A program made the position numbers and the translations under genes. DNA of 64,000 nt, taken from contig DYHH01000001.1 of assembly GCA_020724265.1 (NCBI GenBank), positions 68,674 through 132,673 of the forward strand, in the 5' to 3' direction. Positions 1-64,000 of this stretch are shown in pieces. A model generated the notes under the pieces. That model made no database searches. It was not told the DNA's origin and was given only the letters and a program-made list of their open reading frames with translations. Position 1 is the first letter of the stretch. The number at the start of each line of letters is the position of its first letter. This DNA comes from Melioribacter roseus. GTDB lineage: Bacteria > Bacteroidota > Ignavibacteria > Ignavibacteriales > Melioribacteraceae.

Positions 1-498
1 CAAATTCCAACCAGTTCAATGGCAGATATTGCATTTCTGCTCTTGCTCTTCTTCCTTGTATCCACAAACATAGATGTTGATACCGGTATCGGTTTGGTCT
101 TGCCTGAATTTGTCCCACCGGAAGAGCAGGAATTTGTTCCTTTATCAAAAGATAGAATGGCTGCTCTGCTTATTAACGAGAACGGAGATGTTCTTCTTGA
201 CGGAAACATTATTGCCATTCCACAAATCAAGGATAATTTGAAGGTTAGAATCACAGAAAAAATTGATTTACCAAGTAATAGGAAATTGGTAGTTTCAGTA
301 AAAACAGATAGAAGAACAGTTTATAATTTGTATATACAATCTCTTGATCAGGTTAAAGGTGCTTATTTTGAAGTTTGGGAGGAATATGCCGGTGCTAAGT
401 ATGGGAAATCTGTTAGAGATTTAACTCCTGAAGAACTGGAAGATGTACGAACAAAAATTCCAATAATTATTTCGATTGCTGAACCTGAAAAGGTTTAG
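1..498 (+). CDS. exbD: ExbD/TolR-family biopolymer transport protein, 5' end cut by window
   Basis: The reading frame is open from base 1 (Q-I-P-T-S-S before the first ATG at 19), so the true start lies upstream of the window. The first visible stretch, SMADIAFLLLLFFLV, is the single transmembrane helix of ExbD/TolR with its conserved membrane Asp (third residue after the ATG-encoded Met). In the family this Asp carries protons through the ExbB/TolQ channel to energise TonB or TolA. The remaining about 130 residues form the periplasmic domain, longer than a typical ExbD tail. A second exbD follows after 23 bases with its own RBS. The ExbB/TolQ partner is presumably upstream and not visible. 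Family call is firm; which system it powers cannot be told. Confidence 0.85.
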   Translation, partial: QIPTSSMADIAFLLLLFFLVSTNIDVDTGIGLVLPEFVPPEEQEFVPLSKDRMAALLINENGDVLLDGNIIAIPQIKDNLKVRITEKIDLPSNRKLVVSVKTDRRTVYNLYIQSLDQVKGAYFEVWEEYAGAKYGKSVRDLTPEELEDVRTKIPIIISIAEPEKV

Positions 499-521
499 AG
501 GAATTAACTAAAGGAAACATC

Positions 522-935
522 ATGAAATTTAAAAAGAAACGAGCTTCTGTCAAGCAAGATATTCCAACTGCATCTCTGCCCGATATTGTATTCATGTTGT
601 TACTGTTTTTTATGGTCGCAACACAATTAAGAGAGGTTGATGTTTTGGTGCAATTTTCTTTGCCGGAAGCGGAATTTATTGAGAAAATTGAAAATAAAAG
701 ATTAGTTTCATACGTCTGGGTTGGTAGAGATGAACGAATTCAAATTAACGACAGTATTGTTAGACAGGAAGAAATACGTGAAATAATGTATAGAAAACGT
801 GTAGAGTTACCCAATGTTATTGTATCTTTCCGCGTTGATAAAAATGCAAATATGGGAGTTGTTACTGATATTCAACAGGAGTTGAGAAAGGCTGATGCAA
901 GACGTATAAATTACTCTTCACTTTTAAAAAGATAA
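522..935 (+). CDS. exbD: ExbD/TolR-family biopolymer transport protein (second copy)
   Basis: A 137-residue protein of usual ExbD length. A basic cytoplasmic N-terminus (KFKKKR) is followed by one membrane helix at about residues 17-35 with the conserved Asp in LPDIVFMLLLFFMVAT, then a periplasmic domain of about 100 residues. It sits 23 bases after the first exbD behind an AAAGGA ribosome site and just upstream of an intrinsic terminator, so it is the last gene of the operon. Paired ExbD paralogues beside one ExbB are common in Bacteroidota; they may form a mixed channel. Which TonB it serves is unknown. Confidence 0.88.
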   Translation: MKFKKKRASVKQDIPTASLPDIVFMLLLFFMVATQLREVDVLVQFSLPEAEFIEKIENKRLVSYVWVGRDERIQINDSIVRQEEIREIMYRKRVELPNVIVSFRVDKNANMGVVTDIQQELRKADARRINYSSLLKR

Positions 936-960
936 TTTTATTGCAAAATATTATTTTTGA

Positions 961-994
961 GGCAGGTTATTTTTAATAGCCTGCCTTTTTTTTT
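961..994 (+). terminator. Intrinsic terminator after the exbD pair
   Basis: A GGCAGGTTATT / AATAGCCTGCC hairpin (11 pairs including one G-T, 3-base loop, 961-985) is followed by nine T residues (986-994). This is a textbook rho-independent terminator 25 bases after the exbD stop. An ATG directly after the T-run (995) is in frame with yqeY but is not the likely start. Confidence 0.92.
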
Positions 995-1006
995 ATGGAG
1001 ATACAA

Positions 1007-1453
1007 ATGGCACTAAAAGAAAAAATAAACGAAGATCTTAAAATCGCGATGAAATCGGGTGATAAACTGAGATTGGAAACTATCCGCTCCATTAGAGCTT
1101 TGATACTAGAATTCGAAAAAAGCGGTAAGGACAAAAGTTTATCCCATGAAGATGAAATTAACCTGTTATCAAGTGCGGCTAAAAAGAGAAAAGATTCAAT
1201 AGAACAATACCGAAATGCAAATCGAGAAGATTTAGCTTCCAAAGAAGAAGCAGAACTTGCTATTCTTCAAGAATATCTTCCAAAGCAATTAAACGAAGAA
1301 GAAGTTATTAAAGAGGTAAAGAAATTAGCAGATGAAATCGGGGCAGTTACTAAACAAGATTTTCCAAAACTTATGCCTTTAGCGATTAAAACTCTCAAAG
1401 GCAAAGCAGACGGAAAAATTATTAAAGAGTCTGTAGATAAGGTGCTAAATTAA
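1007..1453 (+). CDS. yqeY: GatB/YqeY domain protein
   Basis: A 148-residue stand-alone YqeY protein, homologous to the C-terminal tRNA-binding tail of GatB (amidotransferase subunit B). The free-standing family has no settled function; a role in tRNA-dependent amidation or tRNA binding is suspected. The visible hallmarks are SIRALILEFEKS near the N-terminus, AILQEYLPKQL in the middle, and the closing KGKADGKIIKESVDKVL helix. The ORF can be read from an ATG at 995 that abuts the terminator T-run. The ATG at 1007 has GGAG at 997-1000 and gives the standard family length, so it is preferred. cvpA follows after one base. Confidence 0.9.
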   Translation: MALKEKINEDLKIAMKSGDKLRLETIRSIRALILEFEKSGKDKSLSHEDEINLLSSAAKKRKDSIEQYRNANREDLASKEEAELAILQEYLPKQLNEEEVIKEVKKLADEIGAVTKQDFPKLMPLAIKTLKGKADGKIIKESVDKVLN

Positions 1454-1454
1454 A

Positions 1455-2018
1455 TTGAATTACGTAGACTATACTATAATTGCGTTTGTTCTTATCGGTT
1501 TTATTCTTGGGTTTAAAGACGGACTTGTAAGAAAAGTAATCGGTGTAATAGGCTTGGTTGTTGCCATTGTTGTTGCTTTTCAATATTCGGTTACTGTCGG
1601 TAGTTTTTTATCACCGATTTTCGATAATGAGCAAAATCTCGCCGAAATCGTAGGTGGTATTTTAATTTTCTTGCTAATCATTTTTATCTTTTCAGTAATT
1701 AAAAGAATTATTCATCCGGCAGATAAAGTAAATAAATTTCTTAACCAAATTTTGGGCGGACTTGCCGGTGCTCTCCAAATGTTATTTTTCATTAGCGGGT
1801 TTTTACTTTTTCTTAACGTATTTAAGTATCCGGCAGAATCAACAAGAGAAGCATCCTTCCTTTATACAAAAGTATATAACGTTATTCCAACCACTGTCGA
1901 TTTCATAATAGGAGAAAATTCCTCAGCTAGTGATTTTATCAGAGAATTTATTGAGGAAAAAGATTCTATAAATCTTGAAGAAATAGAAATTGATTCAACT
2001 ATTATTCGTGAATTATGA
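1455..2018 (+). CDS. cvpA: CvpA-family inner-membrane protein
   Basis: A 187-residue protein with four hydrophobic segments at about residues 5-22, 27-45, 65-83 and 100-122 and an acidic cytoplasmic tail. The N-terminal pattern NYVDYTIIAFVLIGFILGFKDG matches the colicin V production protein family, known from E. coli for colicin V export and linked to envelope integrity; the biochemical role is unclear. The start is TTG, one base after the yqeY stop. The 3' end overlaps mutS2 by four bases (ATGA), so the two are probably translationally coupled. A cvpA-mutS2 pairing is also seen in Firmicutes. Confidence 0.85.
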   Translation: MNYVDYTIIAFVLIGFILGFKDGLVRKVIGVIGLVVAIVVAFQYSVTVGSFLSPIFDNEQNLAEIVGGILIFLLIIFIFSVIKRIIHPADKVNKFLNQILGGLAGALQMLFFISGFLLFLNVFKYPAESTREASFLYTKVYNVIPTTVDFIIGENSSASDFIREFIEEKDSINLEEIEIDSTIIREL

Positions 2019-4357
2019 TATCAAAAAAATCCACAGAGCAATTAGAATTTGGAAAAGTATTAGAGCAAATTTCCAATTACACTTATACCGAATTAGGCAA
2101 AGAGAGCGTTCTTCAAATAAAACCATTTAACAATGTTGAAGAAGCAGTTAATCAAGGGGATTTGGTAACCGAGGCAAAAGAAGTATTAATTAATACGGAT
2201 ATTCCCCCATTTGAGTATTTGCCGGATATTTCAGAAGCAATTAAACGAACTAAAGTCGAGGGAGTTTTTCTGAATGTCAAAGATATTCTAGATATTCTAA
2301 AACTTGCAAAGCTTTCAAGAACTTTATTCAGTTTTTTCAAAGAAAAAGATTTTGTTCCGTTATTAGTTAACCTAACACGTAATTTATTTGTTGATAAAGT
2401 TTTTGAACATTACTTCACAAAAGTGTTTACCGAAAGCGGAGAGATAAGAGATAATGCTTCTCAAAAGTTAAATGAAATCAGAAAAGAGATTAACGATAAA
2501 AGCGAACAATTAAGAAAACTCGTTAACAGGATTCTAAAAAAATATTCAGAATCTTATCTTGTTCAAGAAGAGTATATAACACTGCGAGAAGGCAGAATTG
2601 TAATTCCAGTTAAGGCAGAACACAAAAGACATGTTAAAGGTTTTATTCACTCCGAATCTCAAACCGGTCAGACAGTTTATATCGAGCCGGAAGAAACACT
2701 TGAACTCAACAATGAAATTCTATCTCTCAAATTTGCGGAGCAAAGAGAAATTAAAAAGATATTAAGGAATCTCACTCTAAAAATATCCGAATACTCTAAC
2801 AACCTTTTGGATAGTTTACAGATTATTACCGAACTAGATAAAATTTTTGCAAATGCGAGATATTCGATAGAAATAATAGGATCTTTTCCATCAGTTATAA
2901 ATAATAAAGCACTTCAAATAATTGATGCGAGGCACCCTCAATTATTGAAAAAATTTGGAAGAGAAAATACAGTCCCACTTAACTTAAAATTGGAAAATGA
3001 TAATTTAATTTTAATCACCGGACCAAACGCCGGGGGTAAAACCGTTGTTCTCAAAACTGTCGGTTTGCTTTCTATGATGGTTGCAAGCGGTATTCATATA
3101 CCGGCAGATCCGGATTCGAATTTTTATTTCTTTGAGAAAATACTTATTGATATGGGAGATGAACAATCAATTGATAATGATCTCAGTACTTTTAGTTCCC
3201 ATTTATCAAATATAAAATCAATTCTGAATACAACTGATAAAAGTTCACTAGTATTACTTGATGAAATTGGAACCGGTACAGACCCGGTAGAAGGAGCTGC
3301 GCTTGCTATTGCAATTTTAATCCAATTGCAGAGAAAAAATTCAATTGTTTTTGCTACTACTCATCATGGCTCGGTAAAATTAGCCGCAAATGATTTACCG
3401 GGATTTCAAAATGCTTCAATGGAATTTGACCAGGAACAACTAAAACCTACATACAAGTTTTCACAAGGATTACCGGGTTCAAGTTATGCTTTTGAGATAG
3501 CCGAAAGATTGGGATATGATAAAGATTTTGTAAGTCTTGCCGGTAATTATCTCGATAGCGATAAAAATAAAATTGAAAAATTCTTAACCGATCTAGAACA
3601 GAAATCAAAAAAATATAAAACTAAACTTGATGAGATCGAAAGAGAAAATGTGCGGTTAAAAGGATTAACAAATTTGTATCAAGAAAAAATTACCAAACTT
3701 GAGCAGCAAAAATCTCAAATATTAACAAAGGCTCAGCAAGACGCCGAAATTTATTTGAAAGACGTTAATAAGAAAATTGAAAATGCAATAAAACACATCC
3801 GTGAATCAAATGCAGCAAAAGAAGTTGTAAGAGAAGAAAGAAAACAAATTGAAGAAATAAAAAAGGTGCAAACAAAACTTAAACAAGAAAGAGAAATAGA
3901 AACTATCAACGGTGAAGTAAAAGTAAATACTTATGCAAAAGTAAAAGGAACCGAAACTATTGGATTAGTAAAAGAACTTAATAAAGGAAAAAATAAAGCA
4001 ACTCTGCAGGCAGGCAGTCTAAAAATTCAAGTAAAATATTCTGATTTAATTCCGTCGGCAGCAAATAAATTCGAAGAAAAATCGTATATTAAGCCACAAT
4101 ATCAGTTATTATTGGAAAGCGAACGACTCGATATCAGAGGAGAACTACCCGAAGAGGCTGAGTTCAAAGTTATTAAATTTATTGATGATGCTTTTGCTGC
4201 AAATTCTTCAAAAATTGAAATTTTGCACGGTAAAGGTACAGGTGCTTTAAAGAAAACTGTGCACGATGTCCTAAAACAACATGATCATGTTAAGGATTTT
4301 TACTTTGCAAAAATTGAATTTGGGGGAGATGGGATAACAATCGTTGAGTTAGAATAG
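2015..4357 (+). CDS. mutS2: Endonuclease MutS2 / ribosome-collision factor
   Basis: A 780-residue MutS2: MutS-like core and lever, ABC ATPase with Walker A GPNAGGKT at 336-343 and Walker B LVLLDEIGTGTDP near 410-421, a long coiled coil at about 515-630, a KOW-like segment, and a C-terminal Smr domain (about 705-780) with LDIRGE and HGKGTGAL motifs. It lacks the mismatch-recognition domain of MutS1. In other bacteria MutS2 suppresses homologous recombination, and in Bacillus it has been reported to split collided ribosomes. An RqcH-type protein, which acts on the split 50S product, is also in this window (60892). It overlaps cvpA by four bases and abuts accC with no gap. Confidence 0.96.
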   Translation: MISKKSTEQLEFGKVLEQISNYTYTELGKESVLQIKPFNNVEEAVNQGDLVTEAKEVLINTDIPPFEYLPDISEAIKRTKVEGVFLNVKDILDILKLAKLSRTLFSFFKEKDFVPLLVNLTRNLFVDKVFEHYFTKVFTESGEIRDNASQKLNEIRKEINDKSEQLRKLVNRILKKYSESYLVQEEYITLREGRIVIPVKAEHKRHVKGFIHSESQTGQTVYIEPEETLELNNEILSLKFAEQREIKKILRNLTLKISEYSNNLLDSLQIITELDKIFANARYSIEIIGSFPSVINNKALQIIDARHPQLLKKFGRENTVPLNLKLENDNLILITGPNAGGKTVVLKTVGLLSMMVASGIHIPADPDSNFYFFEKILIDMGDEQSIDNDLSTFSSHLSNIKSILNTTDKSSLVLLDEIGTGTDPVEGAALAIAILIQLQRKNSIVFATTHHGSVKLAANDLPGFQNASMEFDQEQLKPTYKFSQGLPGSSYAFEIAERLGYDKDFVSLAGNYLDSDKNKIEKFLTDLEQKSKKYKTKLDEIERENVRLKGLTNLYQEKITKLEQQKSQILTKAQQDAEIYLKDVNKKIENAIKHIRESNAAKEVVREERKQIEEIKKVQTKLKQEREIETINGEVKVNTYAKVKGTETIGLVKELNKGKNKATLQAGSLKIQVKYSDLIPSAANKFEEKSYIKPQYQLLLESERLDIRGELPEEAEFKVIKFIDDAFAANSSKIEILHGKGTGALKKTVHDVLKQHDHVKDFYFAKIEFGGDGITIVELE

Positions 4358-5854
4358 ATGTTCAAAAAGATTCTAATCTGCAATAGAGGTGAAATTGCTG
4401 TAAGAATTGCAAAAGCTTGCAGAGAGTTGGATATTACTTCCGCAGTTATTTATTCCGAAGCGGATTATAATTCGTTACATGTAAGAGTTGCAGATGAAGC
4501 ATATCTAATCGGGCCCGCACCTGCTAATGAATCATACCTAAACATTTCAAAAATTATAAAAATCGCAAAAGAAATCGGTGCCGATGCTGTGCATCCCGGT
4601 TACGGTTTCCTTTCCGAAAACTCTAAATTTATTTCTGCTGTTCGTGATGCAGGAATTGTATTTATTGGTCCGTCGTTTGAATCAGTTGAAATGATGGGAG
4701 AAAAAACTGCAGCCAGAAAATTAATGTCCAAACATAATGTTCCAATTGTTCCCGGTACTATTGAGCCTATCAATGATATAGATAATGCAAAAAAAATTGC
4801 CGATGAAATTGGTTATCCAATTATGCTGAAAGCATCTGCTGGAGGCGGCGGTAAAGGGATGAGGAAGGTTGTTTCTTCTAATAATTTTTCCTCTTCATTT
4901 GAGCGGGCAAAAAATGAATCAATTAAGGCTTTCGGCTCACCTGATGTTTACATGGAAAAATTTATTGAGAATCCAAAGCATATAGAAGTGCAAATTATCG
5001 GTGATACTTATGGTAATTACGTTCACTTATTCGAGAGAGAATGCTCGGTTCAGAGAAGACATCAAAAGGTAATTGAAGAAGCTCCCTCAATATCTGTTGA
5101 TGAGGTCACCAGAGATAAAATCACATTAGCAGCTGTCAATGCTGCAAAAGCTTGTAATTATTTTAATGCCGGTACTATAGAATTTCTAATGGATAAAGAA
5201 AAGAATTTCTATTTTCTTGAGATGAATACCCGGTTACAAGTCGAGCATCCGGTAACTGAATTAATAACAGGAATTGATATTGTAAAAGAACAAATTAGAA
5301 TTGCTGCCGGTAAAAAACTCTCTTTTACTCAAGAACATGTAATTAAAAGAGGACATGCTATTGAATGCCGCATATATGCGGAAGATGCCGATAATAACTT
5401 CGCACCGTCCACCGGGAGAATACTTCATCATCGGTTACCGTCGGGTCCCGGAATTCGTGTTGATCGGGGTATTGATTTATCGACAGACGTACCTGTCCAT
5501 TATGATCCGCTGTTATCAAAAGTTACTGCTTACGGTAAAGATAGAGATGAAGCAATTGCGAGAATGAAAATTGCTCTCGGCGCATATCAAATTGCAGGTG
5601 TAATTACCAATATATCTTTTTTAGATTGGATAATTGACCATTCAAAATTTGTTGACGGTTCATTCGATATCAATTTTATAGATAATGAGTTTATGCCGCA
5701 TGCCCCATATAAATGGCGCGAAAAATATAATGAGAAATATGAAGATGCTTCGGCAATCATAGCATCAATATTGAAATTTAATGATAAGAAATTGAGAGTA
5801 GGCAAAATAGAATCTAATAACACAAATAAATGGTTGAGTCAGCTTCATGAATGA
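4358..5854 (+). CDS. accC: Biotin carboxylase subunit (acetyl/propionyl-CoA carboxylase type)
   Basis: A 498-residue biotin carboxylase: N-terminal MFKKILICNRGEIAVRI, the ATP-grasp glycine loop KASAGGGGKGMR near 158-169, and the catalytic stretch EMNTRLQVEHPVTE near 288-301. It uses ATP and bicarbonate to carboxylate biotin on the carrier encoded next door. About 50 residues longer than E. coli AccC, it resembles subunits of split acyl-CoA or oxaloacetate carboxylases. The ATG directly follows the mutS2 stop. The gene overlaps the biotin-carrier gene by eight bases. No carboxyltransferase gene is present in the window, so the final substrate is not determined. Confidence 0.95.
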   Translation: MFKKILICNRGEIAVRIAKACRELDITSAVIYSEADYNSLHVRVADEAYLIGPAPANESYLNISKIIKIAKEIGADAVHPGYGFLSENSKFISAVRDAGIVFIGPSFESVEMMGEKTAARKLMSKHNVPIVPGTIEPINDIDNAKKIADEIGYPIMLKASAGGGGKGMRKVVSSNNFSSSFERAKNESIKAFGSPDVYMEKFIENPKHIEVQIIGDTYGNYVHLFERECSVQRRHQKVIEEAPSISVDEVTRDKITLAAVNAAKACNYFNAGTIEFLMDKEKNFYFLEMNTRLQVEHPVTELITGIDIVKEQIRIAAGKKLSFTQEHVIKRGHAIECRIYAEDADNNFAPSTGRILHHRLPSGPGIRVDRGIDLSTDVPVHYDPLLSKVTAYGKDRDEAIARMKIALGAYQIAGVITNISFLDWIIDHSKFVDGSFDINFIDNEFMPHAPYKWREKYNEKYEDASAIIASILKFNDKKLRVGKIESNNTNKWLSQLHE

Positions 5855-6347
5855 GTTTATTGTTACAATAGGTGAAAAGAAAAAACGCATTCAAATTTCT
5901 GATGAAAATCACGTATTTATTAACAACAGAATGCATGAAGTAAGTCTTTCCAAAGTTAGTGATTATCTTTATTTAATCAGAATTGATGAAAAAGTTTATG
6001 AAGTAACAACAACTCAAAAATCATCTGAAGAGTACAATTTTACAATTGACGGAAGATTTTTAGAAGTTATAGTTAGAACAACATTAGAAGAAAAAGCAAA
6101 CGAAGTATTAAAGCGAAAAGAAGCAGCATTAAAACATGATAATATAAAAGCTCCGATGCCGGGGTTACTTCTTAAAATATTGAAAAAAGAAGGGGAGCAA
6201 GTTGAGATTGGTGAACCCTTGATTGTTCTTGAAGCAATGAAAATGGAGAATGAAATTAGATCACCTTCATCAGGTAAGATAACTGAAATAAATTTCAAAG
6301 AAGGAGAGTCAGTTGATAAGGATTCGGTAATACTTAAAATTGAATAA
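5847..6347 (+). CDS. Biotin carboxyl carrier protein
   Basis: A 166-residue protein whose C-terminal half (about 95-166) is a biotinyl/lipoyl domain with the EAMKME motif; the biotinylated Lys is residue 132. A preceding APMPG hinge fits the family. The N-terminal 90 residues are a beta-rich segment like the region linking the carboxylase and carrier parts of single-chain propionyl-CoA or pyruvate carboxylases, not the Ala/Pro linker of E. coli AccB. It overlaps accC by eight bases, so the two should be made together as the carboxylase half of a biotin enzyme. Confidence 0.92.
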   Translation: MNEFIVTIGEKKKRIQISDENHVFINNRMHEVSLSKVSDYLYLIRIDEKVYEVTTTQKSSEEYNFTIDGRFLEVIVRTTLEEKANEVLKRKEAALKHDNIKAPMPGLLLKILKKEGEQVEIGEPLIVLEAMKMENEIRSPSSGKITEINFKEGESVDKDSVILKIE

Positions 6348-6355
6348 AAACATAG

Positions 6356-6387
6356 TTGTTTTTATAATCGATTTATCCATATATTAT
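6356..6387 (+). promoter_or_regulatory. Possible Bacteroidota-type promoter for the FadL-like gene
   Basis: In the 72-base gap a TTG (6356-6358) lies 21 bases before TATATTAT (6380-6387), which matches TAnnTTTG at most positions (mismatches in the last TTTG). A start site near 6393 would leave a leader of about 27 bases holding the strong GGAGGAG. Read by eye only; weak. Confidence 0.3.
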
Positions 6388-6419
6388 CCAACTAAAAACC
6401 AACACAAACAGGAGGAGAT

Positions 6420-7706
6420 GTGAAGAAGATAGTTTCTACTTTAATTCTATCATTTGTTGTTCTCAGTTCCACAACCTTTGGAAGTGGATTCCAAATTAAC
6501 GAGCATGGTGCTCGGGCAATGGCGATGGCTGGTGCATTTACGGGTGTATTATCTGATGCTTCGACAATTTACTATAACCCAGCCGGTTTGGCTAATCTTG
6601 AAGGAACAAATATTCTTGCGGGTGTTACTCTTATTGCTCCGGGTTCCAAGTTTAAAGGTCCTTTGCCGTTAACTACAGAATGGGAAATGGAATCACAGCT
6701 TTTCACTCCATTTAATTTTTATGTTACACATAAAGTAAGTGATGATTTAGGTATTGGATTAGGAGTTAATAATCAATACGGATTAGGTACAAAGTGGGCT
6801 TCTGATTGGGCAGGTAGATACCTTGCTGTCGATACCGAAATTCGTTCATTCTACTTTACTCCCGCTATTGCCTATAAAATTTCTGATGCGGTTTCTATTG
6901 GTATAGGTGGTGTTTTTGCTTTTGCCGATGTAAAAATAATTAGAAATATTCCATTACAAGACCCTGTTACCGGTGCAATGAAACCTGATGCAGAAGTTAG
7001 TATGGAAGGTGATGGCACTTCTTTTGGTTTTTCTGCTGGTATTTTTGTTAAACCAAGTGATATGGTTTCATTCGGTTTGAGTTACAGAAGCCAAAATAAA
7101 TATGATTTTGAAGGTGAAGCAAAAACTGTTCCTGCTACACTAGATTTTAACCATCCGTTGGCAGGACCTCAATCGATTCCTTTACCGCACGGCGGAATTA
7201 AAGCTCCTCTTACTACTCCTCAAAATGTAACCTTTGGGATTGGTCTTTATCCATCAAAAGATTTAACCCTTTCAGCGGATTTCCAATGGATCGATTGGAC
7301 TAGTTATGATAAATTAGAAGTTACTTTTGATGATTATGATCTCGATCCACAAACTCCCGGTCAACAAAATGTTCAATCTGCAGAAAGAAATTATGAAACC
7401 TCCTTTATAATCAGAGTTGGCGCTGAATATATGGTAAGTGATCAATTTGCACTTCGAGGTGGTTTCTTGTATGACAAAAATCCCGTGCAGGATGAATATG
7501 TTGAACCGACACTTCCTGATGCAGATAGAATTGGTCTGAACCTTGGATTTGGTTATAAGATTTCGAACAGTGTATCTATTGATTTTGCATACTTGTTGTT
7601 GTTATTCTCAGAAAGAGAAATTACAAATTCCAAATTTGGATTCAACGGTGTGTATAATTCTATGGCTCATTTATTCGGAATTAATTTTGCTTATGCAATA
7701 AATTAA
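6420..7706 (+). CDS. OmpP1/FadL/TodX-family outer-membrane protein
   Basis: A 428-residue outer-membrane beta-barrel. The signal peptide is about residues 1-21 (MKKIVSTLILSFVVLSSTTFG), followed directly by the family signature GFQINEHGARAMAMAGAFTG and the NPAGLANLEG motif. FadL-type proteins pass hydrophobic substrates such as long-chain fatty acids or aromatics through the outer membrane via the N-terminal hatch; the substrate here is not known. The start is GTG at 6420. The overlapping ATG at 6418 reads directly into TGA, and GGAGGAG lies just upstream at 6411-6417. It looks monocistronic, with a MITE-like element nine bases after its stop. Confidence 0.9.
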   Translation: MKKIVSTLILSFVVLSSTTFGSGFQINEHGARAMAMAGAFTGVLSDASTIYYNPAGLANLEGTNILAGVTLIAPGSKFKGPLPLTTEWEMESQLFTPFNFYVTHKVSDDLGIGLGVNNQYGLGTKWASDWAGRYLAVDTEIRSFYFTPAIAYKISDAVSIGIGGVFAFADVKIIRNIPLQDPVTGAMKPDAEVSMEGDGTSFGFSAGIFVKPSDMVSFGLSYRSQNKYDFEGEAKTVPATLDFNHPLAGPQSIPLPHGGIKAPLTTPQNVTFGIGLYPSKDLTLSADFQWIDWTSYDKLEVTFDDYDLDPQTPGQQNVQSAERNYETSFIIRVGAEYMVSDQFALRGGFLYDKNPVQDEYVEPTLPDADRIGLNLGFGYKISNSVSIDFAYLLLLFSEREITNSKFGFNGVYNSMAHLFGINFAYAIN

Positions 7707-7715
7707 GGATTATTG

Positions 7716-7829
7716 GGGCTGTCTCAAATTTTGAGGGCATTAAAAAAATTTGAATCCGTTATTTAGTGTGAATGAAAATAAAATTCAGTAATTTTTGAAT
7801 AATTAAAAAAATTAATGTTGAGACAGCCC
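7716..7829. mobile_element. MITE-like element with 12-bp perfect terminal inverted repeats
   Basis: GGGCTGTCTCAA at 7716-7727 is exactly inverted at 7818-7829 (TTGAGACAGCCC), enclosing 90 bases of very AT-rich, non-coding DNA. The left end continues into a near-perfect palindrome CTCAAATTTTGAG (7723-7735). Ends of this type resemble the terminal repeats of several transposon families (IS1182-like ends come to mind, from memory). At 114 bp without a transposase this fits a miniature inverted-repeat element or a collapsed IS. No clear target duplication is seen (left flank TATTG, right flank ATTTC). It separates the porin gene from the SPOR lipoprotein gene. Confidence 0.6.
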
Positions 7830-7847
7830 ATTTCTTTTGAGAATACA

Positions 7848-8276
7848 ATGAAACCACTATTATCAATTCTTCTAACTATTATTTTAATTATTTTATTCAC
7901 GGCTTGTTCCTCATCGGAAGAAACCGTAAAAACCGATCAAGATGAACAACCCGAAATATATATTTTTGATGATGTGAGCGATGAAATTGATACTTCAGCA
8001 ATTACGGAAGTTGAACAACCTGCTGTAACTTCTGATCCAAGATCTACAAAATATTACGTTCAAGTTGGTGCTTTCACAACAAGAGACAGAGCCGATGAGT
8101 TTGTGAAATTAAAATCACCCCGGACAACTTATCAATTGAATATCACATATAGTGAAGAAGTAAAACTTTATGTTGTACGAATTCCTGCGTTTTCAACTAG
8201 AGCCGAAGCAGAAAAAGTTCGTAATGATTTTTGGCAATCCGGTTTATTTAACGATGCTTTCATCGTAACACAATAA
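7848..8276 (+). CDS. SPOR-domain lipoprotein
   Basis: A 142-residue predicted lipoprotein. The hydrophobic signal MKPLLSILLTIILIILFTAC ends in a lipobox-like FTAC with Cys20 as the acylation site. An acidic Ser-rich linker of about 45 residues follows, then a SPOR domain at about 65-140 (YYVQVGAFTTRDRADEF ... LYVVRIPAFSTRAEAEKV). SPOR domains bind glycan strands stripped of stem peptides and usually localise proteins to the division septum. The frame is open upstream to an ATG at 7815, but those 11 codons lie largely in the inverted repeat of the MITE-like element; the ATG at 7848 gives the proper signal peptide. The next gene starts two bases after the stop. Confidence 0.85.
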   Translation: MKPLLSILLTIILIILFTACSSSEETVKTDQDEQPEIYIFDDVSDEIDTSAITEVEQPAVTSDPRSTKYYVQVGAFTTRDRADEFVKLKSPRTTYQLNITYSEEVKLYVVRIPAFSTRAEAEKVRNDFWQSGLFNDAFIVTQ

Positions 8277-8277
8277 A

Positions 8278-8961
8278 ATGTCACCTCTTGTTTATAATAT
8301 CGTAATTACCATTATTGGTATAGCCTACGTTTTTACTGTGGTAGGTGTTATGGATTTCCTGGTAAAGAAAAAAAATTTTCCGCAGGATATATCAAGAAAA
8401 ATAGTTCATATGGCGGCAGGTTCCTGGTTGATTTTCTGGTTGTTTTTTGACGATTCTCACTGGAGCAAATACTTTAATATTGCACCGGCTTTTATTTGGA
8501 CAGTATTGTTGATTATAAAAGGTCTAACTGCAGATTCAAACGACGAAGCTGTTAAGACAATGACTCGAACAGGAGATAGAAGAGAATTGTTAAAAGGTCC
8601 TCTTTATTTTACTCTTGTAATGTGTTTGATGGGTACAGTTTATTATAAAACACCACTTGCACTTACTGCAATGGGTGTTTTAGCTTGGGGTGATGGACTC
8701 GCTCCTATTTTCGGTAAAAGATTCGGTAAGAACAAATATTATATTTTTGCCGAAAAATCTCTGCAAGGATCGGCAGCTTTTCTTTTATTTGGTTTTTTAG
8801 GTGCAATTCTTTTTAATGTTCTTTTTTATGATAGTATTGATTTTGGTTTTATATTAGCAGCAGTAATTGTATCTACATTAGTGGAAGCATTTAGTCCTAA
8901 AGATTTAGATAATCTTTTAATTCCACTCATAATTATACTTGCATATTTTTTATATTTTTAG
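8278..8961 (+). CDS. Diacylglycerol/polyprenol (phytol) kinase-family membrane protein
   Basis: A 227-residue membrane protein with six to seven hydrophobic segments. The core motif WGDGLAPIFGKRFGK (about 140-154) and ISRKIVHMAAGS near residue 38 place it with the phytol kinase (VTE5) / SEC59 dolichol kinase family, relatives of CTP:phosphatidate cytidylyltransferase. These enzymes phosphorylate a lipid alcohol with CTP. Which alcohol is used here (undecaprenol, phytol/farnesol or diacylglycerol) cannot be told. It follows the SPOR lipoprotein gene by one base; ssb follows after 49 bases. Confidence 0.8.
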   Translation: MSPLVYNIVITIIGIAYVFTVVGVMDFLVKKKNFPQDISRKIVHMAAGSWLIFWLFFDDSHWSKYFNIAPAFIWTVLLIIKGLTADSNDEAVKTMTRTGDRRELLKGPLYFTLVMCLMGTVYYKTPLALTAMGVLAWGDGLAPIFGKRFGKNKYYIFAEKSLQGSAAFLLFGFLGAILFNVLFYDSIDFGFILAAVIVSTLVEAFSPKDLDNLLIPLIIILAYFLYF

Positions 8962-9010
8962 TTATTTTTATTGAAACTATAATAGTAACTAAAAATAAAA
9001 GGAGGAATTC

Positions 9011-9430
9011 ATGGCTTTTTCTTTGAATAAAATATTGTTGATAGGTAATTTAGGGCAGGATGCCGAAACACGTTTTACTACAAATAATGTTTCGGTAACT
9101 AATTTTTCTTTAGCAACAACTCACAGTTACAAAGGGAAAGACGGTAATTGGGTAAATGAAACTACTTGGCATAATTGTGTTTCGTTCAATTTATCCGATT
9201 ACTTTAAAGATGCCCTCAAAAAAGGTAAAAAGTTTTACGTTGAAGGACGCCTTACAAAGAGGGATTATACCGATAAAGAAGGAATTAAGAGATATTCAAC
9301 GGATGTATTTGTTGAAAAATTAATTCCTCTGGAAGCAAGCGGAAGTTCTGATTCGAATTACTCACAAGAAAATTCAACTTCAGTTGCTCCCGATACTGGA
9401 AGCGGTGAAGATGATGATCTTCCTTTCTAA
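9011..9430 (+). CDS. ssb: Single-stranded DNA-binding protein
   Basis: A 139-residue SSB: OB-fold at about 1-108 starting with SLNKILLIGNLGQDAETRFT, a short Ser/Gly-rich linker, and the acidic tail GEDDDLPF that in the family recruits replication and repair partners. It binds and protects single-stranded DNA as a tetramer. The ATG is preceded by the strong AAAGGAGGAATTC ribosome site, suggesting high expression. Shorter than E. coli SSB because the linker is short. Confidence 0.95.
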   Translation: MAFSLNKILLIGNLGQDAETRFTTNNVSVTNFSLATTHSYKGKDGNWVNETTWHNCVSFNLSDYFKDALKKGKKFYVEGRLTKRDYTDKEGIKRYSTDVFVEKLIPLEASGSSDSNYSQENSTSVAPDTGSGEDDDLPF

Positions 9431-9464
9431 ATTGTATTGTTTAACAATTGAGGCATAATATTTA

Positions 9465-10763
9465 TTGGACGTAGGTTGGCATTATCGCTTAATTATACTT
9501 GCGATTTTATTATTTCTTTCAGCTTTTTTTTCAGGTTCTGAAGTATCGTTATTTTCATTAGATAAGAAGAAATTAAAGGATCTTCAAAAGGAAAAGAAGT
9601 TCACGTCGAAATATATTCTTAATCTAATTGAATACCCACGCCGTTTACTTGTTACAATTTTATTGGGCAACAATTTTATTAATGTTGCTGCATCAATATT
9701 AGCCGTTACTCTTGCATTGGATTTTGCTTCTGTCTATGGCTGGGAAATTGAATTGGTTTTGATGATCCAAATCGTTCTGCTTACTGTTTTGATTTTAATT
9801 TTTGGTGAAATAATTCCTAAAGTATGGGCATCAAAATATCCGCTGGAGTTTTCTCGAATAATTAGCATTCCGCTTTATTGGGTAGGTGTATTGATTTATC
9901 CGGTTGCAAAAGTTTTAACGGAGATTATTAGATACTTCACTGAAAAATTTAAACTGCAAAAAAATCGTACTGCATTATCAATTGAAGAGATACCCGATCT
10001 TGCCGATATTTCTATGGAGAAGGGAAGTATTGAAGAAGATGAACATGATTTAATTTCAGGCTTAGTTAGTTTCAAATCTGTTACTGTAAGAGAAATAATG
10101 ACACCAAGAGTGGATATTGTAGCTGTCTCTCTTGATACAAGTTTTGATGAACTATTAAATATAATTGTTGAATCCGGGCATAGCAGAATTCCTTTGTACA
10201 GGGATAACCTTGATAATATTATTGGGATAATTTATGCTAAAGATTTACTTCCTTTTGTCTCAAAGAAAAATGAAATTAAAGAAAGTATTAATCTTAGAAA
10301 TATTTCCAGAGAAACAATATTTGTCCCCGAAACCAAATTCATAAACAAATTGATGCATGAATTCCAGTCGAAAAATCTTCACTTAGGAATTGTTGTTGAC
10401 GAATACGGAGGAACGTCCGGACTTGTTTCTTTAGAAGATATACTTGAAGAAATTGTCGGTGAAATCCGTGATGAATATGACAACGAAGAAGAAGAAATTA
10501 ATAAAATTGATGCTAACAAATTTATTGTTCTCGGTAAAACCCCCATAGAAGAACTTAACGAGTTTTTTGATCACAAATTTTCATCGGAAGACGACGATTA
10601 CGATACAGTTGCCGGGTTTATATTTAATCATGCAGGAACAATACCATCAGAAAACTATCAATTTGTATACGATAATTATAAATTCACAGTCAAGGAAGTA
10701 GTAAATAACCGTATAAACAAAATTATAATTGAACGACTTAAACAGAATGAAGATAAAGAATGA
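9465..10763 (+). CDS. HlyC/CorC (CNNM)-family membrane protein with CBS pair
   Basis: A 432-residue protein with the family order: DUF21/CNNM membrane domain (about 1-180, SAFFSGSEVSLFSLDKKKL near the N-terminus), two CBS domains (about 205-330, opening with VREIMTPRVDIVAV), and a C-terminal CorC_HlyC domain (about 345-428, DYDTVAGFIF). Relatives handle magnesium or cobalt export and resistance, with CBS domains sensing adenine nucleotides. The name hemolysin C for such genes is historical. The start is TTG at 9465 with GAGG at 9450-9453. It overlaps the next small gene by four bases. Confidence 0.88.
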   Translation: MDVGWHYRLIILAILLFLSAFFSGSEVSLFSLDKKKLKDLQKEKKFTSKYILNLIEYPRRLLVTILLGNNFINVAASILAVTLALDFASVYGWEIELVLMIQIVLLTVLILIFGEIIPKVWASKYPLEFSRIISIPLYWVGVLIYPVAKVLTEIIRYFTEKFKLQKNRTALSIEEIPDLADISMEKGSIEEDEHDLISGLVSFKSVTVREIMTPRVDIVAVSLDTSFDELLNIIVESGHSRIPLYRDNLDNIIGIIYAKDLLPFVSKKNEIKESINLRNISRETIFVPETKFINKLMHEFQSKNLHLGIVVDEYGGTSGLVSLEDILEEIVGEIRDEYDNEEEEINKIDANKFIVLGKTPIEELNEFFDHKFSSEDDDYDTVAGFIFNHAGTIPSENYQFVYDNYKFTVKEVVNNRINKIIIERLKQNEDKE

Positions 10764-11110
10764 AAAGAGGTTGTTTTTTAACAACTATAACTATTGTTAC
10801 AATTCTGATTGGTGCAAGTTTATACATTGGTGATAAGTATGGTGATAGAATTGTACAGTTTTTTAAAAGCAGGGTTATAGAAATAACCGCAGACTCTATT
10901 GAGGATTATATTCACAGAATTAAAGATGATGCATATTCTGATTCGTTGAAAGTATTATGGTCGGAAGTTACTCAGGATGCAGCTTTGATGGAAATGGAAG
11001 AAGGATTAGACTATATGTCGACGGTAATAAAAAAAATTAAATTTTATACAAAAGATTCATTGTTTACATCCGAAGAATTTGAAAATCTAAAAGAGTTTGT
11101 TAAAAAATGA
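10760..11110 (+). CDS. Unknown single-pass membrane protein between corC and mlaD
   Basis: A 116-residue protein not recognised. An N-terminal hydrophobic helix (about residues 6-24, FLTTITIVTILIGASLYIG) is followed by about 90 mostly helical, acidic residues. It overlaps corC by four bases and mlaD by four bases at its other end, so it is locked into this operon. By its topology it could be a small periplasmic or peripheral partner of the MlaD-like protein, but that rests only on position. Confidence 0.75.
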   Translation: MKRGCFLTTITIVTILIGASLYIGDKYGDRIVQFFKSRVIEITADSIEDYIHRIKDDAYSDSLKVLWSEVTQDAALMEMEEGLDYMSTVIKKIKFYTKDSLFTSEEFENLKEFVKK

Positions 11111-12021
11111 GACAAGACAGAAAAACCGAAATAAAGGTAGGTATAAGTTTGCTTGTATCTCTTGTGATACTTCTATGGGTAATTGCTTGGGCAAAAAATG
11201 TTGATCTTTTTTCGGATAAAAAAGAATTAACTATAAATTTTAATTCGGTAGCTGGATTATCTCCCGGTGATCAAGTTGCGGTGAACGGCGTTAAAAAAGG
11301 ATATGTCGAGTCGATCTATCTTGCCGGGAATAATGTTGTGGTTAAAACTATTCTTGATGAAGATGTTGATATTAGAACCGACGCTGCTTTTTCAATTATG
11401 ATGCTGGATTTGATGGGCGGGAAGAAAATTGAAATATCTCCCGGTATTTCCGAAAAGCAAATTGATTATTCAGCTGTTCAACACGGACAATTTTCGGGTG
11501 ATATATCAACAGCCATGGCAACTTTGAGTGGGATGGAACAGAATATTAAAAATATAATCGAAGAACTTTCCATAACATTAAATGCTGTAAATAATATTCT
11601 TAAAGATGACAAGTTTGCTTCGGATGTTAGAAATACATTCTCCGAATTAAATTTATTGAGTAAAAAAACATCACAATTAATTGAGGAAAATCGTATCGGC
11701 ATAAAATCATTGATAGATTCTTCTACTAGTCTTGTTTCAACAACAAATAAATTTCTTCAAAACAATAGTAATACTTTAACAAGAACAATTGAACAAACTA
11801 GTACTTTGATTGATAATTCAAGTCAGTTTATTGCTAAAATGGATTCGTTATTGAAAGAAATTCAATTACGTGAAAACAATATCGGTAAATTACTTTACGA
11901 TGAACAATTTTATGACGATCTAAAAACATCATTGGATAATCTCAAAGAACTGACAAGCATATTGATTGAACAGCTTAAAAATGAAGGCATAAACGTTGAT
12001 GCAAAAATTAACCTATTCTAG
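11107..12021 (+). CDS. MlaD/MCE-domain phospholipid-transport protein
   Basis: A 304-residue protein: one N-terminal membrane helix (about 10-28), an MCE domain at about 38-116 (FNSVAGLSPGDQVAVNGVKKGYV ... LMGGKKIEISPG), then a long helical or coiled region to the C-terminus. MCE proteins form rings that carry phospholipids between inner and outer membranes. The partner permease and ATPase (MlaE, MlaF) are not in this window. The 3' end overlaps the gamma-glutamyltransferase gene by about 23 bases. Confidence 0.87.
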   Translation: MRQDRKTEIKVGISLLVSLVILLWVIAWAKNVDLFSDKKELTINFNSVAGLSPGDQVAVNGVKKGYVESIYLAGNNVVVKTILDEDVDIRTDAAFSIMMLDLMGGKKIEISPGISEKQIDYSAVQHGQFSGDISTAMATLSGMEQNIKNIIEELSITLNAVNNILKDDKFASDVRNTFSELNLLSKKTSQLIEENRIGIKSLIDSSTSLVSTTNKFLQNNSNTLTRTIEQTSTLIDNSSQFIAKMDSLLKEIQLRENNIGKLLYDEQFYDDLKTSLDNLKELTSILIEQLKNEGINVDAKINLF

Positions 12022-13684
12022 GATCGTTTTTCTATTACTCTTTTCAACCTCACACATATTTGCATCCGGTGAACTTATTTATTCTCAAAATGGAATGGTT
12101 GTATCGGCTAGCGAATTAGCCTCTGAAGTTGGAGTTGGTATCTTAAAGCAAGGGGGCAATGCAGTTGACGCAGCAGTAGCAACCGGCTTTGCACTTGCTG
12201 TTACTTATCCATCAGCGGGTAATATCGGTGGCGGTGGATTTATGGTTATTAGTATTAATGGTCATAATACAACAATTGATTTTCGCGAAACTGCTCCTCT
12301 TGCTGCAACCGAAAATATGTTATTGGATGAAGAAGGAAATTATGATAAAAAGAAGAGTTTACATGAATGGACTTCTGTTGGAATCCCAGGTACAGTTGCC
12401 GGTTTAATTTACGCACTTGAAAAATACGGCACTATGAATTTAAGTGAAGTTATTCAAACAGCAATTGATTTGGCTGAAAACGGATTCGTTCTTGATTATT
12501 GGATTGTTGAGTCAATTAATAAATTTCATTCTTCGTTTGCTTCAATTGAATCTTCAAAAAATATTTTCACTGATAATGGTGACTCTTTAATAATGAACTC
12601 TCTTTTTGTTCAAAGAGATTTAGCTAATACACTTAAATTAATTCGTGATAATGGTATAGATGGATTTTATAAAGGTATAATTGCCGATATATTTGTTGAA
12701 CAATCAAGTAAGAGCAATGGATTAATTTCGTATGAAGACCTTGAGAATTATAAAGCAATTGAAAGAGAACCGGTTATCAGCAGGTATAAAGGTTATCAAA
12801 TTATAGGAATGCCTCCTCCTTCTGCCGGCGGCATCGGTATTGCACAAACATTAGCAGTTCTTGAAAAATATAATTTTACAAAAGAACATTGGGCATCATC
12901 CGAATATATTCATACTATGACGGAAATACTTAAATATGTATATGCTGACAGAGCCGAATATATTGGTGACAGCGATTATCATAAAGTTCCGATAGATTAT
13001 CTGCTTTCCGAAAATCATATTAATGATATCTATTCTCAAATAGGCGAGATTGCAATTCCATCATTGGAGATTAGTAATATTCAATATTTTCCGTCCGAGA
13101 AAACAGAAACCACTCATTACTCGGTTATTGATAAAGATGGAAACGCAGTTAGCACAACTGTTTCACTTAACTCATCTTACGGCAATAAAATTGTTTTGGA
13201 TGGAGCCGGATTTCTCTTAAACAATCACATGGATGATTTTACTGCAAAAGTTGGAGTTGAAAATCAATTCGGTATTGTAGGAAGTGATGTCAATAAAATT
13301 GTACCCGGCAAAAGAATGTTGAGCTCAATGTCTCCGACGATTGTTTTGAAAGATGATAAACCTTTTCTTATTGTTGGTTCTCCAGGCGGATCAACTATTA
13401 TCACTTCCGTTCTTCAAGTAATTATTAATGTTCTTGATTTCAATATGAATATTAGAGATGCTATTAATGCACCTCGTTTTCATCATCAATGGCTTCCGGA
13501 CGTAATTGTTTTTGAATCATATGGAATTACCGAAGACGTAAAAATAAATTTGATTAATAGGGGACATAAACTTAAAGAAATTAGTATTTTAGGAAGAGTA
13601 GAAGGAATACTTTTTGATAAACACAACAATCTTTATTGGGGTTCTTCAGATAAAAGAGGGTTTGGAAAAGCAGTAGGTTATTGA
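11999..13684 (+). CDS. ggt: Gamma-glutamyltransferase (Ntn hydrolase)
   Basis: A 561-residue secreted gamma-glutamyltranspeptidase with a signal peptide at about 1-23. Family blocks include ILKQGGNAVDAAVATGFAL, the GNIGGGGFM loop, and the self-cleavage site TTHYSV, whose first Thr (about residue 371) becomes the N-terminal nucleophile of the small subunit. PGKRMLSSMSPTIV and GSPGGSTIIT also match. It moves or hydrolyses the gamma-glutamyl group of glutathione and relatives in the periplasm. A TTG at 11996 is the outermost start; the ATG at 11999 is preferred, with GAAGG at 11983-11987. It overlaps mlaD in another frame; acpS follows after one base. Confidence 0.93.
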   Translation: MQKLTYSRIVFLLLFSTSHIFASGELIYSQNGMVVSASELASEVGVGILKQGGNAVDAAVATGFALAVTYPSAGNIGGGGFMVISINGHNTTIDFRETAPLAATENMLLDEEGNYDKKKSLHEWTSVGIPGTVAGLIYALEKYGTMNLSEVIQTAIDLAENGFVLDYWIVESINKFHSSFASIESSKNIFTDNGDSLIMNSLFVQRDLANTLKLIRDNGIDGFYKGIIADIFVEQSSKSNGLISYEDLENYKAIEREPVISRYKGYQIIGMPPPSAGGIGIAQTLAVLEKYNFTKEHWASSEYIHTMTEILKYVYADRAEYIGDSDYHKVPIDYLLSENHINDIYSQIGEIAIPSLEISNIQYFPSEKTETTHYSVIDKDGNAVSTTVSLNSSYGNKIVLDGAGFLLNNHMDDFTAKVGVENQFGIVGSDVNKIVPGKRMLSSMSPTIVLKDDKPFLIVGSPGGSTIITSVLQVIINVLDFNMNIRDAINAPRFHHQWLPDVIVFESYGITEDVKINLINRGHKLKEISILGRVEGILFDKHNNLYWGSSDKRGFGKAVGY

Positions 13685-13685
13685 T

Positions 13686-14078
13686 ATGGTACTAGGCATT
13701 GGAATAGATATAATTGAAATTGATCGAATAAAAAAAAGTGTTGAAAAATTCGGTGATCAATTCTTAAATAAAATATTTACTAAAGGTGAACTTGATTATA
13801 GTTTGTCGAAGAAAAATAAATATCAACATTTAGCTGCAAGATTTGCCGCCAAAGAAGCAATTGCAAAATCTCTTGCCGGTGGTGATAATAAAGGATTTCG
13901 ATGGAAGGATATTGAAATTTATAATGAGAAAAACGGCTTACCACAAGTAAGATTAAACGGTGATCTAAGAAAATTTATTAGTACAGATAAATCATTGAAA
14001 ATTACTATGAGTCACTCTGATAATTATGTTACATGTTTTGCAATTCTCTATCTCTCAAATCACAGCCTGACCACTTAA
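13686..14078 (+). CDS. acpS: Holo-[acyl-carrier-protein] synthase
   Basis: A 130-residue AcpS-type phosphopantetheinyl transferase. GIGIDIIEIDRI near the N-terminus carries the metal-binding Asp, and HLAARFAAKEAIAKSL (about 58-73) carries the catalytic Glu. The ITMSHSDNYVTCFAIL strand closes the fold. It transfers the 4'-phosphopantetheine arm of CoA to a Ser of acyl carrier protein. The ATG begins one base after the ggt stop, so it should be co-transcribed with it. Confidence 0.93.
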   Translation: MVLGIGIDIIEIDRIKKSVEKFGDQFLNKIFTKGELDYSLSKKNKYQHLAARFAAKEAIAKSLAGGDNKGFRWKDIEIYNEKNGLPQVRLNGDLRKFISTDKSLKITMSHSDNYVTCFAILYLSNHSLTT

Positions 14079-14132
14079 GCAAGAAATAATTCACACATTG
14101 TAGTAATTTCAAACTGAATTTATTAATCTACA

Positions 14133-14165
14133 TTTAGAAAAATGATACGTATTTCCGTATATTTG
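14133..14165 (+). promoter_or_regulatory. Probable Bacteroidota-type promoter for mnmA
   Basis: The 135-base gap between acpS and mnmA contains a perfect TAnnTTTG (TATATTTG, 14158-14165) with TTTA at 14133-14136 about 21 bases upstream as a -33-like element. A transcript starting near 14171 would have a leader of about 43 bases that includes the palindrome CGATATATCG (14183-14192) and the AAGGAAG ribosome site. Confidence 0.42.
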
Positions 14166-14213
14166 CTAATTAAAATATAAGACGATATATCGATTTAAGT
14201 GAAAGGAAGTATT

Positions 14214-15314
14214 TTGAACAAAAATAGAGTAATTGTGGCAATGAGCGGTGGGGTAGATTCTTCAGTTGCTGCGGCATTGCTGCATGAACAAGGATACGAA
14301 GTTATCGGTGTTACTATGAAAACATGGGGATTCATGGAAGTAGGCGGGGCACCAAAACATGAATCGGGATGTTGTTCTTTAGATGCAATTTTCGACGCAA
14401 AAAATGTTGCTAATAAATTTAATATACCTCATTACACGGTTGATTTTACAAAAGCGTTTGAAGAGACTGTTATTGATAATTTTGTGGATGAATATCTTAG
14501 CGGAAGAACGCCGAATCCATGTGTAATTTGTAATCGAAAAATTAAATGGGAAGAACTTCTTCTTAAGGCAGATGCACTTGACGCAAAATATGTTGCAACA
14601 GGTCATTATGCTATTGTTGATTATGACGAAACAGAAGACCGTTACACGTTGAGGAATTCATCAGATAATAGAAAAGATCAATCCTATGCGCTTTGGGGAT
14701 TAACACAAGAAAGTCTCAGCAGAACATTATTCCCTCTAGGTAATTATACTAAGCCAGAAGTACGTAAACTGGCAGAAAAATTTGGTTTGAAAACAGCCGG
14801 GAAGCCTGATAGTCAAGAAATTTGTTTTGTTGCGGATAATAATTACGAACGATTTTTGCGAGAAAGAATTCCTGATGTTATTGATAAAATCCCTGAAGGT
14901 GATATGATCTATCACGGTGAAAAGGTTGGTATTCATAAAGGAATTCCATTTTATACTGTTGGACAGCGTAAAGGTTTAGGCATTGCAATGGGAAAACCCA
15001 TATATGTTAAAAAGATTGATCATCGTACTAACACTGTTGAAGTTGGTGATAAAGAAGAAATCAGCCAGAAAAAATTGTTTGCCGATGAAGTAAATTATGT
15101 CAGTACAGGTAATTTAATAAACGGGGAAAAAGTTATAGCAAAAATTAGATATAGTGATAAAGGTTCATTAGCTACTGTTTTATCATCAAATAAAAATGAA
15201 TTTGTTATTGATTTTGATGAACCAAAATCTGCAATAACACCGGGTCAATCTGTTGTTCTTTATAATCAAGACGGTTTTGTATTAGCCGGTGGAGTGATAA
15301 AGTACGGAGAATAA
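14214..15314 (+). CDS. mnmA: tRNA-specific 2-thiouridylase
   Basis: A 366-residue MnmA. The PP-loop SGGVDSS at residues 11-17 activates the wobble uridine with ATP. The thiol pair is Cys in NPCVICNRKIKW and Cys in SQEICFV, and the C-terminal barrel includes TVGQRKGLGIA. It makes s2U34 in tRNA-Lys, -Glu and -Gln. The frame is open from a GTG at 14199, but AAAGGAAG (14202-14209) places the start at the TTG at 14214, which also fits the family length. It has its own gap and a candidate promoter. Confidence 0.95.
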   Translation: MNKNRVIVAMSGGVDSSVAAALLHEQGYEVIGVTMKTWGFMEVGGAPKHESGCCSLDAIFDAKNVANKFNIPHYTVDFTKAFEETVIDNFVDEYLSGRTPNPCVICNRKIKWEELLLKADALDAKYVATGHYAIVDYDETEDRYTLRNSSDNRKDQSYALWGLTQESLSRTLFPLGNYTKPEVRKLAEKFGLKTAGKPDSQEICFVADNNYERFLRERIPDVIDKIPEGDMIYHGEKVGIHKGIPFYTVGQRKGLGIAMGKPIYVKKIDHRTNTVEVGDKEEISQKKLFADEVNYVSTGNLINGEKVIAKIRYSDKGSLATVLSSNKNEFVIDFDEPKSAITPGQSVVLYNQDGFVLAGGVIKYGE

Positions 15315-15376
15315 CATTTCTATTAAATGATAATTCTATTATATTGAAACTTAACTTTTGAAAAAGGAGATAAGCA

Positions 15377-15907
15377 TTCGAAGTTCACAAGCGTACCAAC
15401 GGAGCACTAAATTCTAAAGTACTTCTGCTTAACCAGAGTTACGAACCTCTTACTATTTGTAATGTAAAAAAAGCAATGGTTCTTCTTTTTCTCGGTAAAG
15501 CCGAATTAGTTGAAAACAGAGACGATAGGGTTGTTCGTACAATATCAAGATCTTTCCCATGGCCAAGTGTTATTCGCCTCAGCAGTTATATTACTGTACC
15601 TTACAAAAAAATTATTCTTACCCGCAAAAATATTTTGAAACGCGATAGGCATCGTTGTGCATATTGCGGAAGAGGTGATGTTACCCTAACATTAGATCAT
15701 ATAGTTCCAAAATCCAGAGGTGGTACCGATACATGGGAAAATCTTGTTGCAGCTTGTTTACCTTGTAATAATAAGAAAGGGGATCGGACTCCGGAGGAAG
15801 CTATGATGAAACTTCGCGTCAAACCTTATACTCCAAATCATATCATGTTTATCAAAAATTCCACCGGAAGACTTGAAGAAAAATGGAAACCGTTTCTTTT
15901 TCATTAA
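15377..15907 (+). CDS. HNH endonuclease lacking a canonical start codon
   Basis: The HNH domain lies at the C-terminal half: CAYCGRGDVTLTLDHIVPKSRGG, then a second CxxC in CLPCNN, giving the four zinc cysteines and the DH catalytic pair. The first ATG in frame is at 15476, but the frame upstream encodes KVLLLNQSYEPLTICNVKKA, which is the conserved start of this family. Further upstream the frame is open to a TAA at 15371-15373. A good ribosome site (GGAG, 15366-15369) lies seven bases before a TTC codon at 15377, and no ATG, GTG or TTG lies between. A TTG-to-TTC change at 15379 would explain this. The start given is the position implied by the RBS. Function in the cell is unknown. Confidence 0.72.
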   Translation, partial: FEVHKRTNGALNSKVLLLNQSYEPLTICNVKKAMVLLFLGKAELVENRDDRVVRTISRSFPWPSVIRLSSYITVPYKKIILTRKNILKRDRHRCAYCGRGDVTLTLDHIVPKSRGGTDTWENLVAACLPCNNKKGDRTPEEAMMKLRVKPYTPNHIMFIKNSTGRLEEKWKPFLFH

Positions 15908-15991
15908 TCATTTGATACTGATTCAATTCTCAAAGAATTTGATTATCTTTATAAGTTAAACTAATTCTTTTCCACAAATAAACTTCATTTT

Positions 15992-16972
15992 ATGGCAAAA
16001 AAACGAATATTAAGCGGAATGAGACCTACCGGCAAACTCCATTTAGGTCATTACGTAGGCGCTCTCGAAAATTGGATTGAACTTCAAAATAATTATGATA
16101 GCTATCATTTAGTTGCAGACTATCATGTTCTCACCACTGATCTTGACACATCTAATGTATATTCGAATACAATTGAAATGGTGATTGATTGGTTGGCAGC
16201 CGGACTTGATCCGGAGAAAAGCCCTTTCTTTAGACAATCGCAAATTAAAGAACATACTGAGTTGTTTCTTATCTTCTCAATGTTAATTACTCAAGCAAGG
16301 TTAGAAAGAAATCCGACAGTAAAAGATCAGGTTCGTGATCTAAATATTCAGAATGTAATTTATGGTCATCTTGGTTATCCTGTTCTCCAGTCAGCAGATA
16401 TACTCCTCTATAGAGGCGATGCCGTACCTGTTGGTGAAGATCAAGTTCCTCATATTGAAATTACGAGAGAAATAGCTCGAAAGTTTAATAACCAGTATGG
16501 AAATGTTTTCCCGGAACCGGAACCTTTGCTTACTAAGTTTGCACGTTTACCCGGTTTAGACGGATCCGCTAAAATGAGTAAATCACTTAACAATACAATT
16601 CTTCTATCGGATGATCCTGAAACTGTAAAAAATAAATTAAGAAAAGCAGTTACTGATCCGAAGAAAATTAGAAAGAATGATCCGGGAAGACCTGAAGTTT
16701 GTCTTGTTTATACATATCATAAAAAGTTTAACCCGGAAGGTGAGGCAGAAATTGCTGCCGGCTGTCGTGCCGGTACGCTAGGTTGTGTTGACTGCAAAAT
16801 GATGTGTACCGAAAAAATTAATTCATTTCTTGAACCGATAATTGAAAAAAGAAAAGTATTAGAAAACGATATAAAGAAAGTTGAAGAAATACTTCACGAA
16901 GGTGAAACTGCAGCAAAGAAAATTGCAGTTAATACAATGGAAGATGTTCGTTCTAAAATGCAATTAGGGTAA
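15992..16972 (+). CDS. trpS: Tryptophanyl-tRNA synthetase
   Basis: A 326-residue class I TrpRS. The N-terminal GMRPTGKLHLGHYVGA carries the HIGH-type motif (HLGH), GEDQVPHIEITREIA lies in the middle, and KMSKS is at 194-198. It charges tRNA-Trp using ATP. Ser196 in KMSKS lines up with the Ser that E. coli HipT phosphorylates (Ser197 there), which matters because a HipT-like kinase is encoded at 62642. The extra Cys cluster (CRAGTLGCVDCKMMC) near the C-terminus is seen in many TrpRS enzymes of this type. scpA follows after one base. Confidence 0.96.
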   Translation: MAKKRILSGMRPTGKLHLGHYVGALENWIELQNNYDSYHLVADYHVLTTDLDTSNVYSNTIEMVIDWLAAGLDPEKSPFFRQSQIKEHTELFLIFSMLITQARLERNPTVKDQVRDLNIQNVIYGHLGYPVLQSADILLYRGDAVPVGEDQVPHIEITREIARKFNNQYGNVFPEPEPLLTKFARLPGLDGSAKMSKSLNNTILLSDDPETVKNKLRKAVTDPKKIRKNDPGRPEVCLVYTYHKKFNPEGEAEIAAGCRAGTLGCVDCKMMCTEKINSFLEPIIEKRKVLENDIKKVEEILHEGETAAKKIAVNTMEDVRSKMQLG

Positions 16973-16973
16973 G

Positions 16974-17696
16974 ATGTATAAAATAAAATTAGACGATTTT
17001 GAAGGTCCTTTAGATCTTCTTTTATTTTTCATTAAAAGAGATGAACTGGATATTTACAATATCCCGATAGCATATATTACAAAAGAGTTTATGGTTTATC
17101 TGCGTTTAATGGAAAAACTTGATCTTGAAGTTGCGGGCGATTTTATTCTTATGGCTTCAACTTTGATGCAAATAAAAGTTAGAATGCTCTTACCGAAAGA
17201 AATTGATGAAGAAGGCGAAGAAATTGATCCGCGGGCTGATTTAGTTAAAGCACTTTTAGAATACAAACGTTATAAAGAAGTTTCCGAAGAATTTTCATTT
17301 CTTGAAGCAAATCAAAGAAAAATTTATTTTAGAAATTTCTTTAGATATGATGAAAAAGAAGCTCCTCCCGAAATTGATATCCTGCTAAAAAATATAACTA
17401 TTTATGATTTGATAAAAGCTTTTAAAAAAGCGCTTGAAGAAAAACCTAAAGAAGCAGTTCACGAAGTAAAGAAATGGAATGTTACAATCGATCAACAAAT
17501 ACAATATTTAGAAAATAAAATAAACGAAAAGAAAAATGTCTTCTTCTTTGAGTTAATAAAAGAGATGAACAGCAAAATAAAAATCATTGTTACATTTATT
17601 GCAATGCTTGAAATGATAAAGATGGGTCGACTTGGATTAAGAGAATCAAACCAGTTTAATAATTTCGAACTATACGCTGTGGAGCAAGATGGATAA
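16974..17696 (+). CDS. scpA: Segregation and condensation protein A
   Basis: A 240-residue ScpA, the kleisin that bridges SMC heads with ScpB in the bacterial condensin. The N-terminal helical domain opens with YKIKLDDFEGPLDLLLFFIKRDELDIYNIPI, the family signature. The C-terminal winged helix includes FIAMLEMIKMGRLGLRESNQF. One base follows the trpS stop, and eight bases overlap scpB. The SMC gene is not in the window. Confidence 0.94.
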   Translation: MYKIKLDDFEGPLDLLLFFIKRDELDIYNIPIAYITKEFMVYLRLMEKLDLEVAGDFILMASTLMQIKVRMLLPKEIDEEGEEIDPRADLVKALLEYKRYKEVSEEFSFLEANQRKIYFRNFFRYDEKEAPPEIDILLKNITIYDLIKAFKKALEEKPKEAVHEVKKWNVTIDQQIQYLENKINEKKNVFFFELIKEMNSKIKIIVTFIAMLEMIKMGRLGLRESNQFNNFELYAVEQDG

Positions 17697-18336
17697 CATT
17701 TATAACTCTGTAATTGAAGCACTAATTTTTGCATCCGATGAAGTCATTACTGCAGGTGAAATTATTAATGCAATAAGAAAGATAGACGGTGAAGATATTG
17801 ATATTACTTCTGAGGATGTAGAAACTTGTATAGATTCACTAAATGAAAAGTATAAACAAACTGAAGCATCATTTAGGATTATCAAAATAGCCGGTGGTTT
17901 TAGCTTTTCGACAAAACCCGATTATGCAAAATACTTAGGTTATTTATCAACAGAAAAAAGTAAACGTCGTTTAAGCCAGGCTGCTCTCGAAACGCTTGCA
18001 ATTATTGCTTACAAACAACCTATAACAAAACCGGAAATTGAATCAATCCGTGGTGTTAATTCCGATTATATGATTAATACGCTTCTAGAAAAGAATTTGA
18101 TAACAATTAAAGGAAGAGCTGAGACAATCGGAAGACCGCTGCTTTATAACACAACTGACGAATTTCTAAAATATTTCGGATTGAATAAAATTTCGGACCT
18201 TCCAAAACCAAGAGAAATTGAAGAGATTATGCAGGACGAAGATTTTATAGAACAAAAAAGAAAGATAATGATGAACGAAATTGAGGAAGAATTAGAAAAT
18301 GGAACAAACAGCGAAGAAGAAAATTCGGCTGAATAA
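17689..18336 (+). CDS. scpB: Segregation and condensation protein B
   Basis: A 215-residue ScpB with two winged-helix domains. IEALIFASDEVITAGEI at the start and LSQAALETLAIIAYKQPITKPEIESIRGV at about 100-128 are characteristic. It dimerises and binds ScpA to regulate the SMC ring. The last 40 residues are highly acidic. Eight bases overlap scpA and about 38 bases overlap rluB in another frame, so the three are translationally linked. Confidence 0.94.
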   Translation: MDNIYNSVIEALIFASDEVITAGEIINAIRKIDGEDIDITSEDVETCIDSLNEKYKQTEASFRIIKIAGGFSFSTKPDYAKYLGYLSTEKSKRRLSQAALETLAIIAYKQPITKPEIESIRGVNSDYMINTLLEKNLITIKGRAETIGRPLLYNTTDEFLKYFGLNKISDLPKPREIEEIMQDEDFIEQKRKIMMNEIEEELENGTNSEEENSAE

Positions 18337-19015
18337 ATTTCTTTCTGAATGTGGTATTGCCTCACGTAGAAAATCAGAAGAATTAATTAAAGATGGTAGG
18401 GTTTCGGTTAACGGTAAAATAGTAACTGATTTTGCTTATGAAGTACTTCTGGAATCCGATGATGTTAGAGTTGACGGTGAAAAAGTAAAACCTGAACAAA
18501 AAATTTATTTTCTTCTTAATAAACCAAAGGGATTTATTACCTCTACTAAAGATGAAAAAGGAAGAAATACCGTTATTAATTTAATTAAAACTAATAAAAC
18601 TATTTTCCCGGTTGGAAGATTAGATTATGACACTACCGGCGTTTTGCTTCTTACTAATGATGGTGATTTTGCTAATGCCCTTACACATCCGTCAAAGAAA
18701 ATAATTCGTGAATATATTGCAGGACTTGATAAAGAATTAACAAAAGAACATCGTGAAAGATTATTAAAAGGAATTACTCTCGATAGACGGAAAAGCATAT
18801 TTAAAAGAATTTATTTCCCCAAAAAGAAAAACTATAAAATCGTTGGTGTAGAAGTATTGGAAGGAAGAAATCATTTTGTAAAGAGAATGTTTAACTCATT
18901 GGGTTATGAAGTAAAATCGTTAGAGCGAGTTAAATTTGGTGAATTTACGGTTGATGATTTACCTGTTGGTAAATCAAGAAAGTTGTCATATACGGAAATA
19001 AGAAAGCATCTATAA
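18299..19015 (+). CDS. rluB: 23S rRNA pseudouridine synthase, RluB/RsuA family
   Basis: A 238-residue enzyme: an S4 RNA-binding domain (about 9-65, IRLNKFLSECGIASRRKSEELI) and a pseudouridine synthase domain with the catalytic Asp in GRLDYDTTGVLLLTNDG (about residues 101-117). RluB isomerises U2605 of 23S rRNA in E. coli; the scpA-scpB-rluB order, shared by many bacteria, favours RluB over RsuA. The start overlaps scpB by 38 bases; no internal start suits the S4 domain better. Confidence 0.92.
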   Translation: MEQTAKKKIRLNKFLSECGIASRRKSEELIKDGRVSVNGKIVTDFAYEVLLESDDVRVDGEKVKPEQKIYFLLNKPKGFITSTKDEKGRNTVINLIKTNKTIFPVGRLDYDTTGVLLLTNDGDFANALTHPSKKIIREYIAGLDKELTKEHRERLLKGITLDRRKSIFKRIYFPKKKNYKIVGVEVLEGRNHFVKRMFNSLGYEVKSLERVKFGEFTVDDLPVGKSRKLSYTEIRKHL

Positions 19016-19020
19016 TCTAA

Positions 19021-20496
19021 ATGAAATTGTTTGTTATTCTCATATTGCTTTTGAATATTTTATCTGCACAAAATAATATCGATTATGATTCACTTCAGAA
19101 TAAAACCAGTATAAAAAATAATTTAATCGAATTGCGTACTGAACTGGATGATATTTTTGGTGATCCGAATTTTAGTAATGCTTTCTGGGGAGTTTCAATT
19201 CAATCATTAAAAACCGGCGAAACTTTCTATAAATTAAACCCCGATAAACTCTTTAAGCCGGCAAGTTTGATAAAGCTGTTTACAACTTCGAATGCATTGT
19301 TATTGCTGGGGTCAAGATATCGATATCATACGGAATTTTATATTGACGGAGATGTTTCTAAAGGGATACTCAATGGGAATTTGTTCATTACCGGTAATGG
19401 TGACCCGACTATAATAATTGAAGATTCTTTCGAACATTGGATAGATTCGTTGAACAATAAAGGGATTTATTCTATAAAAGGAAATGTTATTGCTAACGAT
19501 GGGAATTTTAAACAAGATAAATATGGTGCGGGATGGCTTGCTGAGTATATGGAAAATTGGTTTGCTCCAACGACAGGTGCATTTTGTTTAAACAAAAATT
19601 CTATCGAGATAATAATTGAACCCACACAAATTCATCAACCGGTACAAATAAGATTTAATACTGAGTTCATCGAGGATTATGAAGTAATAAATAATGTATT
19701 AACATCTACTAAAAATTCTGCGGTGGATATTAATGTTATTAGAATCGGTAATAATATAATAGACTTAATAGGTAACATACCCGTTACAGCTGAACCGTAT
19801 TCTGTTTTCATCCCTGTTAATAATGCATCACAATATTTTGTAAACTCATTTTATGAATATTTGCTTGATGAAGGTGTTGAAATTACCGGAAGCGCACTTA
19901 AATTAGATGAATACGAAAAGAATTATGACACTAATAATTTGCTTCTCTTATTTGTAAATAAATCTGAACCATTAGCAAAAATAATTTCTGAGATAAATAA
20001 GAAAAGTGATAACCTTCTTGCCGAGCAATTACTAAAAACTATAGGTTATGAAATTTATGGGTATGGCAGCACTTCAAACGGAATAAAAGCTGTTAAAGAG
20101 TTGAAACAAGGAATGGGAATTAATCCTAATAATTTTATTATGGCTGATGGGTCAGGTTTATCATCGTATAATTTAATAACTCCTAAACAAGTTGTTAATC
20201 TATTAGCTTATATGTACAGGAGCTCGGAATTCGATAGTTTCTACAAATCACTTGCAATAGCCGGGTATGACGGAACTTTATTGGATAGGATGAAAGGAAC
20301 GAAAGCAGAGAATAATTTTAGAGGTAAATCAGCATTTTTAGAGAATTCAAGAGGATTAGCGGGATATATAAGAACTGCGGACGGTGAACCACTGGCATTA
20401 GCTTTAATAGTAAATAACTTTTTAGTACCTTCGCAACTTGCAAATTATATACAAGATAAAGTCTGTAACAGATTGGCAAATTTTAAAAGAAATTAA
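19021..20496 (+). CDS. dacB: D-alanyl-D-alanine carboxypeptidase/endopeptidase, PBP4 (S13) family
   Basis: A 491-residue periplasmic penicillin-binding protein. The signal peptide is about 1-16. The active-site SxxK is SLIK in [16 protein letters not shown] (about residue 83), and the second motif is SDN in [12 protein letters not shown]. The third motif, normally KTG, reads KSA in [18 protein letters not shown]. The rest of that strand is well conserved, so the enzyme may still be active with altered kinetics. It trims or cross-link-cleaves peptidoglycan stem peptides. It lies five bases after rluB and just before lysS. Confidence 0.88.
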
Positions 20497-20509
20497 TACC
20501 GGAGGAATT

Positions 20510-22015
20510 TTGGAACAGAATCAACAAACTGATATTAATGTTTTGATGCAGAGAAGGTTGGAAGAATTAACGGAACTTAGAGAAAAAGGATTTCAACCGT
20601 TTGCTTATTCTTATAATGTTACTAATAAAGCATATGAGATAAAATCGGATTACGATAAATATGAAAATAAAGATGTATCGGTTGCCGGAAGAATTATGGC
20701 AATACGAAGAATGGGAAAAGCTTCATTTGCACATATTCAAGATGATTCCGGGAAAATTCAAGTTTATTTAAAGAAAGATGAAATCGGTGAAGCTTACGAT
20801 GCTTTCAAATTACTTGATATAGGTGATATAATAGGCATTGAAGGTTTTGTGTTTAAAACTAAAACAGGCGAGATATCCATTCATGCAAAATCTTTAACAC
20901 TTCTTACAAAATCTTTAAGACCGATTCCAATTGCAAAAGAAACAACAGATGAACAAGGCAACAAAGTAATTCACGATCAATTTGCAGATAAAGAACTTCG
21001 TTATAGGCAGCGCTACGTTGATCTGATTGTCAATCCTCATATTAAAGATGTGTTTGTAAAGAGATCTAAAATAATTTCTGAAATGAGAAGGTTTCTTGAT
21101 GAAAACGGAATGCTTGAAGTCGAAACACCGATTCTTCAGCCTTTATATGGCGGAGCATCTGCCAGACCGTTTGTAACTCATCATAATACTTTGGACATGG
21201 ATTTGTTTTTAAGAATTGCCGATGAATTGTATTTAAAGAGATTAGTTGTGGGAGGATTTGAAGGAGTATATGAAATTTCGAAAGATTTTAGAAACGAAGG
21301 AATGGATAGAACTCATAATCCTGAGTTCACAATGATGGAGCTTTATGTTGCTTATAAAGATTATGATTGGATGATGAAATTTGTCGAGGATATGATAAGC
21401 ACAATTTGTCAAAATGTTTTCGGTACGGATCAGTTTGAAGTTGAAGGTCACAAAATTAGTTTCAAAGCACCTTGGAAAATAGTTTCTATGGTTGATGAAA
21501 TAAAAAATCAAACCGGTATAGACATTCTTTCCGCTTCAGAAGATAAATTAAAGGAAGAGATAAAAAAGAGAGGTGGAGAGATCATCGGTAACGAAAATAG
21601 GGGAACTCTCATTGATGAATTATTTGAATTAACTGTTCAACCGTTATTAATTCAACCAACATTTTTAATTGATTACCCTGTGGAACTATCTCCCTTAGCT
21701 AAAAAGCATCGAGAAAAAGAAGGAGTAGTAGAAAGATTTGAAGGCTTTGTTGTTGGTAGGGAAATTTGCAACGCCTTCTCTGAATTAAATGATCCTATCG
21801 ATCAGAGAGAAAGATTTGAAGAACAGAAAAAATATAGAGAAGCCGGGGATGAAGAAGCTCATCAAATTGATGAAGACTTTTTACGCGCACTTGAATACGG
21901 TATGCCGCCGACTGCTGGTCTTGGTATTGGCATTGACAGGCTTGTAATGTTGTTAACTAATCAAACTTCTATTAGAGATGTATTATTTTTTCCACAGATG
22001 AGACCGCAAAAATAA
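20510..22015 (+). CDS. lysS: Lysyl-tRNA synthetase, class II
   Basis: A 501-residue LysRS: anticodon-binding OB-fold (about 45-150) and class II catalytic core. Motif 2 lies in [26 protein letters not shown] and motif 3 in [26 protein letters not shown]. It charges tRNA-Lys. The frame is open from an ATG at 20438 inside dacB, but GGAGG at 20501-20505 sets the start at the TTG at 20510. Confidence 0.96.
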
Positions 22016-22021
22016 TATCAT

Positions 22022-23608
22022 ATGGATAGGAGAGGATTCAATAAAATATTATTTCTCATAATTGGGTTAGTGGTCGGGTATCAAATTGGTCAATGGCTGA
22101 TCCCAAAGACACACCCGATTAAACATAAGGTTAATCAAGTACTTGAGTTAACCGAGAAATATTATATTGAATCAATAGACCCCGATACATTATCCGAAGT
22201 TGCTATTGAAGGGATTCTTTCTAAATTAGATCCGCACAGCACCTATATTCCAAGAGATATTCAAAAATCTTTTGAAGAGCAATTGGAAGGTAATTTCGAA
22301 GGTATTGGAATCGAGTTTCAGATAATTGATGATACTATTACCGTAGTATCACCAATAGTAGGAACTCCAAGTGATAGATTAGGTTTAATGCCCGGTGACC
22401 GTATCGTTAAAATTGAGGATACAACCGCTATCGGGTTTACCAATATGCAAGTAATAAAAAAATTGCGCGGAAAAAGGGGAAGTATAGCAAGAATTCAAAT
22501 CTATCGTCCATCAGAAAAATCCACTATCGATTATGAGATAGAACGTGATATAATTCCGATTAACTCTGTTGAAATATCTTTAATGTTTCAAGATAGCGTA
22601 GGCTATGTTAGTTTAACAAGATTTGCAGAAAAAACCGCTGATGAATTATTAAATGAACTTGAGTCACTAGATTCGCAAGGTATGAAATATCTTATTCTCG
22701 ATTTGCGGAATAATCCCGGCGGTTTATATGATCAAGCCGTAAAAATTGTCGACTATTTTTTAAGCGATGATAAATTAATTGTATTTACAAAAGGAAGAAT
22801 AAAAGAATTTAATAATGAAAGTAAAGCAGCAAAAGAATATCCTTATGAAAATATTCCTTTAGTAATTCTCATAAATAGAGGAAGTGCTTCTGCAAGCGAG
22901 ATTGTTGCCGGTGCAGTCCAAGATTGGGACAGGGGAATAATTGTCGGAGAAACTTCTTTTGGCAAAGGACTTGTTCAGCGTCCTTTTTTACTTTCGGATG
23001 ATTCGGCATTACGGTTAACCATTTCGGAATATTTTACGCCCTCCGGAAGAGCAATACAAAGAGATTATAAAAGCGGTAAAAATTATTATGAAGAAGTTAT
23101 GATTCGTGAGGAACAAGATGAAGATAATTTCGATCATCAATCCGAAGCCGATTCTCTAAAAGATGAATTTACTACCGCAAAAGGTAGAAAAGTTTATTCC
23201 GGCGGAGGTATCACACCAGATTATAAAATAACAAGCGGAATCTTAACCAAGTTTACAGCATCAGTTAGAAGTAAAAATCTTTTTTATCAATTTATTCGTA
23301 ATCAAATTGATACGGAAAAAATAATTCTTCCCGAAACAATAAAACAGAATCTTAACGAATTGATTAGCTCAGATATTATCGATAATAAAAAACTAAAAGA
23401 ATTTAGAAACTATCTTGTTTCAAAAGAAATTGTGATTAACGATAAAGAATTTGAGAAAGATAGCGATTATATTAAAGTAATTTTGAAAGCATACCTGGCA
23501 AAAGAGTATTTTAATAATTATGGCTGGTACTCAATAATGCTTCATCAGGATGAACAATTTCAAAAAGCCATTAAGCTTTTACATAATGCAAAATCTATGT
23601 TAGAGTAG
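22022..23608 (+). CDS. ctpA: Carboxy-terminal processing protease, S41A family
   Basis: A 528-residue protease: an N-terminal membrane anchor or uncleaved signal (about 8-26), the degron-like LDPHSTYIP block, a PDZ domain at about 85-175, and an S41 domain with the Ser/Lys dyad Ser290 (NRGSASASEIVAGA) and Lys315 (TSFGKGLVQ). About 150 residues follow the core and are typical of the Bacteroidota form. It degrades or processes periplasmic proteins by their C-termini. Six bases follow the lysS stop and no clear RBS is visible. Confidence 0.92.
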   Translation: MDRRGFNKILFLIIGLVVGYQIGQWLIPKTHPIKHKVNQVLELTEKYYIESIDPDTLSEVAIEGILSKLDPHSTYIPRDIQKSFEEQLEGNFEGIGIEFQIIDDTITVVSPIVGTPSDRLGLMPGDRIVKIEDTTAIGFTNMQVIKKLRGKRGSIARIQIYRPSEKSTIDYEIERDIIPINSVEISLMFQDSVGYVSLTRFAEKTADELLNELESLDSQGMKYLILDLRNNPGGLYDQAVKIVDYFLSDDKLIVFTKGRIKEFNNESKAAKEYPYENIPLVILINRGSASASEIVAGAVQDWDRGIIVGETSFGKGLVQRPFLLSDDSALRLTISEYFTPSGRAIQRDYKSGKNYYEEVMIREEQDEDNFDHQSEADSLKDEFTTAKGRKVYSGGGITPDYKITSGILTKFTASVRSKNLFYQFIRNQIDTEKIILPETIKQNLNELISSDIIDNKKLKEFRNYLVSKEIVINDKEFEKDSDYIKVILKAYLAKEYFNNYGWYSIMLHQDEQFQKAIKLLHNAKSMLE

Positions 23609-23632
23609 CGTTGAATTAAAAGAACAATACAA

Positions 23633-24202
23633 ATGAAACTATACAAATTAGAAGATGAAAATAAATTATTCCCATATTTAGAAACTTTCCCCGAAATCGA
23701 TGATTCGGTATTTGTTGCTTCCGGAGCAAAGATAATTGGTGACGTTAAAATCGGGAAAAACTCAAGTGTGTGGTATAATACTGTAATTCGTGGTGATGTT
23801 CATTATATTCAGATTGGTGAAATGACCAATATCCAGGATAATTCCATGCTTCATGTTACAAATGGTAAATTTCCTCTAATAATCGGTAACAAAGTTACTA
23901 TCGGTCATGCTGTAAAACTTCATGGCTGTATTCTTGATGATCTTTGTCTAATCGGTATTGGTTCAATCATTCTTGATGGAGCTAAGATAGAATCAAATTC
24001 CATGGTTGCCGCAGGATCAGTAATTAAACCCGGTTTTATTGTTCCTTCAGGAAAATTAGTTGGCGGAGTACCAGGTAAAATCATACGTGATTTAACAACT
24101 GAAGAAATTAATGATTTTGAAAGCTCTGCAGAAAGGTATGTAGATTATACACAACTAACAGTCAAATCATTAACAAAAAACAAGATTAATTATGAAAATT
24201 AA
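23633..24202 (+). CDS. Gamma-class carbonic anhydrase-like hexapeptide-repeat protein
   Basis: A 189-residue left-handed beta-helix protein. Hexapeptide repeats run from about 28 to 150 (SGAKIIGDVKIGKNSSVWYNTVIRGD). His residues in LHVTNGKF and GHAVKLHGC occupy the three metal-ligand positions of gamma-carbonic anhydrases. Members include real carbonic anhydrases, PaaY thioesterases and many unassayed proteins, so activity is probable but not certain. The 3' end overlaps the next gene by eleven bases. Confidence 0.88.
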   Translation: MKLYKLEDENKLFPYLETFPEIDDSVFVASGAKIIGDVKIGKNSSVWYNTVIRGDVHYIQIGEMTNIQDNSMLHVTNGKFPLIIGNKVTIGHAVKLHGCILDDLCLIGIGSIILDGAKIESNSMVAAGSVIKPGFIVPSGKLVGGVPGKIIRDLTTEEINDFESSAERYVDYTQLTVKSLTKNKINYEN

Positions 24203-25058
24203 ATTTTGGGGAACAAGAGGTTCAATTCCTGTTCCCGGATCAAAAACAATTCAATTCGGCGGCAATACATCTTGTGTCCAAATTATTAGTGATGGTGATT
24301 TTATTATACTTGATGCCGGCACCGGTATAAGAGAATTGGGAAATGATTTACTGCAAAAATATAGTTGTAGAGATATTCATCTATTAGTTACACATACGCA
24401 TTGGGATCATATTCAAGGCTTACCCTTTTTTAGACCACTTTATAGTGAAAAATGTAAGTTGAAAATATACTCAGAAAATAAATTCGGTTATTCGGTTGCA
24501 AAAGTTTTTGAAACACAATGGGATCCTAATTACTTCCCGGTAACAGCCGAAATATTTAATGATAAAGTTGAGTACATAAAAATAAGTGATTTAGAGGCTA
24601 TGGATATAAACGGTTTTAAAGTTACTTATATTGAGACTCATCATTCGGCAGGAACTTTAGCATATAGGATTGAAAAAGATGGAAAATCCGTTGTATATAT
24701 GACAGATAATGAATTAAACTATAACGCAAAAAATAATCTGCCTACAACTGATGAAATATTAAATAATAATAAAGATCAAATAGACTTTATTCAAAATGCA
24801 GATGTACTAATTCATGATTCAATGTATCAGATAGAAGATTACGGTGATAAAATCGGTTGGGGACATTCAAATAATTATTCTTCCGCAATTTTTGCAACTC
24901 TTGGCAATGTTAAGAAATTACTATTATTTCACTACGATCCAGACTATACTGATGATAAAATAAAAAATATTGTTCGTGAAACAAAAGTATTTATTGATGA
25001 GTTAAATAGCCCGGTACTTTGTGAAGCGGCTTATGATGGAATGGAAATCGATATATAA
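24192..25058 (+). CDS. Metallo-beta-lactamase-fold hydrolase
   Basis: A 288-residue MBL-fold protein. The first strand is KIKFWGTRGSIPVPG, the zinc motif HTHWDHIQGLPFF lies near 73-85, a further His is in ETHHSAGTLAY, and GWGHSNNYSS and the C-terminal LLFHYDPDYTDD supply the last ligands. It belongs to the PhnP/RNase Z-like branch with two metal ions. The substrate is unknown; cyclic nucleotide phosphodiesterase activity occurs in related groups. It overlaps the carbonic anhydrase gene by eleven bases and precedes ybeY by two. Confidence 0.85.
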   Translation: MKIKFWGTRGSIPVPGSKTIQFGGNTSCVQIISDGDFIILDAGTGIRELGNDLLQKYSCRDIHLLVTHTHWDHIQGLPFFRPLYSEKCKLKIYSENKFGYSVAKVFETQWDPNYFPVTAEIFNDKVEYIKISDLEAMDINGFKVTYIETHHSAGTLAYRIEKDGKSVVYMTDNELNYNAKNNLPTTDEILNNNKDQIDFIQNADVLIHDSMYQIEDYGDKIGWGHSNNYSSAIFATLGNVKKLLLFHYDPDYTDDKIKNIVRETKVFIDELNSPVLCEAAYDGMEIDI

Positions 25059-25060
25059 GT

Positions 25061-25504
25061 ATGAAGAATCTTTTTGTTGAAAATAATTTGGTTTATAGAA
25101 TAAATAAAAAAACTGTTCATTCCATTATATCAAAATTGAAAAAGGAGTTTCAATTCAAAGTATTATTTCTGCAAATAAACTTTGTTGATACTGAACAAAT
25201 TTCTGATATTAACGAATCTTATTTGTCTCACAAAGGAAGTACCGATATAATAACCTTTAATTATTCTAAAGATACTTTTAATTTAGATGGAGAATGTTAT
25301 ATTTGCGTTCCGGATGCAATTGAAAATGCAAGAAAATACAAAATATCTGTCCATAATGAACTCCTTCGATTAATTATTCACGGAGTACTTCATTTATTGG
25401 GATATGATGACACAAAAGAATCTGAGAAGAAGAGAATGAAAAAAGAAGAAAATAGACTGGTAAATTTATTGTTCAATAATGATTTAAGGATAATTAGAGA
25501 ATGA
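25061..25504 (+). CDS. ybeY: Endoribonuclease YbeY (16S rRNA maturation)
   Basis: A 147-residue YbeY with the catalytic metal site in RLIIHGVLHLLGYDDTKES. The first two His ligands are present; the third position of the usual HxxxHxxxxxH motif is Asp. Bacteroidetes homologues also carry an acidic residue here, so this is probably a lineage feature. YbeY matures the 16S 3' end and takes part in ribosome quality control. It overlaps the smg-like gene by four bases. Confidence 0.92.
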   Translation: MKNLFVENNLVYRINKKTVHSIISKLKKEFQFKVLFLQINFVDTEQISDINESYLSHKGSTDIITFNYSKDTFNLDGECYICVPDAIENARKYKISVHNELLRLIIHGVLHLLGYDDTKESEKKRMKKEENRLVNLLFNNDLRIIRE

Positions 25505-25959
25505 CAAATAAAATTGTTGAAGTTCTTGTAAAAATTTTAGATAGTCTGAACAAGAATTATAGTATGGATGAGGTTGGTGCGATATTAAAAAATGAAAAAA
25601 TCTATGACAGCAAAACTGTTGGTGTTGCCTTTAGTTTGGTTTTTGATAAAGTATTAACAAATAAATTAAAAGAAATATCACATCGAAAAGCAGCATCAAA
25701 AAAGTTTAGGATACTAGACCCTGAGGAAATTGAAGTTATCGGGAAGGATAATTACAATTACCTTATACATCTTGTAAACGTCGGTTTGGTGAATAATAAT
25801 GATTTAGAGATGATACTTGAACAAATTATGATGTATCCGAAAGAAACAATCACAAAAGATGATATAAATTGGATTATATTAATCTCGCTAATTGACTTCA
25901 ATACAGATATCCTCCCGGGGAGCAGAGTACTACTATATTCTTCTGATATTATAAACTAA
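25501..25959 (+). CDS. Smg/DUF494-family protein
   Basis: A 152-residue protein with the DUF494 (Smg) pattern: an N-terminal helical part (IVEVLVKILDSL), then RILDPEEIEVIGKDNYNYLIHLVNVGL and the C-terminal helix KDDINWIILISLID. The biochemical role is unknown. In proteobacteria smg sits between dprA and topA, and here topA again follows directly, which supports the call. It overlaps ybeY by four bases. Confidence 0.8.
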   Translation: MTNKIVEVLVKILDSLNKNYSMDEVGAILKNEKIYDSKTVGVAFSLVFDKVLTNKLKEISHRKAASKKFRILDPEEIEVIGKDNYNYLIHLVNVGLVNNNDLEMILEQIMMYPKETITKDDINWIILISLIDFNTDILPGSRVLLYSSDIIN

Positions 25960-25972
25960 ACGGTAATTGAAA

Positions 25973-28207
25973 ATGGCAAAAAATCTCGTTTTAGTTGAAT
26001 CGCCTTCAAAAGCTAAAACTATTAATAAATATTTAGGCAAAGGATTTACGGTAGAAGCAACTGTCGGACACTTAAAAAATCTACCTAAAACCAAACTTGG
26101 TGTTGATATTGAAGATGGTTTCAAACCCAAACTTCTTAATATGCGTGGTAAAGGTGATTTGATAAAAAAAATTAAATCGCTTGCCGCAAAATCCGATAAA
26201 GTATTTATTGCAACTGACCCTGACCGGGAAGGTGAAGCAATAGCACAAGATATTCTTGATATCATTGACGGTAATAATAATGAAGAAGTATATCGTGTTT
26301 TATTTCATGAAATTACTAAAGATGCAGTAAAGAATTCTATGGCTTCCCCGGTTCACGTTAATACCGACCTTGTTGTATCGCAGCGTGCTCGCAGAGTTAT
26401 GGATAGAATAATAGGATACAAATTAAGTCCGTTTCTGTGGAGAGCAATGATTGAAGAATCAAGTAACTCGCTTTCTGCAGGGCGTGTTCAATCTGTTGCA
26501 TTAAGACTAATTTGTGAACGTGAAGATGAAATTGAAAAATTTATTGCAACTGAATATTGGTCATTAGTAGGTAATTTTGAAACAGAGAAAAAAGAATCTT
26601 TAACGGCAAAATTATTTTCGGTTGATGATAAAACTATAAAAGTTCCGCCTAAACCGGAAATGACCGATAACGAATGGAAAGAATTTTTCAAATCTAATTA
26701 TGCAATCCGTAACAAAGAAGAAGCTGAAGAAATTTATGCCGATATACAAAGTAAAAATAATTTTACAATTAGAGATGTATTTAAGAAAGCCGTTAAACGA
26801 AATCCTTATGCGCCGTTTATTACTTCCACACTTCAATCGGAAGCTTCAAAAACTTTAGGTTTTAGACCACGAAAAACTATGATGGTAGCACAAAGTCTTT
26901 ATGAAGGTATAGAATTAGGTAAGGAAGGATTTTCCGGTTTAATAACTTATATGAGAACTGATTCAACCAGGTTGAATCCTGAAATTGTTGAGAGTGCAAG
27001 AGAATTTATTGAAAAGAAATATGGTCCGGAGTATAAACCGGATTCACCGAGACTATTCGGAAAAAAATCTAAAGGGAATGTACAAGATGCTCATGAAGCA
27101 ATTAGACCTACTTCTTTGAAATTTTCACCAGAATTTGTAAAAGAATTCTTAAATAATGATCAATATAGACTTTATGAACTTATCTGGAAACGTTTTGTAG
27201 CTTCACAAATGGAAAGTGCACAGCTTGAAACAACAACAGTAAATATTAAAGCTGATAATTACATTTTTAAAGCAACCGGCACAGCCGTTAAATTCCCGGG
27301 TTTTCTTGCACTCTATGATGAATCTAAAGAAGAGAACGGCGATAATGAAAATAACGAAGGTAAAATTCCAATAGGGCTAAATTCAGAGCAAGAATTAGTC
27401 TTAAATGAACTAACTAAAAATCAGCATTTCACTAAACCACCGCCTCGTTTTTCGGAAAGTACACTGATTAAAGAACTGGAAAGCAACGGCATCGGAAGAC
27501 CTAGTACATATGCAAGTATTATGGGTACATTGTTTGATAGAGAATATGTTACACAAGAACAAAGGAAATTGTACCCAACTTCTTTAGGAAAAAAAGTTAA
27601 TCAGTTTTTAGTTTCTAATTTTCCCAAAATTATTGAAGTAGGTTTTACGGCAAAGATGGAAGAAGAACTTGATCAAATGGCAGATGGAGAAATAAATTAT
27701 GAGAAAGTGTTAAATGATTTTTATTTACCATTTGCTGCATCCTTAAAAGAAGTTGAAGAAAATATCAAACCGATTGAATGTGATAAATGTGGTTCTGCCA
27801 TGGAAATTAAAATCGGAAGATTTGGTAGATTCCTTGCCTGTACAAATTATCCGGAATGTAAAAATATTAAGTCGTTAAAAGAATTTTCAAATGGGAATGG
27901 TAACAATAATTCTGAACCCGAATATACAGGTGAGGCATGTCCTAAATGCAACGGAAAAACAATTTATAGGTATGGTAAGTTCGGCAAGTTTATAGGATGT
28001 TCAAATTATCCGGAATGTGATTTTACAAAACAAATTGATATTGGAATTAAATGCCCTAAATGTAATGAAGGCGATGTTGTAGTTAAGCGAACTAAAAGAG
28101 CAAAAATATTTTATGGCTGCAGCAGATACCCTGATTGTGATTATGCAAGCTGGACCAAACCCAAACCGGAAGGGGAGAGGGCTGATTCCGAAGGTTTAGA
28201 CGAATGA
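25973..28207 (+). CDS. topA: DNA topoisomerase I
   Basis: A 744-residue type IA topoisomerase. The Toprim domain starts at NLVLVESPSKAKTINKYL and includes ATDPDREGEAIA. The cleavage Tyr is about residue 326 in GLITYMRTDSTR. Three C-terminal four-Cys zinc ribbons follow (starting CDKCGSAMEI, CPKCNGKTI, CPKCNEGD). It relaxes negative supercoils. An upstream TTG at 25967 is in frame; the ATG at 25973 is preferred. The 3' end overlaps xer by four bases. Confidence 0.96.
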   Translation: MAKNLVLVESPSKAKTINKYLGKGFTVEATVGHLKNLPKTKLGVDIEDGFKPKLLNMRGKGDLIKKIKSLAAKSDKVFIATDPDREGEAIAQDILDIIDGNNNEEVYRVLFHEITKDAVKNSMASPVHVNTDLVVSQRARRVMDRIIGYKLSPFLWRAMIEESSNSLSAGRVQSVALRLICEREDEIEKFIATEYWSLVGNFETEKKESLTAKLFSVDDKTIKVPPKPEMTDNEWKEFFKSNYAIRNKEEAEEIYADIQSKNNFTIRDVFKKAVKRNPYAPFITSTLQSEASKTLGFRPRKTMMVAQSLYEGIELGKEGFSGLITYMRTDSTRLNPEIVESAREFIEKKYGPEYKPDSPRLFGKKSKGNVQDAHEAIRPTSLKFSPEFVKEFLNNDQYRLYELIWKRFVASQMESAQLETTTVNIKADNYIFKATGTAVKFPGFLALYDESKEENGDNENNEGKIPIGLNSEQELVLNELTKNQHFTKPPPRFSESTLIKELESNGIGRPSTYASIMGTLFDREYVTQEQRKLYPTSLGKKVNQFLVSNFPKIIEVGFTAKMEEELDQMADGEINYEKVLNDFYLPFAASLKEVEENIKPIECDKCGSAMEIKIGRFGRFLACTNYPECKNIKSLKEFSNGNGNNNSEPEYTGEACPKCNGKTIYRYGKFGKFIGCSNYPECDFTKQIDIGIKCPKCNEGDVVVKRTKRAKIFYGCSRYPDCDYASWTKPKPEGERADSEGLDE

Positions 28208-29097
28208 GTCAAAGTTTGATATCAAATTTAATTGATGATTTTTTAAAAGAAATTGAATCTGTAAGACGTTATTCAATTAATACGGTTAACTCTTACAAAA
28301 AAGACCTAAGTCAATTTTTGGAATTTCTTAACTCGAAGGATGTTTCTTCAATAAATGAAATTAATGAGAAGAGAATCAGACTTTTTCTTGTTTACCTAAA
28401 CCGACAAAATCTTTCGAAAAGTACAATTTCTCGAAAATTATCTAGTTTACGAAGCTTTTTTGATTTTGTGTCAATTCAGAACGAAAAAGCAGATAATCCG
28501 GCAAAAAAGATCCCTAATCCTAAATTTAAACGTAAACTTCCGTCAACGATTAATCTTGATTCTTACGATAAAATTATTAGATTAATAGGGGAAGACGGTG
28601 ATGTCTTTAGGAGGAATTTGAACACAGCAATTTTTGAACTACTTTACGGATGCTCACTTCGTGTTTCGGAGCTTTGTTCACTTAAGGTTCACGATGTTGA
28701 TCCCGCCAATTATACTGTAAAAGTTTTAGGAAAAGGTTCTAAATATCGAATCATTCCGATGGGAAGAAAATCTGCAGAGATAATTAAACAATATCTAAGT
28801 TTAAGAAATAATAAAACCGCTAAAAACTTTTTCATTCAAAAAAACGGAAACCCTATTGATCGTTGGTATGTATATAGACTTGTGAAAAAATATATAAGAC
28901 TAGTTTCCGATATTGAACAAAAAAGTCCGCATGTCCTTCGCCATAGTTCAGCAACTGAAATGTTAAACAGAGGTGCAGATTTAATGGCAGTAAAAGAAAT
29001 TTTAGGGCATGTTAATTTATCAACAACGCAAATCTACACACATGTAAGTGTTGAACAGTTAAAAAAATCATATAAATCCGCACACCCAAAATCATAG
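28204..29097 (+). CDS. xerD: Tyrosine recombinase XerC/XerD
   Basis: A 297-residue Xer recombinase. The N-terminal SAM-like core-binding domain spans about 1-95, and the catalytic domain carries Arg in YGCSLRVSELCSL, Lys in GKGSKYRIIPMG, His and Arg in HVLRHSSATEML, His in LGHVNLSTTQ and the nucleophile Tyr in IYTHVSVEQL. Length and lack of extra domains fit the chromosome-dimer resolvase rather than a phage integrase, and the topA-xer-hpf context is housekeeping. XerC versus XerD cannot be settled by eye. Confidence 0.9.
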   Translation: MSQSLISNLIDDFLKEIESVRRYSINTVNSYKKDLSQFLEFLNSKDVSSINEINEKRIRLFLVYLNRQNLSKSTISRKLSSLRSFFDFVSIQNEKADNPAKKIPNPKFKRKLPSTINLDSYDKIIRLIGEDGDVFRRNLNTAIFELLYGCSLRVSELCSLKVHDVDPANYTVKVLGKGSKYRIIPMGRKSAEIIKQYLSLRNNKTAKNFFIQKNGNPIDRWYVYRLVKKYIRLVSDIEQKSPHVLRHSSATEMLNRGADLMAVKEILGHVNLSTTQIYTHVSVEQLKKSYKSAHPKS

Positions 29098-29105
29098 GAG
29101 AAAAT

Positions 29106-29408
29106 ATGAATATTCAAATAACGTCCCGAAAATTTAGAGCAAAAGATTCATTGACTTCCTACACAAAAGATGAGATTCAGAAATTAACTAAATTTAATCC
29201 AGACATTATGGATGCAAATGTTGTTCTTAGTTTTCTCCACAATAATAATAGTATAAAATCTGCGGAAATTACTTTACATGTTCCCGGTAAAGTCTTTAAA
29301 GCAGATGAAACATCAGATGACTTCAGAAAATCGATTAGCATTGCTGCTTCAAAGATAGAAAGACAATTACGCAAACTTAAAACCAAAAGACTCGCAAAAT
29401 CCCGATGA
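29106..29408 (+). CDS. hpf: Ribosome hibernation-promoting factor, short form
   Basis: A 100-residue HPF/RaiA-domain protein opening with MNIQITSRKFRAKDSLTSYTKDEIQKL and ending in a basic tail (RKLKTKRLAKSR). The short form lacks the C-terminal dimerisation domain of long HPF; in gamma-proteobacteria such proteins act with RMF, which is not visible here. The RBS AGGAG lies just upstream of the ATG. It overlaps hprK by four bases. Confidence 0.9.
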   Translation: MNIQITSRKFRAKDSLTSYTKDEIQKLTKFNPDIMDANVVLSFLHNNNSIKSAEITLHVPGKVFKADETSDDFRKSISIAASKIERQLRKLKTKRLAKSR

Positions 29409-30418
29409 TAAATATTACTGATAAAAATATTTCTCGTAAAGAAAATATTACGGTTGAATTTTTTTGCGATCATATTCAAAAACAATTCAAATTGAAGTTG
29501 CTCAATGATAAAGTCGGTATGGATAGATTGATTACCGATCAAAATTTACACAGACCCGGTTTAGCTTTAGCCGGGTTTGTCGATTTATTCTCGTTTAATA
29601 GGGTACAGATATTTGGCAATACGGAAGTAAGATACTTAAAACAACTTTCTAAAAGTGAAAGAGAAGAAACTCTTAACAGGATATTCCAGTTTGAAATCCC
29701 GTGTTTAATATTTACTGACAGCAACAAACCTCCTACAGAAGTTATATCATTGGCAAATGAACATAAGATAGCGATCTTCGGAACAAATTTTTCAACAACG
29801 AAGATATCATATTTAATAAGTGATTTTCTCGATGATCAATTTGCCGAAAGAATTTCCATTCATGGTTCCTTTGTTGATGTATACGGTGTTGGTATGTTGT
29901 TTGTCGGTAAATCTGGTATCGGAAAAAGTGAGGTTGCTCTTGATCTTGTTGAAAGAGGACATAGACTTGTAGCCGATGATGTTGTAATATTTACAAAAAA
30001 AGGCGAAGGTATTTTGATGGGTTCAGGTACCGATTTGGTTAAGCACTTTATGGAACTTAGAGGTGTCGGTATTGTTGATGTTAGAAGTATGTTCGGAATA
30101 CGTGCTATTCGTTTTCAAAAAAGATTAGAGTTAATCGTTGAAATGGAAATATGGAATGATAAAGCAAGCTATACAAGAACAGGTTTAGATTACAAATCCG
30201 TAAATATTTCCGATGTAGAGTTACCATATATAAAACTCCCAATTGTTCCCGGGAAAAATTTAACGGTTATATCTGAAGTAATTGCCTTGAATTATTTGTT
30301 AAAACACTATGGCTATGATGCTGCTAAAGAACTGCAGCAAAACCTTACAAAAAGAATAAATAAGAAAAATAAAGAAGTTAACCGGGTAATCGATTATTTT
30401 GAACACGATTTTGAATAA
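29405..30418 (+). CDS. hprK: HPr kinase/phosphorylase
   Basis: A 337-residue HprK: an N-terminal MurF-like domain (about 1-140) and a C-terminal kinase with P-loop GKSGIGKSEVALDL preceded by the catalytic His in SIHGSFVDVYG. The family signature ELRGVGIVDVRSMFGIRAI lies near 217-235. It phosphorylates or dephosphorylates Ser46 of HPr-like proteins. No HPr, EI or EII gene is present in this window; the target may be elsewhere or be a non-transport HPr paralogue. The overlap with hpf ties the two together. Confidence 0.92.
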   Translation: MINITDKNISRKENITVEFFCDHIQKQFKLKLLNDKVGMDRLITDQNLHRPGLALAGFVDLFSFNRVQIFGNTEVRYLKQLSKSEREETLNRIFQFEIPCLIFTDSNKPPTEVISLANEHKIAIFGTNFSTTKISYLISDFLDDQFAERISIHGSFVDVYGVGMLFVGKSGIGKSEVALDLVERGHRLVADDVVIFTKKGEGILMGSGTDLVKHFMELRGVGIVDVRSMFGIRAIRFQKRLELIVEMEIWNDKASYTRTGLDYKSVNISDVELPYIKLPIVPGKNLTVISEVIALNYLLKHYGYDAAKELQQNLTKRINKKNKEVNRVIDYFEHDFE

Positions 30419-30436
30419 TTTTAGGAAATTATTCAC

Positions 30437-30467
30437 TTGACTTGCAATTACTCTTTTGTTAACTTCG
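30437..30467 (+). promoter_or_regulatory. Promoter of the M23 peptidase gene (near-leaderless)
   Basis: TTGACT at 30437-30442, a 17-base spacer, then TAACTTCG at 30460-30467, one mismatch from the Bacteroidota -7 element TAnnTTTG. Only ten bases separate it from the ATG at 30478 and no ribosome site is visible, so the transcript is probably leaderless or nearly so. Confidence 0.45.
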
Positions 30468-30477
30468 CACCGAAATT

Positions 30478-31404
30478 ATGAAGCACTTTTATTACTTTTC
30501 AAAAAATAAGCTGAAATTTGTCGAAATAAAAAATTTCTATAGGAAATTTATTTTTCTTATAGGCTTTTTTTCGATAATTAATGCATTCCTCGTCTTTAGC
30601 GGTTATTTCATCATTAATGAGATATTAAATCCGGATTTAGAAGTTAAAGCACTCCAACAAAAAAGTAGGAATTTGCAAACTCAAGTTTCTGATTTAATTT
30701 CAAAGTACGAGAAGTTTGAATCAGAACTCGATAAACTAACTTCACAAAGTAATGATCTACGTTTACGAGTGAATTTAGAACCTTTAACCGAAGAAGACAG
30801 AAATATTGGTTTTGGTGGAAGTGTATTTGAAAATTTCATCCCCAATAATTCATTAGAATTTGATAATCTGTTATTCCGGCTTAATAATTATATAGACGAA
30901 ATTGGCGCTAAATTAGAATTAGAAAAAAGTAATTATAGTGAGATTGAGACTACTTTAGAATTTAACGAAAAATTATACGATGCTATACCGGCAATAATGC
31001 CAACAACGGGAAGAATCAGTGATAGTTATGGTATGAGAATGCATCCTATATTAAAAATAAGAAGAATGCATTCCGGATTGGATTTCGTAACAGATATTGG
31101 TACACCTGTTTATTCACCAGGTGGTGGTACAGTTAGTTTTACCGGAAGAAGAGGGGGATATGGTCTCACCTTGGAAATAGACCATGGATTCGGTTACCAA
31201 ACAGTGTACGCACATTTATCCAAAATAAATGTTAAGAAAGGTCAGAAAATAAAACGCGGCGATCTTATTGCAGAAACCGGTAATTCGGGAAAATTATCTA
31301 CTGGTCCCCACTTACATTATGAAGTTAGACATAATGGAATTGCTTTGAATCCATCAAACTTTATGTTTGACGATGTTGATCTATTTGAAATTGTCTCCAA
31401 ATAA
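30478..31404 (+). CDS. M23 (LytM)-family peptidoglycan endopeptidase, membrane anchored
   Basis: A 308-residue protein: a basic cytoplasmic start, one membrane helix (about 24-46), a periplasmic coiled coil (about 55-95), a linker, and a LytM domain at about 180-298. Zinc ligands are in GMRMHPILKIRRMHSGLDF (HxxxD) and the HLHYE pair near the end. It is the topology of MepM/NlpD-like and SpoIIQ-like factors that cleave or regulate cleavage of peptide cross-links. All catalytic His/Asp residues appear present, so it is probably an active enzyme. Confidence 0.9.
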   Translation: MKHFYYFSKNKLKFVEIKNFYRKFIFLIGFFSIINAFLVFSGYFIINEILNPDLEVKALQQKSRNLQTQVSDLISKYEKFESELDKLTSQSNDLRLRVNLEPLTEEDRNIGFGGSVFENFIPNNSLEFDNLLFRLNNYIDEIGAKLELEKSNYSEIETTLEFNEKLYDAIPAIMPTTGRISDSYGMRMHPILKIRRMHSGLDFVTDIGTPVYSPGGGTVSFTGRRGGYGLTLEIDHGFGYQTVYAHLSKINVKKGQKIKRGDLIAETGNSGKLSTGPHLHYEVRHNGIALNPSNFMFDDVDLFEIVSK

Positions 31405-31444
31405 TAATCTTTTTAGCCACAACAATTAAAGGAGTAATACTCAT

Positions 31445-31672
31445 ATGATATGGACGGTTGAATTAGCCTCCTATTTAGATGATGCACCTTGGCCTGCTAC
31501 AAGGGAAGAGCTAATTGACTATGCTGAGCGTATTGGCGCCCCTTTAGAAGTAGTTGAAAATTTAAATGAATTAGAAGATACAGATGAGCCGTATGAATCT
31601 ATTGAAGATATTTGGCCGGATTACCCTACCGATGAAGATTTCTTTTATTCCGATGATGATGATTTTAATTAA
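31445..31672 (+). CDS. DUF2795-family small acidic protein
   Basis: A 75-residue protein: WPATREELIDYAERIGAPLEVVENLNEL matches the DUF2795 pattern, followed by a very acidic, Tyr-rich tail (SDDDDFN at the end). The function is unknown. The AAAGGAG ribosome site is good. It lies between the M23 gene and holB; the family recurs in FCB-group genomes as a stand-alone small gene. Confidence 0.78.
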   Translation: MIWTVELASYLDDAPWPATREELIDYAERIGAPLEVVENLNELEDTDEPYESIEDIWPDYPTDEDFFYSDDDDFN

Positions 31673-31683
31673 ACAAAATAATT

Positions 31684-32778
31684 ATGGTTGACCAGCTCGA
31701 AAAAATAATCGGGCAAACCCATGCCGTAAATCAACTTAAAGAATTAATTAAGAATAAAAGAATTCCTCACGCATTATTATTCTCAGGCCCTTCGGGTGTA
31801 GGTAAGTTTTTTTCAGCAATTCATTTTATTAAAGCCACAACTTACATTGAACACGAAAAAAGAATATGTAATTTCGAAGAACCCTTCGTAAAATATATAA
31901 TTCCTCTGCCTCGTGGTAAAGATGAAAAGCCAGAACATTCAGCTACCGAGAGGTTAACTGAAAAACAAATTGAAGATCTTAGAAATCAGCTTGAACTAAA
32001 AAAGATAAATCTCTATCACAAAGTTTTTATTGAAGGTGCTAACAATATAAAGATTAGCAGCATTCGTGAAATAAAAAAATTTTTGAGTTTGGAGTATTCT
32101 GACGTTACCTATCGTTTTATCATTATCGAAGATGCCAACTTAATGAATAAAGAAGCACAGAACGCTTTGCTAAAGTCATTAGAAGAACCACCGGATGGTG
32201 TTATATTCATTTTAATTACTCCTTACGAAGAGAGATTGCTTCCAACTATAATTTCCAGATGCTGGCGAATAAAATTTAATAGTTTATCTTCTGATTTAGT
32301 TTCTAAAATTCTTATAGAGTATTTTAATAAATCTACCGATTTGGCAAAAAAGGTTTCATTATTTTCTTCAGGCTCTGTTCAAAAAGCACTTGAACTTATT
32401 GAGAATGATATGCAATCCTTGGTTGAATCAACCATACAATTTTTACGTTTTTCATTAGCGGGTTGGTTCAATTCTGCTTATAACGAACTTAAAAATGCAA
32501 CAGATGATTTTGATAGGAATAAAGTTAAAGAAATGTTCAACCTAATAAATATTTGGTTAGTTGATGCTCAAAAAAATAAGCTGAGCGTAAATAATTATTA
32601 TTATGATGAGCATAAAGAGACTCTTGAAAGATTCAATAAAAACTTTCCAAAGGCTGAAATTATTAAAATTAGCTCCGAAATTGAGAATGCGATTCAATTA
32701 ATGGATAAAAACATCCTATTGAATGTTATTATTCTAAATCTTATCTTAAAGTTGCGTTCAATTTCAATTTGGAAATAA
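31684..32778 (+). CDS. holB: DNA polymerase III clamp-loader subunit delta-prime
   Basis: A 364-residue AAA+ protein: IIGQTHAVNQLKELIKNKRIPHALLFSGPSGVGK at the start and the sensor-1/SRC-type region NALLKSLEEPPDG ... LLPTIISRCWRI. It lacks the four-Cys zinc module of DnaX and of many delta-prime subunits (only one Cys remains). The P-loop reads GPSGVGKFF, where Phe replaces the usual Ser/Thr, as expected for a subunit that does not hydrolyse ATP. A RicT-like gene follows after four bases, the same holB-ricT order found in Bacillus. Confidence 0.88.
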   Translation: MVDQLEKIIGQTHAVNQLKELIKNKRIPHALLFSGPSGVGKFFSAIHFIKATTYIEHEKRICNFEEPFVKYIIPLPRGKDEKPEHSATERLTEKQIEDLRNQLELKKINLYHKVFIEGANNIKISSIREIKKFLSLEYSDVTYRFIIIEDANLMNKEAQNALLKSLEEPPDGVIFILITPYEERLLPTIISRCWRIKFNSLSSDLVSKILIEYFNKSTDLAKKVSLFSSGSVQKALELIENDMQSLVESTIQFLRFSLAGWFNSAYNELKNATDDFDRNKVKEMFNLINIWLVDAQKNKLSVNNYYYDEHKETLERFNKNFPKAEIIKISSEIENAIQLMDKNILLNVIILNLILKLRSISIWK

Positions 32779-32782
32779 TTCA

Positions 32783-33634
32783 ATGTATAAAATAGATTTC
32801 TCCTTTCTTCAAAGTAAATCATATACCAACGAAGAAATAAAGCATATCGAAGAAGACCTTAATCATAAATACAAAGATATTCTTCGCAATTCTATTCATC
32901 ATCCCAATCATTTAAAAATCAGCGGTTGTCTTTCATGCGGTGCCGATCGTATGATGGACACACCTATTGATAATAGACGTATTATTGAGGTTGAATGTAA
33001 GGGAATGTTGGGCTGTCATTTTGCAGAAGTAAGTAACGAACTTGCTGGTACGCCAGAAGTAGGGGATAAAGTTATAATAAGTAGTGAGGATTACATTGAA
33101 ATTGGTATTGTTAAAGAAAATTCCGAATTAATAAAAATTAAGAGAGCAGAATTAGGTCTCTATGGTGAAAAGCTTCCGATTATTCAAAGAATTGCTTCTG
33201 AACAGGATCTGCAAAAATATAATAAAAATTTAGCAGATGAATCCTCTGCAAAACCATTCTTCTTTAAACTAATAGAAAAACACAATCTATGTATGAAGCT
33301 TGTACATATTCATTATCAATTTGATAGGAAACGATTATTCTTTTTTTATACTTCCGATGGTCGTGTTGATTTTCGTGAACTTGCAAAAGACTTAGCTGCT
33401 GAATTCAAAACCAGGATTGAATTGAGGCAGATTGGTGTCCGTGATGAAGCCAGATGTATAGGTGGTTTAGGTACTTGCGGTCGAGAATTCTGTTGTTCTG
33501 CATTCTTAAATAATTTTAAGAGAATATCAACTCAATTAGCAAGCGATCAAAATCTGAATTCAAATCTTTCCAAACTTAGCGGACCATGCGGAAAATTAAA
33601 ATGCTGCATTTCCTTTGAAATAGATGAAAATTAA
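32783..33634 (+). CDS. PSP1-domain protein, RicT/YaaT-like
   Basis: A 283-residue PSP1 protein. VECKGMLGCHFAEVSNE opens the PSP1 core, and the Cys-rich motifs GGLGTCGREFCCSAFL and LSGPCGKLKCCISFE near the C-terminus match RicT (YaaT) of Bacillus, which with RicA and RicF forms an Fe-S complex that affects RNase Y maturation cuts. An extra N-terminal Cys pair (SGCLSCGAD) is present. RicA/RicF partners are not seen here, so the role in a Gram-negative lineage is open. Confidence 0.88.
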   Translation: MYKIDFSFLQSKSYTNEEIKHIEEDLNHKYKDILRNSIHHPNHLKISGCLSCGADRMMDTPIDNRRIIEVECKGMLGCHFAEVSNELAGTPEVGDKVIISSEDYIEIGIVKENSELIKIKRAELGLYGEKLPIIQRIASEQDLQKYNKNLADESSAKPFFFKLIEKHNLCMKLVHIHYQFDRKRLFFFYTSDGRVDFRELAKDLAAEFKTRIELRQIGVRDEARCIGGLGTCGREFCCSAFLNNFKRISTQLASDQNLNSNLSKLSGPCGKLKCCISFEIDEN

Positions 33635-33720
33635 TTTGTAATTAACTCTTCTTCTTTCTATTCAAAGCATCTTTTTATATTTTTCAATCATAATGTTTAA
33701 TAAACTAACGGATAATAATT

Positions 33721-34896
33721 ATGAAAAAAGTAGTTATTGTATCAGCTAAAAGAACTGCAATCGGTTCATTTCAAGGAGTCTTTTCTGACACGCCGGCTAC
33801 AACACTCGGAAGTTATGTTATTAAGGCAGTGATGGAGGATGTAAAATTAAACGCAGAACTAGTTGATGAAGTCATAATGGGAATTGTACTTCCTGCTGGT
33901 TTAGGTCAAGCTCCCGCTCGCCAAGCGGCAATTTATTCCGGCTTACCTAACTCTACAGAGTGTTTAACTATTAACAAGATGTGCGGTAGCGGGCTTAAAG
34001 CTGTAATGCTTGCCCATCAAGCAATTCAATTGGGAGATGCTGAGATAATTGTTGCCGGGGGTATGGAGAATATGACTTTAGCGCCGTATCTCTTACCAAA
34101 AGCAAGAGCGGGTTACAGAATGGGTAACGGTGATATTATCGATTCTATGGTTTATGATGGATTGTGGGATGTTTACAATAATTTTCATATGGGAAGCTGT
34201 GCAGAAGCTTGTGCTCGCGATTTTAAGTTTACACGTGAAGAGTTGGATGAGTTCGCTGTCGAATCATACAAACGCACTCTTAAGGCGCAGGAAGATGGTC
34301 TATTTAAAGATGAAATACTTCCTATTACTTTGAAATCAAGAAAAGGGGAAGTTGTTGTTGATACAGATGAAGAACCATCAAAGGTTAAGTTTGACAAAAT
34401 TAGTTCACTCAGACCGGCTTTTGAAAAAGATGGAGTTGTTACAGCTGCAAACGCTTCAAAAATAAATGATGGTGCAGCTGCACTACTCGTAATGTCCGAA
34501 GATAAAGCTAAAGAATTAGGCCTAAAACCAATTGCCGAAATAATTGCGCAAGCATCTGCTGCAAAAGCACCAATTGAGTTTACCACAGCTCCGGCTGATG
34601 CAATTCAAAAAGTATTAAAAAAAACAAATATGACGAAAGACGATATTAATTTATTTGAAATTAACGAAGCGTTTGCTGTGGTTTCTTTAGCTGTAAACAA
34701 AATTCTCGATTTAGATATTTCAAAAGTTAATGTAAACGGTGGAGCAATAGCTTTAGGTCATCCGATAGGGGCAAGTGGAGCACGAATTTTAACAACTTTG
34801 CTACACCAGATGATAAGGCAGAAAGCCGAATTTGGTTTAGCTTCTCTCTGTATTGGAGGTGGTGAAGCATCAGCAGTAATTGTTAAACAAGTTTAA
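33721..34896 (+). CDS. thlA: Acetyl-CoA C-acetyltransferase (thiolase)
   Basis: A 391-residue thiolase II. The nucleophilic Cys is in TINKMCGSGLKAVMLA (about residue 88), the His in NEAFAV and GGAIALGHPIGASGAR, and the second Cys in ASLCIGGGEASAVIV. It condenses two acetyl-CoA or cleaves acetoacetyl-CoA. 15 bases before the 3-hydroxyacyl-CoA dehydrogenase gene, it forms a two-gene unit for the first steps of butyrate/PHB-type synthesis or the last steps of beta-oxidation. An 86-base gap upstream probably holds the promoter. Confidence 0.93.
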   Translation: MKKVVIVSAKRTAIGSFQGVFSDTPATTLGSYVIKAVMEDVKLNAELVDEVIMGIVLPAGLGQAPARQAAIYSGLPNSTECLTINKMCGSGLKAVMLAHQAIQLGDAEIIVAGGMENMTLAPYLLPKARAGYRMGNGDIIDSMVYDGLWDVYNNFHMGSCAEACARDFKFTREELDEFAVESYKRTLKAQEDGLFKDEILPITLKSRKGEVVVDTDEEPSKVKFDKISSLRPAFEKDGVVTAANASKINDGAAALLVMSEDKAKELGLKPIAEIIAQASAAKAPIEFTTAPADAIQKVLKKTNMTKDDINLFEINEAFAVVSLAVNKILDLDISKVNVNGGAIALGHPIGASGARILTTLLHQMIRQKAEFGLASLCIGGGEASAVIVKQV

Positions 34897-34911
34897 GGGG
34901 AGTAAATAATT

Positions 34912-35766
34912 ATGAAAATTCAAAATGTTGCTGTAATTGGAGCAGGAACTATGGGTAATGGAATAGCCCATGTTTTTGCTCAAAATGGCTTCAATGTTCA
35001 ACTGGTGGATATTAAGGAAGAATTTATTGAAAGAGGATTAGCAAATATTTCCAAAAATCTTGATCGTCAAATTAAAAAAGAAATAATAACAGAAAATGAC
35101 AAAAATCAAATATTAGATCGAATTAAAAAAGTTGTTAACTTTGAAGGAATTGACCCGAATACAGATTTTATTATTGAAGCAATAATTGAGAATAAGGATG
35201 CTAAACTTAATCTTTTTAAGACATTAGAAAATATAATTAAGAAAGATTCTATCTTTTCGACAAATACTTCTTCAATATCAATTACAGAGTTATCAACAGT
35301 TTGCAGACCTGAAAACTTCATCGGAATGCATTTTATGAACCCTGTTCCGGTTATGAAACTTGTGGAAATAATACGGGGTTATTCGACAAGTGATCAAACA
35401 TATTTAATTGTGAAAGAATTATCGGAGCAGCTTGGAAAAACTCCGGTTGAAGTACATGATTTCCCGGGTTTTATTTCTAATCGAGTTCTTATGCCGATGA
35501 TAAATGAAGCAATTTTTGCTCTATATGAAGGTGTAGCAAGTACAGAAGCTATAGATACTGTTATGAAATTAGGCATGAATCACCCAATGGGACCTCTAAC
35601 CTTAGCTGATTTTATTGGTTTAGATGTATGTTTGGCAATTATGGATGTACTTTACACCGGTTATAATGATTCCAAATATCGTCCATGTCCATTATTAAAG
35701 AAAATGGTAGCGGCTAATAAGTTAGGCAGAAAAACTGGAGAGGGTTTCTATAAATATGATAATTAA
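34912..35766 (+). CDS. hbd: 3-hydroxybutyryl-CoA dehydrogenase
   Basis: A 284-residue enzyme: NAD-binding Rossmann start VAVIGAGTMGNGIAHVFAQNG, catalytic His in GMHFMNPVPVMKLVEI, and SNRVLMPMINEAIFAL in the C-terminal domain. Single-domain length matches clostridial Hbd, not the fused FadB. It interconverts acetoacetyl-CoA and 3-hydroxybutyryl-CoA. The upstream thiolase supports this. The start has GGGGAG twelve bases upstream. Confidence 0.92.
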   Translation: MKIQNVAVIGAGTMGNGIAHVFAQNGFNVQLVDIKEEFIERGLANISKNLDRQIKKEIITENDKNQILDRIKKVVNFEGIDPNTDFIIEAIIENKDAKLNLFKTLENIIKKDSIFSTNTSSISITELSTVCRPENFIGMHFMNPVPVMKLVEIIRGYSTSDQTYLIVKELSEQLGKTPVEVHDFPGFISNRVLMPMINEAIFALYEGVASTEAIDTVMKLGMNHPMGPLTLADFIGLDVCLAIMDVLYTGYNDSKYRPCPLLKKMVAANKLGRKTGEGFYKYDN

Positions 35767-35775
35767 GACCAAAGA

Positions 35776-37869
35776 ATGAAGAAAGAGAAAAATTATTCCA
35801 AATATTTTAGATTGCTTCAATTTCGTAAATTCATGAGAAGTTTTCAGAGATTTTTCTCAAAGTTCAATCTACCTGAATACACTACATTCAGTGTGTTTGC
35901 AATTGTAATTGGTGTAGTTGTAGGAATTTCAGCAGTTATATTTCATCATTCAATCGAATTTATGAATGAACTTTTCTTTGAAAAAACGGTTGAGGACTTT
36001 TTCTTTCTAGGTGCGGCTACGGTAATATTGTTGCCTGCTTTTGGTATGTTAATTCAGAGTTTTCTAATTAAGCTTGCTCCGGAAATATCTAAAAAAAGGG
36101 GAGTACCGGAAGTAATAAAAGCTGTTGCACTACGCGGAGGTTTTATTTCTTTTAGAACTACTCTTTTTCATTTCTTTGCCCCCGTAATTAGTATCGGAAC
36201 AGGAAATACTCTTGGACCAGAAGGACCTGCTGCTCAGTTAGGTGGGGGAGTTGCCAGTAAGATTTCTAATATTTTTGGAATGACCGATACGAAACGCAGA
36301 ATGTTTACAGCTGCCGGATCTGGTGCAGCAATATCGGCAATATTTAATACTCCTTTAGGAGGAATATTTTTTGCATTAGAAATTATATTACTGAATGATT
36401 TCCATGCTCCCACGTTTTCTGCCTTAATTTTGGCTTCAGTAACTGCAAGTGCTATTTCCAGAATTTTCATTGGTGACACTTCCGTTTTTATTTTTGAATA
36501 CCCAATAGTTGGTTCTGTAGGTGAATTTTATCTGTTTATAATACTTGGGATAATCGCTGGTATTATATCAATACTTTTTATAAAGTACTCTAACTTGTTA
36601 AATAAATTAGTTAAGAAGCTTTTAGCTAAATCAATTCCTCAATGGTTATTAATGATTTCAGCCGGATTACTTGTTGGTATCTCAGGTTACTTTTTTGATG
36701 ATATATTTGGTATTGGTTATTCAGGAATTAATAGAATTTTATCTGATTATCATTCTGCAAATGTTGTTCTCGTTTTATTTGTCTTGAAGTTTCTTTTAGT
36801 CCCAATTGTTATAAATTCAGGAGGATTTGGCGGAATTTTTGCACCATCATTATTTATGGGAGCAAGTTTAGGATATTTTTTTACTTATTTTTCAAATACA
36901 TTCTTTGGACTAAATTTAGATTACACAACTTTTACTCTCGTAGGAATGGGGGCAGTATTAGGTGGTATTAACAGTATACCAATCTCTGCAATTTTGATAA
37001 TTTTTGAAATGACCCAAGATTATTCATTTATTCTTCCACTTATGTTAGCCGTTGTAATTACAACAACATTGGTACAGCTCGTCCTAAAAGGTTCTATACA
37101 TATTCGTCAATTGGAGCAAGAAGGTTTTAATATTTCGTCAGGTAGAGAAACCAATATAATGAAATCAATGTCAGTTGAAGAAGCAATGTTCAATGAAATT
37201 ATGACCATCCCGGAAAATACTCCGTTGCCGAAGTTAATTTCTATGTTTTTGGATAATAATACCAGTACATGCTACACTGTTGACACAAGAGGGAAATTGA
37301 CAGGTATAATCACAGAAAATGAGTTGAGACCAATCATTTCAGAATATGAAAACTTAAAGCATATTATGGTGGCAAAGGATTTATCAAATCCGAATATTAT
37401 TACAGTTGCTCCGACAATGGATTTAGATGCTGTTATGAGTTTGTTCAGTAAAGAAAATCGAGATGAATTCCCGGTTGTTTCTGATTCCGATCCTGAAAAA
37501 TTGATCGGTGTTATTTCTCGACAAGATGTTATTGATGCATATAATAAAGAAAGTTTCAAGATGAATTTGGCGGATGGTTTGTCGCAAGAATTAAAATCAA
37601 TCAGCTTACATAAGAAGTCAACCGTATCAGATGGATTTTCTATTATTGAAAAACAAGCTCCGGAAAACTTCGTCGGCAAGACATTAGCACAACTTAGATT
37701 AAGAAATCAATATGGATTAGAGGTACTAATGATTAAGAAAAAAGCTTCTGATTTATTCGGCGAAGAGGTTAAGACAGAAATTAAAATTCCGGACGCAAAT
37801 TATAAAATTGATGATGGTGATCTATTGGTGATATTCGGAAGTGATGAAAAATTAAAGTTGTTGGAATAA
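35776..37869 (+). CDS. ClC-family chloride channel/antiporter with CBS pair and TrkA-C-like tail
   Basis: A 697-residue protein: ClC membrane domain (about 30-450) with the selectivity motif GNTLGPEGPAAQLG, including the gating Glu, GSGAAISAIFNTPLGGIFFALE and GGFGGIFAPSLFMGA. Two CBS domains (about 470-600) follow, then a C-terminal segment (about 620-697) resembling a TrkA-C/RCK-C domain ending DGDLLVIFGSDEKL. Soluble CBS domains bind adenine nucleotides and RCK-C domains bind small ligands (c-di-AMP in some potassium systems), so gating by a nucleotide is plausible. Nine bases follow hbd. Confidence 0.88.
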   Translation: MKKEKNYSKYFRLLQFRKFMRSFQRFFSKFNLPEYTTFSVFAIVIGVVVGISAVIFHHSIEFMNELFFEKTVEDFFFLGAATVILLPAFGMLIQSFLIKLAPEISKKRGVPEVIKAVALRGGFISFRTTLFHFFAPVISIGTGNTLGPEGPAAQLGGGVASKISNIFGMTDTKRRMFTAAGSGAAISAIFNTPLGGIFFALEIILLNDFHAPTFSALILASVTASAISRIFIGDTSVFIFEYPIVGSVGEFYLFIILGIIAGIISILFIKYSNLLNKLVKKLLAKSIPQWLLMISAGLLVGISGYFFDDIFGIGYSGINRILSDYHSANVVLVLFVLKFLLVPIVINSGGFGGIFAPSLFMGASLGYFFTYFSNTFFGLNLDYTTFTLVGMGAVLGGINSIPISAILIIFEMTQDYSFILPLMLAVVITTTLVQLVLKGSIHIRQLEQEGFNISSGRETNIMKSMSVEEAMFNEIMTIPENTPLPKLISMFLDNNTSTCYTVDTRGKLTGIITENELRPIISEYENLKHIMVAKDLSNPNIITVAPTMDLDAVMSLFSKENRDEFPVVSDSDPEKLIGVISRQDVIDAYNKESFKMNLADGLSQELKSISLHKKSTVSDGFSIIEKQAPENFVGKTLAQLRLRNQYGLEVLMIKKKASDLFGEEVKTEIKIPDANYKIDDGDLLVIFGSDEKLKLLE

Positions 37870-37956
37870 ACAATTGATAAATTATAAACGAATTATAAAA
37901 AGAATAAACAGAAATCACATAATGTATATTATGTAAACTTACTTATACTCTTTTTA

Positions 37957-38178
37957 TTACAACAAACCGGTGAATTTCAAATAAATGAAAACAAGGATTA
38001 CTAATAATACTAAATAATAAATTGGTGACTTAATACGCATTTTTTGACGTGACCGAGAATTTCGGAATCCTAATTTTTGTTTTCTTCTTTCGAGTTTTTT
38101 TAACTCTTCATCTTTATCAGGGTCATAAAAGCGTGGCGTATAATCAAAAATTTTATGGTTTGGTCTTCTAAAAAACAT
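37957..38178 (-). CDS. Unknown small basic membrane protein
   Basis: A 73-residue protein not recognised: a charged N-terminal part of about 48 residues (many Lys/Arg and Asp/Glu, KKLERRKQKLGFRNSRSRQK) and a single C-terminal membrane helix (IYYLVLLVILVFIYLKF). It begins one base after the lipid kinase gene stop and is the last gene of the pgsA-ftsY-kinase operon, facing the ClC gene end to end. A C-tail-anchored topology is likely. It has no visible enzymatic motif. Confidence 0.6.
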   Translation of the reverse strand: MFFRRPNHKIFDYTPRFYDPDKDEELKKLERRKQKLGFRNSRSRQKMRIKSPIYYLVLLVILVFIYLKFTGLL

Positions 38179-38179
38179 T

Positions 38180-39100
38180 TTATTTACTTTGTATTGTTTT
38201 TAACTTCTTATCCGTTAAGAAAATATTAAACTCAACTGCCTCTTGAGAACCAATTTCTCCATCCAAATGAACATAATACGGTTCTTTTAATTTTATTTGA
38301 ATTTCTCTGGATAGAAAAAATTTTGCTTTCTTAACCTTTTGTAATTTATTTACTAGTGCATAAGGTAAATTTTTTATAACATCAAATCGTGATCCCGAAT
38401 CAACACTTGTTATATTCAAAATATCGTCTGTTGGGTCGGCATCGGGATTAAGAAAAAATCCTCCACCTGATGTTTTTCCATTCCCAATTGTCAACAAAAG
38501 AAACTTACCAAATATATCTTCACTATCTAATTTTATATTAACATCTAAGTTTTTAATAGATTTCAGTGCACGTATTACTGCAAGAATATAGGACATGATT
38601 CCGGATAATTTTTTTTCAAACTGGTTTAGGTAAGCAACATATGCATCGAAACCAATCCCAACAGCATTTATAAACCTGCGATTAATAATAGTTTCATTCT
38701 GTTCTTTAATTCTGCAATCTCCAACATCCAACTCAACAATAGAGTGATTTATTTGATTAAATAATATTTCAAAGTAATTCGAATTTTTATTGGGATATAT
38801 ATAACGAGCAACATCATTGCCGGAACCAAAAGGAAGAACTCCAAATTTTGCTTCAGAGGATAAATTAAATCCATTTACTACTTCATTAACCGTCCCATCC
38901 CCTCCTACTGCAATAACTGCGTAATACTTATTGTTTCGAGTTAAATGCTTGGAAATCTCAATAGCGTGACCGGGTCTTTTTGTAATGTAAGTCTCAGCTT
39001 TAATTCTAAAACGTGCGGCATTAGATTCGATAAGATCGTGAATATCGAGTTTCTTAACTTTACCGGCAACCGGATTTACTATGAATGCATACGGTTTCAA
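38180..39100 (-). CDS. Diacylglycerol/sphingosine kinase-like lipid kinase (YegS/DgkB family)
   Basis: A 306-residue soluble lipid kinase. FIVNPVAGK starts the fold, VGGDGTVNEVVNGF gives the nucleotide-binding GGDGT motif, and FGVLPFGSGNDVARY follows. It phosphorylates diacylglycerol or related lipids with ATP. Situated 14 bases after ftsY and in an operon with pgsA, it suits phospholipid turnover. Confidence 0.88.
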   Translation of the reverse strand: MKPYAFIVNPVAGKVKKLDIHDLIESNAARFRIKAETYITKRPGHAIEISKHLTRNNKYYAVIAVGGDGTVNEVVNGFNLSSEAKFGVLPFGSGNDVARYIYPNKNSNYFEILFNQINHSIVELDVGDCRIKEQNETIINRRFINAVGIGFDAYVAYLNQFEKKLSGIMSYILAVIRALKSIKNLDVNIKLDSEDIFGKFLLLTIGNGKTSGGGFFLNPDADPTDDILNITSVDSGSRFDVIKNLPYALVNKLQKVKKAKFFLSREIQIKLKEPYYVHLDGEIGSQEAVEFNIFLTDKKLKTIQSK

Positions 39101-39114
39101 AAAATTAATTCATT

Positions 39115-40056
39115 TCACTTGTTAAATAAAGCATTAATAAAATTTTTCGGATCGAAATTTTGGAGATCGTCAATTCCTTCGCCAACGCCAACATATTTTA
39201 CCGGGATATCAAGTTCTTTAGTTATTTGAAAAATAATTCCTCCTTTTGCCGTGCCGTCTAACTTTGTAATTATCAACCCGGTTATATCAGTATACTTTGC
39301 AAATTCCTTGGTTTGAATTATAGCATTCTGCCCTGTGTTTCCATCAATTACCAAGTAAGTTTCATTTGGTGCATATTCTAATACTTTTGCAAGGACTTTT
39401 CTGATTTTTTTCAGTTCTTCCATTAAATTATTTTTTGTATGTAACCTTCCAGCGGTATCAATGAGAACAACATCAGCGTTTTCTTTTTTTGCTTGAAGTA
39501 AAGTTTCATAAGCAACCGAACTAGGATCGGATCCGGAATGTTTGGAAATAACTTCAACTCCGGCGCGTTTAGCCCAAATATCAAGCTGTTCATTAGCTGC
39601 AGCACGAAATGTATCACCTGAACCAATTAATACTTTTAAGCCGGACTTTTTGAAATTATTGGCAAGTTTACCTATAGTAGTCGTTTTTCCTGCACCGTTT
39701 ACTCCAACTATTAAAATCACAAACGGTTTGTAATTTTCAATTTTGTTTAAATTATCCTCGGAAGTTTGCCTGAGAGTTAAAATCTCTTCAAGAGTCGATT
39801 TTAGTGTATCAATTACAGTTTCTTTACCCCTATCAGTATTTGAACGAAGATTTTGTCTAACTCGGTCAATAATTTCAATAGAAGTATCCACACCTATATC
39901 ACACGAAATTAAGATTTCTTCTAATTCATCGAGTGTTGTATCATCTAATTTTGCCTTACCGGTTAAAGTTTCATTAATCCCGGTAAATAAACGTTCCTTG
40001 GTTTTCTTTAAACCGTCGGTAAGTTTTTCGAAGTTTATATTCTTAAAGAAGTTCAT
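39115..40056 (-). CDS. ftsY: Signal recognition particle receptor FtsY
   Basis: A 313-residue SRP GTPase: an N domain (about 1-95), then the G domain with P-loop [33 protein letters not shown] and [10 protein letters not shown]. It lacks the acidic A domain of E. coli FtsY, as in many lineages, and probably contacts the membrane through its N-terminal helix ([18 protein letters not shown]). It docks ribosome-SRP complexes at the inner membrane. It overlaps pgsA by 14 bases. Confidence 0.96.
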
Positions 40057-40615
40057 TTTTCTTAAATCTTAATGCTTCTATAGAACGTATAATATATCCA
40101 ATTAACGATAGAATGCTCATAAATAAAATAAGAATATTGTACAGGTTGAATAAGGTTGGATAATCCTTTAATCCCACAACTAAAAGAACCAAATACAAAC
40201 CAAGTATGAATACAGTAATTTTACCCAAAAGATTTGATGGGAGCACTCTTCCAATTTTGTTGCTTATAATTAATCCACCGAAAAAAATTAACAAATCGCG
40301 GGAAATAATAACTACTAAAATATAAAGAGGAATAAATCCTTTGAAGAAAAGAGTTAAAGTTATAACACCAACAGCTATTTTATCTGCAATAGGATCAATT
40401 ATTTTACCGAATTCTGTTACTTGATCATATTTTCTTGCAAAATATCCATCAAGATAGTCTGTTAATGCAGCAAGAATCATTAAAAATAATGCAAAAAATC
40501 TATGAAAATCACTTTGCTCCATGTTTTGAAGAAAATAATAAATTGGAGCAGACAACAAGATTCGAGAAAAACTTAAGTGATTGGAAATTGTATGTATCTT
40601 ATCTATTTTTATCAT
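40043..40615 (-). CDS. pgsA: CDP-diacylglycerol-glycerol-3-phosphate 3-phosphatidyltransferase
   Basis: A 190-residue CDP-alcohol phosphatidyltransferase with the full signature DG-x2-AR-x8-G-x3-D-x3-D (from DGYFARKY to IIDPIADKI, about residues 54-77) and five to six membrane helices. It most likely makes phosphatidylglycerol phosphate; other CDP-alcohol substrates are possible. First gene of the leftward run pgsA-ftsY-lipid kinase-small membrane protein. Confidence 0.88.
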   Translation of the reverse strand: MIKIDKIHTISNHLSFSRILLSAPIYYFLQNMEQSDFHRFFALFLMILAALTDYLDGYFARKYDQVTEFGKIIDPIADKIAVGVITLTLFFKGFIPLYILVVIISRDLLIFFGGLIISNKIGRVLPSNLLGKITVFILGLYLVLLVVGLKDYPTLFNLYNILILFMSILSLIGYIIRSIEALRFKKNELL

Positions 40616-40708
40616 AAAGACTATATTATGATTTATCTAAAGTTATATAAACCAGTTAAAGAATAGTTAGTTAAGATTGCTTGCCTAACATATATTATAG
40701 TATATATT

Positions 40709-42178
40709 TTATAATTCATATTGTTCTTTTTGAAAGTATGCGTCAATTGGTATTGGATAATCACCGGAGAAGCAAGCTGTACAAAAAGAATCGGGGGCAT
40801 GATCCACCATTGCTTCCAGCATTTGTTCATGAGTAAGATATGCGAGACTGTCTACCTCTAAATATTTTCTTATTTTCTCAATATCTTCAAATTTGTTTGC
40901 AATTAGTTCACTTTTTGATGGGAAATCCATTCCATAGTGGCAAGGGTGATGGATTGGAGGAGAAGAAATTCTAAAGTGAATTTCTTTTGGATTTGCCTCT
41001 CTAATAAGCTTAACTAACTGTTTGGAAGTAGTACCGCGAACTATTGAATCGTCAATAAGTACAACTGTTCGATTCTCTAAAACACCTTTCACGGTATTAA
41101 ATTTAATGCGAACACCTACTTCCCTATTTGCTTGCCCCGGTGTTATAAAAGTTCTACCGATATAGTGGCTTCTAATCAATCCGATTTCCAGTTTTGAAGG
41201 AATTCCCATTTTAGAAAGTTGATTTTCATAACCAATTGCTGCAGTATTTGAACTATCCGGAACACTCATTACAATAACTTTCTCACCTTTATCATCTTGC
41301 ACTGGATGATGTGTTGCCAAAACTTTACCTAATTTGCGACGCATTTTATCAACGTTGCTCCCGAAAATTTTACTATCCGGTCTGGAAAAATAAATATACT
41401 CGAAGATGCAATGCTTTTTAATTGAATAATCTTCTGTAATCCTGAATGATTTTATTTTGCCTGTTTGAATAACCTCTTCATCAATTACTACTAATTCTCC
41501 GGGTTCAACATCACGAATATATTCTGCTGAAAGAATGTCTAATGCACAAGTTTCGGATGTAATTATATACGAGCCATTTAATTTGCCGATACAAAGTGGA
41601 CGAATTCCATTGGGATCTCGAGCACCAATTAATTTGCTATCGGTTAGTATTGTTAAACTATATGCACCGGAGACTTGTTTTAATGCATCTGCTATTTGTT
41701 CAATTTGATTTTCTAGCCGGCTTCTTGCTATTAAATGTAATATTACCTCAGTATCGCTACTCGTTTGAAAAATCGCACCTTCATTTACAAGCTTTTCTCT
41801 AATTATTCTTGAATTGGTTAAGTTTCCGTTGTGAGAAACAGCAAGATTTCCCATTCTATACTGAACGAAAAAAGGTTGAATATTTTTTACAGAACCGGCT
41901 GATCCGGTAGTTGAATACCTGTTGTGACCAATAGCAGAATTGCCTTTTAAGTTTTCAAATACTTTAGAATCGGAAAATACTTCTGAAACAAGCCCAAGGC
42001 CCTTATGATGATTAACGTGATTTTTACCATCTCCATTATTATCGATTGTAACTATTCCGGCAGCTTCTTGTCCACGATGCTGTAAAGCATGTAACCCGTA
42101 ATATGTATTTACTGCAGCAGCCTGTGAATTAAATATTCCAAAAACACCGCAATTTGAATGAGGTTTATCGACTTGCAA
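40709..42178 (-). CDS. purF: Amidophosphoribosyltransferase (purine synthesis, Fe-S type)
   Basis: A 489-residue PurF. A short propeptide MQVDKPHSN is removed so that Cys10 (CGVFGIF) becomes the glutaminase nucleophile. The phosphoribosyl site is VVLIDDSIVRGTTSKQLVKL. Cysteines in KKHCIFEYIYFSRPDS, HPCHYGMD and SFCTACFSGDYP match the four ligands of the [4Fe-4S] cluster of the Bacillus-type enzyme. It catalyses the first committed step of purine synthesis. It is not clustered with other pur genes here. Confidence 0.95.
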   Translation of the reverse strand: MQVDKPHSNCGVFGIFNSQAAAVNTYYGLHALQHRGQEAAGIVTIDNNGDGKNHVNHHKGLGLVSEVFSDSKVFENLKGNSAIGHNRYSTTGSAGSVKNIQPFFVQYRMGNLAVSHNGNLTNSRIIREKLVNEGAIFQTSSDTEVILHLIARSRLENQIEQIADALKQVSGAYSLTILTDSKLIGARDPNGIRPLCIGKLNGSYIITSETCALDILSAEYIRDVEPGELVVIDEEVIQTGKIKSFRITEDYSIKKHCIFEYIYFSRPDSKIFGSNVDKMRRKLGKVLATHHPVQDDKGEKVIVMSVPDSSNTAAIGYENQLSKMGIPSKLEIGLIRSHYIGRTFITPGQANREVGVRIKFNTVKGVLENRTVVLIDDSIVRGTTSKQLVKLIREANPKEIHFRISSPPIHHPCHYGMDFPSKSELIANKFEDIEKIRKYLEVDSLAYLTHEQMLEAMVDHAPDSFCTACFSGDYPIPIDAYFQKEQYEL

Positions 42179-42239
42179 ATTATTTATTCTCTCGAATTTA
42201 ATTAAACTACTGATTCTAAAAAAAATCTGAATTAATGGA

Positions 42240-42270
42240 CTAAAATAAAGAATATAGATTCTCTATACAA
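42240..42270 (-). promoter_or_regulatory. Possible Bacteroidota-type promoter for purF
   Basis: On the minus strand TTG (42270-42268), a 20-base spacer, then TATTTTAG (42247-42240), one mismatch from TAnnTTTG. The start would be near 42234, giving a leader of about 55 bases. An inverted repeat AGAAT/ATTCT falls within the spacer. No guanine-type riboswitch core was recognised. Confidence 0.33.
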
Positions 42271-42339
42271 TCACTAATTGTGTATGGCAAAGAAATTTTC
42301 CAAAAGTAATAAGAAGATTCCAATGCAAAATGGCTCAAT

Positions 42340-42774
42340 TCAAATATTTTTGGAAGAATTAAAATATTTATCAATCGAATATTTACCCGCACCAATAATA
42401 ATAATGATAATACTCCCTATTAACATAGACCAATCAGTACGGGCGGCATGCGCCATTTCCCAAAACCCTTCATTAATAAGAATCGGAAGTTTGGTTGTTG
42501 ATAGAGCAACAAGCATAATAATAATTAATGGTATTGCTGCAAGTCGAGTATACAAACCGAATAAAATCAAAAATCCGCTTATCACTTCAAAAGAAGCAAC
42601 AAAGTAACCAAAGAATTCCGGGACTGGTATTCCAATTTTGATGAACCTCCCTACTCCTCTAACTTCGGGATAGAGAAATTTTTGAATACCTTCGGAAATG
42701 AAAACCGAACCAACCAAAATTCTAATCAGTAATGATGCAATATCAAATTTGTTTTTATGAATATATGAAACCAT
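42340..42774 (-). CDS. DoxX-family membrane protein
   Basis: A 144-residue protein with four hydrophobic helices. LLIRILVGSVFISEGIQKFLYPE and the central FVASFEVISGFLILFGLYTRLAAIPL match DoxX/DoxD-like proteins, linked to quinone or thiosulfate oxidation in archaea but mostly uncharacterised in bacteria. It stands alone upstream of purF with a 160-base gap and divergent from the VOC gene. Confidence 0.85.
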   Translation of the reverse strand: MVSYIHKNKFDIASLLIRILVGSVFISEGIQKFLYPEVRGVGRFIKIGIPVPEFFGYFVASFEVISGFLILFGLYTRLAAIPLIIIMLVALSTTKLPILINEGFWEMAHAARTDWSMLIGSIIIIIIGAGKYSIDKYFNSSKNI

Positions 42775-42920
42775 TTTTTCCCTCTATAATTATTTTATTT
42801 CTGATTAAGAAAAATATTATCTTCACCGATTCAAAAAAGGAGCAAATATCTAACTTGCTGCCTATTGGAAAGATAACAAGATAAATTAATTATAATAAAT
42901 AATTTTCAAATGGAGTCATT

Positions 42921-43298
42921 ATGACAAAAACTGTTCCATTGTTTGAAGGTATAGATACAATCATCATTCGAGTGAAAAAGATTGAAAAATCTAAATTATG
43001 GTACAAGGATAAACTTGAGTTTAAAACTATTTGGGAAGATATAAAATTGAAATTAGTCGTCCTTGATACCGGTGGTAAAACGAGTTTAACTATTTGGCAG
43101 ACTGATAAAGAAATTATTGTAGACAAAGAAACATCTGCATATCCGATCTTCGGTGTCAAAGATGCTAATCTAATAAAAGAAAAACTAACAATTAATGAAG
43201 TGAAAGTTGATAATATTATTACTGATGATCATACAAAATATTTCAGATTTTATGATCCGGATGGTAATATTTTTGAGGTATGTGAGGTTGTAGAATAA
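42921..43298 (+). CDS. VOC (glyoxalase/bleomycin resistance)-superfamily protein
   Basis: A 125-residue single VOC unit: two beta-alpha-beta-beta-beta modules, VKKIEKSKLWYKDKLEFKTIWED in the first and FRFYDPDGNIFEVCEV at the end, with the C-terminal metal-ligand Glu. Substrate not known; family members act as glyoxalases, dioxygenases or drug-binding proteins. ATGGAGTC before the ATG supplies the ribosome site. It converges with the large histidine kinase gene. Confidence 0.85.
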   Translation: MTKTVPLFEGIDTIIIRVKKIEKSKLWYKDKLEFKTIWEDIKLKLVVLDTGGKTSLTIWQTDKEIIVDKETSAYPIFGVKDANLIKEKLTINEVKVDNIITDDHTKYFRFYDPDGNIFEVCEVVE

Positions 43299-43344
43299 TA
43301 CTTTTTAAAAAATTCTAAATAAAGTAGTTCTTATTAAAATTAAA

Positions 43345-46300
43345 TCAGATCTTTGTATTATTAAAAATTACTCGGAAAGTTGAACCAACATTTTTCTCAC
43401 TCTCAACTTCAATTAGAGCATTATTAATATCGCAGTAACTTTTAACAAGAGCTAAACCAAGCCCGTTACCTTCAAAACTTCTGCTGTACCCCTGCTCCTC
43501 TTGAGTAAAGGATACAAATAATTTTGGAAGAAATTCTTTACTTATACCTATACCTGTATCTTTTATTTCAACAACGATATTTCCGTTATTATTTTTTCGT
43601 AACAGAATTTCTACTTTACCTCTCTTTGTGTATTTAATAGCATTATCTATTAAGTTAGCGAAGATTTGAGTAACACTGTATTCATCGACAGTAATTTCGG
43701 TATTATTTATTTCGCATATATAACTAAGTTCTAATCCTTTTTGTTCGGCGGATTGCTCATATTCGTGTTTTAATTTATTAAGTATATCCGAATCAAGATC
43801 AATTGTTACAAAATTAGGGAGATACCCGCTTGTCTGTAATTGTGCCGCATTAAGTATTAAATCAACTGTTCTTATAATACGTTTGGAAGCTAACTCAATA
43901 CCTCTAAAACAATCGTTAGTTTCTGAATTTTTATTTTCTCCTACTAACTCATTAAGATAATTTGTATAACCCAACATTACATTGATGGGGGTTCTTATTT
44001 CGTGCGACATTTGAGCAAGGAATTCGGATTTTAATTTATCTGATTGTTCGGCTAATTCTTTTGCAACTTTCAGTTTTTCTTCAGCATCTTTTCGATGTGT
44101 AAGATCGACATACATACTATATATACCCACTATCTTGTCGTTTAGTAAAATAGGTATACCAATAATTTGTACAAATAAATTTGAACCATCTTTTCTCTTA
44201 CGGTAACTCTCCTGGTAGATTTGCTTCCCGCTTTGTGTTGCCTTAGAAAAAGCCATTGATTCCTCTTTAAGTTCCTTTGGGACAATAATTTCATTTAAGT
44301 GGAAGTCGATTAATTCTTCGCGAGTAAAACCAAACAATTCTATAAATGCTTCATTGATATTAATAATTTTATCATCTTCAGCTAATAAGGCAATTGCAAC
44401 GGGAGAATTATCAAAAAGTTGAGCGAATTTATTTTTTTGAGAAATGATTTCCAGTTCAGCTCTTTTTTGTTCGGTTATATCTTCTTTAACCGCGAGATAA
44501 TGTGTTATTATTCCTTTTTCATTCATTATCGGAGAAATCGATGCCGATTCCCAATATAATTCACCATTCTTCATTTTATTGTGAAATTCACCCCGCCATT
44601 CTTTCCCGGAAGAAATTGTTTCCCAAAGAACTTTATAATCGCTTTTTGACTTTTCACCCGAACTAAATACTCTTGGATTCTTACCTATTACTTCCTCCGG
44701 TTTATAACCGGTGATTTGCGTTACTTTCGGATTTATATATTCTATTTTCCCATCTACGTCAGTAATAATAATAGATGCGGGACTTTGTTCAACAGCACGT
44801 GATAATATTTTTAGTTCACCTTCAACTTTTTTGTAACCGGTAATGTCTCTAACCATTCCTCTAACTATAGGTTTATCAACACCTTGAGTTCTAAGAGTAT
44901 TATTATATTCCCAAATGCGTTTTTCGCCTGTTTTAGTTTGAATGGTCATAAGACCTTTAGCTTGTCCAACTCTTTTTATTTTATTCAAATAAGCACCAAA
45001 AATTCTTCTGTATTCTGGAACTAGAATATCTTTCATATTCATTTTCAGCACTTCTTCTTTGGAATACCCCGTAATTTTTAGAGCAGCGTTATTTACAGAC
45101 AAAATGTTTCCTTCCAAATCATGGGTACAGATTAAATCACTGCTGTTCTCAACCAGGTCTCGATAACGATCTTCACTTTCTCTCAATGCTTTTTCGGCAT
45201 TCCTTCTTTCCGTTATATCCCGGCAGCTTCCATAAATCAATCCATTTGGGAGAAGGACAGCATTAACATCTATTGGCAGCGTCTCGCCATTTTTCTTTAC
45301 AAGTTCGACTTCAACTGATGTATTACCTTCTTTCAATAAATTCTTCAGAAGTTGATAATACTCATCTACCCTATCCACGGGTGAGATGTCTGCAATCGAA
45401 AACGAGAGCAATTCTTTAGTAGTATAACCGAGCAACTGCAAAGCTTTATTATTGACATACAAAAATCTTCCTTGATTGTCCGAAATAAAAATCGCATCTG
45501 CTGAATTTTCAGTTATAATTCTAAATTTTTCTTCGCTTTCTTTAAGTTCTTTTTCTTTTTTCTTTCTCTCGGTTATATCGATTGTAAATCCGGCAAGATA
45601 AGTAGGAATATTATCAATAATGATAGGGAATTTTATAGTAGTATAATGCCTTCCATTGAATTCCTCTTCTACGACTACAGTTTCACGTTTGTCCAAAATT
45701 CTCTTATCATCCTCAACCATTTTCTTAGCAAGTTCCGAAGGAAAAAGTTCATCCATTGTTTTTCCAAGAATTTCATTTAATGGTTTGCCAAGCATCTTTT
45801 CATAATTTGTACTTAATCGTATTGCTCTAATATCTTTGTCCTTAAAGAATACATAGTAAGGACTGTTTTCCATAAAATGATTGAAAATTGTTTCACTTTC
45901 TTTTAAGGCATCTTCTATACTTTTGCGCTCCGTAATATCGATTGCCATTACATGTCTTGCTTTGCGGTTGTTGAACATGACGGAATGAGAAGTTATTTCG
46001 ACATTTCGGATATCCCCGTTTTTCTTCACATGTCTCCATTCGCCCGATGGATTGTAAGCGCGCCTGGTAAGTTCAACATCCTTCAGTAATGCTTCAATAT
46101 CCTCTTCAGGTCGAATATCTTTTAATGTCATCGAGAGGAATTCGTCCCTTGTATAGCCGTAATGATTGACCGCCGCACTATTTACTTCAAGAAAAGCAAG
46201 TGTTTCCAGATCATAAATCCACATTGGCTGAGGATTGTTTAAAAACATAAACTTGTATTTTTCTTCACTTACTTGTAGCGATTCCTCTGCTAATTTTCTT

Positions 46301-47385
46301 TCTAGGGTCGATGCTTCACTTTGTAGCTTTTTGCTTACAATTAAGTAGGTAATTATTGATAACAGCAGGCTTAAACTTATTCCGATAATGAGGATGTTTT
46401 TAGTACCTGTAGTACCTAATCTGGCTTCCAAAACCGGTGTTGATTTGACCATCACTGTCCATTCCCGCCCATCAAAATCTAGTTTTTTGCTCGATGTCAA
46501 TAAAGGGGTATGTTCGATTAATAAATTATCCGAATCATACATTTTAGTTTTATTAGAAATATTTTTGCCGTCATATATTTCAACATCAAGATCAGAGGCA
46601 AGTTCACCAAAAAGCCCAAACATAAAATCATTCATTCTGAATGGTGAGTAAACCCAACCTATAATATTCTCACGCCTCTCACTTACATTTGAATAAGGTT
46701 TTCCATTTCTAAAAACGGGTAAATAAATGAGGAATCCGGTTTGCATAGCTTCTTCGGTTTCCTGCACAAGAGTAACTTTGCCCGATAATACCGCATCGTT
46801 TGAGTCGCGTGATATTTCCATTGCTTGTCTGCGAACCGGTTCAGAAAACATATCGTAACCAAAAGCCCTCAGGTTTCGGTCTCTGAATGGTTCGAGATAA
46901 ATTATAGAAGTATAAATCTCACGACTGCCTTCCGGCCATATTTTATATTCAGGAAATCCTTCAATTCTTACACTGTCGATATTTTTAGATAATTCATCAC
47001 GTAAAATTATTTTAGAAAACCCTACCCCTTGTATGCCGGGATAATTTTTATCTAACTGTAATGCATTAAAGAATAAATTAAACTCATCTCTGTTTACATG
47101 TTCGGAGGCATGAAATAAACCGCGTACACTTCGGAGTATTTGTTCGTAACTATGTATTCGCTTCTCAATACGTAAATAGACATCTCGCACGCGTAATTCA
47201 AAATATGCACGTTTTTCATTTTCAGAACTTCTGCCTTCAGTATTACATATAACAAAAGTTATCATTAAACCGGCAATTAAAATCAAAAAAGACGGGACAA
47301 TTTTTCGAAGAATCTCACTTCTAATTGTTTTACTAGTTGAGTTGAATGCGGGCTGGTTGTTATTGGTCATTTTTGAATTGTACAT
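43345..47385 (-). CDS. CHASE/multi-PAS hybrid-free sensor histidine kinase
   Basis: A 1346-residue sensor kinase: first membrane helix about 29-47, an extracytoplasmic CHASE domain about 75-310 (YPGIQGVGFSKI), second helix about 328-350, then six PAS domains (about 370-1100, each closing with DITERK-type junctions), a HisKA domain with phospho-acceptor His1128 (AQMSHEIRTPINVML) and a HATPase domain (LIDNAIKYTKRG, DTGIGIS, GNGLGLALVK). No receiver domain and no response-regulator gene adjoin it, so it is an orphan. The start at 47385 has AGAGGT upstream. The ligand is not predictable. Confidence 0.93.
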   Translation of the reverse strand: MYNSKMTNNNQPAFNSTSKTIRSEILRKIVPSFLILIAGLMITFVICNTEGRSSENEKRAYFELRVRDVYLRIEKRIHSYEQILRSVRGLFHASEHVNRDEFNLFFNALQLDKNYPGIQGVGFSKIILRDELSKNIDSVRIEGFPEYKIWPEGSREIYTSIIYLEPFRDRNLRAFGYDMFSEPVRRQAMEISRDSNDAVLSGKVTLVQETEEAMQTGFLIYLPVFRNGKPYSNVSERRENIIGWVYSPFRMNDFMFGLFGELASDLDVEIYDGKNISNKTKMYDSDNLLIEHTPLLTSSKKLDFDGREWTVMVKSTPVLEARLGTTGTKNILIIGISLSLLLSIITYLIVSKKLQSEASTLERKLAEESLQVSEEKYKFMFLNNPQPMWIYDLETLAFLEVNSAAVNHYGYTRDEFLSMTLKDIRPEEDIEALLKDVELTRRAYNPSGEWRHVKKNGDIRNVEITSHSVMFNNRKARHVMAIDITERKSIEDALKESETIFNHFMENSPYYVFFKDKDIRAIRLSTNYEKMLGKPLNEILGKTMDELFPSELAKKMVEDDKRILDKRETVVVEEEFNGRHYTTIKFPIIIDNIPTYLAGFTIDITERKKKEKELKESEEKFRIITENSADAIFISDNQGRFLYVNNKALQLLGYTTKELLSFSIADISPVDRVDEYYQLLKNLLKEGNTSVEVELVKKNGETLPIDVNAVLLPNGLIYGSCRDITERRNAEKALRESEDRYRDLVENSSDLICTHDLEGNILSVNNAALKITGYSKEEVLKMNMKDILVPEYRRIFGAYLNKIKRVGQAKGLMTIQTKTGEKRIWEYNNTLRTQGVDKPIVRGMVRDITGYKKVEGELKILSRAVEQSPASIIITDVDGKIEYINPKVTQITGYKPEEVIGKNPRVFSSGEKSKSDYKVLWETISSGKEWRGEFHNKMKNGELYWESASISPIMNEKGIITHYLAVKEDITEQKRAELEIISQKNKFAQLFDNSPVAIALLAEDDKIININEAFIELFGFTREELIDFHLNEIIVPKELKEESMAFSKATQSGKQIYQESYRKRKDGSNLFVQIIGIPILLNDKIVGIYSMYVDLTHRKDAEEKLKVAKELAEQSDKLKSEFLAQMSHEIRTPINVMLGYTNYLNELVGENKNSETNDCFRGIELASKRIIRTVDLILNAAQLQTSGYLPNFVTIDLDSDILNKLKHEYEQSAEQKGLELSYICEINNTEITVDEYSVTQIFANLIDNAIKYTKRGKVEILLRKNNNGNIVVEIKDTGIGISKEFLPKLFVSFTQEEQGYSRSFEGNGLGLALVKSYCDINNALIEVESEKNVGSTFRVIFNNTKI

Positions 47386-47779
47386 CGTTTTACCTCTTTA
47401 CAACAAGATAAGATTTCTAATTGAAGTCATATCTTCATTGTTACTGGTTAAAATAATGAATTCATGACGATAAGTACAATTAATAATTTTGTGGAAAAAA
47501 AGACTAATTACTTTAGATAATTATAATCTCCCTCAATTTAATAATTAGTTTATTTTAATCTATACCGCTTTAATACTCAAACGAACTAATCCTTTACTCA
47601 TACTTTCAGAATTAGTTTTTCTACAGGTTTAACCTTGAAAAAAATAATATCGGAGTCAAGGTCAATTTTTCTCATCTTTTAGGAAATAAATTGAGTAATT
47701 TATTTAAGTATTGAAGCTAATGATTGAAGTATGCCAGGCTTTTAGCCGCAGATCATAATTTATAATCAAGATTTATGAG
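47386..47779. other. 394-base gap, no gene seen
   Basis: Between the histidine kinase start and tRNA-Pro both strands are broken by stops and no ORF with a ribosome site stands out. It should hold the kinase promoter (leftward) and the end of the tRNA transcript. The small palindrome ATGAATTCAT lies near 47457. Nothing more can be supported. Confidence 0.5.
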
Positions 47780-47853
47780 TCGGAACGGCGGGATTTGAAC
47801 CCGCGACCCCTTGAACCCCATTCAAGTGCGCTACCGGGCTGCGCTACGTTCCG
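47780..47853 (-). tRNA. tRNA-Pro (anticodon GGG)
   Basis: The minus strand reads CGGAACG (acceptor), D arm GCGC...GCGC with AGCCCGGTA loop, anticodon stem CTTGA/TCAAG with loop ATGGGGT (anticodon GGG, codon CCC), variable loop GGGTC, T arm GCGGG-TTCAAAT-CCCGC, and the acceptor return CGTTCCG plus discriminator A at 47780. All four stems pair fully. The CCA end is not encoded (next bases CTC), so it is added after transcription. Confidence 0.96.
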
Positions 47854-47928
47854 AATGTATATTTCTACGAAGGAAACTATTATAATTTTTAAAAGAATTT
47901 ACGAGTAAATTTTTTATGTGGCTTTCAC

Positions 47929-48312
47929 TCAAATCTTTGAATGTAAATCTAACAAAAATAGTTTTACTTCTTCAAGGTCTTTCTTGAGCGAACTTATGTT
48001 ACTGCTGACTTTTGGTAATGGTTTGATTGGTTTTACTTCGGTTGTTTCTTCTGTAACAATTCCTGTGCTTTCTTCTTCAAGAATTTTCTTTGCACCTTCA
48101 ATGGTATATTTTTCATCACGAAGAAGTTTCTTTATTCGTAAAATTAAATTAATGTCTTTGTTTGTATAAATTCTGTTACCGGCTCTGTTTTTCCCGGGTT
48201 TAAGTATCTCAAATTCTGATTCCCAATAACGAAGGATATATTGTTCTAAGCCGGTTATTTTACTTACTTCGCTAATTGAGTAATATAATTTTTTTAATCC
48301 AAAGTCTTTCAT
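47929..48312 (-). CDS. MerR-family transcriptional regulator
   Basis: A 127-residue protein: winged-helix MerR head at about 9-78 (YSISEVSKITGLEQYILRYWESEFEIL ... RIYTNKDINLILRIKKLL), then KYTIEGAKKIL and a short C-terminal helix. It lacks a recognisable effector domain or metal Cys cluster. Bacteroidota and Chlorobi genomes typically carry one such short MerR of unknown target. The gene stands alone just upstream of tRNA-Pro. Confidence 0.87.
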   Translation of the reverse strand: MKDFGLKKLYYSISEVSKITGLEQYILRYWESEFEILKPGKNRAGNRIYTNKDINLILRIKKLLRDEKYTIEGAKKILEEESTGIVTEETTEVKPIKPLPKVSSNISSLKKDLEEVKLFLLDLHSKI

Positions 48313-48485
48313 AGCTAAGTTTCATTTTGTGGTTTAGATAAAATAAGTAATCGAAATAATAATAGCAAGATTAATGTTTTAGATGAATATTTTCTTTAAG
48401 AAATATATGTAAGGTGTTATAAAGCAATAAGGTAATAGGTAGATAATGACATAAAGTATTAGATTAATTTTGAAGAAGATCTTTT

Positions 48486-48908
48486 TTATCTTGCTAATTT
48501 TGTTAGAAGGTAAACAGCGCCTAGGTAACTATTTATTTTAAAACCGGAAACATAACCGTCGCAGACTGAAGCAGTTAGCAATCTTTGCCTGAAGTCTTCC
48601 CTATCTGCTAAATTTGATATATGTACTTCTATTTTAGGAATTTTACAAATTTTGAGAGCATCCTTAATTGCAACAGAAGTATGCGAATAGCCGCCGGGGT
48701 TAATAATTAAGCCATCAAAATAATTTGGAGCAGATTGAATCTTGTCAATTAATTCACCTTCATGGTTACTTTGGAAAAATTCAAAAGTGAAATTGAATTC
48801 TTTCTTCAGTTCATTTTCAATATCGATAAGATCAAAAGTTCCGTATCGTTCTTCTTCTCTTTTACCGAGCATGTTTAGGTTTGGACCGTTAAGGACAAGT
48901 ATTTTCAT
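48486..48908 (-). CDS. aroQ: 3-dehydroquinate dehydratase, type II
   Basis: A 140-residue dodecameric-type dehydroquinase: MKILVLNGPNLNMLGKREEERYG carries the active-site Tyr and Arg, QSNHEGELIDKI follows, and NPGGYSHTSVAIKDAL has the catalytic His. HISNLADREDFR and the final YLLTKL match. It is the third step of the shikimate pathway. It overlaps the upstream unknown gene by one base. Confidence 0.95.
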   Translation of the reverse strand: MKILVLNGPNLNMLGKREEERYGTFDLIDIENELKKEFNFTFEFFQSNHEGELIDKIQSAPNYFDGLIINPGGYSHTSVAIKDALKICKIPKIEVHISNLADREDFRQRLLTASVCDGYVSGFKINSYLGAVYLLTKLAR

Positions 48909-49177
48909 TAGTTAGAATCCATTTCTTCAATAATTTCTCTAAGTCGAGGAGGTAAATATACACTGTCAACTCCAAGTTCGTTTAATGCGGCAGAGAGAGT
49001 CATAACTTTACGTTGAGTCGAGGTAAGTTTGTTAATCACAATTACTTTTGATTCTTTCAAAATACAATATCCTCCTTGAAAATCACCTCGTTCAAATCTA
49101 ACAGTTGCTCCCATCTGATTTGCAAGTGATTTCAAATCTTGTAAAATTGTTTCGAACTCTTTCTCTTTTATTTTCAT
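48908..49177 (-). CDS. Unknown 89-residue protein in the aroQ operon
   Basis: Not recognised. The sequence looks like a small alpha/beta protein: FETILQDLKSLANQMGATVRFERGDF, a GGYCILKESKVIVINKL strand pair, then a helix STQRKVMTLSAALNELGVD and an acidic end. The GGYC-I-L-K block suggests a binding loop, but no family could be assigned. It overlaps aroQ by one base and the upstream membrane gene by four bases, so it is a real co-translated gene. Confidence 0.75.
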   Translation of the reverse strand: MKIKEKEFETILQDLKSLANQMGATVRFERGDFQGGYCILKESKVIVINKLTSTQRKVMTLSAALNELGVDSVYLPPRLREIIEEMDSN

Positions 49178-49692
49178 TTATTCTTCTGCAATGGTTTAAA
49201 CAAGCTTAAATAAATTATAACAAAATATGAAAATAATAGAATCAAAGGAAATGGACCAAGGATCATCATTCTATTTTTCATAAGACCCAATATATAATCA
49301 TATCGTATACTAACTTGCATTAACTCACTTATTATAGGTAAATCAAATTTTATTAGTAGAAATATCTCGAATGGTGTAGTTATCAACAAGATAATTATTG
49401 TGATAAACAGCCATCCTTCTTCTCTTAGATTAATTTTTGTGACTATAACAAAAACTATGCAAAAAAATACAAAAGCAATAAATGAAATCATCGAAACAGA
49501 GAAAGAAGGCAGCAAAGATTTCATTACTAAAGATAAATCGCTCCCCACATAAATTGATTTCAAGGTCATTGTCTCTGCATCAAAGAATTGTGAAAGTAAA
49601 TTTAATTTAGTTAAATAACTCCCAAAAAAAAGCACAAACGACAATACCGTAATGAAAAGAAATGTTTTTGAAATTTTATTCTGGTTTTCCAT
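49174..49692 (-). CDS. Unknown four-helix membrane protein
   Basis: A 172-residue protein with four hydrophobic helices (about 10-27, 65-87, 93-113, 143-165) and short loops; not recognised. The loop between helices 1 and 2 (about 30-60) is the only sizeable extramembrane part. It is the first gene of the leftward trio with the 89-residue protein and aroQ, and starts 38 bases from the divergent Ppx/GppA gene, so the two probably share a promoter region. Confidence 0.72.
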   Translation of the reverse strand: MENQNKISKTFLFITVLSFVLFFGSYLTKLNLLSQFFDAETMTLKSIYVGSDLSLVMKSLLPSFSVSMISFIAFVFFCIVFVIVTKINLREEGWLFITIIILLITTPFEIFLLIKFDLPIISELMQVSIRYDYILGLMKNRMMILGPFPLILLFSYFVIIYLSLFKPLQKNK

Positions 49693-49730
49693 AGATTAGC
49701 ACATTGTTAATCAAAAAATATCAAAAAAAG

Positions 49731-50654
49731 ATGAATATTGCTTCAATAGATATTGGCTCAAATACTGTTCTGCTTCTTATTGCCGAAATAGAAGAAAGAA
49801 CAAAAAACTTTAAAACAATTTTAAATAAATATGAAGCCCCAAGGTTGGGAAAAGGTTTAAAGAATAATGGAAATATTTCAGACGAATCAATAAAAAAACT
49901 ACTTTATGTATTGACCTCGTATAAAAATACAATTGATGAATATAACTGTAAAATAATTCTTTGTACTGCAACAAACGCAATGAGAGTAGCAAAGAATTCT
50001 AAAGAAATAATTTCCAGAATAAAAACGGAATTAGATATTAATATTGAGATAATTACAGGTGAAAAGGAAGCTGAATTGTCTTTCCTTGGTGCTTCAACCG
50101 CTTTACCCGGTGTTGATAGTAGAATGGTTTTGGATATTGGCGGAGGTAGTACGGAAATTATATATGGAAGCAATGAGAAAATAAATTACAAAAAGAGTTT
50201 TCCATATGGCGCAGTTAATTTAACTGAAGAATTTATACATAGTGAAATACCAACCAAAGTTGAGATCGAATTGTTGGAAAATTTTATTCGTAAATCGTTT
50301 TCAGAGCTCTCAAGTATAGTAACTTCTTCTATACCATTAATTGCTGCAGCCGGCACTCCTACTTCTCTTTCAGCCGCAAATTTAGGATTGCGCGATTACG
50401 ATGAATCATTAGTGGAAGGTTCTGTTCTAACAATTATGGATTTGGAAAGATTTATTTTAGAATTTTCGTCTCTCTCCCCTGCCGATATTTTAAATAAATA
50501 CGGGAAAATATTAAGCGGTAGAGAAGATGTGATTTTGGCAGGAACAATTATTCTGAAAACCGTTTCAGAAATATTAACAAATGAAAAAATTTATGTAAGC
50601 GGTCGCGGTATTAGATATGGCTCAGTAATAAATTACATACGTAATAATTTCTAA
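49731..50654 (+). CDS. Ppx/GppA-family exopolyphosphatase/pppGpp phosphohydrolase
   Basis: A 307-residue ASKHA-fold phosphatase. MNIASIDIGSNTVLLLIAE is the phosphate-1 motif, LDIGGGSTEI the phosphate-2 motif, and SAANLGLRDYDESLVEGS lies near the end. Short length (no C-terminal HD domain) matches small Ppx proteins of Bacteroidota and Aquifex. It hydrolyses polyphosphate or pppGpp; which one cannot be told. A TTG at 49704 would add nine residues; the ATG at 49731 fits the family start. Its stop interleaves with that of the convergent Yip1 gene. Confidence 0.9.
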   Translation: MNIASIDIGSNTVLLLIAEIEERTKNFKTILNKYEAPRLGKGLKNNGNISDESIKKLLYVLTSYKNTIDEYNCKIILCTATNAMRVAKNSKEIISRIKTELDINIEIITGEKEAELSFLGASTALPGVDSRMVLDIGGGSTEIIYGSNEKINYKKSFPYGAVNLTEEFIHSEIPTKVEIELLENFIRKSFSELSSIVTSSIPLIAAAGTPTSLSAANLGLRDYDESLVEGSVLTIMDLERFILEFSSLSPADILNKYGKILSGREDVILAGTIILKTVSEILTNEKIYVSGRGIRYGSVINYIRNNF

Positions 50655-51364
50655 ATTGTTTCGATAGGAAGTAAAGGGATATTATAAAGTACTAATACAA
50701 TTAGTAAGTAAATCCAAAAAGCAGATATAATTGAATATAACTTACTCTTGGTTTGAGCATAATTAGCAAAAATCATCAACAAAAAACTCCAAACAAGCAA
50801 CAATCCTTCGATAAATAATAAAACGTATGCAGCTAACGGTTTTACTATATACGGTGGAGGATTGTATGTAAACCAATATGGTCCGAATAATGCATAATGT
50901 ACCGGAGATAAAATGACCAGTGACATTAATATTGGCAGGAATGAATAAACCATGATTGAATAATTATCACGAAAACGGTTATCCAACCCAAATACTTGAT
51001 TAATTTTTGTTAGTAAATAAGCTGCAATAATTAACACCAAAAATGATACACCAATAATTAATCCCAAATTTGCAAAAAAATACTCCGAACTGACGGAGTT
51101 AATTTCTTTGAAACTATTAAGTATAACAGCAAAAAGAAACAGTTTTATACCAATTAACGAATTCAAAAAGATAATATAATTCTTATGTTCGGCTTCAATG
51201 ATTTTTCTGAATGCAATGATTGGTGATTCAATTATTAACGATACAGTATGCCATAAATCAATATTAACTACCCGTGTACGTAAGTATGCTTTACAGCTGA
51301 TGCAATTTAATTTATAAATCGGATTTTCAGCGTTACAGTTTGGGCAAAGTTGTATATTCTTCAT
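50651..51364 (-). CDS. Zinc-ribbon plus Yip1-domain membrane protein
   Basis: A 237-residue protein (246 if read from an ATG at 51391 inside the upstream gene): a short N-terminal zinc ribbon CPNCNAENPIYKLNCISC, then a Yip1-type domain with five hydrophobic helices. Bacterial Yip1 proteins are uncharacterised. The ATG at 51364, five bases after the DUF5683 stop, places the ribbon at the very start and is preferred. The 3' end overlaps ppx by four bases (shared CTAA). Confidence 0.75.
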   Translation of the reverse strand: MKNIQLCPNCNAENPIYKLNCISCKAYLRTRVVNIDLWHTVSLIIESPIIAFRKIIEAEHKNYIIFLNSLIGIKLFLFAVILNSFKEINSVSSEYFFANLGLIIGVSFLVLIIAAYLLTKINQVFGLDNRFRDNYSIMVYSFLPILMSLVILSPVHYALFGPYWFTYNPPPYIVKPLAAYVLLFIEGLLLVWSFLLMIFANYAQTKSKLYSIISAFWIYLLIVLVLYNIPLLPIETI

Positions 51365-51368
51365 AAAT

Positions 51369-51863
51369 TTATCTAAGGTAAAATTTAACACCTATTTGCG
51401 GTGTTCTCGTAACCGGATCGGGAGTAACGTTAAAATCGAATAAATGCGCATCAACATAAGCATCAACAAGTTGAAGGAAATAAGTAAGTACAATGTAAAT
51501 TGCAAATTCATCTCTCTGATCCTTATAAAAATCTCTTAATCGTTTGTAGTCTGGATTTTTAAAATCCGATTCAACATACAAATCCCGGTACTGTTTATAT
51601 GAATCATTATTATCAATCCAAACATAACCGAAGTAGCCAATAAATCCCCACACAACCGGAATTTTCCAATAAGACTCATTATAAAACTGTCCAAAGCCCG
51701 GTAAAACAGCACTTCGTAAAACCGCCCCCCACGGAGATTTTTCCATTACAAACCCGGGTTCTTCACTTTGGACGTTGAGAGTAGTATCTTGTTCCGTTTG
51801 GGAGTAACTGGAAAGAGATAATAAAAAAAAGACAATCGATATTTTAATAATTGTTTTTGCCAA
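51369..51863 (-). CDS. DUF5683-family protein after parB
   Basis: A 164-residue protein: signal peptide about 1-21 ([22 protein letters not shown]), then the DUF5683 core PWGAVLRSAVLPGFGQFYNESYWKIPVVWGFIGYFGYVW and a second hydrophobic segment near 120-140. Function unknown. A DUF5683 gene next to parB is a recurrent Bacteroidota arrangement. It overlaps parB by 20 bases. Confidence 0.85.
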   Translation of the reverse strand: MAKTIIKISIVFFLLSLSSYSQTEQDTTLNVQSEEPGFVMEKSPWGAVLRSAVLPGFGQFYNESYWKIPVVWGFIGYFGYVWIDNNDSYKQYRDLYVESDFKNPDYKRLRDFYKDQRDEFAIYIVLTYFLQLVDAYVDAHLFDFNVTPDPVTRTPQIGVKFYLR

Positions 51864-52791
51864 TCAATTCGAAAAGTTCAAATAATCTTTCTAATTCATC
51901 GTTTGAATAAAATTCAATTACAATTTCACCGGCACCGTCTTTCTTCTGCTTACAAAGAACTTTTGTGCCGAATATTCCTCTAAGTTTATTTTCGATATCA
52001 TTCTGTGAAAGCATTTCAATAGAATTCAAAGAAGGGTTCGATTTTGACTTCTTCTTTTCCGAAGAACCGGAAAGGAATTTTTTTACTAATTCTTCCACTT
52101 TCCGAACAGATAAACTTTTCTTTTTAATTTCGTTCAATGTTGCAATTTGTAATTCAACAGAAGGAAGATTAATAATTGCGCGTGCATGCCCGGCTGTGAT
52201 TTCATTGTCTATCAGACTTCTCTGAACAATTTCAGGTAATTTTAATAAACGAATTGAGTTAGTAATTGTTGTTCTATCTTTTGCAACCTTTGTAGCAATT
52301 TCTTCTTGGGATAAATTACACTCTTCTATTAATCTTTTGTAAGCTTTCGCAACTTCAATAGGATTTAGTTCTTCTCTTTGAATATTTTCAATCAAAGAGA
52401 GAGCAAGCATTGCTTCCTTTGTTTCTACTTTTATTATGTATGCCGGAATTTCTTTAAAACCGATCTCTTTACAAGCTCGTAATCTTCTCTCACCGGAAAT
52501 TAATTCGTAAGTTCCATTAATACGCCTAACGGTTACAGGTTGAATTAATCCATTCTCCAATATTGATTTTTTTAACTCATCAAGTTTCCCAGGTTCAAAT
52601 TCGGTTCGTGGTTGGTAAGGATTAGGAGTAATTGCCTGTACCGGAATTTTAGCTAATATATCGTGTGATTTTCCGTCATCGTTTTCAATTTTATCGGACG
52701 AAACAGCAATAGGTGATTCAGAATCTTCTCTTGCCTTTGGATTTATTAAAGCATCAAGTCCTCTACCGAGTCCGGGTTTTAATTTAGTCAT
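51844..52791 (-). CDS. parB: Chromosome-partitioning protein ParB
   Basis: A 315-residue ParB/Spo0[11 protein letters not shown] at the start, CTP-binding ParB-N fold about 50-140 with NPYQPRTEF and [14 protein letters not shown], then the HTH core [36 protein letters not shown], and a C-terminal dimer domain. It loads on parS as a sliding clamp. No parS consensus was noticed by eye in the window. It overlaps parA by eight bases. Confidence 0.95.
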
Positions 52792-53566
52792 TACTTACGT
52801 TTCCCTCACTCTTATTTCTTTCCAACAATTCTGCGGCTAACGAAATATAATTTTGTGCACCGGTTGATATTGCATCATAAAGAATTACAGGTTTTTGATG
52901 ACTTGGTGATTCGGAAATTCTAACATTTCGGTGAATTATGGTATTGAAAACTTTTTCACCGAAATATTTTTTTACTTCTTCAACAACTTGATGCGATAAC
53001 CGCAAACGAGTATCGAACATTGTTAAGAGAACACCCTCTATTGTTAATCCCTCGTTGTAATGTTTTTTAACAATGTTAATCGTATTTAATAATTGTCCGA
53101 GACCTTCTAAAGCAAAATATTCGCACTGAACAGGAATAATAACGGAATCTGCTGCAGTAAGCGCATTTAATGTTAATAAGCCCAAAGACGGAGGGCAATC
53201 AATGAAAATGTAATCATATTTATCTTTAATCGGTAGCAGTGCTTCTTTAAGCAATCTTTCTCTTCCGTCCATACCGACAAGTTCGACTTCTGCTCCTACT
53301 AAGTCAATATTAGCAGGGAGAACATCCAAATCCGGCATATATGTAGTAGTAATACAATCGATTGCATCTTCAGTACCGATCAATGCATGGTAAACAGACT
53401 TCTCAGAATTTTCCACACCGATTCCCGAGGATGAATTACCTTGAGGATCAATATCAACCAGCAAAGTGTGGATTTCCGCTGCAGCAATAGAAGAAGATAA
53501 ATTTATGGAGGTTGTGGTTTTACCCACACCTCCCTTTTGATTAGCAATAGCTATTATTTTTCCCAT
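52784..53566 (-). CDS. parA: Chromosome-partitioning ATPase ParA
   Basis: A 260-residue Soj/ParA: deviant Walker [35 protein letters not shown], and the switch [18 protein letters not shown]. It partners ParB in origin segregation. Chromosomal type, without an N-terminal HTH. It starts 16 bases after the UPF0173 gene. rsmG/mnmG, the usual neighbours of chromosomal parAB in many bacteria, are not here. Confidence 0.95.
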
Positions 53567-53581
53567 ATATGTAAGTTTTAT

Positions 53582-54259
53582 TTAGAGTTCTATTTCTTGT
53601 CCGAATTCCATTACAATACATTCTTTTCCTTTTGCTTCTACTTTTTTCTTAAATTCATTAGGGTCTGCTTCTATTACAGGAAAAGTATTGTAATGCATCG
53701 GAATTGCTTTTTTCGGATTAACAAACTCAACTGCTTTTACGGCATCATCAATTCCCATTGTAAAATTATCCCCAATTGGAAGAAGCATATAATCAATCGA
53801 ATTTAATTCGCCGATTAATTTCATATCAAGAAATAAACCGGTATCACCGGTATGATAGATATTCATTCCGTCTATTGATAATACAACACCGGAAGGCTCA
53901 CCTGTGTATTCACCGTCTGGAGTTTTAGAGCCATGATGAGCAATCGTAAATTTAACTCTACCGAAATCGAAATTATTCCCGCCTCCTATATGCATATTGT
54001 GCGCCTTAAATCCTTTTGATGCGACATATTCAGCAAGTTCATTTACACATATAAACAACGGATTACATCTTTCAGCTATTTTGAATGCATCTCCTAAATG
54101 GTCACCGTGACCGTGAGTCAATATAATATAATCAGCATCAACATCTTTTGATTTAACGGTTGATTTTGGATTATCATCAAGAAATGGATCGATAACAATT
54201 ATTTTTCCGTCATTGGTAGTTAATTGAAATGAAGAATGAGCAAAAAATTTCAGTTTCAT
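53582..54259 (-). CDS. UPF0173-family metal-dependent hydrolase
   Basis: A 225-residue MBL-fold enzyme of the UPF0173 (YtkL-like) type: MKLKFFAHSSFQL start, LTHGHGDHLGDA zinc motif, IAHHGSK, YHTGDTGLFLDM and PMHYNTFPVI. Substrate unknown. It lies between cdaA and parA in a leftward run; spacing to cdaA is 43 bases. Confidence 0.88.
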   Translation of the reverse strand: MKLKFFAHSSFQLTTNDGKIIVIDPFLDDNPKSTVKSKDVDADYIILTHGHGDHLGDAFKIAERCNPLFICVNELAEYVASKGFKAHNMHIGGGNNFDFGRVKFTIAHHGSKTPDGEYTGEPSGVVLSIDGMNIYHTGDTGLFLDMKLIGELNSIDYMLLPIGDNFTMGIDDAVKAVEFVNPKKAIPMHYNTFPVIEADPNEFKKKVEAKGKECIVMEFGQEIEL

Positions 54260-54302
54260 TGTTTACCTCTCGTCTTTGTTATACATATAATCTATGATAG
54301 AA

Positions 54303-55121
54303 TTATTTATTCCTACCGAATTGTTCAAATAATCCTTTCCAACCTTTATCTTTTGAGACTTTTAAACTTTCCGTTAACTTAGTTCTGAGTGCTTCTTTCG
54401 ATAAACCACGGATTAATCTTCCTTCCTGGGCAATTGCAATGCCGCCTGTTTCTTCAGATACTATTACACTTATAACATCTGCTTGTTCCGTAATTCCCAA
54501 ACCGGCTCTATGCCTCATACCCAATCCAATTCCGTCAAGGACAGTGTTTTGTGAAAGAGGAAGAGTACATCGTGCAGCTTCAATCACATCATTTTTTATA
54601 ATAACTGCTCCGTCATGAAGCGGTGATCTTGGGAAAAATATCGATCTCAAAAGATCTTTACTTAGTTTAGAATTAATAATTTCACCTGTTTCAACCACCC
54701 CTCTTATACCGGCTGATTTTACTATTACCATTAAAGCACCGTGTTGATACTGAGCTAATTCGAATGCTGCATCGGTTATAATATCCGCAATGTTTTTTTC
54801 ATCACTTTTTATAAACATTCGTATAACGGGATTTCTTCCTACCAGTACAAGTAATCTTCGGATTTCAGGTTGAAATAAAATTATAAATGCAATTACCCAG
54901 ATATCCGTAACTAATTGAAGCAACCAGCCTAGTGCTTTAAAGTTAGCAGCTTGCGCAATAAATGATAATAAAAGAACAACAACTAAACCGATAAATATCT
55001 GTGAAGCAATTGTACCGCGTATAACCGTATATAATTTGTAAATTATAAATGATACTATTGCTATATCCAATACATCAAGAAGAGTAACGGAAAGAAATCC
55101 TATTTTGAAGATATCCAACAT
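54303..55121 (-). CDS. cdaA: Diadenylate cyclase CdaA (c-di-AMP synthase)
   Basis: A 272-residue CdaA: three N-terminal membrane helices (about 12-30, 38-56, 62-82) and a DisA-N catalytic domain with HDGAVIIKND (DGA motif) and GMRHRAGLGIT (RHR motif). It makes c-di-AMP from two ATP. In Firmicutes it is followed by cdaR and glmM; neither is present, and here it is preceded by folP with a three-base gap. Targets may include potassium and osmolyte systems; the ClC protein at 35776 has a candidate RCK-C-like tail. Confidence 0.93.
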   Translation of the reverse strand: MLDIFKIGFLSVTLLDVLDIAIVSFIIYKLYTVIRGTIASQIFIGLVVVLLLSFIAQAANFKALGWLLQLVTDIWVIAFIILFQPEIRRLLVLVGRNPVIRMFIKSDEKNIADIITDAAFELAQYQHGALMVIVKSAGIRGVVETGEIINSKLSKDLLRSIFFPRSPLHDGAVIIKNDVIEAARCTLPLSQNTVLDGIGLGMRHRAGLGITEQADVISVIVSEETGGIAIAQEGRLIRGLSKEALRTKLTESLKVSKDKGWKGLFEQFGRNK

Positions 55122-55124
55122 AAT

Positions 55125-56294
55125 TTAGTCTTCAACCTGAGATAAACTGGAAAATATTTTTACCGATGAATTAGTTTGTTTAACATCATGAGTTCTGATA
55201 ATATCGGCTCCGTTTTTTATTGCAATTGTTTCCGCTATTAATGTTGCCTCGCTTCTTTCATCTACTTCAAGATCAAGACTTTTACCCAGAAAAGATTTGC
55301 GAGATATACCAACAACAATAGGTTTACTTAATCCTTTAAATTCGCTTAATCTATTAACTATTTCATAATTGTCGTAAACACGTTTCCCGAAACCTATACC
55401 CGGGTCTATAATAATTTTATTAATGCCATTCTTCTCTGCAAATTTAATACGTTCATTTAAAAAGTCATAAATTTCTAAAATCACATCATTATAAAATGGA
55501 TTCTGCTGCATATCTTTCGGTTTACCGAGCATATGCATAAGAATTACCGGGACTTTTTCTTCGGCTACAACTTCAATCATTTTTTTATCGAATCTCATTG
55601 CACTAATATCATTTACAATTGAAGCACCCGCTTTGATTGCTTCTTTTGCAACAACGGATTTTGTAGTATCAATTGAAATTAGTGTTTTAGGATTAGCTTT
55701 AATAATTCCTTCTATAACCGGAATTACCCGGTTTAATTCTTCTTCCAGTGAAATAGATTCCGAATTTGGTCTTGTTGATTCACCGCCTACATCAATAATG
55801 AGTGCACCGTCATCAATTAATTTTAATGCAAACTCGATTGCTTTTTGTTTATCAAAATACTTTCCGCCGTCCGAAAATGAATCCGGAGTAACATTTACAA
55901 TACCCATTAATGATGTTTGTTGAAAACTAAGTTGCTTTGATTTTAGCTTTAAATTGTATACTCTTTTATCGGAATAATTTTTTAATACCGATGCAATTCT
56001 ATGTCCCATATCCTCATTGCCAGACGCAGTTATATTCTTTGCTAATTCTTTGAATATAACGAATGAACCGAGGATTAATAAATCAACTTTATTCTCATCT
56101 TCCCTTTTTTTAACATAACATATTTCCTTATTTCTGAGAATAATATGGCGTGTGTTTTCGGCTAATTCATCGGTTAAGTCTCTAATTTCTAATGCTAGAA
56201 GGTCGATCTCGTAAAGATCACGGTATATGTTATATTTTTTAAGGTATCTTTTGAACACATATGGAATGTTTATTTCGATCAGTTGAATTATCAA
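55125..56294 (-). CDS. folP: Dihydropteroate synthase with N-terminal extension
   Basis: A 389-residue protein. The TIM-barrel DHPS spans about 127-385: MGIVNVTPDSFSDGG, DVGGESTRPNS, IVNDISAMRFD and IDPGIGFGKR are the pterin and pABA sites. The first about 125 residues (LALEIRDLTDELAENTRHI ... LILGSFVIFKELA) are absent from E. coli FolP (282 residues) and resemble the extra N-terminal domain of some archaeal and thermophile-type DHPS proteins. Its role is unknown. It condenses dihydropterin pyrophosphate with pABA in folate synthesis. Three bases separate it from cdaA. Confidence 0.9.
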   Translation of the reverse strand: MIIQLIEINIPYVFKRYLKKYNIYRDLYEIDLLALEIRDLTDELAENTRHIILRNKEICYVKKREDENKVDLLILGSFVIFKELAKNITASGNEDMGHRIASVLKNYSDKRVYNLKLKSKQLSFQQTSLMGIVNVTPDSFSDGGKYFDKQKAIEFALKLIDDGALIIDVGGESTRPNSESISLEEELNRVIPVIEGIIKANPKTLISIDTTKSVVAKEAIKAGASIVNDISAMRFDKKMIEVVAEEKVPVILMHMLGKPKDMQQNPFYNDVILEIYDFLNERIKFAEKNGINKIIIDPGIGFGKRVYDNYEIVNRLSEFKGLSKPIVVGISRKSFLGKSLDLEVDERSEATLIAETIAIKNGADIIRTHDVKQTNSSVKIFSSLSQVED

Positions 56295-56386
56295 TTTTTA
56301 CTCCAAACCAAAAGATGCATTAAATGAATTATAAATTTAAAATAAGCAAAAAAAATAAGACTTTCTTAGGAAGGGTTAAACAAAAT

Positions 56387-57043
56387 TTACGCAATCATAT
56401 TTTTCAATTCTAACGCGGCGGCAGTTACATTATCTTTAGAAAATATTGCCGAACCGGCAACAAAAACATCTACACCGGCATTTTTTAATTTAGTAATATT
56501 ATTAGTATCAACACCGCCGTCAACTTCAATTAAAAATTCATAATTGTTTTCTTCACGGATACTTTTAAGATCACGTATTTTCTTTAATGAACTTTCAATA
56601 AATTTTTGCCCGCCGAAGCCCGGGTTAACCGACATTACCAGAACCAAGTCAACAATTTCTAAGATTTCACACAAAGTATTTACCGGTGTTGCCGGATTAA
56701 TAGAAACCCCGGCTTTAGCACCAAGTTCTTTAATTCTTGTAATGGTTCTATTAAGATGCACAACTGATTCTTGATGAACAGTCAAATAATTTGCTCCGGC
56801 TTTAACAAAATCATCTAAAAAATCATCTGGTGTTTCAATCATTAAATGGACATCCAATGGCAAACGCGTAATTTTTTTCACTGCATTTATAACAATCGGT
56901 CCAAATGTAATATTCGGGACAAACTTTCCATCCATAACATCACAGTGAATTAAATCTACACCGGCCATTTCAACTTTACGAATTTCCTTTTCAAGGTTAA
57001 TAAAATTTGCAGCTAATATTGAGGGAGCAAGCATTTTTTTCAT
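56387..57043 (-). CDS. rpe: Ribulose-phosphate 3-epimerase
   Basis: A 218-residue TIM barrel: LAPSILAANFINLEKEI, the metal-binding HCDVMDGKFVPNITFGP, LDVHLMIETPD and VMSVNPGFGGQKFI, with the final VDGGVDTNNI phosphate loop. It interconverts ribulose-5-phosphate and xylulose-5-phosphate. The ATG is directly adjacent to the stop of the PASTA gene. Confidence 0.96.
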   Translation of the reverse strand: MKKMLAPSILAANFINLEKEIRKVEMAGVDLIHCDVMDGKFVPNITFGPIVINAVKKITRLPLDVHLMIETPDDFLDDFVKAGANYLTVHQESVVHLNRTITRIKELGAKAGVSINPATPVNTLCEILEIVDLVLVMSVNPGFGGQKFIESSLKKIRDLKSIREENNYEFLIEVDGGVDTNNITKLKNAGVDVFVAGSAIFSKDNVTAAALELKNMIA

Positions 57044-57781
57044 TTATCTACTCTGAGTAATTACTACGTCAACACTATCACCATAACTTACTAGTTTATC
57101 TTCACTTGGGTACTGATCTATTATAGTGTTTGGTAATAGGTTGGGTGATGATAAATAAGTTTTTTTACCTATTTTTAATGAAAGTTCTCTTAATATTCTT
57201 TCTGCTTCAGTAAGTGATTTTGCAATTAAATTCGGTACACGTACCATTCCAATTTGTGGACCTATACTAATCATTAAAGTTACCGAATCCCCCTTAGCAA
57301 GAAATTCACCTTCTTTTACACTTTGCTCAACAACTGTTTTTGCAGGAAATTCTGAACGTACATCTAATAACGTATCTATTGCTAACCCAAGTCTTTCTAT
57401 AGTGATCTTAGCATCACGGACAGTTTTGCCTAAAAGTTGTGGCATTTTAATTAGCGGCTCTCCCCCGCTAATGTAAAGATAAACACGTCTACCTACTTTT
57501 ACTGTTGAACCTGGACGAGGAGTTTGAAGTATTACGTGATCACGAGGAACATTTTCATCATACTTCGGACCTTGCTCAACAGGTTCTAAACCTATTTTTT
57601 TCAGTTCTTCTATTGCAGTGACTTTATTTTGACTAACAAAATCCGGTACCGTAACTTCTTCAGCAGATACTACCCAAGGCATAAATAGTTTATCAAAAAG
57701 TATAAATAATACGATAAAAGCCGCGATAGCAATTATAGGATATTTTATTATTTTTTTGTTCAGCAGACTCATATAACTCAA
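57044..57781 (-). CDS. PASTA-domain membrane protein without a kinase
   Basis: A 245-residue protein: short cytoplasmic start, one membrane helix (about 14-32), then three PASTA repeats (about 40-108, 110-175, 177-245), beginning VTVPDFVSQNK, IKMPQLLGKT and VRVPNLIAKS. In Firmicutes such repeats are attached to Ser/Thr kinases or PBPs and bind peptidoglycan or lipid II; here they stand alone. An alternative start at 57772 (second Met) is possible. Stop and rpe start abut; the POT terminator lies just upstream, so it needs its own promoter. Confidence 0.88.
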   Translation of the reverse strand: MSYMSLLNKKIIKYPIIAIAAFIVLFILFDKLFMPWVVSAEEVTVPDFVSQNKVTAIEELKKIGLEPVEQGPKYDENVPRDHVILQTPRPGSTVKVGRRVYLYISGGEPLIKMPQLLGKTVRDAKITIERLGLAIDTLLDVRSEFPAKTVVEQSVKEGEFLAKGDSVTLMISIGPQIGMVRVPNLIAKSLTEAERILRELSLKIGKKTYLSSPNLLPNTIIDQYPSEDKLVSYGDSVDVVITQSR

Positions 57782-57815
57782 TTGATAGATGATCGAAATT
57801 TAAGAAATATTTAAT

Positions 57816-57840
57816 AAAAAAAGCCCGTCGGTTGACGGGC
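57816..57840 (-). terminator. Intrinsic terminator of the POT transporter gene
   Basis: On the minus strand GCCCGTC-AACC-GACGGGC forms a seven-pair GC-rich hairpin (57840-57823) followed by seven T (57822-57816). It starts 10 bases after the transporter stop. Four T on the other side make it weakly bidirectional. Confidence 0.93.
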
Positions 57841-57850
57841 TTTTATAATA

Positions 57851-59353
57851 TTATTGTGTAGCTCGCTTCAATTTATTTAGGAAAATTCTTACCAGTAAAG
57901 CAGCTATTAATGAAGTAATTACAAGTAATAGGAAGAATTGCCATACTTCCCAATTTTGATAGAATCTTCCTATAAATCCTGAAAGATAATTTCCAACTGC
58001 AGTAGCTCCAAACCAGAATCCCATCATTAATCCTTTCATTCTTGGCGGAGCAGTTTTTGATACGAACGAGAGACCCATTGGACTTAAATGCAGTTCGCCG
58101 ATTGTTACAACAAAGTAAGTTGAAATCAACCAGAAAGGAGAAACTGTTATTGCAGAAGAAACATTTTCTAAAGTATAAACGCCCGGTAGACCCATAGCTG
58201 CAACCATCATTATCATAAAGGATAATGCAGTTAGAAGCATACCAATTCCTATTTTTGCCGGTGATGATGGCTCTTTTCCTCTCCGGTTAAGGAATCTGAA
58301 ATAAGAAACAATTAGAGGAGTCATTAAAACTATAAACATTGGATTGAAGTAAGCGAATTGTTCAGGCGCGATTGCGTTAAGCTCAGGAAGTAAATTAATT
58401 TTTATAATAACTATTATTAGACCAACCGCAGCAAAGAAACCACCTATGCCTCGTATTTTTTGAGTAGTTCCTTTGTTTAATGCTGTTGCACCACCCAACA
58501 ATATTGCCAATATTCCGTGTAATGCTATAACGTCAAAAAGAAGATAGGTAAACTTACCGACCATAGGAGTAATATAATCACGAGCAAACAGAGTTAGGGC
58601 TGCGCCATTCTGATGGAACGCCATCCAGAAGAATATTACAATTGCAAAGATTGTCATTAATGCAACAATTCGTAGCTTCTCTTGCTCTTTAGTTAGTACA
58701 AGATCTTTTTCATCTTTCTTTTCATTTTTAGATTGGTAATCGGCATCTTTATAATATTTACGGTAAATCAAAAATATTAGAATAGATACCAACATTCCGA
58801 ATGCAGCAACTGCAAAACCAGCGTTATAACCTTGTGCTAATGTAGTTCCAAAATTATCAATAAAAAACTGTTTAATATTTGTTGCGGCAATAGGTGCATA
58901 GAATGCGCCAATATTAATACCCATGTAAAAAATATTGTAACCGGCATCTTTTAATGAACCGTCTTTGTGTGCATATAAATTTCCAACAAGTACGGAAATA
59001 TTTGCTTTAAATAAACCGTTACCAATAGCAACAACAGCAAGCGCAACGTACAACTGAAATTCGGATGATGTTGGAATTGCCATTAAAGCATAACCGATGC
59101 CCATGGTAACGGCACCTAATGCAATAGTTTTTCCGTAACCTAAAAGGTTATCTGCAATCCATCCACCAAGTATGGGTGTAAAATAAACCGCAGCTAAAAA
59201 CACACCGTAGATATTTGTTACGGTTGCGGCATCCCAACCAAAATTTTCTTGTAGATAAAGGACGAAAATCGCAAGCATTGTGTAGAACCCGAAACGTTCC
59301 CACATTTCAGTAAAGAAGAGTACATATAACCCCTTCGGGTGTCCTTTGAACAT
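57851..59353 (-). CDS. POT/PTR2-family proton-dependent peptide transporter
   Basis: A 500-residue MFS-fold protein with 12-14 membrane helices. The proton-coupling ExxERF signature is EMWERFGFYTMLAIF at about 16-30, with GNGLFKANISVLVGNLY and the PTR2 motif FYMGINIGAFYAPI. It imports di- and tripeptides. AGGAGG lies ideally before the ATG. It is monocistronic, flanked by a 229-base divergent gap and its own terminator. Confidence 0.93.
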   Translation of the reverse strand: MFKGHPKGLYVLFFTEMWERFGFYTMLAIFVLYLQENFGWDAATVTNIYGVFLAAVYFTPILGGWIADNLLGYGKTIALGAVTMGIGYALMAIPTSSEFQLYVALAVVAIGNGLFKANISVLVGNLYAHKDGSLKDAGYNIFYMGINIGAFYAPIAATNIKQFFIDNFGTTLAQGYNAGFAVAAFGMLVSILIFLIYRKYYKDADYQSKNEKKDEKDLVLTKEQEKLRIVALMTIFAIVIFFWMAFHQNGAALTLFARDYITPMVGKFTYLLFDVIALHGILAILLGGATALNKGTTQKIRGIGGFFAAVGLIIVIIKINLLPELNAIAPEQFAYFNPMFIVLMTPLIVSYFRFLNRRGKEPSSPAKIGIGMLLTALSFMIMMVAAMGLPGVYTLENVSSAITVSPFWLISTYFVVTIGELHLSPMGLSFVSKTAPPRMKGLMMGFWFGATAVGNYLSGFIGRFYQNWEVWQFFLLLVITSLIAALLVRIFLNKLKRATQ

Positions 59354-59528
59354 TTTACCTCCTGAGATTTATATTATTAGTCAAATAGTGAACTAATTCG
59401 GAGAAAAATTGAATTGATTTAAGACCGGTAATACGAAGAAAATTGTGAATAATACTCACTAAAGTTCCAACTCTTTGTAAAAGTTTTCGAAATATATCAA
59501 ACCACCTTCTCAATAACAAATACTATTG

Positions 59529-59560
59529 TTGGTACTTAATTTTATAATCAATTATCTTTG
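59529..59560 (+). promoter_or_regulatory. Bacteroidota-type promoter for the GlmU-like gene
   Basis: TTG at 59529-59531, a 21-base spacer, and TATCTTTG at 59553-59560, a perfect TAnnTTTG. A start near 59566 leaves a leader of about 17 bases with GAGGTAA before the ATG at 59583. Best match to the Bacteroidota consensus in the window. Confidence 0.5.
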
Positions 59561-59582
59561 AAAATTAACAAACGAGGTAAAT

Positions 59583-60815
59583 ATGAAATATCCTATTTGT
59601 TTGTTTGAAGACAATAAATACAGCAATTTTTTACCACTTACATATTTTAGACCTGTTTACGATTTGCGGTGTGGTATTCTAACACTTCGTGAAAAAGTTT
59701 TACGATTATTACAACCGGGTAAATTGATATTACATACAAGAAAGTATCTTAATAATTTTATAAGAGAAGAAAATAAAAATCATGTTGTAAATAATTTTGT
59801 TGATGACAAGATTTGGTTCATTAATGGAAGACTTAAGTTGTCGGTAGATTTAGTTGAGATATTTTCGCATGCTAAAACTGATGAATTGTTTTTATCAAAA
59901 AATGAAATTGCCGCCGCTCTTTTATCTCAAAAATCTATTCAAATATTACTTAAAAATAATAAAGATATTCTAACTGATTTTTCGGATTTAGATTGCAAGC
60001 AAACCGAAATTGATGCATATCTGTATGAGTATCCTTGGCATTTAATTCAGAATAACGGTGAAGAAATAGTTAATGATATCGAACTTATCTCTCCGCAATT
60101 TAATAAAGTTGAATATCCCGGAGTTCACCTACTCAACAAAGTGAATATTTATATCGGAGAAAACGTATTAATAAAACCAAATGTTGTGCTCGATGCTTCC
60201 GAAGGACCAATTTATATTGACGATGCAGTAACGATATTTCCGAACACTTATATTGTTGGTCCGAGTTACATCGGTAAAAAGTCAATAGTAAAAGCTAACT
60301 CACAAATTTATAATGATACAACGATAGGACCCGTCTGCAAAGTCGGCGGTGAAATAGAAAATAGTATAATTCACTCATACTCAAACAAGCAGCACGAGGG
60401 ATTTCTCGGTCATGCTTATTTAGGTTCGTGGATAAATATCGGAGCAAGTTCAAATAACTCTGATCTTAAAAATGATTACAGCAAAATTAAAGTCATGCTT
60501 AACGGTCAGGAAGTTGATACCGGCACAAATTTTATGGGATTGATTATGGGTGATCATTCGAAATGTGCCATTAATACTGCATTTAATACCGGAACTATAA
60601 TTGGTGTTTCTTGCAATATTTATGGAAGTGGATTCCCACCAAAATATATTCCCTCGTTTAGCTGGGGTGGTGCCGATGGATTTAGAGAATATCATTTAAG
60701 AAAAGCAATTGAAGTCGCCAAAATCGTTAAGTCAAGACGAAATATAACTATGAGCGTTAATGATTTGGAATTATTCAAATCCGTTTTTGATTTAACGCAG
60801 AACGAAAGAAAATAA
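59583..60815 (+). CDS. GlmU-like putative sugar nucleotidyltransferase
   Basis: A 410-residue protein of the GlmU-like family common in Bacteroidota. The N-terminal part (about 1-190) has ICLFEDNKYSNFLPLTYFRPVYDLRCGILTLREK but not the classic G-x-G-T/S-R-P nucleotide loop. The C-terminal half (about 195-390) is a left-handed beta-helix with GPSYIGKKSIVKANSQIYN and FLGHAYLGSWINIGASSNNSDLKNDYS, as in GlmU acetyltransferase domains. Substrate and activity are unproven. rqcH follows after 76 bases. Confidence 0.85.
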   Translation: MKYPICLFEDNKYSNFLPLTYFRPVYDLRCGILTLREKVLRLLQPGKLILHTRKYLNNFIREENKNHVVNNFVDDKIWFINGRLKLSVDLVEIFSHAKTDELFLSKNEIAAALLSQKSIQILLKNNKDILTDFSDLDCKQTEIDAYLYEYPWHLIQNNGEEIVNDIELISPQFNKVEYPGVHLLNKVNIYIGENVLIKPNVVLDASEGPIYIDDAVTIFPNTYIVGPSYIGKKSIVKANSQIYNDTTIGPVCKVGGEIENSIIHSYSNKQHEGFLGHAYLGSWINIGASSNNSDLKNDYSKIKVMLNGQEVDTGTNFMGLIMGDHSKCAINTAFNTGTIIGVSCNIYGSGFPPKYIPSFSWGGADGFREYHLRKAIEVAKIVKSRRNITMSVNDLELFKSVFDLTQNERK

Positions 60816-60891
60816 ATTCAATTTTCAATACCATTCTAAGTGAAATGAGATACTCTTATAATCACTTCATTTATTTAAATAGCTTACTATA

Positions 60892-62514
60892 ATGTATAAA
60901 AACTACTTCTATCTAAATCGTGCTGTAATTGAATTAAGAGACAAATTAATCGGATCAAATATTTATGAAGTTTTCACTCAAGAAAAGGAAACTCTGTACT
61001 TTCATATTCCAATCGAAGAAAATGAATATCGACATTTAGTTGTTTCAATTAACCAATCCGAACCTTATTTAATTATTAAAGATGAACATAGAAAAGCACG
61101 AAAGAATGTGGTTAACTTTTTTAAAGAATTACTGCCGGCTAAAATCGAAAATATTCAAATTGCTTTGAGTGATAGAATAATAAAGATTGTCTGCGATAAT
61201 TTTTACCTACTAATTCCGATAAGAGGAACTATTTCTAATATGATTGCAATGCCGGTAATTGGAGAACCAGAATTTTTTAGAAAGGTTAAGAGAATTGATG
61301 AAGATGAACTCATCTCCGATTTAATTTCACATAACTATAATGATTCATTTAATTTGCCGAAAATCAGCAGTGATATACATAATTTGGATGAACTTAAGAA
61401 AACATTTTCCTATTTAACAAAAGATATTCTAAATGAATTAAAAGCTCGAACTTCGTCTAATGATTTCATTCAGCAAAAAGAAATACTGATGAGAATACTC
61501 TCACAAATAAATAACGATCCTATTCAAATATTTTATTCTAATGATCTTAATAGATATGTGTTTGTGCCGTCCGGATTTATTTCTCTTTCAAGAGATTCTG
61601 AAGTTTTTGAATATGATAATTATCAAGATGCATTGCTGAAATTACTAGCAGTAGGTAACAAGCTTTCTCGCGAACAAAGATTAAAAAAGGAAATATCTAA
61701 ATATCTTGAAAAAGAATTGTCAATCTACTCGAATAAACTTAATAGTCTGAAGCGAAGAGTTGATGAAGGATCTAAAGAAGAGTTGTATAGAAAATATGCG
61801 GATGTACTGCTTTCTAATCTATACAAAATTAAAAAAGGAATGAAAGAAATTGTATTAGATGATTTCACATCTTCTCGGACTTTTAAAATTCCTTTGAATG
61901 ATAAATTCACTTCAAAACAGAATGTAGATTATTATTACGATAAAGCTCGCGGTGAAAAGATTAATTACTCCAAATCATTAGAGTTGTATCAATCTGCAAA
62001 ATCTTCTTACGATATTCTACTTGAACTTCAAAAGGAATTTGAAAATTGTGATGACCTTTCTAAATTAATTTCGTTAAAAGAAAAACTTGGCTTAAAGGAT
62101 GTGAAAGTGATTGAGAAAAATGAACCACAAATGAAATTCCGGCATTTCATTATCGAAAATAAATATCATGTATTTGTCGGGCGCGACAGTAAAAGCAATG
62201 ATTATCTTTCAACAAAATTTGCAAAACAAAATGATTATTGGTTTCATGCACGCGGTTATGCCGGCTCACACGTGCTTCTTAGAGTTGACAATCCCAAGGA
62301 AGGTGTACCAAAAAATATTATAAAAAATGCCGCGTCAATTGCCGCATATTTCAGCAAAGCTAAAACTGCCGGAACCGCACCGGTCGCATATACATTTGCT
62401 AAATTTGTTACAAAACGCAAAGGTATGGAGCCGGGTAAAGTTATGATGCAAAAAGAGAATGTGTTGCTGGTTAAACCTGAAATCCCTAATAATTCAATCC
62501 AAGTTGAAGATTGA
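60892..62514 (+). CDS. rqcH: NFACT-family ribosome quality-control protein (RqcH-like)
   Basis: A 540-residue protein: NFACT-N (about 5-200), a helical coiled-coil region (about 270-410), and a C-terminal NFACT-R domain (about 425-535) with FVGRDSKSNDYLSTKFAKQNDYWFHA and GSHVLLR. Bacterial RqcH binds 50S subunits blocked by peptidyl-tRNA and adds Ala tails with tRNA-Ala. The family also includes fibronectin-binding FbpA proteins. Tail addition is inferred from homology. MutS2 in the same window may act upstream of it. Confidence 0.9.
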   Translation: MYKNYFYLNRAVIELRDKLIGSNIYEVFTQEKETLYFHIPIEENEYRHLVVSINQSEPYLIIKDEHRKARKNVVNFFKELLPAKIENIQIALSDRIIKIVCDNFYLLIPIRGTISNMIAMPVIGEPEFFRKVKRIDEDELISDLISHNYNDSFNLPKISSDIHNLDELKKTFSYLTKDILNELKARTSSNDFIQQKEILMRILSQINNDPIQIFYSNDLNRYVFVPSGFISLSRDSEVFEYDNYQDALLKLLAVGNKLSREQRLKKEISKYLEKELSIYSNKLNSLKRRVDEGSKEELYRKYADVLLSNLYKIKKGMKEIVLDDFTSSRTFKIPLNDKFTSKQNVDYYYDKARGEKINYSKSLELYQSAKSSYDILLELQKEFENCDDLSKLISLKEKLGLKDVKVIEKNEPQMKFRHFIIENKYHVFVGRDSKSNDYLSTKFAKQNDYWFHARGYAGSHVLLRVDNPKEGVPKNIIKNAASIAAYFSKAKTAGTAPVAYTFAKFVTKRKGMEPGKVMMQKENVLLVKPEIPNNSIQVED

Positions 62515-62542
62515 CAGAAAAATTACCGTAATTTGTTTTGTA

Positions 62543-62614
62543 AAGCGACGATCCTTCGTCGCTTACCCTAACTTCTTGTTAACTCCAAAGCAAGTGACCA
62601 AAGTCGTCAGACTT
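62543..62614. repeat. Short hairpin repeats between rqcH and the hip locus
   Basis: Two inverted repeats fall in the 127-base gap: AAGCGACGA-TCCT-TCGTCGCTT (62543-62564, nine perfect pairs) and AAGTC-GTCA-GACTT (62601-62614), the latter followed by CGACTCAACGAGATGGTCGA. They are more GC-rich than the surroundings and have no T-run, so they are not standard terminators. Sequences of this kind (GACTTCGACTC-type) recur as dispersed intergenic repeats in some Bacteroidota genomes, from memory. Confidence 0.5.
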
Positions 62615-62641
62615 CGACTCAACGAGATGGTCGATTTACAA

Positions 62642-63565
62642 TTAGAAGATTCTTTTTTTACGAATTGTTAATAATGAAGAAAAACTTTCTTTTTTTTCTT
62701 CCGAAAGAAAACTGATATCAATCAACCTTTCCCATTTTTCAAAAACTGCTGAAAACTTTTCCAAGCTTTTTTGTATAACTTTTTCAGTTAATCCGCACAC
62801 TTCTTTGCCGAAATAATCGACTAAGTCAGATTTGCTTAAATTATTTTTTCTTCCTCTTATCGGTAAAGCAATTTCTTCTTGTGCATTTTTCAGGACAATA
62901 CTAGTATTTACCAAATCGTAGAATGGGGAGAATTCTATCTTGTCGTCTTTTCTAATTAGTGAAAAGTTTTTTAAATGCTGATCCTCATTACCGATTAGAA
63001 AATTGAATAAAGTTAACTCAAACAATTTTAGATTTTCCACCAAAGGAAAGGTGCAAAACTGATCGACAACTTGCACAACTTTTTCCATACTTGATTTGTA
63101 CTTTGTATTGCGTGAAGCACCGGATAATTGTGCAAAATCTTCAACTGCAATTTTTTTGTGTCTTCCTGTTCTGTCAAATCTTTTAACGAAGTAAGTAAGT
63201 GAATTATCTTTTCCGTATATCATTCCGTGTAAAGGAATGTTAAACCCAACTGTTTCTGCAAGACGCATTGTTAAATCTTCATTTTGCGGTACTTCTTCGT
63301 AAATATCGTTAGGAGGTTTAAAAATATATAGTCCTTTTTTATCTACAATTTCAAACTTACTTTCACCCACATTTAAAAATGCGCTTAACTTTGGCTGCAC
63401 ACCCTGGATTGACATCTTTGGCATTCTAGATACTGTTTCTTTTAGCAGCTCTTCTTTTGTATAGTTCAGATCATTTAATTTATCTAAATTTCTGGAGAGC
63501 AACTTTAATCCACTGTTTGAGTATCTATTTTTAGTTTTTTCGTATGTGATGGGACAGCGGTTCAT
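62642..63565 (-). CDS. hipT: HipT-like Ser/Thr kinase toxin (HipA C-terminal domain)
   Basis: A 307-residue kinase, shorter than E. coli HipA (440) because the N-subdomain is a separate gene. The Gly-rich loop is MSIQGVQPKL with Ser52-Ile53-Gln54; ATP-side IFKPP holds Lys83; YFVKRFDR follows. The catalytic loop is GNEDQHLKN (Asp195, Asn200), and the metal Asp217 is in SPFYDLVN. HipT of E. coli O127 phosphorylates tryptophanyl-tRNA synthetase. It overlaps hipS by four bases; HipS-dependent neutralisation is inferred from the family. Confidence 0.85.
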   Translation of the reverse strand: MNRCPITYEKTKNRYSNSGLKLLSRNLDKLNDLNYTKEELLKETVSRMPKMSIQGVQPKLSAFLNVGESKFEIVDKKGLYIFKPPNDIYEEVPQNEDLTMRLAETVGFNIPLHGMIYGKDNSLTYFVKRFDRTGRHKKIAVEDFAQLSGASRNTKYKSSMEKVVQVVDQFCTFPLVENLKLFELTLFNFLIGNEDQHLKNFSLIRKDDKIEFSPFYDLVNTSIVLKNAQEEIALPIRGRKNNLSKSDLVDYFGKEVCGLTEKVIQKSLEKFSAVFEKWERLIDISFLSEEKKESFSSLLTIRKKRIF

Positions 63566-63873
63566 TTCAATTCCTCAACAGTAACAGAACCGACTAAGTC
63601 CTCACCAACAAATATTAGCTGTGAAAAAAGATCATTAGAATCAATTTTCGCCGTACGTAATAAATTCTCCAGCATTATACCTTCAGGCAAAAGACCTTCA
63701 AAAAAAGGGGGGAAAGCATCGAATGAGAATTCTTTTTGGTTAACCGGCATAGTTAATGAAACCGGCTTACCCTCATAATCTTCAAAATAGATGAACCTAT
63801 ATTCATTGTTCATTTTTAACTCAATCAATTCTCCGGCGGGTTTGCCGTAATTATATATTTTAGCTCTCCTCAT
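63562..63873 (-). CDS. hipS: HipS-like protein (stand-alone HipA N-subdomain)
   Basis: A 103-residue protein corresponding to HipA N-subdomain 1: AKIYNYGKPAGELIEL, FIYFEDYEGKPVSLTMPV, then FPPFFEGLLPEGIMLENLL, and LFSQLIFVGEDLVGSVTVEEL. In HipBST systems HipS, not HipB, is the main antitoxin. It is encoded in its own frame with clean overlaps (14 bases with hipB, four with hipT), so it is not a frameshift of a single hipA. Confidence 0.85.
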   Translation of the reverse strand: MRRAKIYNYGKPAGELIELKMNNEYRFIYFEDYEGKPVSLTMPVNQKEFSFDAFPPFFEGLLPEGIMLENLLRTAKIDSNDLFSQLIFVGEDLVGSVTVEELK

Positions 63874-64000
63874 TTATTGCTTGGTCTCCGTCAATTAGTC
63901 GGCTTTCAATTTTTAGTTTTATGTTGAGTGCTTTCAGAACTTTAAGCAGCGAATTAAACTGAACTGTCTCTTTACCTTTTTCAATATCAAAAATAACCGT
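63860..64000 (-). CDS. hipB: HipB-like DNA-binding protein, 5' part outside the window
   Basis: Only the last 46 codons are in view: the minus strand reads TVIFDIEKGKETVQFNSLLKVL... and ends in DGDQAINEES before TAA at 63860-63862. This is the C-terminal part of the XRE-type helix-turn-helix of HipB (family pattern: S-x-IE-x-GK-x-TV-x-F-x-TL-x-x-x-L-x-AL). It lies 5' of hipS and overlaps it by 14 bases. HipB probably represses the operon; the promoter is beyond the window. Confidence 0.8.
   Translation of the reverse strand, partial: TVIFDIEKGKETVQFNSLLKVLKALNIKLKIESRLIDGDQAINEES

Follow-up and report, generated by a model that had tools for sequence, protein, structure and literature searches.

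The window analysed here is a stretch of 64,000 nucleotides (G000:C56:68674-132673), and the parent contig runs on past its end. A HipBST module, transcribed in the order hipB, hipS, hipT, lies on the minus strand at the window's right end. The hipT gene (62642..63565, minus strand) is an open reading frame of 307 codons for a predicted Ser/Thr kinase toxin, which matches the Pfam profile HipA_C at 2e-44 and the HipT of Legionella pneumophila, HipT(Lp) (8ezr), with 384 bits. Ahead of it stands hipS (63562..63873, minus strand), encoding a 103-aa putative antitoxin homologous to N-subdomain 1 of HipA (Couple_hipA, 4.1e-21; 126.5 bits to HipS(Lp)). The window also takes in the 3′ part of hipB (63860..64000, minus strand), a frame for a Cro-like HTH repressor that is open at the window end; extension past position 64000 yielded the complete gene of 76 codons in the parent contig (L002:3534-3764, minus strand; HTH_3, 5.3e-12), as anticipated by an earlier note on this DNA, which had placed a HipB-like HTH gene before hipS and hipT. 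The hipS and hipT frames overlap by 4 bp (ATGA) and those of hipB and hipS by 14 bp, so that the description, in the same note, of HipA as split into overlapping genes of 103 and 307 residues is confirmed by the reading frames. The HipA_C and Couple_hipA matches are far beyond chance, and profile and structure-sequence matches agree that HipT consists of the HipA_C kinase without N-subdomain 1, whereas HipS is that very subdomain. No HipA_C match other than HipT was found in the source genome. A scan for promoter-like sequences returned 12 hits against 7.0 expected, and one for terminator-like sequences returned 1 against 1.1; neither was informative. The neighbouring genes encode an NFACT-domain protein (60892-62514) and, at 59583-60815, a sugar nucleotidyltransferase that also matches a hexapeptide repeat weakly.

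Alignment shows that HipT possesses the catalytic Asp195 and Asn200 and the Mg-site Asp217, which the earlier note had correctly listed as intact, and also retains Lys59, Lys83, and His197. Its Gly-rich loop reads MSIQG, with Ser52-Ile53-Gln54, and HipS carries Ile66-Met67 where the HipS of Escherichia coli O127 has Trp65.

The inserted segment and its distribution

Compared with two genomes of the same genus, G002 and G003, the site of the module contains 2,003 unaligned bp (L002:2193-4195) as opposed to 41 bp, between aligned flanks that hold the NFACT gene and a short-chain dehydrogenase gene. The part of this ~2.0-kb segment that falls in the window spans 62519..64000, with edges uncertain by a few bases, and its only sizeable frames are hipB, hipS, and hipT. 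The segment is bordered by direct copies of a two-hairpin repeat. The downstream copy (62538..62601, minus strand) is 94% identical over 64 bp to the copy upstream of hipB, located within G000:C56:133089-133189, the query of the repeat search, and the fold z-scores of the two are -5.3 and -6.0. The repeat search returned 11 rows, which correspond to 7 distinct genomic places, the downstream copy being the best match of the upstream query. The source genome carries two Y1_Tnp genes. Given the empty site in the sister genomes, the direct copies at the borders, and the presence in G001 of repeat copies beside the same NFACT gene, the data fit arrival of the module by recombination at, or mobilisation with, the hairpin repeats.

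At E <= 1e-20, HipT-like matches were found in 79 of 395 genomes of the phylum (own included). The search among relatives, which covered 39 genomes with the window's own, gave matches at E <= 0.001 in 16 of them. No tripartite match was found in the three same-genus genomes (80-99% complete): one is without any match and two have weak matches to long HipA-like frames. Records named Melioribacteraceae supply the nearest relatives (77-78% identity), and these two sequences recur in genomes of the family to which the window belongs (G147, G341). Among plasmid records, 561 of 72,556 match, all below 60% identity and 42 over most of the query, the best match (56.6%) coming from a Legionella adelaidensis plasmid. 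A search for viruses or phages that carry the module found none: in viral_contigs, neither of the 2 pattern matches encodes a relative, and there is one weak match among 50,697 phage records. The earlier remark that such systems are little studied outside proteobacteria is fair as regards experiments. By contrast, their distribution has been published, PMC10653801 describing HipBST(Lp) homologs as widespread in the FCB group, and the 79 phylum genomes with matches point the same way. The searched main text of PMC8262856 contains no occurrence of Ignavibacteri together with HipA and toxin-antitoxin.

To assess the conservation of gene order, 105 distinct HipT-like loci were compared, 65 from a first set and 40 added later. 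The first set comprised 71 loci, including copies of L004 and L003 (L033, L034, L091) and three full-length HipA-like loci that served as outgroup only (L029, L030, L085); left out were L001 and L016, which are the window's locus again, L031 and L032, which are transposase matches, L056-L071, which are loci of two neighbour genes, and L092-L094, which are sister stretches. The phylum matches outside the locus set include G153:C299, G311:C134, G215:C92, and G367:C14. The order hipB-hipS-hipT is found in 101 of the 105 loci, including 40/40 of the later set, and the complete loci are divided among three clades of 28 (window's own included), 49, and 24. These 101 include L129, with a broken hipT frame, and L011, in which HipT is cut by a contig edge. 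The four incomplete loci are L007, which lacks hipB at a contig edge and was retained in the tree and the residue counts, and L025, L027, and L028, with a partial or stop-bearing HipT and with neither HipS nor HipB found.

That the module is kept as selfish mobile cargo or to defend against phages, rather than for physiology, a scenario compatible with the mechanism favoured below, which concerns what the proteins do, appears to us possible but rather doubtful. This scenario accords with the patchy distribution, as seen in the lack of a tripartite match in the same genus and the empty site in two genomes, with the direct repeats at the borders, with the relatives on plasmids, and with the partial similarity that PADLOC detects between HipT and PDC-M03A, a candidate-defence model (43.5 bits, 6.6e-12). 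Against it, no relative was confirmed in viral_contigs, the phage records contributed one weak match, and the inserted segment has no sizeable frames beyond the three genes themselves.

Placement among HipBST branches

The closest solved structures are those of the Legionella system. For HipT, the scores are 384 bits with HipT(Lp), 89.5 (2.2e-24) with the HipT of 7ab4, 54 with a further HipA, 4pu5, and at most 34 with the E. coli chains named HipA. HipS reaches 126.5 bits with HipS(Lp), as opposed to 56.8 with O127 HipS and 58.1 with HI_0666, which is uncharacterised. Structures 7ab3 and 7ab4 are those of the HipBST of E. coli O127:H6. A figure legend in PMC10653801 gives 7AB5 as an O127:H6 HipBST structure.

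In the kinase tree of 65 rows, the window's HipT falls into a 28-row clade (support 100/99), separate from a 20-row clade (96/93), a 13-row clade with the SIS loop (100/100), and the four full-length HipA rows (97/97). The root was placed at the midpoint for drawing, and very long branches lead to two of the HipA rows. The rows are those of the first locus set plus the HipA of E. coli K-12, counted within the 65, without the 40 later loci, L011, HipT(Lp), and O127 HipT, and the link of HipT(Lp) and O127 HipT to the clades rests on bit scores. Judging by these scores, the 20-row clade is likewise closer to Legionella than to O127 HipBST, because its member L021 matches HipT(Lp) best (191.7 bits; 47.1 with 7ab4).

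The active-site residues Asp195, Asn200, Asp217, Lys59, Lys83, and His197 are retained in 29/29 rows of the window's branch, 47/49 of the second clade, and 24/24 of the SIS clade. The Gly-rich loop is more variable: among the 29 rows of the window's branch, it reads SIQ in 22, SVQ in 2, SIA in 3, SVG in 1, and SIG in 1. At the position of the O127 Trp, HipS has Trp in 2 of these 29 rows, namely the two with SxG loops, in 48 of the 49 second-clade rows, the exception being L120, and in none of the 24 SIS-clade rows. Thus, the Trp counts differ across the three clades, and the loop motif and the HipS wedge covary by clade, with few independent changes. The SIS clade of our set combines the SIS loop with the absence of Trp, whereas O127 combines SIS with Trp65 (PMC10653801). 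Two rows of the window's branch, L045 and L046, pair up as a deep sister lineage to the SxQ rows; their loops read SVG/SIG, their HipS has Trp, and their promoters show four sites at 72-bp pitch. In the second clade, L120 encodes a HipT without the usual catalytic motif and a HipS without Trp, which perhaps reflects decay of the kinase and relaxation of the antitoxin.

The SIQ loop is a class mark of the branch, given that SIQ/SVQ is present in 24 of the 29 branch rows and that PMC10653801 describes it as the rule in the HipBST(Lp) branch; PMC10627512 likewise names an SIQ group. Hence, the contrast drawn in the earlier note between the SIQ of this HipT and the SIS of O127 HipT holds as far as the letters of the loop are concerned, but O127 was the wrong reference and the meaning that the note gave to SIQ finds no support. 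More generally, the module could have been of the E. coli O127 type, with TrpS phosphorylated, a Trp inserted by HipS, and SIQ representing the loss of the second autophosphorylation site. The gene order and the catalytic residues are alike and HipT matches 7ab4 at 2.2e-24, but both HipT and HipS score far higher with their Legionella counterparts, HipS is without Trp, SIQ/SVQ is usual in the branch, and, in PMC10653801, TrpS did not rescue cells from HipT(Lp). We therefore regard an O127-type module as very improbable. Likewise, TrpS, which the earlier note had in mind as the target of HipT, finds no support in the nearest studied relative and, by analogy, is an unlikely target of the kinase of this module. 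Finally, although HipS and HipT do match the N- and C-terminal parts of HipA, a single hipA split by sequencing error or mutation has next to no probability and is in effect refuted by the conserved split in 101/105 distinct loci, with the branch standing apart from the full-length HipA rows in the tree, the frames open, and the active-site residues in place.

The two checks proposed in the earlier note, on the kinase tree and on a sequencing error, thus came out in favour of a real split, and its assignment of the locus to tripartite HipBST rather than HipBA is borne out by the domain matches, the gene order, and the tree. As judged from sequence, the module is a HipBST of the Legionella branch, HipBST(Lp), and neither HipBA nor a broken hipA.

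The promoter array

Upstream of hipB, just past the window end (L002:3765-3927), are three putative 19-bp sites, at L002:3766-3784, 3837-3855, and 3908-3926 (converted from contig places). These near-palindromic repeats, TTTACCGTCAAGGCAGTAAA, TTTACCGCCTACGCAGTAAT, and TTTACCGTATTAGCAGTATT, stand at -10, -81, and -152 from the hipB start, that is, at a pitch of 71 bp. A search with a 20-letter consensus found at least 3 sites in 25 of 28 branch loci, a count that is partly circular because the consensus was drawn by eye from the sequences of the analysed loci themselves; the exceptions are L039, with no chain, and L003 and L012, with two sites each. The 55 spacings in the branch are 70-73 in 50 cases, 61 in four (both of L008 and both of L035), and 53 in one, and chains of at least 3 sites arise in 0.0007 of shuffled sequences.

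A motif-free self-match analysis gave an excess at lags of 70-73 in the window's branch. For the second clade the excess lay at 40-41, together with 80-82, and for the third at 61, together with 122; shuffled sequences yielded 0.04-0.13 loci per lag. In the third clade, two loci have their best lag at 70-71. Loci below 15/20 at every lag from 30 to 80 number 5/28, 5/49, and 1/24 in the respective clades; other best lags are 45 in L012, 33 in L104, and 32 in L077, and L040 and L084 show ties with 39 and 53. Near copies among the loci (L013/L014; L073-L075) mean that the array counts are not independent.

Only the array is distinctive, and a site taken singly is not, because a reversed control pattern is found nearly as often: a possible HipB regulon elsewhere in the genome was discarded, with 20 matches to the site pattern (at most 1 mismatch) versus 13 for the control. 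Of the four exact matches genome-wide, three lie at two hipB sites and one elsewhere. PMC10653801 describes, for nearly all Legionella species, three operators of 18 nt separated by 53 bp, so the Legionella array is already published; in the literature searched, we found no reports of HipBST pitches of 40-41 or ~61 bp, and none of hipB or toxin-antitoxin operators with a helical turn or helical phasing.

One possible reading is that HipBST promoters are helically phased operator rulers, with clade pitches of about 4, 6, or 7 turns (40-41, 61, and 71 bp) and exceptions about one turn apart, as with 61 in the 71-bp clade and 70-71 in the 61-bp clade. We advance it tentatively, at slightly less than an even chance: perhaps five or six independent events lie behind the one-turn idea, and the ~10.15 bp period was fitted by eye after the data had been seen. 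The textbook DNA helix has 10.5 bp per turn, at which the pitches come to 3.9, 5.8, and 6.8 turns. If the ruler were real, HipB-HipT-HipS complexes on neighbouring sites would share one face of the DNA and might touch or loop it, and their cooperative assembly could read out the ratio of toxin to antitoxin.

Proposed mechanism and comparison with known systems

Taken together, these data make it highly probable that the locus is a module of the HipBST(Lp) branch, gained horizontally by a Melioribacteraceae-like bacterium, in which HipT is a kinase toxin, HipS the antitoxin, and HipB a repressor acting on three sites. The kinase activity, the neutralisation by HipS, and the operator binding by HipB are inferred from solved and tested Legionella relatives that are ~57% identical (56.6% to a Legionella HipT), and the Legionella mechanism is the best guide to this module on account of that similarity. 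HipT, a Ser/Thr kinase, would halt growth by phosphorylating a target, probably other than TrpS. HipS, as a detached HipA N-subdomain, would bind HipT, displace the Gly-rich loop, and block the ATP site, presumably using Ile-Met rather than a Trp wedge. HipB would be a DNA-binding repressor and not the main antitoxin, and probably occupies the three sites ahead of hipB, with HipT and HipS riding along.

The Legionella work (PMC10653801, PMC9325769) shows that HipT is toxic, that HipS neutralises it through P-loop displacement and an ATP block, that HipB binds DNA while HipT bridges HipB and HipS, and that changes of the P-loop Ser54 do not abolish the toxicity of HipT(Lp). Cells were rescued from HipT(Lp) by neither TrpS nor GltX (PMC10653801). 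The published accounts of the O127 P-loop serine disagree: HipT S57A is non-toxic according to PMC10653801, whereas S57A and S57D are still toxic according to PMC9325769.

Within a family branch already in the literature, the module is thus an ordinary case, of a kind described in Legionella and common among Bacteroidota-like bacteria. To the HipBST(Lp) branch it contributes an Ignavibacteria-type representative, and it steers target tests away from TrpS. The regularity of the array is the part most worth testing, and the even-pitched sites offer a way into the question of why three-gene HipBST promoters retain more than one operator at set intervals.

Of the systems compared, HipBA of E. coli K-12 has four sites with uneven centre spacings of 28, 39, and 28, unlike the even pitch of the module; its site motif is TATCC-N8-GGATA. 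In domain content, the K-12 HipA equals HipS plus HipT, but it is the product of a single hipA gene, as opposed to the two genes with a conserved split found here. The K-12 HipB is a Cro-like repressor (PMC8262856), as that of the module appears to be. HipBST of E. coli O127:H6 shares with the module the tripartite order, the HipS antitoxin, and the kinase core, and differs, according to PMC10627512 and PMC10653801, in its SIS loop with two phospho-sites, in HipS Trp65, and in its TrpS target; the O127-type marks, the SxS loop and HipS Trp65, are absent from the module, which has SIQ and Ile66. HipBST(Lp) of L. pneumophila (lpg2368-70; 8ezr, 7vkb) has the same gene order and gene sizes as the module. 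According to PMC10653801, it further shares the SxQ loop and a HipS in which Ile-Met takes the place of the Trp wedge, and its operator pitch adds up to 71 bp, equal to that of the module. The two differ in that hipB and hipS overlap by 14 bp in the module versus 4 bp in HipBST(Lp), and the hipB-proximal site abuts the start codon in the module, whereas it lies 24 nt upstream in HipBST(Lp).
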